From: Phycisphaera mikurensis NBRC 102666
GTDB lineage: Bacteria > Planctomycetota > Phycisphaerae > Phycisphaerales > SM1A02
Assembly (NCBI GenBank): GCA_945890745.1
Contig: CAMDCW010000007.1
Coordinates: 1-36,022, forward strand
Reading direction: 5' to 3'
Length of the DNA: 36,022 nt
Each line of letters opens with the position of its first letter. Within the stretch, counting starts at the first letter, position 1. The notes beneath the pieces are model-generated. The model worked only from the letters and a program-made list of their open reading frames with translations, ran no database searches and had not been told where the DNA came from. Below are positions 1-36,022 of this stretch, in pieces. A program made the position numbers and the translations under genes.

Positions 1-219
1 GTAGACCTTCCGGGGTAGCGACAGCACCCGGGAAGCGCCCATCTACATCCCAAGGTAGCGCAAGTTCAGTTCTGAACAAGTTTTTAGTGCCCGGAATGCT
101 TTTTATCGGTGAATTACTTGACCGGGGTGGGAGACGATTTCCTGGGGTGAATGGGGGTCTGAGGTCCTGGGAGGGGAAATTTGTGGGTCACCCGACTTTT
201 GGCTGCGTAATCGGGGGCA

Positions 220-1743
220 ATGCGGACCTGCATGCTTCGTTTGGGAAACATGGTCAATCGGTTCGCTTGCGTCGGCGCACTGGGTATTGGTGCTGGATGC
301 GCGATCGCGTTGATGGCAGGTGGTGGGGTCCAGCGCAGTGCAACCCCGCCGCTCGGCGTGGCTCCAGTGCAGGTCCCGGCTCCGGCGCCCGCGCTGCCGA
401 ACTTTGTGTTTATCTTGGCTGATGACCAAGCATGGAACGGTCTTTCCGTTCGCATGATTGCCGGGGATGATGCAAGTAAGAGCCGCACAACTCACACGCC
501 CAATACGCAGAAGCTGGCCGACCGCGGCGTGACTTTTTCGCAGGCGTATGCGGCGCATCCAAAGTGCGAGTGTTCGCGCGCTTCAATCATTTGTGGGCGA
601 ACAACAACTTCGCTGAATGCAACTTCCAAGTCAGTGCGCACATGGGCAGCACCGGTAGCGGATTCACTGGCGAATTCTTTGAAGCGTTTGCGCCCGGAAT
701 ATCACGCCGCACACTTGGGTAAGTGGCAATGGTCACAGACGCCAGCATCGATGGGCTATGACTTGAGTGATGGAATCACCCAGAATGAAGATGGCGATAG
801 CAAGGATCCTGCTGATCCGAAGCAGTCATTTGGAATCACCAAGCGCGCGCATGCATTCATGGAGCAGCAGGTCAAGGAAGGGCATCCTTTCTATATGCAA
901 CTTTCGTACTACGCGGTGCATCAGAAGCCGCAGGCGCTTGCAGAGACGCTCAAGAAGTATGAGGGCGCAGGCGCTGCCGATGCAAAGGGCGGCAAAGGCC
1001 CGAAGGGTGGCGCGGATCGCGCGGTGAGTGCAGCGATGGCAGAGGATCTTGATACATGCGTCGGTGCAGTACTCAAGGATCTTGAAGAGCTTGGAATTGC
1101 CAAGAACACCTACGTCATTTACATGTCTGACAATGGTGGTCGCACCGAGAACCTCAAAGGCGGAAAGGGGAATCTGTGGGAGGGCGGAATTCGCGTTCCA
1201 CTGATTGTGGCGGGGCCTGGTGTGCGTGCAGGCGAGTATTGCAATGAGCCGGTGGTTTCGTACGACCTTCTGCCGACCGTGCTTGACCTTGCAGTCGCTG
1301 GCACCGTGGCGCCCGCAGGTGTGGAGGGTGGTAGTTGGAAGAACGTGCTGACTTCATCCGCCGCAACCGCGAAGGTGACCCGACCGATTGATCGCATGGT
1401 GTGGCATATGGGAGTGGAGGTTGATCACCCGCAGAGCGCTATGCGTCAGGGTGACTTCAAGATCCTCTATTACTGGGACACCAAACAGGTGCAACTCTTT
1501 GATGTTGCGAAGGATCGCACTGAATCGAAAGACCTGTCCGCTGAACAGCCCGATCGCGTGGCAGCCATGCTTGCCGTACTCAAGGAACACGTTCGCGCGG
1601 GTATCGGTGAGCCACAAGTGGCCGCGCTCGAACGCGGGGAGAAACCGACTGAAGGTGGTGGGAAGCGCGGACAGCGCGGAGATACGAAGGCGCCGCGCGG
1701 AGAGGCGCAGTCGCCGCGCGGTGATCAGCCCGCGCCGCGATAG
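220..1743 (+). CDS. Secreted sulfatase (alkaline-phosphatase superfamily) with atypical active-site loop
   Basis: Predicted to hydrolyse sulfate esters outside the cytoplasm, probably on polysaccharides or other sulfated organics; the substrate cannot be read from sequence. A hydrophobic N-terminus (about residues 14-34) is a signal peptide or anchor, followed by a Pro/Ala linker. The catalytic domain starts at NFVFILADDQ (61-70, metal-binding Asp68/Asp69). HLGKW (165-169), YYAVH (230-234), SDNGG (303-307) and a K-G-N-L-W-E-G-G-I-R-V-P block (316-327) are typical of family S1 sulfatases. The formylglycine motif is C-E-C-S-R (116-120) instead of C-x-P/A-S-R, followed by C-G-R (125-127) where T-G-R is usual. 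The C-terminus is a low-complexity Arg/Gly/Pro tail with repeated PRG. The start may instead be the ATG at 250, which leaves a tidier signal peptide; neither start has a well-spaced Shine-Dalgarno. It converges on the sulfotransferase gene. Confidence 0.9.
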   Translation: MRTCMLRLGNMVNRFACVGALGIGAGCAIALMAGGGVQRSATPPLGVAPVQVPAPAPALPNFVFILADDQAWNGLSVRMIAGDDASKSRTTHTPNTQKLADRGVTFSQAYAAHPKCECSRASIICGRTTTSLNATSKSVRTWAAPVADSLANSLKRLRPEYHAAHLGKWQWSQTPASMGYDLSDGITQNEDGDSKDPADPKQSFGITKRAHAFMEQQVKEGHPFYMQLSYYAVHQKPQALAETLKKYEGAGAADAKGGKGPKGGADRAVSAAMAEDLDTCVGAVLKDLEELGIAKNTYVIYMSDNGGRTENLKGGKGNLWEGGIRVPLIVAGPGVRAGEYCNEPVVSYDLLPTVLDLAVAGTVAPAGVEGGSWKNVLTSSAATAKVTRPIDRMVWHMGVEVDHPQSAMRQGDFKILYYWDTKQVQLFDVAKDRTESKDLSAEQPDRVAAMLAVLKEHVRAGIGEPQVAALERGEKPTEGGGKRGQRGDTKAPRGEAQSPRGDQPAPR

Positions 1744-1819
1744 CCGTTCGGTTGCGATGAAATCATCGTCGCCTGGCGATTCAATCACCGTTGCCTTGAG
1801 ATTCAACCATCGCCGCTGT

Positions 1820-2395
1820 TCACGCCTTGTTGCGATGCAAACTCGGGTCAACGGCGGCGCACATCAGCTGCTCGTTGAGCGTGCCTCCAAGGAACGCATT
1901 GATCTGCGGCACGAACGCTTGGGGATTGGCGACCAGCGCGGCGTAGGGAATGCGCAGTACTTGAAAGTTGGGGCGCGCAGCAAGCCACTGCTCCACAACC
2001 TTCAGTTGCTGTTCGTAGATAGCCATCAGCCGCTCGGGGGGCAACTGCGCGCCGGTGCGCCCGCTGCGAGCCAACATGGTTGATTGACTCTTGACTACCT
2101 CGCGCACGTCGCGCTCCATGAAGATCACTCGGTAGGGGCGATCGTCGGGGAGCTCAGCCAGGAGCATGTGGATGACCTTCACTACTTTGCCTGCCGCATC
2201 GTCAATCCAACCCTTGTCGGACTTGAGTTGCTTGACGCGCTCAAACTCAAAGTAGCCGCGCGGATTGTCATCATCATTGGTGCGTTGGCCATCGGTGACC
2301 GCGGACACGCCGCCGGCATGGATCATTTGCATCGCCAGGCTGGTACCTGAGCGAGGGAGTCCACTGACCACAATGATGGGGGCTTGGGAAGTCAT
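1820..2395 (-). CDS. Small sulfotransferase-family protein
   Basis: P-loop sulfotransferase fold. The 5'-phosphosulfate-binding loop PRSGTS lies at residues 14-19 directly after a hydrophobic beta strand (PIIVVSGL), as expected for PAPS-dependent enzymes. RVIFMERDVREVVKSQ matches the usual 3'-phosphate-binding region with its Arg and Ser. At 191 aa it is shorter than most family members (250-300 aa), and a large part of the C-terminal half may be missing or reduced. The ATG at 2395 is chosen because the PAPS loop then sits near the N-terminus and a TACATT box ends 10 bases upstream; upstream in-frame codons only add a low-complexity basic segment. The acceptor substrate is unknown. It lies next to a sulfatase, but they are convergent and need not be functionally linked. 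Confidence 0.8.
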   Translation of the reverse strand: MTSQAPIIVVSGLPRSGTSLAMQMIHAGGVSAVTDGQRTNDDDNPRGYFEFERVKQLKSDKGWIDDAAGKVVKVIHMLLAELPDDRPYRVIFMERDVREVVKSQSTMLARSGRTGAQLPPERLMAIYEQQLKVVEQWLAARPNFQVLRIPYAALVANPQAFVPQINAFLGGTLNEQLMCAAVDPSLHRNKA

Positions 2396-2405
2396 CGGTG
2401 GCAGG

Positions 2406-2411
2406 AATGTA
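2406..2411 (-). promoter_or_regulatory. Putative -10 element (TACATT) of the sulfotransferase gene
   Basis: TACATT read on the minus strand fits TANNNT and ends 10 bases before the ATG at 2395, so transcription would begin at or close to the start codon. No convincing -35 or Shine-Dalgarno is seen. It is part of the recurring pattern in this window. Confidence 0.4.
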
Positions 2412-2421
2412 CGGGACGCGC

Positions 2422-2427
2422 CATACT
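2422..2427 (+). promoter_or_regulatory. Putative -10 element (CATACT) of the cyclophilin gene
   Basis: CATACT followed by exactly 6 bases and the ATG at 2434. It differs from TANNNT at the first base but has the same spacing as five other genes here. It supports 2434 rather than the GTG at 2398 or the ATG at 2407 as the start. Confidence 0.35.
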
Positions 2428-2433
2428 GCTGCG

Positions 2434-3459
2434 ATGATCGGCGCTCTCCTACCGCTTGTGGCTGTGTTCGCACTGCAACTTGAACCGCTGCCAGACGCCG
2501 CGTTTGCGCGGCCAACTGGGCAAATTCGCGCTCGCGCAGCGTCGGCGTGCGAATTGGTCATGATGGATGCGGATGGGCGCGTCCTCGCGCGCGCGGCGGC
2601 GCCTGCCGGCGAGTTGGACTTGGCGGCGTTGCTGCCCACCCTCCGCGACATTCCCAGCGCCGTGCGCGTGCAGGCCGTTGTCGCCGGCGTGCCCACCGAC
2701 GCGCCGCTCGTGGTGGTGCCGCTCCTTGGGCGACCGACCATTCGCACCATTCAAGATGTTCGTCCGGATGGCAAGACGAAATTCACGCGCATCATCGGAT
2801 GGGGCGATCAATTGCTCGATCCTGCCAATGCAGCGCATGTGGAAGCGAAGCGAACCTGGAGCAAGGAAGATCCCGCGCCGCGTTCAGGTTTTCGTGTGGC
2901 TGTTGATATGGATGTGCTGTTTGACACCAGCGCTGGCGCCATGCGATTTGCCATGCGCCCTGACATGGCACCGAACACCGCGCGCAACTTTGTGGAACTT
3001 GCCGCGAGCGGTTTCTATGACGGCACGATCATTCACCGCGTGGTTCCGAAGGGGCGCGGCGGTACGCCGTTTGTGATTCAGGGCGGGGACCCAATTGGTA
3101 CCGGAGATGGTGGCCCTGGTTATGACATTGCGCTTGAGCCGTCCACGCTTGCCCATGATTTTGGCGTACTTTCGATGGCTCGCAATGATTGGCCGGACAG
3201 TGCGGGTAGCCAGTGGTTTGTTGGGCTGACGCGCGCAGAGACGGCGCGGCTTGATGGGCAATACTGTGCGTTCGGTGAAGCGATCGAAGGCGCGGAGGCA
3301 ATCATCGCGACTGAGCGCGGCGCCATTGCGGATACTGAAACCGGAAGGCCAGTGAGTCCAGTTTCTGTGAAGCGTGCAACGGTGATTCCTGCCGCGGCGT
3401 GGGTGCCGGGGGCCGGTCGCTCGGCAAAGCGTGTGGTGCGACCGGAGGCAGTGAAGTGA
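2434..3459 (+). CDS. Exported cyclophilin-type peptidyl-prolyl cis-trans isomerase
   Basis: Catalyses cis-trans isomerisation of Xaa-Pro bonds, probably in the periplasm. The N-terminus (MIGALLPLVAVFALQLEPLP) reads as a signal peptide when the ATG at 2434 is used. About 130 residues of unrecognised sequence precede the cyclophilin domain (about 153-318). Domain landmarks are the strand D-T-S-A-G-A-M-R-F, NTARNFVELA, the catalytic HRV (His201-Arg202), VIQGGDP, and S-Q-W-F-V where S-Q-F-F-I is usual. The N-terminal extension makes the protein (341 aa) about twice the size of minimal bacterial cyclophilins. The stop codon overlaps the GTG of the next gene (GTGA), so the two are translationally coupled. 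Its start is divergent from the sulfotransferase gene across about 38 bases. Confidence 0.9.
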   Translation: MIGALLPLVAVFALQLEPLPDAAFARPTGQIRARAASACELVMMDADGRVLARAAAPAGELDLAALLPTLRDIPSAVRVQAVVAGVPTDAPLVVVPLLGRPTIRTIQDVRPDGKTKFTRIIGWGDQLLDPANAAHVEAKRTWSKEDPAPRSGFRVAVDMDVLFDTSAGAMRFAMRPDMAPNTARNFVELAASGFYDGTIIHRVVPKGRGGTPFVIQGGDPIGTGDGGPGYDIALEPSTLAHDFGVLSMARNDWPDSAGSQWFVGLTRAETARLDGQYCAFGEAIEGAEAIIATERGAIADTETGRPVSPVSVKRATVIPAAAWVPGAGRSAKRVVRPEAVK

Positions 3460-4856
3460 CCGCGCCGACAGCCGATGGTGAGGTGACACGTACAGTGGAC
3501 CGGCAAATGCTCGATGATCCAACTGAAGACCGCGGTATTGCTGGAAGCCCTCCACTTTGGAATCGTGGCTTCGTTTCGCTGTTAGCAACGCAATTTGTAG
3601 AGGCGTCAACCGACAACGTGGTGAAGACGCTTCTCACCATTGCCGTGGCAGCGGGTAAGCCTTGGGAACTTGTGTTTGGTCAAGGCGGCGGTGGGTGGAT
3701 CGGCGTGGCGTTTACGGTGCCGTTCATCTTGCTTTCGGCGTGGGCAGGGCGCATTGCCGATCGCAATTCCAAACGCTCCGTGACGGTGGTCTTGAAGTTG
3801 GCGGCGTTTGGGGTAGTGATTCTGGCTGCGCTCGGATTTGGATTTGGCCACGCATGGCTAGCCATGGCCGCGTTGATTTTGTTTGCCATCATCAGTGCGT
3901 TCTTTGGTCCAGCGAAATACGGGATGATTGCGGAGCTGGTGGCGCGCCGAGAGATTGCGCGCGCGAATGGCGTGATCAATATGGCCACGAATGTCGCCGT
4001 GATATTCGGCGTACTTCTGGCAGGCATCTTGGCCGATCACTGGGAGGAGAGCTTTGTTGCTCCTGGCGGTACTGTGGATCCGGGCGGCAGCGCATCGATT
4101 GCAGCAGCGACGATGGGCGCATGGTTCCCAGGAATTGCACTGGCGGTGCTCGTACTTGTTGGCTTCCTGACGTGCTTAACGCTGCCGCGGTTGCGGCCGC
4201 AGATGCCCTCCTTGCCGCGTGCGTGGAATCCAATCAGTACCTATGTGACCACCATCCGCGAAATGTCGCACTCGCCACTTCTTGCAGTGGCTCTCGCGTG
4301 GACATTCTTCTACTTTGCGGCAGCAGTGGCGCTTTTGGTGCTCCCGGATTATTCGCAGATTCTTGCCGTCTCGAACGCCAAGGTGAGTTACTTGATGGGT
4401 GGCCTGGGAGTTTCGATCGGCGTGAGTTGTGTGCTGGCGGCTTGGCTTGATCGTCCGCATCGACGCCGGTTCTTTGTGCCCGCCGGCGCGCTTGGACTGG
4501 CCGCTGGATTTCTTGCGCTTGGACTGGTGACGCCCACGTACACCAACGTTGCAATCCTGGTGAGTTGCACGGGTTTGGTAGCAGGCTTCTACATCATTCC
4601 CTTGCAGAGCATGTTGCAAATGCTGGCGCCGGACGAGTCGCGCGGGCGATGCTTGGGAACCGCCAACGGAATGAGCTTCATGATGGCGGCGATCGGTTCA
4701 GCCATGTTTCTTGGCTTGCGTAATACAGGAATGGAATCGAACCGAATCTTTGCGGTCCTGGGTGCGCTCTGCGTTGTGGCGGCAGTGATCACCTGGTGGC
4801 GTTTGTGCCGCAAGGATCTGAGTGGCAAGCGCCACGCCGCGCCGCGCATTGATTAG
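3456..4856 (+). CDS. MFS transporter, LplT/Aas-like (putative lysophospholipid flippase)
   Basis: A 466-aa polytopic membrane protein with about 12 hydrophobic segments. The segment FFGPAKYGMIAELV followed by ARANG is the hallmark of the LplT branch of the major facilitator superfamily and of the membrane domain of Aas acyltransferase fusions. Those proteins flip lysophospholipids across the inner membrane for re-acylation. No acyltransferase or acyl-ACP synthetase domain is fused or adjacent here, so the substrate is uncertain. The start is GTG 3456: a strong GGAGG (3444-3448) lies 7 bases upstream and the GTGA overlap couples it to the cyclophilin gene. The stop overlaps that of the chloride channel gene on the other strand, leaving no room for a terminator. 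Confidence 0.85.
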   Translation: MTAPTADGEVTRTVDRQMLDDPTEDRGIAGSPPLWNRGFVSLLATQFVEASTDNVVKTLLTIAVAAGKPWELVFGQGGGGWIGVAFTVPFILLSAWAGRIADRNSKRSVTVVLKLAAFGVVILAALGFGFGHAWLAMAALILFAIISAFFGPAKYGMIAELVARREIARANGVINMATNVAVIFGVLLAGILADHWEESFVAPGGTVDPGGSASIAAATMGAWFPGIALAVLVLVGFLTCLTLPRLRPQMPSLPRAWNPISTYVTTIREMSHSPLLAVALAWTFFYFAAAVALLVLPDYSQILAVSNAKVSYLMGGLGVSIGVSCVLAAWLDRPHRRRFFVPAGALGLAAGFLALGLVTPTYTNVAILVSCTGLVAGFYIIPLQSMLQMLAPDESRGRCLGTANGMSFMMAAIGSAMFLGLRNTGMESNRIFAVLGALCVVAAVITWWRLCRKDLSGKRHAAPRID

Positions 4857-6697
4857 TTGTTGATTGGCAGTTCGCCGCCGTACGCCTGTAACAAGCGCTC
4901 GCGCGTGAGTATGCCCAGCAGCCGTTTGCTTGGCTCATCAATCACCGCGATGGCATCAATATCTTTCGCACTGAGTTTGTGGAATGCGATTTCCATAGAC
5001 TCGTCTTCAGTGGTGACAGGGATATCGGTGCGCATGAGATCCGAAGCAACCGTGGCGGAAAGCGCTTCGCGAGCAAGGAGCGCGGATTGCAATTCACGCG
5101 CAGTAATCATGCCGCGGTAGCAACCGTCGGAATCGATCACCACCGCATCGTGCGCGCCATGCTTCTCTGCCAGTTCAAGAAGCGCGGTACCGGAGGCACT
5201 ATCAAGGATGACCACGCCGGGAAGTTGTGCGACCTGACGCACCGCCATCTTGCGCAGCTCCACCAGATCCGCAACGACACCTTGGCGCACACCAAGCGCA
5301 GCCAATCCAGCCGTGTACACGCTGAATGGATGCATGGCGCGACACGCAAGTGTGGAGATCACCGTGGCAAGCAGCACCGGAAGGATCACCGACTCTTGGT
5401 GGCACAGTTCATAGACAAGCATCGCGCCGGCAAGCGGGGCGTGTGTGGTGGCGGCCACCATGCATCCCATCCCGGCAAGCACTAATTCTGACGATGGCGT
5501 TGATTGGAAGCCCGCGGCGCGCAGTGTTTCCGCGAATGCGCCGCCGAGCATCGCGCCGCAGGCGAGACTGGGCGCAAAGAGGCCGCCAGCAGATCCCGAA
5601 CCAAGCGTGGTGCCAGTTGCGAACACTTTGCCAACGAACCAGACCATGAGAATGCCTGCATAGGCGAGGTTTGGCGTGGCGAGTCCGGCGTGTTCAATTT
5701 GGTCGCGCGCCACCCAGTATCCGGTGCCAAAGAATGGTGGCAGTGGAGATTCTGGGTGCATCCACACCCATGCAGCGCCACCGATACCCAGCAGGGCGGC
5801 GCCAATGATCGGCTTGATCATGCGCGGTACCGGAAGAATCACAAACGCGCGTTCAATGACTTCAAACGAGCGCATAAAGAACACCGCGCCGACGGCACAC
5901 AGCAGGGCGAGCACCATGAAGAATGGTGCAAGCCCCATAGTCATGCCGGTGAGGCGTGGTCCAATCTCGCGTGCCGCTGGGCCAAACAGCGAATCAACTG
6001 GTCCCAGCACACTTTGCACGGTGGCAAATGCCAGTACGGAAGCAACCACGATCGGCGCAAAGGTGCGCGCGGAGAAATCCTTGAGCACCACTTCGACTGC
6101 AAAGAAGATGCCCGTTAACGGTGCAGCAAATACCGCAGACAGTCCAGCTGCGGCACCGCATCCAAGCAGCGTGCTGGTGTTGCTTGCCGATGGTCGCAAC
6201 ATGAAACGGGCGACGTTTGAACCAACTGTTGCGCCGATGGTGACGATCGGTCCTTCCGGACCTGCGCTGCCGCCGGAGACGATGGTGAGGGTAGACGCAA
6301 GCCACTGCCGGACTGCCAAGAGTGGCGGGATGCGCGAGTTGGTTCGCTGCACCGCATACATCACTTGGGTGACTCCGTGCCCGCGCTGCCGCATCGGAAG
6401 AATTGCAAAGACAATCACCGTTCCGATGGCGCCGAGTACGGGGGCCACCGCAATAATCAGCGCCGCACTTTCGCGGCTTCCGCGCAGTGCGGACTCAAGT
6501 GCGTGTTCGCCCCAACGAATCGGCAGAATGAATCCGAGCGCTAAGAAGGCCACGATCACGCCAATGGCAGCGCCCCATGCAACCAATGCCCAGTCTGCAT
6601 CCAGGCGCAACATGGCAGCCGCGCGCTGCGTTGGGCTGAGTAGCCCCGCCATGAATGGATTGCGCTTCGTCCGAGAGATTGGCTCGCGGCTGTTCAT
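4853..6697 (-). CDS. CLC-family chloride channel with C-terminal CBS domain pair
   Basis: Moves Cl- (or a related anion) through the inner membrane. Residues about 30-470 form the CLC membrane domain and 485-605 two CBS repeats that usually bind adenine nucleotides. The gating glutamate is present in SAGPEGP (Glu148), and the third selectivity motif is GGLFAPS (371-377). The first motif, normally G-S-G-I-P, is G-H-G-V-T (106-110), so the pore Ser is His. After GIFFAVEV, the position equivalent to the internal proton glutamate of E. coli ClcA (Glu203) is Val203, as in CLC channels rather than Cl-/H+ exchangers. The gene follows isocitrate dehydrogenase by 35 bases on the same strand and is probably co-transcribed. 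The ATG at 6697 has no clear Shine-Dalgarno; ATG 6652 is an alternative. Confidence 0.93.
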   Translation of the reverse strand: MNSREPISRTKRNPFMAGLLSPTQRAAAMLRLDADWALVAWGAAIGVIVAFLALGFILPIRWGEHALESALRGSRESAALIIAVAPVLGAIGTVIVFAILPMRQRGHGVTQVMYAVQRTNSRIPPLLAVRQWLASTLTIVSGGSAGPEGPIVTIGATVGSNVARFMLRPSASNTSTLLGCGAAAGLSAVFAAPLTGIFFAVEVVLKDFSARTFAPIVVASVLAFATVQSVLGPVDSLFGPAAREIGPRLTGMTMGLAPFFMVLALLCAVGAVFFMRSFEVIERAFVILPVPRMIKPIIGAALLGIGGAAWVWMHPESPLPPFFGTGYWVARDQIEHAGLATPNLAYAGILMVWFVGKVFATGTTLGSGSAGGLFAPSLACGAMLGGAFAETLRAAGFQSTPSSELVLAGMGCMVAATTHAPLAGAMLVYELCHQESVILPVLLATVISTLACRAMHPFSVYTAGLAALGVRQGVVADLVELRKMAVRQVAQLPGVVILDSASGTALLELAEKHGAHDAVVIDSDGCYRGMITARELQSALLAREALSATVASDLMRTDIPVTTEDESMEIAFHKLSAKDIDAIAVIDEPSKRLLGILTRERLLQAYGGELPINN

Positions 6698-6732
6698 GTG
6701 CGGAGTTGTTGCGCGCGACGGTGCATATCAGT

Positions 6733-8199
6733 TCATTGCCCCTGCGCCAGTGTCCAACCGCGCACTCCGTTGTAGGTACGCAGCAATTCATACTCGCTGA
6801 CGACGGCGTGTTGGGCGATGTTGCCAAGCAATGCGATGGCGTCCGCTTGCGTTGCGGTGCGACCGTCACGCAATTCAAAACGAACGCGCCAGTAGTCGAC
6901 GCACTCGGTGAACGCGGAGCCACGTGGCCAGACTTGCATTCCGCGGCAGGAAACGAGAGTGATTTGAAACGGACTTGTTGCGCACAGGTGCTGCATCTGC
7001 ACCGCGGTGTCGGCCGCTGGATGCACGGCTTCGACGTAGACATCCAGTCCGGCGACTTCCTTCTTCACGTCGGTAAAGGTTCGCATCACCAGGGCCGCCT
7101 CTGGCTTTGGATTCGCCACCCGCGTGATGCGGTCGCTGGTGCCGGCAGGCGCAGGCTTCACCGTCTTCGGCTCCTGACCGAGGCGCGCAATGATTTCCTT
7201 GATGAAGGCATGCGTGTTCAGGGTCGGCTTGCTGCGGTCGCCAAAGTCGCCGGTGTGCGCGCCGTCCTCAAGTGCAGCGAGCAATGCATTCTCAATAGTG
7301 GCGGCTTGCTTCTCAAGACCAATGTGGCGAAGCATCATCAGTCCGGAGAGAACCAGCGCCGTTGGATTGGCAATTCCCTTGCCAGCAATGTCTGGCGCGG
7401 TGCCGTGGACTGCTTCAAAGATGGAGATATTGCGGCCAATGTTTGCACTCGGAGCGAAGCCGAGGCCGCCGACAAGGCCAGCGGCAAGATCACTGACGAT
7501 GTCGCCCTGCAGATTGGTGAGCACCACCATCTTGTATTGCGATGGCTTCATCACCAAGTTCATGCAGAGTGCATCAACGATCACGTCGGGCGCGGCAATG
7601 CCTGGGTATTCCAAGGCCATGGTGCGGAATCGTTCCAAGAACAGGCCGTCAGTCATCTTCATGATGTTGGCCTTGTGGGAGCAGTGCACGGTGTCAATCC
7701 CCATGCGCTTGGCAGTTTCAAATGCGAAGCGGAGCACTTCATCACAGCCCGGCGCGGTAATGATGCGCTTGGCGACCATCACATCGTTACTGAGGCGATG
7801 TTCAATACCGCCGTAGGTGTCCTCGATATTTTCACGCACGATGGCAAAGTCAAGTTGAATGCCCGCCTGGCTGTATGGGGTGACCACGCCCGGCAGTGTG
7901 CGAAAGTGCCGATAGTTGGCGTATGCGCTCCACATCTTGCGCGCCGTGACGTTGATGGACTTCCCGCCACCGCCGGTCGGCGTAGCCATGGGTCCCTTGA
8001 AGAGAACGCCAAGATCCTCGACGACGCGAATCGCCTCATCAGTCATGCCGCGCGTGTTGCCGCGTGCAAAGATGGCTTCGCCCATTTCAACAGGAACGAA
8101 TTCCACCAGCTTGCTGACTCCCGCCGCAGCAAAGAGTTCCAAGGTGGCAGCCATGATTTCTGGTCCGATTCCGTCGCCAGCAGCAAGCGCAATACGCAT
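6733..8199 (-). CDS. icd: Isocitrate dehydrogenase, long (Thermus-type) form, predicted NAD-dependent
   Basis: TCA-cycle enzyme converting isocitrate to 2-oxoglutarate and CO2 in the cytoplasm. It opens with the family strand ALAAGDGIGPE and has RENIEDTYGG (catalytic Tyr129), SHKANIMKMTDG (Lys176), NLQGDIVSDLAAGL (metal-binding Asp) and EAVHGTAPDIAGK-G-I-ANPT (cofactor loop). The 488-aa length, with about 150 residues after the core, matches the Thermus thermophilus type with an extra C-terminal domain rather than E. coli Icd (416 aa) or 3-isopropylmalate dehydrogenase (about 350 aa). Asp270-Ile271 follow HGTAP; NADP enzymes usually have Lys-Tyr there, and Asp-Ile marks NAD specificity. The ATG at 8199 is preceded by TAGGA at normal spacing. 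The chloride channel gene follows directly. Confidence 0.9.
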   Translation of the reverse strand: MRIALAAGDGIGPEIMAATLELFAAAGVSKLVEFVPVEMGEAIFARGNTRGMTDEAIRVVEDLGVLFKGPMATPTGGGGKSINVTARKMWSAYANYRHFRTLPGVVTPYSQAGIQLDFAIVRENIEDTYGGIEHRLSNDVMVAKRIITAPGCDEVLRFAFETAKRMGIDTVHCSHKANIMKMTDGLFLERFRTMALEYPGIAAPDVIVDALCMNLVMKPSQYKMVVLTNLQGDIVSDLAAGLVGGLGFAPSANIGRNISIFEAVHGTAPDIAGKGIANPTALVLSGLMMLRHIGLEKQAATIENALLAALEDGAHTGDFGDRSKPTLNTHAFIKEIIARLGQEPKTVKPAPAGTSDRITRVANPKPEAALVMRTFTDVKKEVAGLDVYVEAVHPAADTAVQMQHLCATSPFQITLVSCRGMQVWPRGSAFTECVDYWRVRFELRDGRTATQADAIALLGNIAQHAVVSEYELLRTYNGVRGWTLAQGQ

Positions 8200-8250
8200 G
8201 AGTCAATTCCTAGTCGTGAGGGTGGTTGGCCGCGTGGCCGTGGGTCGTAA

Positions 8251-8256
8251 AGGATA
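8251..8256 (-). promoter_or_regulatory. Possible -10 element (TATCCT) for isocitrate dehydrogenase
   Basis: TATCCT on the minus strand lies 51 bases before the ATG at 8199, giving a leader that carries a TAGGA ribosome-binding site. No good -35 is visible. It lies in the 114-base divergent region shared with the MFS gene. Confidence 0.3.
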
Positions 8257-8278
8257 AGGCGCGCCGGGCTGTGCGCGG

Positions 8279-8284
8279 TACGCT
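8279..8284 (+). promoter_or_regulatory. Possible -10 element (TACGCT) for the MFS gene
   Basis: TACGCT fits TANNNT and lies 29 bases before the GTG at 8314. No Shine-Dalgarno lies between them. If the leaderless pattern held here, a rarer start such as the in-frame ATT at 8290 would be implied, which is speculative. Confidence 0.25.
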
Positions 8285-8313
8285 TTGCAATTCGGCTTTG
8301 GATCCCACTCGAC

Positions 8314-9591
8314 GTGCCGCACCACGAACAACACCCCCCTGCCGCCCATGACGCATTTGCGGCATTGCGCATCGCCAGTTACCGGCGGTTTGCGGTGGGA
8401 TTCCTGTTTGGGTCCACCGGCCTGCAGGTGATGAACACCGCCATTGCGTGGGAGATATGGGCTCGCACCCATGATCCGCTGGCGCTGGGCGTGATGGGTC
8501 TGTGCCGGGCTCTTCCGGTGGTGCTCCTTTCGCTGCTGGCCGGCCATGTGGCGGACACCCGTGATCGCAAGGCCATCGTGGTAGCCACCCAGGCAGGATT
8601 TGCGGCGGTCGCGGTGGGCTTCTCACTGCTCTCTTGGATGGATGCGCCAGTGTTTGCTTTCTATGTGTTGTTGGTCTTGAGTGCGTGCGTGCGCGCATTC
8701 AATGGCCCGGCGCGGCAGGGCTTCTTGCCGCTGATTGTTCCCAACTCCATTTTCCAGAATGTAGTGACGTACCAGAGTGGCATCTTTCAGTTTGCGGCAA
8801 TCGTGGGGCCGCTGACGGCGGGCGTATTGATTGCCTATTTGCCGGCGATATGGCCGGTGTACATATTGACGGCGATTGGTTGCGTGATCTTCTCGGTGAC
8901 CGTTGCCGCCGTGAAGCCGCGCGCTGCGCCCCGTGGAAACAGGGCGGTGACCGTCAAGGCGATGTTCGCGGGGATGTCACACATGTGGCAAGAGCGCCCA
9001 GTATTTGGAGCGATCCTTTTGGACATGCTGGCGGTGGTCTTTGGCGGAGCAACCGCGCTTCTGCCGCAGTACGCGGACGAACTGCTTGGAGCAAGTTCTG
9101 AACAGGCACCGATACTCCTTGGAATTCTGCGCGCTTCGCCCTACGTGGGCGCACTTGCCATGGCTGGTTGGTTGGCATTCCGACCGAATTTCCGAAACGC
9201 TGGCCCGATGCTTCTCTGGAGTGTTGCTGCATTTGCCGGCGCGACCATTGTGTTTGGATATGCAACCGTGCCCTGGGTGGCAGTGTTGGCACTGGCAGTT
9301 GCGGGTGCCGCGGACAACATTAGCGTGGTGATTCGTCACGTCTTAGTACAGATGCGCACCCCGGATCACTTGCGCGGACGTGTTGGCGCGGTCAACACCA
9401 TGTTCATCGAGTGCTCAAATGAACTGGGTGGATTTGAAAGCGGGGTAGTTGCCCGTTTCTTTGGGCCAGTAGCGAGCGTGGTCAGTGGCGGAATCGGCAC
9501 GTTGGTGGTGCTTGGCGTGATCGCCATGGCGGTTCCGCAGTTACGGAAGTTGCGGCACATTGAGCCACTGCGCGAGCCGGATCCGGCGTGA
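8314..9591 (+). CDS. MFS transporter (EntS/MFS_3-like exporter family)
   Basis: A 425-aa membrane protein with 10-12 hydrophobic helices. The start (FAALRIASYRRFAVGF) and the loop between helices 2 and 3 (GHVADTRDRKAI) match the MFS_3 group, which includes the enterobactin exporter EntS and many uncharacterised exporters. A second conserved region is R-A-F-N-G-P-A-R-Q-G-F-L-P. Substrate unknown; no siderophore or resistance genes are nearby. GTG 8314 is chosen because the next in-frame Met lies within the first transmembrane segment. It is divergent from isocitrate dehydrogenase and is followed after 42 bases by the DUF1573 gene. Confidence 0.85.
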   Translation: MPHHEQHPPAAHDAFAALRIASYRRFAVGFLFGSTGLQVMNTAIAWEIWARTHDPLALGVMGLCRALPVVLLSLLAGHVADTRDRKAIVVATQAGFAAVAVGFSLLSWMDAPVFAFYVLLVLSACVRAFNGPARQGFLPLIVPNSIFQNVVTYQSGIFQFAAIVGPLTAGVLIAYLPAIWPVYILTAIGCVIFSVTVAAVKPRAAPRGNRAVTVKAMFAGMSHMWQERPVFGAILLDMLAVVFGGATALLPQYADELLGASSEQAPILLGILRASPYVGALAMAGWLAFRPNFRNAGPMLLWSVAAFAGATIVFGYATVPWVAVLALAVAGAADNISVVIRHVLVQMRTPDHLRGRVGAVNTMFIECSNELGGFESGVVARFFGPVASVVSGGIGTLVVLGVIAMAVPQLRKLRHIEPLREPDPA

Positions 9592-9621
9592 TGGCCCGTG
9601 AGCCGCGCAGCGAATGGACGC

Positions 9622-9627
9622 TAGTAT
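9622..9627 (+). promoter_or_regulatory. Putative -10 element (TAGTAT) of the DUF1573 gene, leaderless spacing
   Basis: TAGTAT, then 6 bases (tgcggc), then the ATG at 9634. The same hexamer and spacing occur before the ABC ATPase gene at 20565. No Shine-Dalgarno is present. Confidence 0.5.
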
Positions 9628-9633
9628 TGCGGC

Positions 9634-10470
9634 ATGGAAAGTGAACGCTCAATGGACGAAGGGACGCGCGCAGCTGGCAGCGATCGACCTTCCAAGAAGC
9701 CAATTCGTGTGGTCCGGGTGGTGGTTGCTATTGGTGTGATTTCGCTGGGAATGGCGGTGATCTTTGGGTTGTACTACCGCCCGCACACTGAGCCGGAGCT
9801 GCTCCCGCCGGCAGGCCGCGGATATTTGGCGTCGCTTCCGATCCAGACCGTCGGCGGCAAGGTGGACTTTGGTGACGTGAAGCCGTGCGGCAATGATTTC
9901 ACACGCACCGCAAAGATTCGCAATCAGTCCACCGAGCCAGTAGAGATTCTGGCGTACTCACCCAATTGTGCCTGCCTCACCGCGAAACTGATCGGCGACC
10001 GCACCCTGGGACCGGGCGCAGAGCGTGATGTGGAATTGACCATTCATCCTTCTGGTCACGGGTCACGATCAACCGCCGTTGAGTTTGCATCCAAGGGAGG
10101 ATTCGCCGGTTCGGTTCGCGTTGACTTTGCATTTACGCGTGGCGTGATCGCCTCACCAGACGTGGTGGATGTCCATGAGAGCGATCGTGACTTTGCCATT
10201 GATGTAGAGGTGTTCTCCGGCGACCACAGAAGCGTTACCGTGATGGCCGTTGATCCACCGATTGGCTCGTTTGAGGTCATGCCAGCCGCCGTTGGCAAGG
10301 TGGCGCTCAGTACCTATGAGGCGATGCAGTTTGCCAATTCGCCGGCGGGGCGGGTTCATCCCGGCGTGACACTGGGTGCCGATGGCAAGCCGGAGCAACT
10401 GGTGGTCACCATCACCACCAACCACCCAGATTGCCCGTTGGCACGCTTTGTATTCAGTTTCTTGAAGTGA
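9634..10470 (+). CDS. Membrane-anchored DUF1573 protein
   Basis: A 278-aa protein with a cytoplasmic charged N-terminus, one transmembrane helix (about 28-48) and an extracytoplasmic part. The region GGKVDFGDVKPCG... followed by R-N-Q-S-T-E-P-V-E-I and P-N-C-A-C-L is the DUF1573 signature, an Ig/ASPM-SPD-2-like beta-sandwich common in Planctomycetes and Bacteroidetes; the CxC is typical. A second sandwich-like region occupies the C-terminal half. Function of the family is not established; a role in envelope protein interactions is often assumed. Its 3' end overlaps that of the DedA gene by 17 bases on the other strand. Confidence 0.8.
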   Translation: MESERSMDEGTRAAGSDRPSKKPIRVVRVVVAIGVISLGMAVIFGLYYRPHTEPELLPPAGRGYLASLPIQTVGGKVDFGDVKPCGNDFTRTAKIRNQSTEPVEILAYSPNCACLTAKLIGDRTLGPGAERDVELTIHPSGHGSRSTAVEFASKGGFAGSVRVDFAFTRGVIASPDVVDVHESDRDFAIDVEVFSGDHRSVTVMAVDPPIGSFEVMPAAVGKVALSTYEAMQFANSPAGRVHPGVTLGADGKPEQLVVTITTNHPDCPLARFVFSFLK

Positions 10471-11263
10471 TTGCACCGGCACGTTTGACGGTGACGATGG
10501 TCTTCCGTGCTGCCCGTTGAGCAAATCCAGCGAGCCACTGCATGGGTGCGCGCGGCGCGCGATGCTTGCCGCGTCGGCGCGAGATGATGATGTGCGCCAG
10601 GCCCATCAGGCCAACCACGGCGAGCGTTGCACCGATGTAGAGAATCCAACGATGCGCGGCGCTTTCAAACTGGCTGCCAATGTGTGCCACACCAACGCCA
10701 ATACCCATTTGCAGTGGGGCGGTGATGAGTACACCCGCCGCTTCCACGGCCAAGATCTTCCACCATGAAAGTTGCATGACGCCGCTCATGGTCACCATGG
10801 GCGTTCGTGCGCCAGGGATAAAGCGTGCGATCAACAGCGCCCATGCGCCGCGGCGGTCCATCTCATACTTCACTTCCAGAAGTGTTCGCGGGCCGATCAG
10901 CTTTCGGAATGCGCGCCAGGCCAGCAACTTGCCACCGAAGTGGCGACAGATCCAAATCCATCCCGCATCACCGATGACGATTCCGAGCCATGCGGCGAAC
11001 GCTGCCTGGATGAACCAATTCCATGAGCCAGTTTCTGCCCACTGTTGATACGCAAAGATTCCTGCCGGAACCAAGATGAAGTCTTCGCTGAGATGCAGGC
11101 CGATGCCCGAGATCACAAACGCTACGAAGACCGCGATCGGGCCAAACTCCACGAGCCGCGTGCCCCATTCGCGCAGTGTGCCTGCGTCTTGAACGGCCGG
11201 CGCGTCCACGCCACCAGTGATGGCAGCGGCGGCAACGGCGGCGATAGCGAGTTTGATAAGCAT
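10454..11263 (-). CDS. DedA/VTT-family membrane protein
   Basis: Belongs to the SNARE-associated/VTT (DedA) superfamily, whose members are implicated in lipid flipping and membrane homeostasis. Family landmarks are the re-entrant segment SEDFILVPAG with its acidic residues, GDAGWIWICRHFGG, and the Arg-containing ARFIPGARTPMVTMSGVM motif. About five hydrophobic segments are followed by a basic C-terminal tail. An extra hydrophobic N-terminus (MLIKLAIAAVAAAAITGG) resembles a signal peptide. It is downstream of the membrane pyrophosphatase gene on the same strand but separated from it by a strong hairpin and has its own -10 box, so it is probably an independent unit. Confidence 0.85.
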   Translation of the reverse strand: MLIKLAIAAVAAAAITGGVDAPAVQDAGTLREWGTRLVEFGPIAVFVAFVISGIGLHLSEDFILVPAGIFAYQQWAETGSWNWFIQAAFAAWLGIVIGDAGWIWICRHFGGKLLAWRAFRKLIGPRTLLEVKYEMDRRGAWALLIARFIPGARTPMVTMSGVMQLSWWKILAVEAAGVLITAPLQMGIGVGVAHIGSQFESAAHRWILYIGATLAVVGLMGLAHIIISRRRGKHRAPRAPMQWLAGFAQRAARKTIVTVKRAGAITSRN

Positions 11264-11277
11264 GCTGGAGGTATGCG

Positions 11278-11283
11278 AGTATA
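11278..11283 (-). promoter_or_regulatory. Putative -10 element (TATACT) of the DedA gene
   Basis: TATACT on the minus strand differs from TATAAT at one base and ends 14 bases before the ATG at 11263, giving a leader of only about 7 bases. It lies just beyond the hairpin that ends the pyrophosphatase transcript. Confidence 0.5.
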
Positions 11284-11296
11284 GGCAGGAATGAAA

Positions 11297-11322
11297 GCGG
11301 CCCGCTCCGAAGAGCGGGCCGC
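11297..11322 (-). terminator. Perfect 11-bp hairpin with UUCG loop after hppA
   Basis: gcggcccgctc (11297-11307), loop cgaa, gagcgggccgc (11312-11322). Read on the minus strand the loop is C-UUCG-G, an exceptionally stable tetraloop. It starts 29 bases past the hppA stop and is followed by tttcatt, a weak U-rich tail. Confidence 0.75.
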
Positions 11323-11350
11323 GTGGTTGTGTTCAGGTTTCGTTGCGTCG

Positions 11351-13888
11351 TCAGTCGGCCTGGTCGACCGGGATACGCATCTTGTAGAAGCTTGCCCAGA
11401 TGAAGTACAGGGCAGCCGTGAACAGCGCGAGGCCGATCCACATCTTGAGTGCCTCGTTCTGGATGGTCAGCACGATTTCGACGGACAGGAGTCCGAAGAG
11501 GGTGGTGAACTTGATCACCGGGTTGAGGCTGACCGAGGAGGTGTCCTTGAAGGGATCTCCGACGGTGTCGCCGACCACGGTCGCCGCGTGCAACTCAGTG
11601 CCCTTGGCGCGCATGTCCACTTCCACGATCTTCTTGGCGTTGTCCCATGCTCCACCGGCGTTCGCCATGAAGATTGCCTGGAACAGGCCGAAGAACGCGA
11701 TGCCGATCAGGTAACCGATGAAGAACACCGGGCTGAAGAAGGGCAGACCAAGCGAGAGGCAGAAGACCGCCAAGAAGATGTACCACATGCCACGCTGCGC
11801 GTAGATGGTGCAGATCTTCACAACTTCCTTGCTGTCCTGAATGCTCGCCTCGGCCTTGTCAAGGTTGATGTTCTTCTTGATGAAGACCACCGCGCTGTAT
11901 GCGCCCGTGACAACCGCCTGCGTCGATGCGCCCGTGAACCAATACACCACTGCGCCGCCCATGAGAAGACCGAGCAGGATTTCTGGTCGCACGATGCTCA
12001 GGATGCTCTCGATGTTCTTGCCTTCTGGCACGATCATCTTGTTCTTGCTGAGGGCAAGGATGATGCCGAAGATCATCGTGGTTGCACCAACGACTGCGGT
12101 ACCAATGAGCACTGGCTTGGCAGTCGCCTTAAAGGTGTTACCTGCGCCGTCGCCCTTCTCAAGAAGGTGCTTGGCGTGCTCGAAATCGGCATGGATGCCG
12201 TAATCGCGCTTCAGCTCTTCCTTGATGTTGGGGACTGCTTCAATGCGGCTCAGTTCAAACACGCTTTGTGCGTTGTCGGTCACTGGTCCGAAACTATCGA
12301 CGGCAATCGTCACTGGGCCCATGCCCAAGAAGCCGAATGCAATCAGACCGAACGCAAAGATCGGTGCAGCAAAGTCACGGTAAGCGAGCGGCATGAGCAG
12401 GGTCAAATCTTCGTTGCCACTGAGTTTCCAGCCAGCAGCCATCAGCACCAGGATCAGGAGGCCTGTCCAGAAAGCACTGAAATTGCCTGCAACGAATCCG
12501 GACAGGATGTTGAGGCTGGCGCCGCCCTGTGCAGATGCGTTGGTCACTTCGTTCACGTGCTTGGAGCTGGTGCTCGTAAACACCTTGGTGAACTCAGGGA
12601 TGAGGGCTCCCGCAGCGGTTCCGAGACTGATGATCGAAGCCAAGATCCACCACAGGTCCTTGAGTTCTGAACCCATGTACGTCAGCGTTCCAAGCAGCGC
12701 ATGGCTGGCAAAGAAGGTGGCGATGATGGAGATGATCGAGGTCACGATGACCAAGCGAGTCAGCGGTGCTTCCTCGTCAAACTCCTTCTTACCGGAGAAC
12801 GATGCCTTGGACCACGCTTCGGTGATGTAGTAACTGACGAGACTGCAGATGATCATCAGCGCGCGCATGGTGAACAGCCAAACGATGAGCTGCATGCACA
12901 TCGTCTTCTCATCAGGCGAGCCGCCGCCGAGGGCGTAGGCCAAGAATGCGATCAATGCAACGCCGGTGACGCCGTAGGTCTCAAAGCCGTCAGCGGTTGG
13001 GCCAACCGAGTCACCAGCGTTGTCGCCGGTGCAGTCAGCAATAACGCCGGGGTTCTTCGGATCATCCTCAGGAAGCTTGAAGACGATCTTCATGAGATCG
13101 CTGCCAATGTCGGCGATCTTGGTGAAGATGCCGCCGCAGATGCGCAGCACGGTTGCACCAAGGCTCTCGCCGATGGCGAAGCCGATGAAGCTTGCACCCA
13201 CGAGTTCCGACGGGATGAACATCATGATTCCGATCATGAAGAACAACTCAACGCTGACCAAGAGCATGCCGATCGACATGCCGGACTGCAGCGGAATAGC
13301 CAAGGTCTTCAGGGCGTCGCCGCGCAGACTTGCAAACGCGGTGCGGCTGTTGGCGCGGGTGTTGATTCGGATACCGAACCATGCCACGCTGTAGCTACCG
13401 AGAATGCCCAAGATCGAGCAGAGCAGGACGATGCCAACGGCCATGACGTGGCTCGTTTGCGGGGCAGCGCCTTCAACGGGTACTGCTCCGTGCGCGGCGC
13501 CAATCGGATTCAGGAATCCGAAGTAGACGATCATCGCACCGGCGATCAAGAACCACAGGAGCGCCAGGAATTTGCCCTGCTGCGCGAGGTAACTCTTGCA
13601 GGTCTCCCAGATGATGTTGGAAACGTTGCGCATGGACGGATGCACCGGCAGCGCGTCCACTTGGACGTACTGGATGACTCCGAACAGGGCTCCGACCAGC
13701 GAGACCACAAGACCCGCATACATGAGCGTGGCGCCCATGATCGGCTTGCCGAACACGCTGAAGACGATCTTGTCGTCGATGGGAGGCAGTTGCAGGTCAG
13801 CCTCGCTTGCGAATGCAACGGGCGCGACCGCCAGCGCGGCGAGCGTGGCGGGAACGATGAATCGGGTCCAGTTTTGGGCCTTGGCCAT
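11351..13888 (-). CDS. hppA: Membrane-bound proton/sodium-translocating pyrophosphatase, divergent type
   Basis: Couples PPi hydrolysis to H+ or Na+ export; about 16 transmembrane helices. The core substrate region is GGIFTKIADIGSDL, then PEDDPKNPGVIADC and GDNAGDSVGPTADGFE (about 258-305); all Asp residues of the DDP-NP and GDN-GD motifs are kept. Compared with canonical D-x7-K-x-E, this copy is one residue shorter and lacks the Glu. GNTFKATAK (about 581-589) has Lys at the position that separates K+-independent (Lys) from K+-dependent (Ala) enzymes. GGAWDNAKK and GDTVGDPFKDT are standard C-terminal motifs. At 845 aa it is longer than usual (650-770 aa), partly through a signal-like N-terminus. 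The ATG is preceded by TAGGACG. Upstream lies FKP; GDP-fucose synthesis releases PPi, but a functional tie is not shown. Confidence 0.95.
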   Translation of the reverse strand: MAKAQNWTRFIVPATLAALAVAPVAFASEADLQLPPIDDKIVFSVFGKPIMGATLMYAGLVVSLVGALFGVIQYVQVDALPVHPSMRNVSNIIWETCKSYLAQQGKFLALLWFLIAGAMIVYFGFLNPIGAAHGAVPVEGAAPQTSHVMAVGIVLLCSILGILGSYSVAWFGIRINTRANSRTAFASLRGDALKTLAIPLQSGMSIGMLLVSVELFFMIGIMMFIPSELVGASFIGFAIGESLGATVLRICGGIFTKIADIGSDLMKIVFKLPEDDPKNPGVIADCTGDNAGDSVGPTADGFETYGVTGVALIAFLAYALGGGSPDEKTMCMQLIVWLFTMRALMIICSLVSYYITEAWSKASFSGKKEFDEEAPLTRLVIVTSIISIIATFFASHALLGTLTYMGSELKDLWWILASIISLGTAAGALIPEFTKVFTSTSSKHVNEVTNASAQGGASLNILSGFVAGNFSAFWTGLLILVLMAAGWKLSGNEDLTLLMPLAYRDFAAPIFAFGLIAFGFLGMGPVTIAVDSFGPVTDNAQSVFELSRIEAVPNIKEELKRDYGIHADFEHAKHLLEKGDGAGNTFKATAKPVLIGTAVVGATTMIFGIILALSKNKMIVPEGKNIESILSIVRPEILLGLLMGGAVVYWFTGASTQAVVTGAYSAVVFIKKNINLDKAEASIQDSKEVVKICTIYAQRGMWYIFLAVFCLSLGLPFFSPVFFIGYLIGIAFFGLFQAIFMANAGGAWDNAKKIVEVDMRAKGTELHAATVVGDTVGDPFKDTSSVSLNPVIKFTTLFGLLSVEIVLTIQNEALKMWIGLALFTAALYFIWASFYKMRIPVDQAD

Positions 13889-13912
13889 TTTTTCGTCCTA
13901 CGGGTGTGTTCA

Positions 13913-13928
13913 AGGGCCGAAAGGCCCT
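13913..13928. promoter_or_regulatory. Short hairpin in the hppA leader
   Basis: agggcc, loop gaaa, ggccct: a perfect 6-bp stem 24 bases upstream of the hppA ATG (minus strand). There is no U-tract, so it is more likely a leader structure than a terminator for the upstream FKP gene. The rest of the 148-base FKP-hppA gap contains a possible TACAAT -10 (minus strand) and nothing else recognisable. Confidence 0.4.
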
Positions 13929-14036
13929 CAGATGAGGTTGGGATTGTACCGAACGTCAGACTTGACGGCGGGGCGGTGGAGTCATTGCCAACGGATTGAA
14001 TTGCCAACATTATCAGTCAATCTGAGGCGATGGTGC

Positions 14037-16964
14037 TCACAAGACCGAAATGCGCAGGCCGCCGGGGTCAAGTTCGAAGGCAAACGGCCGAGCCAGTGGA
14101 TGGCCAGGGTCGGATTCGAGCTGATTTCGGACTGAATGGGCGGCCGAGGCAGACCGGCACAGGAGGAGCAGGAATCCACCCCCTCCAGCGCCAGCCATGG
14201 ACCAGGAGGCGACCCGATCGCCCAGTTGGCGAACGTTGGCCTCAATTTCCGGGGTGACTGACGCGGGGTCAACGGTTCGCTTCAGTTCCCGATATTCCGC
14301 GAGGCGATGGGCGAAGGCTGACACATCGCCGCGGGCGATCTCGTCTGCCATGGCGTGTGCGCCGGCCACCAGTCGTGCGCGGGCGTTCATCACGGAGTGC
14401 TCGCCGCGCAGGTAACGAAGCACCACGGTTTCCAGAATGTCGCGGGCCATGCGCCGCCGACCGCTATAGAGGAGCACCGCGCGTTCGTGCAATGTGCGTA
14501 CGAAGGCGGGCGGAGCGGCGATGGGGGCCACGTGTGGAACCTGATGAACGCCGGCGCGCGTGGTGCACAATTTGATGCCGCCCCATAGTCCGCCCACTTG
14601 GTCCTGCCAACCGCCGCGCGTTTGAATCATCTGCTCAAGGAGCGAAGCATTGCGCGCCACGTGTTCTGGATCCGTGGAACGTCCCGCCACTCGGTCGAGC
14701 GTGGCGAGCATGGTTGCTCCAAGGATGGAACTGGTGCCGAGGCCGCTGCCGCGTGGCACGGCACTGAAGAGTGTGATGGCCAGTCCACCGCCGGCGCGTT
14801 CAAGGTGCGTGCGCAGATTTGCTTTGGGGTCGCGCGGCACAAGCCCGCTGAGTACCAGCGCTGCGCGCGGCAGTGCATCCCATACCGCGGGATCATGATG
14901 ATCAAGAAGTTCGCTGGTACTTCGATACCGGCCGGTTCGCCCTGAATCAACGGAGTGCACAGTGATTTCCGGGGTATCGGTGACGCGAACCATGACTTGC
15001 AGGGGAAGCGTTCCGCCGAGCGTGACTGCTGCGTTCACCACGCTGCCGCCGTGCTCAATGCAGAGTGGAGGCGTGTCGCTCCATCCGCCGGCAAGGTCAA
15101 TGCGAACGGGCGCACTGGCCCAGACTGCTTGATCTTGGCGTACTGCAAAGGCGCGTACTTCACGCGGCATGAGTGCGTCGCGCGCGACGGCCACTCCGAC
15201 GGCAGACATCGCCGCCGTTCGCGCAGCCGTTCGCGCGGTGCTTGATTGAGCAATGGCAGCGCGCGCGGCATACTCGCGGGCGCGATCAAGCGGCGTCATA
15301 GCAGTCGGGCGCCACGGCGCGTATGCCTGCGCGTTGATGTGCCCCCGTGCGAGTGCATCTGGATTTGCAAGCAGCATCAATTCTGCAAGCGACAGTTTGC
15401 GCATGCGTCGCCACGCGGCTGGAGCGCGCGTCTCTCCAAGTATCCATTGCATGGCGCGCCATGCATCATCTGGCTTACCAACGGGATAAATCCGTGCGTT
15501 CCACAGCGTGTGTGGTGCACTGCCCCAGATGGCGCGGGCGCTGCTGCCGGTTTGCAGTTCCAACGTCCGCAGTGGTTTGCCGCACACGGTTCCGCCATCG
15601 CTTGCGGAGGTCTTGCAATCGTCGTCAATGCCATGCAATACCCAGCACTGTTGCGTACTTCCGATTGGCACTGCGTAACGAGCGATGCCGCGCGGGGCAT
15701 GCGCATCCTTACCGGTTTCCAGGGCGAGCACGCTGTCTGCTCCCGTGTGCGTGCGCTTGTTGAGTAGGTCAGGAAACATGCGCTCCGGCATGGTTGACGA
15801 AAGTCGTTCGATGAGTTCCCGCGTGGTGCCAAGATGAAGGAAACTTCCCTTCTTGAGGAGGGTGGCGTGCAGCGCTACTTGATGTGTTGCGGTGAAGAAT
15901 TTGCCAAGCATGCGCTCGCGGGCGATGCTGCCGCCAGCAGCAAATCGAGTCACGAACGTGGCGCGCTCCGCGCTGCTTGACATGGCATGGGCGATCTCTT
16001 GATAGAGATCAAGGCTCGCACTTCCGCGTGTGAGTTCTGCAAGAAGTGATCCGGCAGGCGCGCGGCCGGTGCGCGGTTCTGCCCCGGCGCCGCGGAGAAG
16101 TGCGTGGCATGCTGCAGTTGGAAAGAAGAAGATTCCGCTATCGATCGCCGCGTGGCCGCTCGCGGACAGCGCTCCGGCGGACTGCAGTTGCACTCGCGAT
16201 GGTTTCTGCAGCGTGGTCACCACGCGGTTGCGTTTGTCAAGAACAAACACGCCGTGTCGCGCAGCGCGATCTGGCCCGCCGGGGAAGGCGAGCACCGTCG
16301 CGCCGCCGGTGGAAAACGTGATGTGCTCATCGGCAAGTCGCAGTGCCGCATCGCCGCTGGCGACGAGCACTCCGCCGGCAGTAGGAAGCGTGAGGCGCGA
16401 GAGTTCCGCAAGAATCAGGTCAAAGAGCGTGGGAACATTGAAGGGGCCAAGTCCATGGGCCGGGGTCTCGATGGGCGCAGTGCCGCGAGTAGCGGTTGCA
16501 TTCGGCTTTCCGCGAACGCTCTTGGCACGCCCGGTGCGCCCCAGCGGCACCCAGATTTTGCCGGGAGCGCTCCATGATGGAAGGCGCCGCGAATCGCCGC
16601 CCGAGTGGAGGATGAGGATGCGATGGCCATTCACTGGCGCGCGCGCGTTCTTCAGCATGCCGCGCTTCGCCAGCTCCGCCATACAGAGGAGGGTGCTGCC
16701 GCCACTACCGATTCGTTTGCCGGCGGAATCGGCAATCACCAGTGTCTCTAGGCCATGCGGGAGTGTGCCGAGCGTCTGGCGGATGTCCAGCATCTGTTCG
16801 GCGTAACGCCGCTGCACATCGTTGGCCACTGTGAGCACCAAGAGATCAAACCCGCACGGCGCAAGCCCGGCGCCCGAGCGTTTTAGGCGCGGGGCGGCTG
16901 GAAGTGCGGCCGCGCGTGGAACGCGTGCTGTAACCGGGGAGCGAGTGGTGCGTTCGCGTGCCAT
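14037..16964 (-). CDS. fkp: Bifunctional L-fucokinase / fucose-1-phosphate guanylyltransferase
   Basis: Phosphorylates L-fucose and joins the phosphate to GTP to give GDP-L-fucose, the donor for fucosylation. The N-terminal nucleotidyltransferase half has IGSGGST (85-91) and HSGGDSRRLPSWSAPGKI (120-137), close to the HAGGQSRRLP...GKI motif of Bacteroides FKP. The C-terminal GHMP-kinase half (about 615-975) has RIDLAGGWSDTPP, the ATP loop PRGSGLGTSS (about 738), GGWQDQVGG (about 788) and MAGAGGGGF (about 928). The 975-aa length agrees with FKP (about 950). The first 35 residues are low-complexity and basic. It is transcribed divergently from an L-rhamnose/L-fucose mutarotase-family gene, supporting a sugar-salvage role. 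No fucosyltransferase is in the window. Confidence 0.92.
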   Translation of the reverse strand: MARERTTRSPVTARVPRAAALPAAPRLKRSGAGLAPCGFDLLVLTVANDVQRRYAEQMLDIRQTLGTLPHGLETLVIADSAGKRIGSGGSTLLCMAELAKRGMLKNARAPVNGHRILILHSGGDSRRLPSWSAPGKIWVPLGRTGRAKSVRGKPNATATRGTAPIETPAHGLGPFNVPTLFDLILAELSRLTLPTAGGVLVASGDAALRLADEHITFSTGGATVLAFPGGPDRAARHGVFVLDKRNRVVTTLQKPSRVQLQSAGALSASGHAAIDSGIFFFPTAACHALLRGAGAEPRTGRAPAGSLLAELTRGSASLDLYQEIAHAMSSSAERATFVTRFAAGGSIARERMLGKFFTATHQVALHATLLKKGSFLHLGTTRELIERLSSTMPERMFPDLLNKRTHTGADSVLALETGKDAHAPRGIARYAVPIGSTQQCWVLHGIDDDCKTSASDGGTVCGKPLRTLELQTGSSARAIWGSAPHTLWNARIYPVGKPDDAWRAMQWILGETRAPAAWRRMRKLSLAELMLLANPDALARGHINAQAYAPWRPTAMTPLDRAREYAARAAIAQSSTARTAARTAAMSAVGVAVARDALMPREVRAFAVRQDQAVWASAPVRIDLAGGWSDTPPLCIEHGGSVVNAAVTLGGTLPLQVMVRVTDTPEITVHSVDSGRTGRYRSTSELLDHHDPAVWDALPRAALVLSGLVPRDPKANLRTHLERAGGGLAITLFSAVPRGSGLGTSSILGATMLATLDRVAGRSTDPEHVARNASLLEQMIQTRGGWQDQVGGLWGGIKLCTTRAGVHQVPHVAPIAAPPAFVRTLHERAVLLYSGRRRMARDILETVVLRYLRGEHSVMNARARLVAGAHAMADEIARGDVSAFAHRLAEYRELKRTVDPASVTPEIEANVRQLGDRVASWSMAGAGGGGFLLLLCRSASAAHSVRNQLESDPGHPLARPFAFELDPGGLRISVL

Positions 16965-16974
16965 GCGTGGTGCG

Positions 16975-16980
16975 AGTGTA
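16975..16980 (-). promoter_or_regulatory. Putative -10 element (TACACT) of fkp
   Basis: TACACT on the minus strand ends 10 bases before the ATG at 16964. The opposing -10 box of the mutarotase gene is 16 bases away, so the two polymerases would compete in the 45-base divergent region. Confidence 0.4.
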
Positions 16981-16996
16981 CGGAAGGCGCGCGCGG

Positions 16997-17002
16997 TAGC
17001 CT
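16997..17002 (+). promoter_or_regulatory. Putative -10 element (TAGCCT) of the mutarotase gene
   Basis: TAGCCT, then 7 bases (cacccgt), then the ATG at 17010. No Shine-Dalgarno is present. Confidence 0.4.
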
Positions 17003-17009
17003 CACCCGT

Positions 17010-17393
17010 ATGCAGTTCTTTGCGCAGGCAATTGATTTACTTGATGACCCGGATTTGATTCGTGTCTATGAGGAGCACCACCGCGCCGTCTGGCCAAAGG
17101 TGGTGGTTGCACTGCGCGCCGCCGGTATGCAGCGGATGCGGATCTTTCGGCATGGAACTCGGCTCTTTATGTATTGCGAAGGTCCTGATGGCTTTGATCC
17201 AGCCCGCGACTACCAGCAGTACGCCGCTGATCCAGAGTGCCGGAAGTGGGACGAGTTGATGCGTCGATTCCAGCGTCCCGTGCCCGGCGCACGTGCCGAC
17301 GCGTGGTGGTCGCCGATGGAGGTGGTGTTTGACTTGGAATCGATGTCCGACGGTGGCGCGATTGGCGCGGTCGTTGGAGAACCCACATGCTGA
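17010..17393 (+). CDS. L-rhamnose/L-fucose mutarotase family (RhaM/DUF718) protein
   Basis: Small cytoplasmic enzyme interconverting sugar anomers. DLIRVYEEHHRAVWPKVV followed by LRAAGM-Q-R-M-R-I-F fits the RhaM ferredoxin-like fold, with the conserved His of the E-x-H-x-x-V-W-P motif; RLFMYCEG and the C-terminal W-W-x-x-M-E-V-V-F-D-L also match. The family is named for L-rhamnose mutarotase, but members encoded with fucose genes act on L-fucose. The divergent pairing with fkp makes L-fucose the better guess here. At 127 aa it is slightly longer than the E. coli enzyme (104 aa). The last 7 bases overlap the methyltransferase start. Confidence 0.85.
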   Translation: MQFFAQAIDLLDDPDLIRVYEEHHRAVWPKVVVALRAAGMQRMRIFRHGTRLFMYCEGPDGFDPARDYQQYAADPECRKWDELMRRFQRPVPGARADAWWSPMEVVFDLESMSDGGAIGAVVGEPTC

Positions 17394-18343
17394 TGCTTGC
17401 CAACCGACTTTCCAAACAACTTCGCCACCTGCGTGGTTGGGCGAAGGCAAGTGGCGTCACCTGCTACCGGCTGTATGAGCGGGACATTCCCGAGTTTCCT
17501 GCGATCGTCGATTGGTATGACGGCGAGGCAGTGGCGTGGGTGTATCAGCGCACGCGCGATGACACGCCGGAGAAGGTTCGTGCCTTTGAAGAAATATGCG
17601 AAGGCGAAATACTTGATGGATTGCAACTCTCTGGATCAAAGTTGCACATGAAGTACCGCGGTCGAATCAAGGACCGCACTGAGCAATATGACCGAGTCGG
17701 TGATACGGGCATGGTGCGCACGGTGGAGGAACAGGGGCTCAAATTCGAAGTGAATCTCACGGATTACTTGGATACCGGGTTGTTCCTTGACCATCGAAAG
17801 ACGCGTTCCATCATTCGCCATTACGCGGCAGGCAAACGCATTCTCAATCTGTTTGCGTACACCGGAAGTTTCACGGTGTATGCGCGTGCTGGTGGCGCGG
17901 CGGGAACCACCACCGTTGATATGTCGAAGACGTATCAAGACTGGACGCGGCGCAATCTGGAACTGAATGGGTTTGCTCTTGGGCCGGACCACCGGTTAGT
18001 CAAGGCTGATTGCTTGCAGTTCTTGCAAGCAGGCCCCGCCGCGGATGAGCGGTACGACTACATCGTGCTTGATCCGCCGACGTTCTCAAACTCCAAGCGC
18101 ATGGAGGCAGAGAGCTTTGCTGTTGACCGTGACTGGCCGCACTTGGTTGCCTTGGCCACGCAGTGGTTAGCGCCCGGCGGCTGGCTGTATTTCAGCAGCA
18201 ACTCACGGCAATTGAAATTTGATCCCGCGCAATTACCAGCAGGATTTGTGTCGCGCGAAATCAGTGAGCGAACAGTTCCTGATGATTTCCGCAATCGGCG
18301 CATTCACCGTTGCTGGACGATCACTGCTGCGAAACCGGAATGA
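17387..18343 (+). CDS. RlmK-like 23S rRNA (guanine-N7) methyltransferase
   Basis: SAM-dependent class I methyltransferase resembling the C-terminal (RlmK) half of E. coli RlmKL, which makes m7G2069 in 23S rRNA. The N-terminus MLMLANRLSKQLRHLRGWAK and CYRLYERDIPEFP correspond to the NRL-K-K...KWA...CYRLYDADLPEY region of RlmK. The SAM loop is NLFAYTGSF (154-162) and the catalytic region LDPPTFSNSKRM (228-239). At 318 aa it is a stand-alone RlmK without the THUMP/RlmL half. Start is ATG 17387 (or the adjacent ATG 17393), overlapping the mutarotase stop, so translation is coupled although the functions are unrelated. Its 3' end overlaps the propeller gene by 23 bases on the other strand. Confidence 0.85.
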   Translation: MLMLANRLSKQLRHLRGWAKASGVTCYRLYERDIPEFPAIVDWYDGEAVAWVYQRTRDDTPEKVRAFEEICEGEILDGLQLSGSKLHMKYRGRIKDRTEQYDRVGDTGMVRTVEEQGLKFEVNLTDYLDTGLFLDHRKTRSIIRHYAAGKRILNLFAYTGSFTVYARAGGAAGTTTVDMSKTYQDWTRRNLELNGFALGPDHRLVKADCLQFLQAGPAADERYDYIVLDPPTFSNSKRMEAESFAVDRDWPHLVALATQWLAPGGWLYFSSNSRQLKFDPAQLPAGFVSREISERTVPDDFRNRRIHRCWTITAAKPE

Positions 18344-19466
18344 AGAACTCCGGGTTGGATGGAAGGTTGGCAAACACGCCAAGGAATGTTCCCTTCTTCG
18401 CATCAAACTTCAGGATCTGTTTGGTGAGTCGACTTCCCACGTACAGGACGTGATCGCGGACGGCAATGGAACTTGCAGCACTGAGTCCGCCATCGCCGGG
18501 TTGCACAAGCTGACTGATGTTTCCGGTTTCAACAACCAGTTTCCACACGCAGTTGGCTTTATTGTCGGTGACCAAGAGGTCGCGGCCATCAGCGGTAAAC
18601 ATGGCCTGAATTGGATGCTGAAGCCCGGTGGCCGCAGTCATTTCACTGCGGACATAGCGACCGGTGACGGGATCGTGGACGGCGATACGCGAGCGTTCGC
18701 GGTCACACACGTACAGCAACCCATCGGGCCCGAACGTGAAGCCGCGGACTAACCCCAGCCCTTCCGGTGACTGCTGATTGTTGGGAACCACGGTGCCGGG
18801 CGGAAGCGTTCCGAATTCTTCAAGACCACTGGCAACCGGGAGTGGTTTGCCGGCGTTGCCGCGACCAAGTCCGTGGTAGCGAGTGATGGTGTTGGTGTCT
18901 TGGTTGGACGCGTACAACGAACCGTCTGGTCCAACATCAATTTGGTAGGTGTGCACCATCCCGGGATTTGCTGTTCCACCAGAAATCCATGTGGCTTTGT
19001 AGGGCCGGATGCCAGTGCGATCATCGGGGGTGCCAAAGACGATCACCCTGGTGGATTCACGCTTGGCGCTCATCACGGCGAGGTCGCCGTTTCCAAGAAT
19101 TTCCATTCCTCGTAACTCGCTGAGTGGTGGTTCCTTGGCGGGGATTGGCCCCAGGATCGGCCCGATGACCTTGCCGCTTCCGTCGATGGCAAACACTTGT
19201 GCGAGTGCGCCGGCATCGCCGTGCACGGTGACGTACCAGTGCGGGGCGGTCAGGGCCAGTTCGTGCCCGTGCGCCCGCTCGCCTGCCGCCAGGGCAACTC
19301 CGTCGGCAACGGTTCCAGCGCGTTCCGCGGTGGCATCGCTTTCAGCCGCAGCGCGCTCCCGGAGGTACTTGCCCTCCTCAATCAGGGGAAACACATAGGG
19401 GATCGACAGCATGCCAATGAGGGCGACCGCTGAAATAAACACGCCGATGGATGCTTCGCGCTTCAT
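18321..19466 (-). CDS. Membrane-anchored NHL/beta-propeller-type protein
   Basis: A 381-aa protein with an N-terminal hydrophobic segment (about 8-28, signal anchor) and an extracytoplasmic part. Repeated blade-like strands (GPDGSLYASNQDTNTITRY, GPDGLLYVCDRERSRIAVH, TADGRDLLVTDNKANCVWKL, VLYVGSRLTKQILKF) indicate a five- to six-bladed NHL/SMP-30-like propeller. No catalytic signature is visible, so binding or scaffolding is as likely as enzyme activity. A charged coiled-coil-like stretch (about 30-55, rich in Glu/Arg/Ala) links anchor and propeller. It is divergent from the DUF4956-like gene. Confidence 0.7.
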   Translation of the reverse strand: MKREASIGVFISAVALIGMLSIPYVFPLIEEGKYLRERAAAESDATAERAGTVADGVALAAGERAHGHELALTAPHWYVTVHGDAGALAQVFAIDGSGKVIGPILGPIPAKEPPLSELRGMEILGNGDLAVMSAKRESTRVIVFGTPDDRTGIRPYKATWISGGTANPGMVHTYQIDVGPDGSLYASNQDTNTITRYHGLGRGNAGKPLPVASGLEEFGTLPPGTVVPNNQQSPEGLGLVRGFTFGPDGLLYVCDRERSRIAVHDPVTGRYVRSEMTAATGLQHPIQAMFTADGRDLLVTDNKANCVWKLVVETGNISQLVQPGDGGLSAASSIAVRDHVLYVGSRLTKQILKFDAKKGTFLGVFANLPSNPEFFIPVSQQ

Positions 19467-19478
19467 GTTGCACTTGCA

Positions 19479-19484
19479 AGATTA
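19479..19484 (-). promoter_or_regulatory. Possible -10 element (TAATCT) of the propeller gene
   Basis: TAATCT on the minus strand ends 12 bases before the ATG at 19466. No Shine-Dalgarno lies between them. Confidence 0.3.
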
Positions 19485-19524
19485 CCGCCAAACGGGGACG
19501 ATGCGTGTGTACATGGAGGTACGC

Positions 19525-20505
19525 ATGACACTCAACGATCGCATTGCATCGCTCGCTTCGTTGCGCCGGGGCGCAATTCCATTCATCACGGCGATTGTTG
19601 CACTCGTGCTGATTGCCGCCTGTTCAGCGCGGACAACGGATGGCTCGCGTGGTCGCAGTGGCACCGATGCACTGATTGAGAGTGCCAATGACCTGGGCTT
19701 GGAAATCGGCGATCGCCCCCGCGAGACCAGCGCTGCGGCCATGAGTGGCGGCAAGCATGAAGCAGAGAAGGAACTATCGATTCTGGCCGGAGGCTCGCCG
19801 TCTTCGCACACGTCGTCCAAATTGCCGGGGCCCGATGATTGGCGCGTCATTACCAATTCACTCACCTTGTTTCGGCACGCTCCGTATGTGACGGACTTGG
19901 TGCTGGGACTGGTGTGCTCCATCGGCGTGGCGCTGACGCTAACGGCTTCGCCGCGGCGCGCGGTTCGCTTTGATCCAGTGGGTGTTGCCGAGACTCGCAA
20001 GGCAACCGTGATCTGCGCGTTGGTTGGTTGCATTGCGGCAGAGTTGGTGCAATCGAGCGAACAGTTTCTACTGGGAGCCGAGATCGCATTAGTCTTGTTT
20101 GGTATCGGAGGCTTGGTCCGTTTCCGCACCATCTTTGGTGACGCGCGGCAGACGGGTGTGGCCATCATTGCCACCGTCTTGGGTCTGGCATGCGGCATGA
20201 GCGAGTACTCATTGGTGGCACTTTCATTGACCGTGGTGTTCATTGCCAATTGGTGGATGAACAGCACGGCGTTTGTGCACGTGCGCGTTCGGGTTCGCAA
20301 GAATGGGGACCTGGCCCAAGTGCAGGCGGCGATCACCACGCTCTTGCAAGAGCAGCATTTCTCGGTACTTCGTGCGACCCCTAATAGCACGGAGCGCACC
20401 ATAGAGATGTTTGGGCAGACGGCTTCGGAGTTTGACATCGATGCCTTGGTCAGCTCCATTGAAGGTGCGGTTCCGGGTGCTCGTGTGCGTGTGAAGGCGT
20501 CTTAA
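19525..20505 (+). CDS. DUF4956/MgtC-like polytopic membrane protein with lipobox-type N-terminus
   Basis: A 326-aa protein. Residues 14-33 form a signal sequence ending in L-I-A-A-C (Cys33), a plausible lipobox. About 80 hydrophilic residues follow, then four to five transmembrane helices (about 118-240). The segment GIGGLVRFRTIFGDARQTGVAI (start 193) resembles the VRFRT signature of DUF4956 and, more loosely, MgtC/SapB proteins. A C-terminal domain (about 240-326; HVRVRVRKNGD, IEMFGQTASEFDID) looks like a small ACT/ferredoxin-like fold, as in related proteins. Function unknown. GGAGGT at 19515-19520 fixes the start. A lipobox in front of a polytopic domain is unusual; the first helix may simply be a transmembrane segment. 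Confidence 0.7.
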   Translation: MTLNDRIASLASLRRGAIPFITAIVALVLIAACSARTTDGSRGRSGTDALIESANDLGLEIGDRPRETSAAAMSGGKHEAEKELSILAGGSPSSHTSSKLPGPDDWRVITNSLTLFRHAPYVTDLVLGLVCSIGVALTLTASPRRAVRFDPVGVAETRKATVICALVGCIAAELVQSSEQFLLGAEIALVLFGIGGLVRFRTIFGDARQTGVAIIATVLGLACGMSEYSLVALSLTVVFIANWWMNSTAFVHVRVRVRKNGDLAQVQAAITTLLQEQHFSVLRATPNSTERTIEMFGQTASEFDIDALVSSIEGAVPGARVRVKAS

Positions 20506-20552
20506 AGCGCGTTTACCAAGTGCGTGGCTTGTTGCTGTTCCTTCGGACTGCG

Positions 20553-20558
20553 TAGTAT
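20553..20558 (+). promoter_or_regulatory. Putative -10 element (TAGTAT) of the ABC operon, leaderless spacing
   Basis: TAGTAT, then 6 bases (tccttc), then the GTG at 20565. This supports the GTG as the true start although no ribosome-binding site is present. The 59-base gap from the previous gene is too short for a TPP riboswitch. Confidence 0.5.
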
Positions 20559-20564
20559 TCCTTC

Positions 20565-21329
20565 GTGCTCCAGCGGATTGAAATCTCGCAGGTTGGTCGC
20601 GTCTATGACGACGGCTTTGTCGCATTGGCCGGCGCCTCGTTTGATATTCGCGCTGGTTCGATGACGGTCCTGGTGGGGCCATCCGGTTGTGGAAAGACCA
20701 CGCTGCTTCGGTTGATCGGCGGACTTGATCATCCCACAAGCGGCCGCGTGATCTTTCATGGTGCTGCCGGTGCGCTGCAGCAGCCGCGTACCGCATTTGC
20801 ATTTCAAGAGGCACGTTTGCTGCCGTGGCGAACAGTGCTTGACAACGTGGCGCTGCCGCTGGAACTTGCCGGCGTCGCACCTGCTGAGCGAATCGAACGT
20901 GCCACGGCCATGCTGACACGCGTTGGACTTGGCGGTGCAACGCGCAAGCTTCCGGGGCAACTCTCCGGCGGCATGCGTATGCGTGCATCCATCGCGCGTG
21001 CGCTGGTGACCGCGCCGCAACTGTTACTTCTTGACGAACCATTCGGGGCGGTTGATGAGATTTCGCGTCATGCACTTGATGATCTCTTGCGATCACTCTG
21101 GGCTGAACTAGCAATGACCGTTGTGATGGTGACGCACTCGATTGTGGAAGCCACCTACGTTGCCGAACAGGTAGTGGTGATGGCCCCTGCGCCGGGACGC
21201 ATTGTTGCGCAGTTCACGCCGTCATTCGCCCATCACTCCCCGTTGTTGCGTGCTACTCCTGAATTTGCTGCAGTGAACGCTGAAGTGCTGCGCTCCTTGG
21301 GCGAAGCCATGGTGGGGGCGCAGCGATGA
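20565..21329 (+). CDS. ABC transporter ATPase, NitT/TauT type
   Basis: Energises import through the adjacent permease. Walker A GPSGCGKTT (38-46), Q-loop Gln81, signature LSGGM (133-137), Walker B LLLLDEP (153-159) and switch His191 are all present, so it should be active. Sequence style (FQEARLLPWRTVLDNV, SRHALDDLL) is that of the nitrate/sulfonate/thiamine-precursor subfamily. 254 aa is the usual length. It overlaps the permease gene by ATGA at 21326-21329, so the two are translationally coupled. GTG start without Shine-Dalgarno. Confidence 0.92.
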   Translation: MLQRIEISQVGRVYDDGFVALAGASFDIRAGSMTVLVGPSGCGKTTLLRLIGGLDHPTSGRVIFHGAAGALQQPRTAFAFQEARLLPWRTVLDNVALPLELAGVAPAERIERATAMLTRVGLGGATRKLPGQLSGGMRMRASIARALVTAPQLLLLDEPFGAVDEISRHALDDLLRSLWAELAMTVVMVTHSIVEATYVAEQVVVMAPAPGRIVAQFTPSFAHHSPLLRATPEFAAVNAEVLRSLGEAMVGAQR

Positions 21330-22147
21330 GTAGAAGCGATTCCAAGCGCGCGGTGCCGCCAGTGTCGTCCGTTGTGATGCGTGCTGCGCAGGCAGTGGTT
21401 CCATCGTTGACGGTGGTCGTGGTGTTGCTGGCGGCGTGGCAGGGCGCCGTGTCACTCTTTGCGCCGAGCGAGTTTCTGGTGCCCGCGCCACTGGCAGTTG
21501 TTCATGCCATGATTCAATCACGTCACGCGCTCCTGGCAGCGGCGTGGATGACTGGTAGTAGTGCGGTGCTTGGATTTCTGATGGCTGCAGTCATCGGCGT
21601 GACGCTGGGCAGCATGCTGGCAGCGAGCAAGTTTCTGATGCGCGGGCTGTACCCCATTGCCACGCTCTTACAGATGGTGCCACTGGTGGCGATCGCGCCA
21701 CTGTTGGTGGTGTGGTGCGGGTACGGAGCGCGAACCAGTATTGCCAGTGCAGTGATCGTTTCAGTTTTTCCGGTGCTTGCGGCCACGCTTGATGGAATGC
21801 GTTCCACGGATCTTGGGTTGGTGGAACTCTTTGCAGTGAATCGCGCCTCGCGTTTGCAGCGGTGGTGGAAGTTGGAGTTGCCGTGGGCGATTCCGTCCAT
21901 CGTCACCGGGCTGCGCATCGCCGCGGGGCTCTCGGTCATCGGCGCGATTGTTGGAGAATTTGTTGGTGCGTTCGCTGGGGATCAGTCGCCGGTAGGAATT
22001 CTGATTGTCAGTGCTATCCGCGAAAATCGCACCGATCTGGTGTTTGCCGCAGTGAGCGTGGCCGCCCTGGTGGGGTTCGCGCTCTTTGGGGTGGTCAGTC
22101 TGGTGGGTTGGATTTTGCTGCGTCGGTGGCATGCCTCGGCGGGGTGA
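21326..22147 (+). CDS. ABC transporter permease, NitT/TauT type
   Basis: Inner-membrane channel of the importer, 273 aa with about six transmembrane helices. The cytoplasmic coupling loop (EAA-like motif) is around NRASRLQRWWKLELPWAIPS followed by I-V-T-G-L-R-I-A, as in SsuC/TauC/ThiX proteins. The start overlaps the ATPase stop. The substrate-binding protein gene follows after 18 bases. Confidence 0.92.
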   Translation: MSRSDSKRAVPPVSSVVMRAAQAVVPSLTVVVVLLAAWQGAVSLFAPSEFLVPAPLAVVHAMIQSRHALLAAAWMTGSSAVLGFLMAAVIGVTLGSMLAASKFLMRGLYPIATLLQMVPLVAIAPLLVVWCGYGARTSIASAVIVSVFPVLAATLDGMRSTDLGLVELFAVNRASRLQRWWKLELPWAIPSIVTGLRIAAGLSVIGAIVGEFVGAFAGDQSPVGILIVSAIRENRTDLVFAAVSVAALVGFALFGVVSLVGWILLRRWHASAG

Positions 22148-22153
22148 CCGCGC

Positions 22154-22159
22154 TAGGCT
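22154..22159 (+). promoter_or_regulatory. Putative internal -10 element (TAGGCT) before the substrate-binding protein gene
   Basis: TAGGCT, then 6 bases (tcccgc), then the ATG at 22166. It would allow extra leaderless transcripts of the binding protein, which is usually needed in excess over the membrane subunits. Confidence 0.4.
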
Positions 22160-22165
22160 TCCCGC

Positions 22166-23173
22166 ATGAATATTGACCGCCGCAAACTACTGATCGGTTT
22201 CATTCTTGTTGACGCAGTGGTGGTGTCCCTCATCCTGCTGTACGTGCTGAATCGCCCGAACGCAGGTGTTGCGAACACCGCCAGTGGCGAGCGTGTTCGT
22301 ATTCAATTGAATTGGGTTCCCGAGCCGGAATTTGGCGGTTTCTACGCTGCGTTGCAAGACGGGCTGTATGCGCAAGAAGGCATTGACGTGGAGATCATCA
22401 AAGGTGCGGCAGGAACGCCCGCGCCGCAGATGGCTTCAAGTGGGCAGGTGGAGTTCGCCATTGCATCGGCAGATCAGATGCTCACGCTCAATGAGAAGGG
22501 CGGCGATCTCACGGCTGTGTTTTCTGTTTTCGAGACCAGCCCGATGGGCATCATGGTGAAAGCCGATGCGCCGTGGACTTCATTGGAAGAGTTGTGGAAG
22601 TCAGACGCAACCGTAGCGGTGGAAGCGGGGCTGCCGTACCTCAAGTACCTGAGCAAGAAGATTCCGGATAGCAAGGTGCGCATCGTTCCCACCGGCGCAG
22701 GGCTTGCAGGATTTGAACGTGGTGCGGTGCAGGGGCAGCAGTGCTTTGTCACCGCGGAACCGGTGCAGATGGAACTGAAGAAGGTTCCGGTGCGGGTGTT
22801 CTCACTCGCTGCAAGTGGCTACGACCCGTACGCCGTGTTGGTGGTGACCAAGGCGTCATGGCTGGCTGAGCACCGAGAAGTGGCAGCAAAGTTAGTGCGC
22901 GCCTTGCGCGGGGGTTGGACGCGTTACCTGGCGGATCCTGCCAAGTACAACGTTGAGATTTCCAAACTCAATCCGGCCATGAGCGTCGAAGCGATGAATA
23001 TTGCTGCAGAAAAACAGCGCGACCTCGTGGCCCCGCCCGGAACCGGGGCGCACGAGATCGGCAGCATGAGCAGCGAACGTTGGACGACGCTGGTCGCTCA
23101 ACTGCAAGAGTTAGGGACTATCAGCAAGCAGCCCGCGTCGATTGACGCCGTGTTCTGGAACGCCCCGAAGTAA
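22166..23173 (+). CDS. ABC transporter substrate-binding protein, NMT1/THI5-like, membrane-anchored
   Basis: Binds the imported molecule outside the cytoplasmic membrane. The N-terminus (RRKLLIGFILVDAVVVSLILLYVL) is an uncleaved-looking anchor without a lipobox Cys. The mature part begins RIQLNWVPEPEFGGFYAAL, then G-L-Y-A-Q-E-G-I-D-V-E-I, the signature of the NMT1/THI5-like family that binds pyrimidine thiamine precursors, riboflavin precursors or other small nitrogen-containing compounds. The conserved fold continues with SSGQVEFAIASADQML. Substrate is not certain: no thi genes or TPP riboswitch are near. The last 53 bases overlap the 3' end of the oppositely oriented surface-protein gene. 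Confidence 0.88.
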   Translation: MNIDRRKLLIGFILVDAVVVSLILLYVLNRPNAGVANTASGERVRIQLNWVPEPEFGGFYAALQDGLYAQEGIDVEIIKGAAGTPAPQMASSGQVEFAIASADQMLTLNEKGGDLTAVFSVFETSPMGIMVKADAPWTSLEELWKSDATVAVEAGLPYLKYLSKKIPDSKVRIVPTGAGLAGFERGAVQGQQCFVTAEPVQMELKKVPVRVFSLAASGYDPYAVLVVTKASWLAEHREVAAKLVRALRGGWTRYLADPAKYNVEISKLNPAMSVEAMNIAAEKQRDLVAPPGTGAHEIGSMSSERWTTLVAQLQELGTISKQPASIDAVFWNAPK

Positions 23174-23807
23174 GAAACGCGAGCATCATCGGTACCAACG
23201 CAGCGGGCGCTGGGACGAGATTCGCCTCAACCCAAGCGGTGGCTGCGCCGTGCGCTTCCTCCGATTCATTCAGGTTGAGCACTGCCCAGAAGGTGTCGCT
23301 GGTTGCGTAGCCCTGTGCGCCCATGGTGAATGAGACGAGGTAGATGCCGTTGGCCGGATCTGCGCCGCCGGTACCGAGGAGTGTGTACTCGGGGTGCAGG
23401 TCAAGGCCTTGCGACACAAGGAAACTGAACGAACCACCAGCGATGCTCGATGCATCCTGGCCGGCATAGGAAGCCAACATGGAATACGGCGACGCGGTGT
23501 ACCCACTGCCGTTCCAGACGCTGATCCCCTGGAGCAGGTTCATCGTGAGCGTGGTGCCTACTAAGTCTGATCCGATTCCTGGTGCATCACCGGAGAATGG
23601 GAACAGCGGGTCAAGGCCAAGTTCACCTTCAAAGACGCGAAGCGATGGGGCGATCACTTCGCCAGTGATGTGGTCCCATCCGCCGGTGACAAGCGAACCG
23701 CCGAGTGCGGTGACCCAGATATCTGCATGCGGCTCCTTCTTATCTGCGAAGGTCACTGATGCAATGGAGGCGGCAACGATGGAAGAGACAATGAAAGTAC
23801 GTGACAT
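23121..23807 (-). CDS. Secreted protein with PAPA-type C-terminal sorting signal, all3515-like
   Basis: A 228-aa protein with a signal peptide (about 1-21), a mature domain, and a tripartite C-terminus: VPAPAAL (198-204), a short hydrophobic stretch and an Arg-rich tail (216-225). That tail architecture marks PEP-CTERM-like exported proteins processed by an exosortase-type enzyme. The mature domain (HADIWV, LVTGGWDH, VRVFEGELG-like, ISVWNG, GIYLVSF) parallels the neighbouring dockerin protein and recalls, from memory, the Zur-repressed all3515 PEP-CTERM family. His27, His46 and His138 could bind metal. Start ATG 23807 has AGGAG 9 bases upstream. Its C-terminal 17 codons are antisense to the ABC binding-protein gene. 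Confidence 0.75.
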   Translation of the reverse strand: MSRTFIVSSIVAASIASVTFADKKEPHADIWVTALGGSLVTGGWDHITGEVIAPSLRVFEGELGLDPLFPFSGDAPGIGSDLVGTTLTMNLLQGISVWNGSGYTASPYSMLASYAGQDASSIAGGSFSFLVSQGLDLHPEYTLLGTGGADPANGIYLVSFTMGAQGYATSDTFWAVLNLNESEEAHGAATAWVEANLVPAPAALVPMMLAFLTSGRSRTRRQSTRAAC

Positions 23808-23866
23808 GATGAGAAACTCCTGAAAGAAAGGGAATGAAAAGAAAGAAGTGAACAAAGGGAGGTTGT

Positions 23867-23886
23867 GCAACATTGTGATGTGTTGC
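23867..23886. promoter_or_regulatory. Inverted repeat GCAACA-N8-TGTTGC, candidate operator or weak terminator
   Basis: A perfect 6-bp dyad with an 8-base spacer lies 60 bases before the ATG of the PAPA-sorted protein and 32 bases after the stop of the dockerin protein. There is no U-tract in either direction. Its symmetry would suit a dimeric repressor such as a Fur/Zur-type protein, but it does not match a known box. The rest of the 110-base gap is purine-rich on the plus strand. Confidence 0.3.
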
Positions 23887-23917
23887 GTAGGGTTGAGTGA
23901 CAGCGCACTGGCTTGCA

Positions 23918-24724
23918 TTAAGGACACGCCCCCCATGCGCCGAGCATCGTGCCGAGATCAGCACCATCAACAGCGCCGCTGTTGTCAAGATCTGCGCTGC
24001 CGGACAATCCCCATGCACCAAGAAGCATGCCAAGATCAGCGCCATTCACGGTTTGATCACCGTTGAGGTCGCCAATGCAAGCTGGTGGATTCATGGCGTC
24101 TTGTGCCGCTGCAAATGCCTCGTCAAAGGTTGCCTGTGATGCACCACCATTCAAAATGATCCAGTACTCCTGCGAGGGCAGCAGTGTTGGCGAGGTGGAA
24201 TACATCTCAAACGGTGCCAGATACACGCCTACATCGGGCGTTGCCGAGCCTGCCGCTGGCTGCAATGTCATGGAAAGATGCCGATGCCAACCGCCATCGG
24301 ATTGCACTGCAAGATCAAAGCCAGCAACCGGACCGCTTGAACTTGTGGCATTGGCGGTGAGGTAGGAGATGCGCAGACGTTCGCCAGTAAGTGGGCCAGC
24401 AGCGGATGTTTCCACAAATGTGGCGCCATCCCAGACCAAGATTGGTCCAGTAAATCGGAATCCGATTCGGGTGCCGGCTGCGAAAGTTCCAGGTAAGGCG
24501 TCATAGCCTGGATTGCTAGTGAACCACGTGGAACCCGTATCACCGAACGCGCCAGCAAAGACGCGTTGGTCTTCGCCGTATCCGGTAGCAGTCACAGCCG
24601 TCGTGGCTACGCGACCGTCCACGGTCCGCAAGCCAATATCACCCGTGTGTTGTGCGGATGCGGAAGCCGCGGCAGTCAGGATGACCGCAAAGCACGTGCT
24701 GAGCGATTGAATGTGAAGTTGCAT
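23918..24724 (-). CDS. Secreted protein with C-terminal dockerin-like EF-hand pair, paralogue of the neighbouring surface protein
   Basis: A 268-aa protein with a signal peptide (about 1-24, ending SASA-Q). The mature domain (26-200) has the same landmarks as the neighbour at 23121: H-T-G-D-I-G-L, ILVWDG, WHRHL (His147, His149), VGVYLA and YWIILNGG. The C-terminus holds two 22-residue calcium-loop repeats, GDLNGDQTVNGADLGMLL (from 218) and ADLDNSGAVDGADLGTML (from 244), flanked by Cys216 and Cys267. Such repeats are common in planctomycete secreted proteins, usually outside cellulosomes. The ATG has GGAG 7 bases upstream. A run of 10-bp repeats lies just upstream of its leader. Confidence 0.78.
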   Translation of the reverse strand: MQLHIQSLSTCFAVILTAAASASAQHTGDIGLRTVDGRVATTAVTATGYGEDQRVFAGAFGDTGSTWFTSNPGYDALPGTFAAGTRIGFRFTGPILVWDGATFVETSAAGPLTGERLRISYLTANATSSSGPVAGFDLAVQSDGGWHRHLSMTLQPAAGSATPDVGVYLAPFEMYSTSPTLLPSQEYWIILNGGASQATFDEAFAAAQDAMNPPACIGDLNGDQTVNGADLGMLLGAWGLSGSADLDNSGAVDGADLGTMLGAWGACP

Positions 24725-24750
24725 GTCATGTCTCCGTAATTGATGTAGTG

Positions 24751-24800
24751 ATGCAGATCAGTGCAGATCAGTGCAGATCAGTGCAGATCAGTTCAAATCA
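24751..24800. repeat. Five tandem 10-bp units (gtgcagatca)
   Basis: Units start at 24751, 24761, 24771, 24781 and 24791. The middle three are identical, the first differs at one base and the last (gttcaaatca) at two. The array lies 27-76 bases upstream of the dockerin gene start and runs into the last codons and stop of the pseudopilin gene. The 10-base period places each unit on the same face of the helix. Confidence 0.9.
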
Positions 24801-25558
24801 GGGTCGAATTTATTTTCCTGCATGCTGCGATAGACATCCTCAAACTGCAGGGTGCCAACGTGCCCATCCACGAACGCATAATTGCTCTGGCTTCCGCTAC
24901 CAGGAGTCCGCCGGTCGATCGCATTGATCTGTACCTGCGAAGCCGCGGTCTGGGCGGGGTCTGGGCTTGAAGCCCAGTCCTCGATATGCGGATGGTCGGC
25001 CGAGGCAAAGCTGCCTTGTTCCGCCATCAGCAGGAAGCAGACGATCCGGTCAGGATTCTGCACCTGCTGAAGCCGGTCGGCACCTGCTCCTGGTCCATCA
25101 AGGGCAACCAGTGGGGAGTAGGTGCGCGAGAGGTAGTTGTTCATTCCATAGCTGGTTCGTCGATACAGCGCGGGAGTGCTGTTGCCCACGGGTTCGCCTT
25201 CCCCACCAGCCTCAAGTGGCCAGTGCGGACTTTGATCAAGCGGACTCTTCAGCGCAATCGGGCTATTCCCGAAGTACGGGCGGAGCCGTTCGACAAACGA
25301 GTTCTGTGCATTGGCAAACGAACCGTGCGGAAGTCCAACATCGACAAACCGTTCCTCGTTCATATTGATGTAGGCAAAGTGTGCCACAGTGAGCCCGCGG
25401 AGGTTCGAGAGATCTGCCGTTGCTAAGGCTGTACGCCGCGCGCTGGAGATCGCCGGAATCATGACGCCCGTGAGGACGCCAATGATGCCGATGACAACAA
25501 GTAACTCAATGATGGTGAATGCCGAGCGTTGCGCTCTGCAGTCAAAACGAGAATGCAT
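24788..25558 (-). CDS. Type II/IV pseudopilin-like protein (DUF1559-like)
   Basis: A 256-aa secreted pilin-like protein. The class III signal is a short basic leader ending R-S-A before FTIIELLVVIGIIGVL; Glu18 is at position +5 of the mature protein as required for assembly. The residue before the cut site is Ala13 instead of the usual Gly, which prepilin peptidases tolerate less well. The C-terminus has NYAFVDGHVGTL, the VDG motif of the planctomycete pilin family with the H-x9-DG region. Start ATG 25558 is chosen because it gives the short leader; AAGGT lies upstream. Stop codon lies in the 10-bp repeat array. No pilus assembly genes are in the window. Confidence 0.8.
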   Translation of the reverse strand: MHSRFDCRAQRSAFTIIELLVVIGIIGVLTGVMIPAISSARRTALATADLSNLRGLTVAHFAYINMNEERFVDVGLPHGSFANAQNSFVERLRPYFGNSPIALKSPLDQSPHWPLEAGGEGEPVGNSTPALYRRTSYGMNNYLSRTYSPLVALDGPGAGADRLQQVQNPDRIVCFLLMAEQGSFASADHPHIEDWASSPDPAQTAASQVQINAIDRRTPGSGSQSNYAFVDGHVGTLQFEDVYRSMQENKFDPDLN

Positions 25559-25671
25559 ATGGATGCCGACCTTCAGCGTTCTGCTGATGCAGAAACGCAA
25601 TGTGTGCGTAGAAGTGTCCGTGCGCACGAGCGCCGGACGGCATTGCCCTTCAGGCAACGCGGCACATCAGG

Positions 25672-26115
25672 TCAGCAGGTTGGGGGTGGTCGAGCCGCGA
25701 GCGCCGAGATCGGCAGCGGTGCAGCACTGCGCGCGGGTGCCGGCCAACTAACAACGGCTACAAGCGCGTGGAAGGCTGGTACAGGTACCTCAGCACCCGT
25801 AGTGGTTGCGAGCGTCAGAAGCAGTTCGCAGGTGGCGCAGGTGGATTCGTCGTGCTGGTGTGGGGCAGCAGCATGATCGCCGTGACCATCATGATCACCA
25901 TGACCATCGTGATCATCATGATCACCACTGCCGTGATCGCTAGGGTTACGAGCCGTATCGTCGTGGTGAGCGTGCTCCGTGTGGCTTGCGCAGGCAACGC
26001 GGGCGTGCCCGGCAGTTGATTCGGCCGTCAGATGCAGCGCTCGAAGACCAACTCCACCCGCCGCGACGAGGGTCACGGTGATGAGTGCAAGCAGGAATCG
26101 GAGGTTTCGTGGCAC
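25672..26115 (-). CDS. Histidine-rich single-pass membrane protein with CxxC
   Basis: A 147-aa protein. A transmembrane segment (about 5-25) is followed by a linker and a region with 14 His between 37 and 88, mostly as D-H/G-H repeats (for example GDHDDHDGHGDH), then C-A-T-C (93-96) and a second hydrophobic stretch (about 107-116). This composition is typical of Zn/Ni/Cu-binding loops; transport or metal buffering at the membrane is inferred, not shown. No family is recognised. GTG 26115 is chosen because it starts the protein just before the transmembrane segment and a TACACT box ends 9 bases upstream. Same strand as the pseudopilin (113 bases away), divergent from the DNA methyltransferase. 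Confidence 0.65.
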   Translation of the reverse strand: MPRNLRFLLALITVTLVAAGGVGLRALHLTAESTAGHARVACASHTEHAHHDDTARNPSDHGSGDHDDHDGHGDHDGHGDHAAAPHQHDESTCATCELLLTLATTTGAEVPVPAFHALVAVVSWPAPARSAAPLPISALAARPPPTC

Positions 26116-26124
26116 GGGTGGGTG

Positions 26125-26130
26125 AGTGTA
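26125..26130 (-). promoter_or_regulatory. Putative -10 element (TACACT) of the His-rich protein gene
   Basis: TACACT on the minus strand ends 9 bases before the GTG at 26115. With the following bases it forms TACACTCACC, almost the same 10 bases as before the divergent methyltransferase gene (TACACTCGCC). Confidence 0.4.
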
Positions 26131-26188
26131 TCCAACAACGCACGCACTTCCGTCATTGTTCGCTCGGTTTGGCGCGCCGGTAACCATT

Positions 26189-26194
26189 TACACT
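26189..26194 (+). promoter_or_regulatory. Putative -10 element (TACACT) of the DNA methyltransferase gene, leaderless spacing
   Basis: TACACT, then 6 bases (cgccac), then the ATG at 26201. No Shine-Dalgarno. This supports 26201 as the start. Confidence 0.5.
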
Positions 26195-26200
26195 CGCCAC

Positions 26201-27076
26201 ATGCCTCGTCCTGACCGCCCCGGTTCTTCTCATCGTCCTGCACGCTTTGGTCGCACTGAAGGGGCGGCCCGTGTCACTCGACCGCCGCTGCAGGTGATGC
26301 CAACAACGCTGTGGGAGTACCCAAGCCAGCATTACGACTGGACTGATGCCGACGGCAGGCGCCACACCATGCAGGGCGACAAGGATTACGCGGGCGCAAC
26401 GCCTTCGTGGGTGATCTGGCAATTGCTCATGCGTTACTCGCGTGAGAACGACCGCGTGATTGACCCGATGTGCGGCAGTGGCACCACCATTGATGTGTGC
26501 AAGAGTATTGGTCGCCCGGTGAAGGGTTATGACTTGGTACCGCGCCGCGAAGACATTCTGCAAGCCGACGCGCGCAAGTTGCCGCTTGAAGATGGAAGCG
26601 TGGACTTCGTGTTCTTGGATCCGCCGTATTCAACGCACATTGAATATTCCGACGACGCGCGCTGCATCGGCAAGCTTGACGCTGCCGGCGATGACGGTGG
26701 CAAGGCGTACTACGCGGCGATGACCAAGGTGATTTCTGAATGTCACCGAGTGATGAAGAATCGCCGCTATTTGGGTCTCTATGTGAGCGATAGTTGGAAG
26801 AAGAAAAAGGGCGCACCAACCGGCAGTGGCGCAGGAACATTCATGCCCATTGGCTTTGAATTGTTCGCCATGATGCGCAAGCTGTTTGTGCCTGTCGACA
26901 TCATCTGCGTGGTACGGCAGAACCAGAAACTAGAGAAGGGCAACTGGCGCAAGACCGCCGTTGAAGAGAACTTCTACTTGCGCGGATTCAACTACCTGTT
27001 CATCATGAAGAAGGTGGACGATGTGGTACAGGGCGCTGGCACGCATGGACAAGCGCCGGGACGCGATCGCAAGTAA
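26201..27076 (+). CDS. Orphan DNA (N4-cytosine/N6-adenine) methyltransferase
   Basis: SAM-dependent DNA modification enzyme, 291 aa. The N-terminal block TTLWEYPSQHY and YAGATPSWVIWQLLMRYS is characteristic of a group of COG0863-type DNA methylases, followed by the SAM loop VIDPMCGSGTT (86-96) and catalytic LDPPYS (139-144). Having motif I before DPPY excludes the common beta order. Y-L-G-L-Y-V-S-D-S-W and FYLRGFNYLF close the fold. No restriction endonuclease, helicase or specificity subunit is nearby, so it is a solitary methylase that may act in regulation or, less likely, on RNA (DPPY is shared with some RNA enzymes). About 25 basic low-complexity residues precede the domain. Converges on the lipoprotein gene. 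Confidence 0.8.
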   Translation: MPRPDRPGSSHRPARFGRTEGAARVTRPPLQVMPTTLWEYPSQHYDWTDADGRRHTMQGDKDYAGATPSWVIWQLLMRYSRENDRVIDPMCGSGTTIDVCKSIGRPVKGYDLVPRREDILQADARKLPLEDGSVDFVFLDPPYSTHIEYSDDARCIGKLDAAGDDGGKAYYAAMTKVISECHRVMKNRRYLGLYVSDSWKKKKGAPTGSGAGTFMPIGFELFAMMRKLFVPVDIICVVRQNQKLEKGNWRKTAVEENFYLRGFNYLFIMKKVDDVVQGAGTHGQAPGRDRK

Positions 27077-27119
27077 GGGCGGCCCGGCAAACACGGGAAT
27101 GATCAGCGGCTGCAAACGG

Positions 27120-29690
27120 TCACGGCGCCCAGGTTGCGGGACGTGGCACTGCGCCCGCGCCGTCATCGTTACGCATGCGCGCATCCGGGGCTTGGCCTTG
27201 CGCAGACGCTGCCATGCGGAGCAATCGCCAGGCGTTTTCGTCGCGCAGGGTTCGGAGTGCAGCAAGCTCTGGATCCGTGGCAGCTGCGGTCACTAACTCG
27301 GCGCCATCGGAAGGCGCGGGTGTTTCACGTCGGGCATCTTGCCATTCCGTGAGACGGCGGATCATGTCTTGATCAACAATCTTCCAACGATCGATTCCGC
27401 CGTCAAGGACTGCTGAAGCTGCATCACTTGCAGTGGCGGGACTGCCTGCATCAGCAAGGTCCGCCGCATCGCGTCGTGCGCGTCCCTCCGCAAAGAACTG
27501 CGGGAACGTGGCGTTCAACCACGCGGCGGTCAGTCGTTCGCCCAGCGCTTGGTCCATCGCGGCAATTGAAGCGATGGCGTCTCGCTGCGATTGGCGTCGC
27601 GCCTTTCCAGCCTGATGGACGCGTGTGACAATGCCGCGCACTTCGGGGGCGTTGCGGAAGGACTCGGGACTGCCATCCTTCCCGTCACGCTTAGCACGCA
27701 CGCCAAACAGAAGAAAGTCGCGGAGCGCTTCCAGTCCGACCCGGCGTGCTTCATCGGCACTGGTTTTCAAGCGCTCAGCATGCGCAGTCAGCAACACTAG
27801 TGCGGCGTTGCGTTCCACCTCATTTTCCAGCATCAGCGCCGCTGATATTGGATCGGCATCGGACTCCCACAGTGGACCAAGGAGCCACGCTTGCCGAAAG
27901 CGCTGCCATGGAAGCGATGCTCTGCGAGAAGCAGAGACCGCTCGAGCCAGAACAAATCGAGCGTCATCTTCCGAAAGGCCAATGGCGATGGCAACTTCGC
28001 GGAAAGTTTCATCATCCGCTTGGCGCCGCTCTCCATCGGCGGCGAGCAGGGATTGCAAATACTCGCCGAGCGACCGTTCAAACCCGGTGGGATCTTCGGT
28101 GGCGCGGTTGGCGGCCTCGGATGACTTTGCTTCAAGGGCGCGCATTTGCTCACGTTGCCGCACCAGGAGCGCATCAACGCGGGCTTGGTGTCGATCCCAG
28201 ATTTGCTCCACCAGTGGATCATCATCTTTGGCACCCACCGCGCGAGCGGCCAGATGAAAGGCTTCGTGGTCCATGCCGGGCGCAAGCAGCAATTGCTCGG
28301 CAATGGAGTGGTCCGTGTTCCATGGCACTTCACTCCGCTCGCGGGAGCTTCGGAAGATCCCGCGGCCGGCCGCGCGCACCACTCGGTCGGCATTGCCTGC
28401 GCCCAACATCGGCGTCAGCAGTTCGCGCATTTCATCGGAAGTGGTACCGATGCTCTTATCCAGAAGCTCTTGGGTGCCGTCATCAATCTCGCGCTCGGCG
28501 GCGGCGCGCAGTTTCTTGAAGGCTGCGACTGCTTTGGTTTGCTCCGCATCCAAGCGCGCCTTGGAGCCGTCATCGGTCGGCGCTTCCCCGCGGTCCGCCG
28601 CACTGAGGCGGGTGCGCTCATTCTGAATCTTGAGACGCACGACGGATGCAAGGGCGGTGCGGGCATCTTCGACAGCGTTGCGTGTCTGGCTGGCACGCCC
28701 GCTTCGAACAAGTGGGTGCCGTGCGTAGACATCCAGCATGAAGCGTCCGCCTTCAATGTACGGATCGGTGCTGGTGCGACGGCGTTCGTCGTCGGCGGTG
28801 AGCCGGGCGGCGGATTCGGGCGGCAGAGCAGCAATCAGGGCCGCCAGTCCACGGCGATTTGCTTCGTCTACCTGGGAAAACGCGCGGGCGATGGGGCGCA
28901 TGCCTGCGCGCTCGGCGGCGGAAAGCGCTTCTGCAGCTTGAGCGTGTGCGTCGCGTGCAGCGTCGCTTTCTTTGACGTGCGCGGCAAGTTGCTTGACCGT
29001 TTCCGCACTGACACCCGCGCTGTTGAGCGCCGCAAGTTTGCTTGCCGGCAAGGCCACCTGTGCAGAGGCAAGTTGTTCCGCAGCACGCGCAAGATCGCGG
29101 CGATACTCGGCGAGTGCTGGCTCCACTGCCGCCTGTTCTGCGGCGTTCAGACCCAGCGCGCGTATGGATGGCTCAAGGTCAAGCAGAGTTGGCGTGCGAT
29201 CGTCGCCATTCGAGAGACCCTGAATGATGCGCGCACTGCGATCAACGGCCCGTCGGCTGGCCACGCGATCAACGAACGCCGCTCGTGTATGGAATGCTTC
29301 GGACACGTCAGCTGTGAAGCGGTCATCAAGTGCCTTGATGCGACCAAGGACGACAGCGTGCTTGCGTGAAAATCGCCCCAGCGTTTCCAGGTCGCCAACC
29401 CACTCGGACTCGTCACGCGCACGGACTTCGCGCACGAGCGGAGCGATCGCCTCAACGCGGAGGCGGTCGAAGTCGGTCAGGTAATGGTCATGCATCGATT
29501 CCAGCGAGGCCCACTCGTCGGCGCTGAGCGGCGCGGCTTCATCGGCAGCAGCAATCGCCAAGTCAAGAGTGCTGATTGGCCCTGGCAGAGCATCAAAGCG
29601 GGGGTTCGCTCCGGATCCACAGCCAGCGAGCAGCACCATGACGGCGAGCGCGGTGGAGAACAGGAGAGCGATCAGCCAGTTCGGACGCAC
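27120..29690 (-). CDS. Large alpha-helical lipoprotein of unknown function
   Basis: An 856-aa protein with a lipoprotein signal (LLAGC, Cys24) and then an almost entirely charged, Ala-, Arg-, Glu- and Asp-rich helical chain. Cys24 is the only cysteine. Several segments share a loose pattern of an acidic cap, an amphipathic helix and a basic helix, e.g. LSADEWASLESMHDHY, LNAAEQAAVEPALAEYR, and APGMDHEAFHLAARAV followed by EQIWDRHQARVDALL, suggesting diverged internal repeats. No enzyme motif is recognised. It is predicted to be tethered to a membrane with a long helical, perhaps coiled-coil, body outside the cytoplasm. GTG 29690 is the start; a TACACT box ends 6 bases before it. Convergent with the methyltransferase gene and divergent from the beta-helix gene. 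Confidence 0.75.
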   Translation of the reverse strand: MRPNWLIALLFSTALAVMVLLAGCGSGANPRFDALPGPISTLDLAIAAADEAAPLSADEWASLESMHDHYLTDFDRLRVEAIAPLVREVRARDESEWVGDLETLGRFSRKHAVVLGRIKALDDRFTADVSEAFHTRAAFVDRVASRRAVDRSARIIQGLSNGDDRTPTLLDLEPSIRALGLNAAEQAAVEPALAEYRRDLARAAEQLASAQVALPASKLAALNSAGVSAETVKQLAAHVKESDAARDAHAQAAEALSAAERAGMRPIARAFSQVDEANRRGLAALIAALPPESAARLTADDERRRTSTDPYIEGGRFMLDVYARHPLVRSGRASQTRNAVEDARTALASVVRLKIQNERTRLSAADRGEAPTDDGSKARLDAEQTKAVAAFKKLRAAAEREIDDGTQELLDKSIGTTSDEMRELLTPMLGAGNADRVVRAAGRGIFRSSRERSEVPWNTDHSIAEQLLLAPGMDHEAFHLAARAVGAKDDDPLVEQIWDRHQARVDALLVRQREQMRALEAKSSEAANRATEDPTGFERSLGEYLQSLLAADGERRQADDETFREVAIAIGLSEDDARFVLARAVSASRRASLPWQRFRQAWLLGPLWESDADPISAALMLENEVERNAALVLLTAHAERLKTSADEARRVGLEALRDFLLFGVRAKRDGKDGSPESFRNAPEVRGIVTRVHQAGKARRQSQRDAIASIAAMDQALGERLTAAWLNATFPQFFAEGRARRDAADLADAGSPATASDAASAVLDGGIDRWKIVDQDMIRRLTEWQDARRETPAPSDGAELVTAAATDPELAALRTLRDENAWRLLRMAASAQGQAPDARMRNDDGAGAVPRPATWAP

Positions 29691-29696
29691 GTTGGC

Positions 29697-29702
29697 AGTG
29701 TA
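29697..29702 (-). promoter_or_regulatory. Putative -10 element (TACACT) of the lipoprotein gene, leaderless spacing
   Basis: TACACT on the minus strand, then 6 bases (gccaac), then the GTG at 29690. The remaining 174 bases before the beta-helix gene contain no other recognisable feature. Confidence 0.5.
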
Positions 29703-29876
29703 GGTGGTCGGTAATTTGTTCCGCCGCGGGCGCCAGATGCCGAAATGGGCCCTTGGGAGAGCAGAATTACCTGAATTGTTTACGGAATTCTGGTTGTTTG
29801 CTCCGGTCTTGCCTCTGCAGAACCGACAGTCCTCCGTGCCAAGCGAAATTCTCGCCCGGCATTCAGGAGTTCCCGC

Positions 29877-31298
29877 ATGAAACGCATTGCATCAACCTCA
29901 ACGGTCCGCCACTTCGGAACCCACGCAGCCACCAGTGCCGGTATTGGCACTTTCTTGCTGGCCGCGGTGTTCATTGCCATGCGCGGTGGTTTCTTTACGC
30001 GCGGCGCGAACGCTGAGTTCATTCGACCTGCCGTGGCGTTTGATGCTCTTGACGATGGCGTGATTGACGTGCCCACCGAGGCTTCGTCTATCCAAGCCGC
30101 CGCTGACTTTGCCAACAATGGCGCAACCATTCGGATTGCCCCAGGAACCTACGTGGGTGCAGTGGTGGTGGACGGCAAGTCCTTGACAATCACTGGAGCC
30201 GGCTCAGATGTCACGGTTGTTCGTGGCTTTGGTCGCGGCGCCGTGTTGAGTTTCAGCGGCAGCGCTGAGCAGCGGATTTCCGTGACCGGCATTTCCGTGG
30301 TTGGTGGTCGTGGCGAAACTGGCACTGGCATGATCTTTGACGGCGTGTCCTTTGATGTGCGCGATTCACATATCGCCGGCAATCAAGGCGGCGGCGTCAC
30401 CATGCGCGACGGCCTCGGGACCTTCAGCGGTTGCAAGTTTGATGACAACCGCAGCGAGAAGTCCGGCGGCGCAGTGAGCAACGAAGGTGGTTCGCCAAGC
30501 TTTGTTGCATGCACTTTCCGACACAATATTTCAGCTACTTTCGGCGGTGCCTTGTACAGCAAGGGTGGAAATGTCTCCATCTTGGCGTGCACCGTTGAGG
30601 ATAATTCCACTCGCAGCGGCGCCTGGGGCGGTGCTGTGTTTGGTGAGAACACCACCTTTGAATTGCACGGCACTGACTTCACCCGTAACCGCTCCATTGA
30701 GTCGGGCGGCGCGGTGTACCTCTTGGGTGGAATTGCGGATGTTTCGCGATGCACCTTCACCGGTAATTTCAGCGACGAGGCACGGAGCCTCTTCAGCCGC
30801 GGCGCTGGTGTGCGCATTGCGTCCAGTCGCCTGTGCGGCGCTGAAGCGTTCGCCTTGGGCGGAGACTTCGCGTTCGGTGATGGCAACGTCTTTGATACAT
30901 CGTGCTTTGGTGATTGCAATCAGAACGGTGTGTCTGACGAGGAAGAGATCGCCATGGGTTGGATCTCTGATCGCGACGGCAACAGCGTCCCTGATTCCTG
31001 TGATCCCGACTGCAATTCCAATGGTTTGCCTGACGGATACGAAGTCAGCGCTGGATTTGCACAGGACATGAACGCCAACGGCCTCATTGACATCTGCGAG
31101 ATTCGTTCAGGACTTGCACTGGATGTTGACAATGACTGGATCCCGGATGACGCGCAGATGCCAGTGGTTGCACCAACCGTTACTTCCCCTGCTGCTACCC
31201 AGTCCAACACTGTTCCAGTCCCCGATCCGTTCGATGCGTGGGGACCTGGAATGTCAAGCCGCATGGGTGGTTCCATGGGCGGCTTCCCCGGTCAGTAA
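29877..31298 (+). CDS. Surface protein: right-handed beta helix plus calcium-type D-rich repeats
   Basis: A 473-aa exported protein. An N-terminal hydrophobic segment (about 21-35) serves as signal or anchor. Residues about 60-330 form a right-handed parallel beta helix with the polymorphic-outer-membrane-protein pattern of G-G-A-V/G-G-A-L and N-x-S-x-x-x-G-G-A turns (SGGAVSNEGG, FGGALYSKGG, WGGAVFGENT, SGGAVYLLGG). Residues about 345-440 hold repeats DCNQNGVSDEEE, DRDGNSVPDSCD, DCNSNGLPDGYE, DMNANGLIDICE and DVDNDWIPDD, a calcium-binding stalk like those in planctomycete surface proteins. The tail is Gly/Met-rich. AGGAG 9 bases upstream fixes ATG 29877. No catalytic residues are visible, so adhesion is likelier than polysaccharide lysis. 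Confidence 0.8.
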   Translation: MKRIASTSTVRHFGTHAATSAGIGTFLLAAVFIAMRGGFFTRGANAEFIRPAVAFDALDDGVIDVPTEASSIQAAADFANNGATIRIAPGTYVGAVVVDGKSLTITGAGSDVTVVRGFGRGAVLSFSGSAEQRISVTGISVVGGRGETGTGMIFDGVSFDVRDSHIAGNQGGGVTMRDGLGTFSGCKFDDNRSEKSGGAVSNEGGSPSFVACTFRHNISATFGGALYSKGGNVSILACTVEDNSTRSGAWGGAVFGENTTFELHGTDFTRNRSIESGGAVYLLGGIADVSRCTFTGNFSDEARSLFSRGAGVRIASSRLCGAEAFALGGDFAFGDGNVFDTSCFGDCNQNGVSDEEEIAMGWISDRDGNSVPDSCDPDCNSNGLPDGYEVSAGFAQDMNANGLIDICEIRSGLALDVDNDWIPDDAQMPVVAPTVTSPAATQSNTVPVPDPFDAWGPGMSSRMGGSMGGFPGQ

Positions 31299-31368
31299 GA
31301 ACATTCTTGCGTGGGGAACTTCGGGCGAGGCGGTGGGGCGCTGATTGTGCGCGACCGTCTCGCGGAGT

Positions 31369-31869
31369 TCAGGGGGTGGAGAGGATGAAGTCCGGAATGG
31401 CGCCCAACGCCTTGTACTTACGGAGTAATCCGGCCGGCAACTTGTGAAAGCTCTGCACCGTCTTGCGGCAGCGCGGCTCACCGCAATTGCATCGCATCTT
31501 CCAGATATCGTCAGCGCCGATCAGTGTCGCGTAGTCGTGGGTGACTTCGTCATGCGCGGCGATTGGCTTGATGGCGCGAATCACCAAGCGTCGTCCCTCT
31601 TTCAGGACAAACGAATTCGGCTGGCATGAGTGGTTGGCGAATGCGCCAACCTCGCCTTCGGGGTTCAGGTATCGATCCGCGTCGTAGCGCATGCAGTTGG
31701 CGGCCATACGCGGGTTGGTATCCCAGTATTTCCAGACTTGATCGCTGCTGACGATGGTGCCCTTGATGGCACACACCAGGTCGCCGGGTCGGAACGCCTT
31801 GAGCGCCACAATTCCGTGCCCATTGCGAACGGGCTCCACACGAATGCCAGGGGTCTTGCGAACAGTCAT
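31369..31869 (-). CDS. SET-domain protein (putative protein lysine methyltransferase)
   Basis: A 166-aa protein consisting of a SET domain. The SAM- and substrate-binding signature A-N-H-S-C-Q-P-N-S (78-86) and the H-D-Y (111-113) catalytic Tyr region are intact, and a post-SET-like cysteine cluster CNCGEPRC follows (127-134), which with Cys82 could bind zinc. Bacterial SET proteins of this size occur sporadically and methylate lysines in cellular proteins; the target here is unknown. ATG 31869 is chosen because the domain begins right after it; longer reading would run into the tRNA gene, whose 3' end is 42 bases upstream. It has no own -10 box, so it may be transcribed from the tRNA promoter. 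Confidence 0.85.
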   Translation of the reverse strand: MTVRKTPGIRVEPVRNGHGIVALKAFRPGDLVCAIKGTIVSSDQVWKYWDTNPRMAANCMRYDADRYLNPEGEVGAFANHSCQPNSFVLKEGRRLVIRAIKPIAAHDEVTHDYATLIGADDIWKMRCNCGEPRCRKTVQSFHKLPAGLLRKYKALGAIPDFILSTP

Positions 31870-31911
31870 GTGGGGTAACAGGCGAGCGAGACGAATCAGG
31901 CAAATCAGAAA

Positions 31912-31985
31912 CGCACGCGGTTGGATTCGAACCAACGACATTCGGTTTCGAAGACCGATGCTCTATCCAGCTGAGCTACGCATGC
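31912..31985 (-). tRNA. tRNA-Arg (anticodon UCG)
   Basis: A 74-base cloverleaf read on the minus strand: acceptor GCATGCG/CGCGTGC with one T-G pair, D stem GCTC/GAGC with a 9-base loop, anticodon stem TCGGT/ACCGA around CTTCGAA (anticodon TCG), variable loop ATGTC and T stem GTTGG/CCAAC around TTCGAAT. Discriminator base G. The 3' CCA is not encoded (TTT follows). Decodes CGA, and possibly other CGN codons by wobble. Confidence 0.95.
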
Positions 31986-31997
31986 AGTGAGAGTGGG

Positions 31998-32003
31998 ATT
32001 ATA
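31998..32003 (-). promoter_or_regulatory. -10 element (TATAAT) of the tRNA-Arg gene
   Basis: A perfect TATAAT on the minus strand ends 12 bases before the tRNA 5' end. With 17-base spacing the -35 would be TTTCTC, a weak match. The same bases on the plus strand give TATAAC upstream of the next gene. Confidence 0.65.
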
Positions 32004-32110
32004 ACCGCGGCGGGGTAGTGGAGAAACGGCAGTTAGGATGGCAGTTCGTAGGGGCGGCACCGCATTTGGCGGTCATTCCATGCTGGTCACGCGATTCCGA
32101 AAGAACACCA

Positions 32111-34792
32111 ATGAATTCATTCCTATTCAGTCGTATGTGCATGTCGGTTCTGGTTGCCACTCTTGCAACTGCATGCGCCTCGCGCGCCGTAGCCGCCAGT
32201 CAGACGGGGGCGGCCGCAGCGGTTCCGGTTGCCTCGGCTGTTCAGACGGCCGCGGCATCCGCTGCCGATGCGTGGCCGCGCATCTTTGAGTCGGGTGGAT
32301 TCACGGTCACGGTGTACCCGCCGACACTTGAGTCGTGGGATGCCCGCACCTTGGCCGGTACATGCGCGTTCTCACGCGGGCCAGTTGGTGGAAAGACCCT
32401 GACCTACGGAACATTTTCGTTCACGGCTTCCACCGAAGTCAATCGAATGACCCGCATGGTGGAGTTGACGCGCCTCACGGTGACCGGAGTTTCTCTTCCG
32501 GAAGACCCCGCCGCCGAGGCCGCCATGCAAGCGGCGATGCAGGCCAAGGGTGGGGCTCGATCCGTGATGGTTTCGCTTGATCGCTTGGAGGCAGCGGTGC
32601 CGACCATGGCAACGGCGCCGCGTGTGCAAGCGGCGCCGCTGCGTAATGCTCCACCGGCGATCACCATTGCTTCCGTACCGACCGTCTTAGTGTTGGTGCA
32701 AGGAAAGCCCGCGCTGCAGGAGATTCCAGGAACGAAACTGGAGCGCGTGATCAACACGCAGATGCTTCTTGCACGTGACAGTGCGCGCGTGTGGTGGTTG
32801 AAGATCGCCGATGGGTGGATGACTGCAAAGACGCTCGCCGGTCCGTGGACCGTTGGCGATGCTGCGGGAAATGCAGATCTTGCCGCTGCCGCAACGTGGG
32901 CCACCACGCAACCCGCGGTGAATTTGCTTGCGGGGGCAGCTGCTCCGGCACCAACGCCCGCCGCTGCCGCCACCGCCGGTTCCGCACCCGCACCCACAAC
33001 GCCCGCCATTCCAGTGGCATCGCTCGCAAAATCAATTCCCAACATTGTGGTTTCTACCCAGCCAGCGGAAGTCATCGTCACTGACGGCGCGCCCAAGTGG
33101 GAGGCTCTTGGTAGCAGTGGCCTGGAGTTTGTTTCCAACACCAGCGGCAACATCTTCCGAGTGACATCCAGTGGTATCCACTTTGTACTTATCTCTGGGC
33201 GATGGTTCGGTGCGCCTTCGATGCAGGGCCCTTGGGCGTATTGGGCTGCTGCGGATCTTCCGGCGGCTTTCCACCTCATCCCAACTGATAGCACGAAGGA
33301 GAACGTGCTCGCTTCGGTACCCGGCACTGCGCAGTCACAAGAAGCGATGATCTCCAACGCCATTCCACAAATGGCGCGCGTACCCCGCACGCAGACCATG
33401 CCGAAGCCGCAGATTGTTGGCGGCACTCCGGTGATGGTGGCCGTTGCAGATACAACGCTGCAAGCGGTATCGAACGCATCGGTCCCGACGTTTATGGTTT
33501 CGCCAACTTCGTGGTACGCCATCAAGGACGGCGTGTGGTTTGCATCAAACGCACTTGATGGATCATGGATTGTGGCAACATGGGTTCCGCCAGCGATCTA
33601 TTCGATTCCTGCAACCAGTCCGTACTACAACGTCACGTTCGTGCGCATTTACGGAAGCACCGCGGAGTTTGTCTTGGTGGGTTACACCCCCGGATACTTC
33701 GGCGCGTATGTGCAAGACGAAGTGGTGGTGTACGGAACGGGCTATGTGTACGACCCGTACATCGGCGATACCTGGGTTGCTGCACCGCTGACCTATGGAT
33801 ATGCAACCAATCCCGCCTACAACCCGTGGATGGGATGGGGCATGGCGTACGGCATGGGCTGGGCCATGGATGATGATTACTACTACTACCGACCGTATCC
33901 ATATTGGGGCCCATACGCAGGTGCCTACGGGCCGCACGGCTATGCGGCATGGGGTCCGGGTGGTTGGGCTGCTACCACTGGCAACGTCTATCAACATTGG
34001 GGTGATGTCAACGCAGTGACGCGCACCAGCGCGGGCTACAACGCATGGACCGGTCGTGCGTGGGAACGCAGTACTGCATCGGCGTACAACTCATCGACGG
34101 GCGCGCGCGCCGCTGGGCAGCGTGGCTATGTTGACAATGCGTACACCGGTCAGTGGGCGGAGGGCGCACGCGCTGCTGGTTACAACCCAGAAACTGGGAA
34201 CTACGCGACTGGTCGAGCTGCGGAAGCTGGCGGTCCAAACGGAAACACGGTGGAGGCAGGCAAAGTAACTGCCGGCAGTACCGCCACCGGAAATCAAGTC
34301 ACCGCGGCGGGCGTGAAGACCGACAACGGAACATGGGGCGTTGCACATACGGATGGCAACACCACCGTGGCGACAGGCAACAATGTGTATTCAACCCGTG
34401 ACGGTCAGGTGTACCGAGACCAAAGCGGCTCCGGCGGATCATGGGAGAAGTACAGCAATGGTCAATGGAGCGCCGCCACCAACGCGGGCGCAGTCTCCGA
34501 ACTGAATCAACAACGTGCCACCCGAACGGACGGCGACTGGCGTTCTTCGATGTCTGACCGCTGGCAGCAGGGCGGCGATGGATTTAACGGCAACCGCGGC
34601 GATGCTGGAAACATAGGGAATGCTGGTTATCGCAGCAGCGACTATTCATGGGGCGGCGATCGTGGCGATGACTTCGATGGCGCCGGAAATCGCGGCGGTG
34701 GAAGTTCTAACTACGGTCGATACGGCCGCTCCGGTGGCGGCGGGCGATCGTTTGGTGGTGGCGGTCGTTCCGGTGGCGGTGGGCGCCGCTGA
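32111..34792 (+). CDS. Large secreted Gly/Tyr-rich repeat protein
   Basis: An 893-aa exported protein. The signal sequence (about 1-29) includes ATACASRAVA and could be cut as lipoprotein or at AVA-A. An N-terminal domain (FTVTVYPPTLESWDARTL and following) and repeated strands (ALQEIPGTKLERVINTQM; DTTLQAVSNASVPTFM; DGAPKWEALGSSGLEFVS) appear as three related units, each followed by a W-x-x-x-x-x-G-x-W or G-P-W block. A Tyr/Gly/Trp-rich segment follows (about 560-640), then repeats of the form YN-x-x-TG-x-x-A-x-G (GYNAWTGRAW, AYNSSTGARA, GYNPETGNYA) and a final Gly/Arg-rich tail. Similar proteins are sometimes annotated carbohydrate-binding family V/XII; this is a weak identification. ATG 32111 lacks a Shine-Dalgarno; earlier in-frame codons exist. 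Confidence 0.75.
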   Translation: MNSFLFSRMCMSVLVATLATACASRAVAASQTGAAAAVPVASAVQTAAASAADAWPRIFESGGFTVTVYPPTLESWDARTLAGTCAFSRGPVGGKTLTYGTFSFTASTEVNRMTRMVELTRLTVTGVSLPEDPAAEAAMQAAMQAKGGARSVMVSLDRLEAAVPTMATAPRVQAAPLRNAPPAITIASVPTVLVLVQGKPALQEIPGTKLERVINTQMLLARDSARVWWLKIADGWMTAKTLAGPWTVGDAAGNADLAAAATWATTQPAVNLLAGAAAPAPTPAAAATAGSAPAPTTPAIPVASLAKSIPNIVVSTQPAEVIVTDGAPKWEALGSSGLEFVSNTSGNIFRVTSSGIHFVLISGRWFGAPSMQGPWAYWAAADLPAAFHLIPTDSTKENVLASVPGTAQSQEAMISNAIPQMARVPRTQTMPKPQIVGGTPVMVAVADTTLQAVSNASVPTFMVSPTSWYAIKDGVWFASNALDGSWIVATWVPPAIYSIPATSPYYNVTFVRIYGSTAEFVLVGYTPGYFGAYVQDEVVVYGTGYVYDPYIGDTWVAAPLTYGYATNPAYNPWMGWGMAYGMGWAMDDDYYYYRPYPYWGPYAGAYGPHGYAAWGPGGWAATTGNVYQHWGDVNAVTRTSAGYNAWTGRAWERSTASAYNSSTGARAAGQRGYVDNAYTGQWAEGARAAGYNPETGNYATGRAAEAGGPNGNTVEAGKVTAGSTATGNQVTAAGVKTDNGTWGVAHTDGNTTVATGNNVYSTRDGQVYRDQSGSGGSWEKYSNGQWSAATNAGAVSELNQQRATRTDGDWRSSMSDRWQQGGDGFNGNRGDAGNIGNAGYRSSDYSWGGDRGDDFDGAGNRGGGSSNYGRYGRSGGGGRSFGGGGRSGGGGRR

Positions 34793-34799
34793 CAACCAC

Positions 34800-34827
34800 G
34801 CGCGGCGATCAAGAGCGATCGCCGCGC
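34800..34827. terminator. Perfect 11-bp hairpin between convergent genes
   Basis: gcgcggcgatc (34800-34810), loop aagagc, gatcgccgcgc (34817-34827). It fills the 41-base gap between the stops of the Gly/Tyr-rich protein and fabI and could end both transcripts. No U-tract on either strand. Confidence 0.65.
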
Positions 34828-34833
34828 TGCGGC

Positions 34834-35622
34834 TCACAGACCCATGATCGAATAGCCAGCATCTACATAGATGCATTGGCCGGTGATTCCCTTGGAGAGA
34901 TCGCTCACCAAGAAGAGGGCGGTGTCGCCAACTTCTTCACCAGTGATGTTGCGCTGCAGTGGGGCTTTCTTCTCAACCCATCCGAGGATTTCGCCGAAGC
35001 CGCCAACAGCCATGGCGCTGAGCGTCTTGAGCGGTCCACCGCTGATGACGTTGGCGCGGATCTGCTTGGCACCAAGTTCCATGGCGATGTAGCGGTTGGT
35101 GGCTTCCAACGCCGCCTTTGCAACGCCCATGACGTTGTAACCAGGGACAGCCTTCTCGGCGCCGTAGTAACTGAGTGCAATCATTGCGCCGCCGTTCGGC
35201 ATGAGGTCTGCGGCGCGCACGGCCATGGCTTGGTACGTGAAGGCACTGATGTCCATGGCCTGCGTAAATACTTCGCGCGGCGTGGCGCAGAACTTGCCCT
35301 TCTCGAGCCAACTCTTATCAGCAAAGGCGATCGAGTGGACAACGAAATCAATGGTGCCCCAGTCAGCCTTGAGCTTGGCGAACACAGCATCAAGATCGGC
35401 ATCGCTGCCAGCATCCATGGGCATGAGCCATGGGTCGGTGAGGCCAAGTTCGGTGAGGGCATTGCGGCAGCGGCGCTCCATCTTCTCGCCGGGCAGATGC
35501 GTGAACGCGCACTGCGCGCCGGCCTTGAGAAGGCTCTCAGTGATGAATGTTGCGTAGCTGCGATCGTTAGCGATGCCAACGATGAGACCCTTCTTGCCTT
35601 GCATCAGTCCTGCGGTATTCAT
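34834..35622 (-). CDS. fabI: Enoyl-[acyl-carrier-protein] reductase FabI
   Basis: NADH-dependent last step of each fatty-acid elongation cycle. Short-chain dehydrogenase fold with GKKGLIVGIANDRSYA (cofactor loop, from residue 9), VHSIAFADK, and the FabI catalytic triad Tyr152, Tyr162, Lys169 with spacings of 10 and 7, as in E. coli (146, 156, 163). The SGGPLKTLSAMA segment corresponds to the substrate-binding loop. 262 aa is the normal length. ATG 35622 has no Shine-Dalgarno but a TACGCT box 9 bases upstream; the ATG at 35604 is an alternative. The preceding gene on the strand (GTPase) ends 22 bases upstream. Confidence 0.95.
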   Translation of the reverse strand: MNTAGLMQGKKGLIVGIANDRSYATFITESLLKAGAQCAFTHLPGEKMERRCRNALTELGLTDPWLMPMDAGSDADLDAVFAKLKADWGTIDFVVHSIAFADKSWLEKGKFCATPREVFTQAMDISAFTYQAMAVRAADLMPNGGAMIALSYYGAEKAVPGYNVMGVAKAALEATNRYIAMELGAKQIRANVISGGPLKTLSAMAVGGFGEILGWVEKKAPLQRNITGEEVGDTALFLVSDLSKGITGQCIYVDAGYSIMGL

Positions 35623-35631
35623 GGGGCGTGA

Positions 35632-35637
35632 AGCGTA
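35632..35637 (-). promoter_or_regulatory. Putative -10 element (TACGCT) of fabI
   Basis: TACGCT on the minus strand ends 9 bases before the ATG at 35622, in the 22-base gap after the GTPase stop codon. It would give fabI its own nearly leaderless transcript. Confidence 0.35.
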
Positions 35638-35644
35638 GCCGGAG

Positions 35645-36022
35645 TTAGGCCGATGCGGCGGCGGAGATGGCAGGGATGGCAGGGAGGCCGTCCATAAATC
35701 GCCATGGCGTGGAATTGGCCATGTCTGCAGGCGGAACCAGCGCGTCGCGAACGCGGGCGACCAGTTCATCCATCGCGGCGCCGGTGTGCGCGCTGATGGC
35801 AAGGTCGGCGCTGTTGCGCTCCGAGCAGGTGTGCGCATCAGCGCGGTCCGATTGGTTGAGCACTCGCATGCGGAGCGCAGTGGTGGCGCCCGCGATGGCA
35901 TGCCAACCGAGCCCCGGAGCGGTCAGTTCAATCACCATGTCCGCGCATGCCAGGGCACGCGCGGCAAGTTCCGCAGCGGCGCGTTCGATGGGATCCATGT
36001 CGGGGCGCACGCCTGGTGTGTC
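35645..36022 (-). CDS. C-terminal part of an MnmE/Era-like GTPase (cut by window edge)
   Basis: The last 125 codons of a GTPase; the 5' part lies beyond the window. The fragment starts exactly at the G3 motif DTPG, followed by IERAAAELAARALACADMVI, which resembles the region after G3 in MnmE. G4 is NQSD (normally NKxD, Gln is tolerated) and G5 is SAHTG. After the G domain only a short tail follows, lacking the helical domain and C-terminal C-I-G-K of tRNA-modifying MnmE, so this is either a shortened MnmE relative or another TrmE-Era-like GTPase. The fabI gene follows after 22 bases on the same strand. Confidence 0.7.
   Translation of the reverse strand, partial: DTPGVRPDMDPIERAAAELAARALACADMVIELTAPGLGWHAIAGATTALRMRVLNQSDRADAHTCSERNSADLAISAHTGAAMDELVARVRDALVPPADMANSTPWRFMDGLPAIPAISAAASA

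Follow-up and report, generated by a model that had tools for sequence, protein, structure and literature searches.

A four-gene cluster on the minus strand of the window (the whole stretch of 36,022 nucleotides that was analysed) is probably an operon for extracytoplasmic zinc acquisition, a variant of Zur-linked zinc uptake. The module probably helps to catch scarce zinc at the cell surface, because its copies in related genomes adjoin established zinc-uptake genes and a switch of the zinc type. The genes lie on one strand with short gaps, and the order prepilin, Z1, Z2 is conserved, with a His-rich protein often encoded first. Linkage to a Fur regulator or operator, to ZepA, to Zrg-like genes and to an MntR/ZnuA-type importer is found in relatives only.

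The cluster had been described from the sequence as four genes on one strand spanning 23121–26115, and all four stand. The features are as follows.

25672..26115, minus strand: P4, a His-rich, DUF2946-like protein with a single hydrophobic segment, a CxxC motif and an ARPPP tail (upstream homologues, invariant residues).
24788..25558, minus strand: P3, a member of a prepilin/pseudopilin subfamily with an invariant D-H-x-H motif followed by Trp195 (PF07963 and TIGR02532 above their cut-offs).
24986..24997, minus strand: Asp188-His189-Pro190-His191 of P3, candidate metal ligands (Asp188, His189 and His191 invariant across the prepilin alignments).
23918..24724, minus strand: Z1 (P0002), a secreted β-sandwich protein with a C-terminal dockerin-like domain (AlphaFold model, structure match).
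24278..24286, minus strand: His147-Arg-His149 of Z1, candidate metal ligands together with His26 (all three His invariant in 35 Z1-type sequences).
23921..24091, minus strand: the dockerin-like C-terminal domain of Z1, residues 212–268 (structure match to 2y3n_B).
23121..23807, minus strand: Z2 (P0001), a paralogue of Z1 with a hydrophobic/basic, PEP-CTERM-like tail, VPAPAALVPMMLAFLTSGRSRTRR (BLASTP, model).

P4 is probably the first gene of the operon, and the gaps from P4 to P3, P3 to Z1 and Z1 to Z2 are about 114, 63 and 110 bp. The last 53 bp of Z2 overlap the end of a convergent SBP gene. The convergent NMT1-type ABC transporter (20565–23173) was rejected as a partner and not counted, since it adjoins the module only in the window's own genus and one further genus, inside a larger conserved block. 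No relatives were found on plasmids.

Z1 comprises 268 amino acids and Z2 228, the latter starting at the ATG at 23807 and not at 23936. The two are paralogous (BLASTP E value of 5e-5 in a single comparison) and form two old lineages in a tree of 67 sequences. The initial annotation had read the same order of landmarks in both proteins. This order holds over 67 homologues, with complete or near-complete conservation of H-x(2)-D, PG, W-x-G, the His-bearing strand and G-x-Y, but the His-bearing strand itself differs, with H-x-H in Z1 (His147 and His149) and a single histidine in Z2 (His138). As Z-family homologues occur in 67 of the 121 relatives and the prepilin-then-Z order is kept in all 40 loci examined, conservation of the landmarks is far beyond chance. 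Synteny is likewise conserved: every genome with Z (69 in all) also has P3, and the two genes are neighbours in 67.

The AlphaFold models of Z1 and Z2 have pLDDT values of 92 and 89, respectively. Via structure comparison, the C-terminus of Z1 has a dockerin fold (Z-score of 9.6 and r.m.s.d. of 1.8 over 57 residues with 2y3n_B); by sequence, its PF00404 score is 13.9 bits, under the cut-off of 22.9. Across the 67 family members, 30 match the GC-type dockerin model NF041540, 28 match PF00404 and 11 match TIGR02595 (PEP_CTERM). The tail of Z2 has a PEP-CTERM-like shape, but contains no PEP and has no TIGR02595 match. A fold search identifies the core as a β-sandwich whose best matches, the FimH/FmlH lectin domains and pilins, have Z-scores of about 7 and an r.m.s.d. 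of 3.5–4 Å, which is within the background level. A viral library gave no fold match at E ≤ 0.001, and no solved structure related to Z by sequence was found. Searched against NCBIfam with consensus sequences, the Z1 core gave no match and Z2 gave weak matches in the tail region only.

P3 carries the N-terminal methylation/cleavage motif of type IV prepilins and pseudopilins (PF07963, 21.8 bits with a cut-off of 21.2; TIGR02532, 17.7 bits with a cut-off of 16.3). Together with the dockerin- or CTERM-anchored proteins, this pseudopilin could form a general surface or biofilm assembly without any role in metal handling, and the metal genes of relatives would then be chance neighbours. Prepilins and dockerin/PEP-CTERM proteins are indeed numerous in planctomycetes, the fold of Z is a generic β-sandwich near pilus adhesins and most loci have no classical metal gene adjoining the module. 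The repeated, independent metal linkages, the shared operator and the invariant histidine motifs nevertheless make this explanation quite improbable. The invariant histidines of P3, Z1 and P4 were counted in favour of the zinc reading, with metal binding being predicted.

P4 (147 amino acids, GTG start at 26115) has one N-terminal hydrophobic segment, the sequence CATC and the tail ARPPPTC. About 25 of 41 loci (partly read by eye) have a homologue before the prepilin, and His28, Cys93, Cys96 and the PP pair are invariant in 19 sequences. DUF2946 (PF11162) matches 16 of these 19 (best E value of 2.7e-6), while P4 of the window itself reaches 16.7 bits, under the Pfam cut-off of 23.7. The match to ZrgA (NF047873) extends only across the His-rich stretch, with 25.8 bits against a curated cut-off of 185. 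P4 also resembles the CopL family weakly, which, like its DUF2946 character and the fact that relatives of MacB are exporters, would suit zinc or copper detoxification, with P4, the Z proteins and a MacB-type ABC transporter buffering or exporting excess metal outside the cell. Such a role would agree with Caulobacter, where the Zur-activated czrCBA/zntA efflux operon begins with a DUF2946 gene (PMC4176598). We nevertheless consider detoxification to be unlikely: the linked genes come from uptake or starvation systems (ZepA, ZigA, a ZnuA-type SBP, DUF3299), and the conserved neighbours include no gene recognised as an efflux pump.

The initial annotation had suggested a metal-responsive surface assembly, perhaps for zinc, and had likened the secreted pair to the all3515/ZepA family. 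The zinc-gene linkage in relatives agrees with the first suggestion; the family assignment did not hold. With NF040463 (curated cut-off of 75 bits) neither P0001 nor P0002 gave a match at E ≤ 1, only one of the 67 Z-family members reaches even an E value of 0.062, and hhalign gives a probability of 0.4% for Z against a real ZepA. The zinc motif of ZepA, H-x(2-9)-H-F/Y-H (PMC10957091), is absent from both sequences when read directly. A comparable gene neighbourhood in relatives, a signal peptide and a CTERM-like tail would fit membership, which is highly improbable given these searches and given that two genomes carry ZepA and Z as distinct, neighbouring genes; as far as sequence profiles go, the identity is refuted.

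These are the two Planctomycetota genomes in which true ZepA was found, each time as the gene immediately following one of the Z family. In one of them (G100, loci L087/L105) a single strand carries, in this order, the genes for the prepilin, Z, ZepA, Fur and a His-rich CxxC protein, ZepA scoring 273 bits (cut-off of 75). In the other (G487, locus L121) a Z gene (hhalign 98.6%, E value of 1e-15) directly precedes ZepA (256 bits). Behind the module in two further genomes (G117 and G052) are genes for a LolD-type ATPase, a MacB/FtsX permease and a DUF3299-type protein, the same make-up as the Zur-repressed zrgC, zrgB and zrgE (PMC9820375, PMC9817125). The ABC and permease genes that follow the module in G119 seem to encode another type of transporter and were left out of this count.

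Behind the module of G071 are genes for MntR (154.6 bits, cut-off of 153), a ZnuA-type SBP (PF01297, 202 bits) and ABC-3 permeases. Since this neighbour is MntR, an equivalog, the system might conceivably import manganese or more than one metal instead of zinc, and the SBP/ABC-3 set also resembles manganese systems. This is a single locus, however; its SBP has the zinc protein AztC as its best NCBIfam match (below the cut-off), and ZepA and ZigA indicate zinc, so that manganese uptake is rather unlikely.

The reading as a zinc-acquisition operon also draws on regulation. A Fur-family gene adjoins the module in eight of 41 loci, from six genera; the estimated chance of this is about 1e-15 if the genomes are independent and 5e-12 by genus. 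This count leaves out G063 and G015, in which Fur is on the same contig but distant. For the Fur proteins next to the module, PerR/Fur models give the best scores, which are below the cut-off, and a Zur identity is putative. A palindromic operator, ATTGrCAAnnnnTTGyCAAT, precedes the prepilin in tandem at seven loci (period of 24 bp in six and 23 bp in one) and occurs as a single copy at two more. Whole genomes contain one to four sites with up to two mismatches, and reversed-pattern controls gave none in nine of ten genomes. In G068 the same box is present before the prepilin, before Z2 and, as a single copy, before a gene for the zinc metallochaperone ZigA (610.8 bits, cut-off of 600); Zur targets described in the literature include COG0523 genes of this type (PMC2770081). 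Most loci with the operator and an adjacent Fur gene lack the His-rich gene.

At the window's own locus neither the operator, a Fur-family neighbour or Zur box, nor an ABC-3/ZnuA importer was found, and the zur and znuABC genes whose distance had been proposed as a check are not near. The genome, which is 90% complete, gave no PF01297 or PF00950 match and no strong ZigA match. Its one Fur match (G000:C3) was rejected as the regulator because it lacks the usual HHH/CxxC site. No operator common to the module and ZigA promoters was found in the window's genus.

At low zinc the operon would be derepressed and Z1 and Z2 would be exported by Sec. Zinc may then be bound through conserved histidines (His26, His147 and His149 in Z1, His27 and His138 in Z2), while the dockerin-like domain of Z1 and the PEP-CTERM-like tail of Z2 would retain the proteins at the surface. 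The prepilin would be displayed or polymerised by type IV pilus or type II secretion machinery, and could either carry zinc on D-H-x-H or aid export of the Z proteins. P4 would take up zinc at the inner membrane and hand it to an importer, possibly the Zrg-like or ZnuA-type one where these are adjacent. Tentatively, and as an unlikely elaboration, prepilin and Z may form a Zur-controlled zinc-scavenging surface appendage, a type IV pilus-like or pseudopilus fibre with zinc-binding subunits, that feeds a His-rich membrane relay.

Zinc uptake in planctomycetes has seldom been described. Beyond the ZepA survey, a search of a large open library turned up nothing on the Zur regulon of a planctomycete and nothing that deals with pseudopilins in connection with zinc. 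Two families that lack annotation emerge from the module, Z and a dedicated subfamily of prepilins, and both are linked through it to ZepA, ZigA, Zrg-like genes and a Fur-type operator. The idea of an extracellular assembly devoted to zinc capture can be tested directly in cultured Phycisphaerae, and the genes in the ZepA run of G100 are concrete candidate partners.

Compared with DUF2946/CopL-type proteins (PF11162, NF033807), P4 has the same single hydrophobic segment, His-rich middle, CxxC motif and RPP-type C-terminus, but it holds a fixed position before a prepilin and in the window scores under the Pfam cut-off. The near known kin of P3 are presumably the DUF1559-like planctomycete prepilins, which share the N-methylation motif and a C-terminal DG-type motif; P3 stands apart as a subfamily of its own, usually present in one copy, in which H-G and D-H-x-H are conserved and which is tied to Z genes. 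With respect to the zinc ABC transporter ZrgABCDE of Vibrio (PMC9820375, PMC9817125), the genes behind the module in G117 and G052 correspond to zrgC, zrgB and zrgE, whereas the Zrg-like genes are absent from the window's locus, ZrgA (DUF2796) has no match beyond the His-rich stretch of P4 and the Z proteins would stand in for it. The zinc-handling exoprotein ZepA/All3515 (NF040463; PMC10957091) is, like Z, secreted and β-rich and has, in relatives, a Fur-family neighbour and a zinc-related gene context; its CTERM-type tail resembles that of Z2 in shape, and in two relatives it is encoded directly behind Z. Z differs in that it has no detectable sequence or profile similarity to ZepA, lacks the histidine motif and comes with a prepilin of its own and a His-rich CxxC protein.

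The four genes that the initial annotation had grouped at 23121–26115 do form a cluster on the minus strand and are listed in transcription order.

25672–26115, minus strand: His-rich CxxC protein (first)
24788–25558, minus strand: prepilin (second)
23918–24724, minus strand: secreted protein Z1 (third)
23121–23807, minus strand: secreted protein Z2 (fourth)

The intergenic gaps are, in the same order, about 114, 63 and 110 bp. Pairwise sequence comparison identifies Z1 and Z2 as paralogues, and in a tree of 67 homologues the first-position and later-position genes form two old lineages (six label changes versus 22 in shuffles). A 10 bp unit (agtgcagatc-like) is repeated in four head-to-tail copies at 24750–24792, spanning the prepilin gene end and the gap before Z1. 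On the plus strand, an NMT1/THI5-type ABC transporter (ATPase, permease and substrate-binding protein; 20565–23173) is convergent with Z2, the substrate-binding protein gene and Z2 overlapping at their ends by 53 bp. An N6/N4-type DNA methylase (PF01555; 26126–27076, plus strand) is divergent from the cluster, and several members of the genus have TATACT-like −10 boxes in the intervening region.

Synteny is conserved in the relatives, which are, where named, mostly Planctomycetota/Phycisphaerae assemblies. Of 121 related genomes, 67 have homologues of Z2, frequently as tandem pairs or triplets. In each of the 40 loci retrieved together with their flanks, the prepilin lies upstream of a run of one to three Z genes, as judged from simple gene calls made here on partly fragmented genomes. 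Stop and start codons of module genes overlap in several loci. Prepilins are numerous in these genomes, the Z-linked subfamily giving one strong match in most. When a prepilin-profile search was set against the Z places, both genes were present in 69 genomes, as neighbours in 67 of them, and every genome with Z had this prepilin subfamily; the profile was built from Z-selected loci, so that this co-occurrence test is not fully independent. Across 392 sampled genomes of the phylum, the Z core is confined to the order of the window and one further family (matches G129:C295:7642 and G214:C65:9125). Conservation of the block on the other side, with the NMT1-type transporter and a methyltransferase, does not extend beyond the own genus and one other.

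His26, Asp29, His147 and His149 of the Z1 type are kept without exception in 35 sequences, and a PG pair and one His are invariant over both types. The prepilin keeps Glu18, Gly79, Asp188-His189-x-His191, Trp195 and Asp231-Gly232 in all aligned sequences and His78 in at least 90% of them. In 19 homologues of the His-rich protein one His after the hydrophobic segment, the CxxC motif and the PP tail are all kept, and 16 match DUF2946. AlphaFold predicts both secreted proteins with high confidence (pLDDT 92 for Z1 and 89 for Z2). The C-terminus of Z1 has a dockerin fold (structure match, Z 9.6), while its β-sandwich core gives structure matches at background level only.

The secreted pair had been likened to all3515, now ZepA, a zinc-binding exoprotein that is Zur-repressed in Anabaena (PMC10957091). 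This membership is ruled out at the level of sequence profiles: NF040463 matches neither Z1, Z2 nor other Z family members, profile comparison of the Z family with ZepA found nothing and the ZepA motif is missing from Z1 and Z2. ZepA is instead a neighbour. Of the 392 genomes, G100 alone had a strong match to NF040463, and its ZepA stands in the one-strand order prepilin, Z, ZepA, Fur and His-rich CxxC protein. A second ZepA (G487), identified on searching the same family, also lies directly behind a Z-family gene, such that a Z gene is the upstream neighbour of both ZepA genes found.

A Fur-family gene adjoins the module in eight genomes (G020, G026, G035, G046, G061, G062, G068 and G081). 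We infer that this protein is Zur; the NCBIfam models gave no decision for Zur on these proteins. Near the Fur gene of G026, a long open frame (L108, 1283–3139, plus strand) contains a HHAGHHHHHHHDHAHGHGHDH run followed, by eye, by a serine-hydrolase-like domain. In seven loci a tandem palindrome, ATTGrCAAnnnnTTGyCAAT, precedes the prepilin, with copies spaced by 24 bp in six and 23 bp in one; two more loci have a single palindrome before the prepilin and another before Z2. Whole-genome counts of sites with two or fewer mismatches are 1–4. Among the few sites elsewhere, one in G068 precedes a ZigA gene (above the equivalog cut-off), and COG0523 genes under Zur control are well described (PMC2770081). 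Another, a perfect copy of this Fur-type box at 3545 in G015 (L077), lies just before a gene for a MerC-family Cys-rich membrane protein (PF03203; 3610–4266), possibly a further regulon member. In G051, G003 and G057 (L116, L117 and L119) a Fur gene and a ZigA-like gene are divergently arranged; in the first two the ZigA-like gene is preceded by a shared candidate operator, TGCrAACGCATTCCCATyTGCAA, that is unlike the module palindrome and was not seen before the module.

At the locus of the window itself no operator, Fur gene or importer was found, and zur and znuABC do not lie nearby. The own genome (2.7 Mb, 90% complete, with the window as contig C7) gave no match to ZnuA or ABC-3, no strong ZigA match and only an atypical Fur. 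Evidence for regulation thus comes from comparison of relatives rather than from this locus.

The cluster is most likely an operon for extracytoplasmic zinc capture, whose proteins may bind zinc and be displayed at the surface, with the prepilin possibly forming a fibre. In the literature within reach of our search, a zinc-capture operon of this kind is without description. The earlier proposal of a metal-responsive surface assembly survives in outline, supported by the ZepA, Fur, ZigA and Zrg-like links of relatives, but its family assignment is wrong. Manganese is also in play as the metal, because the module of G071 is followed by MntR, a ZnuA-type substrate-binding protein and ABC-3 permeases. 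Transport genes in G117 and G052, members of different families, bear on the zinc-capture reading. In both genomes a LolD-type ATPase, a MacB/FtsX permease and a third protein (49% identity between the two genomes over 149 residues; DUF3299 match in G117) are encoded behind the module and on its strand, with a peptidase gene intervening in G052. The three correspond in type to zrgC, zrgB and zrgE of the Vibrio zinc transporter that Zur represses (PMC9820375, PMC9817125).
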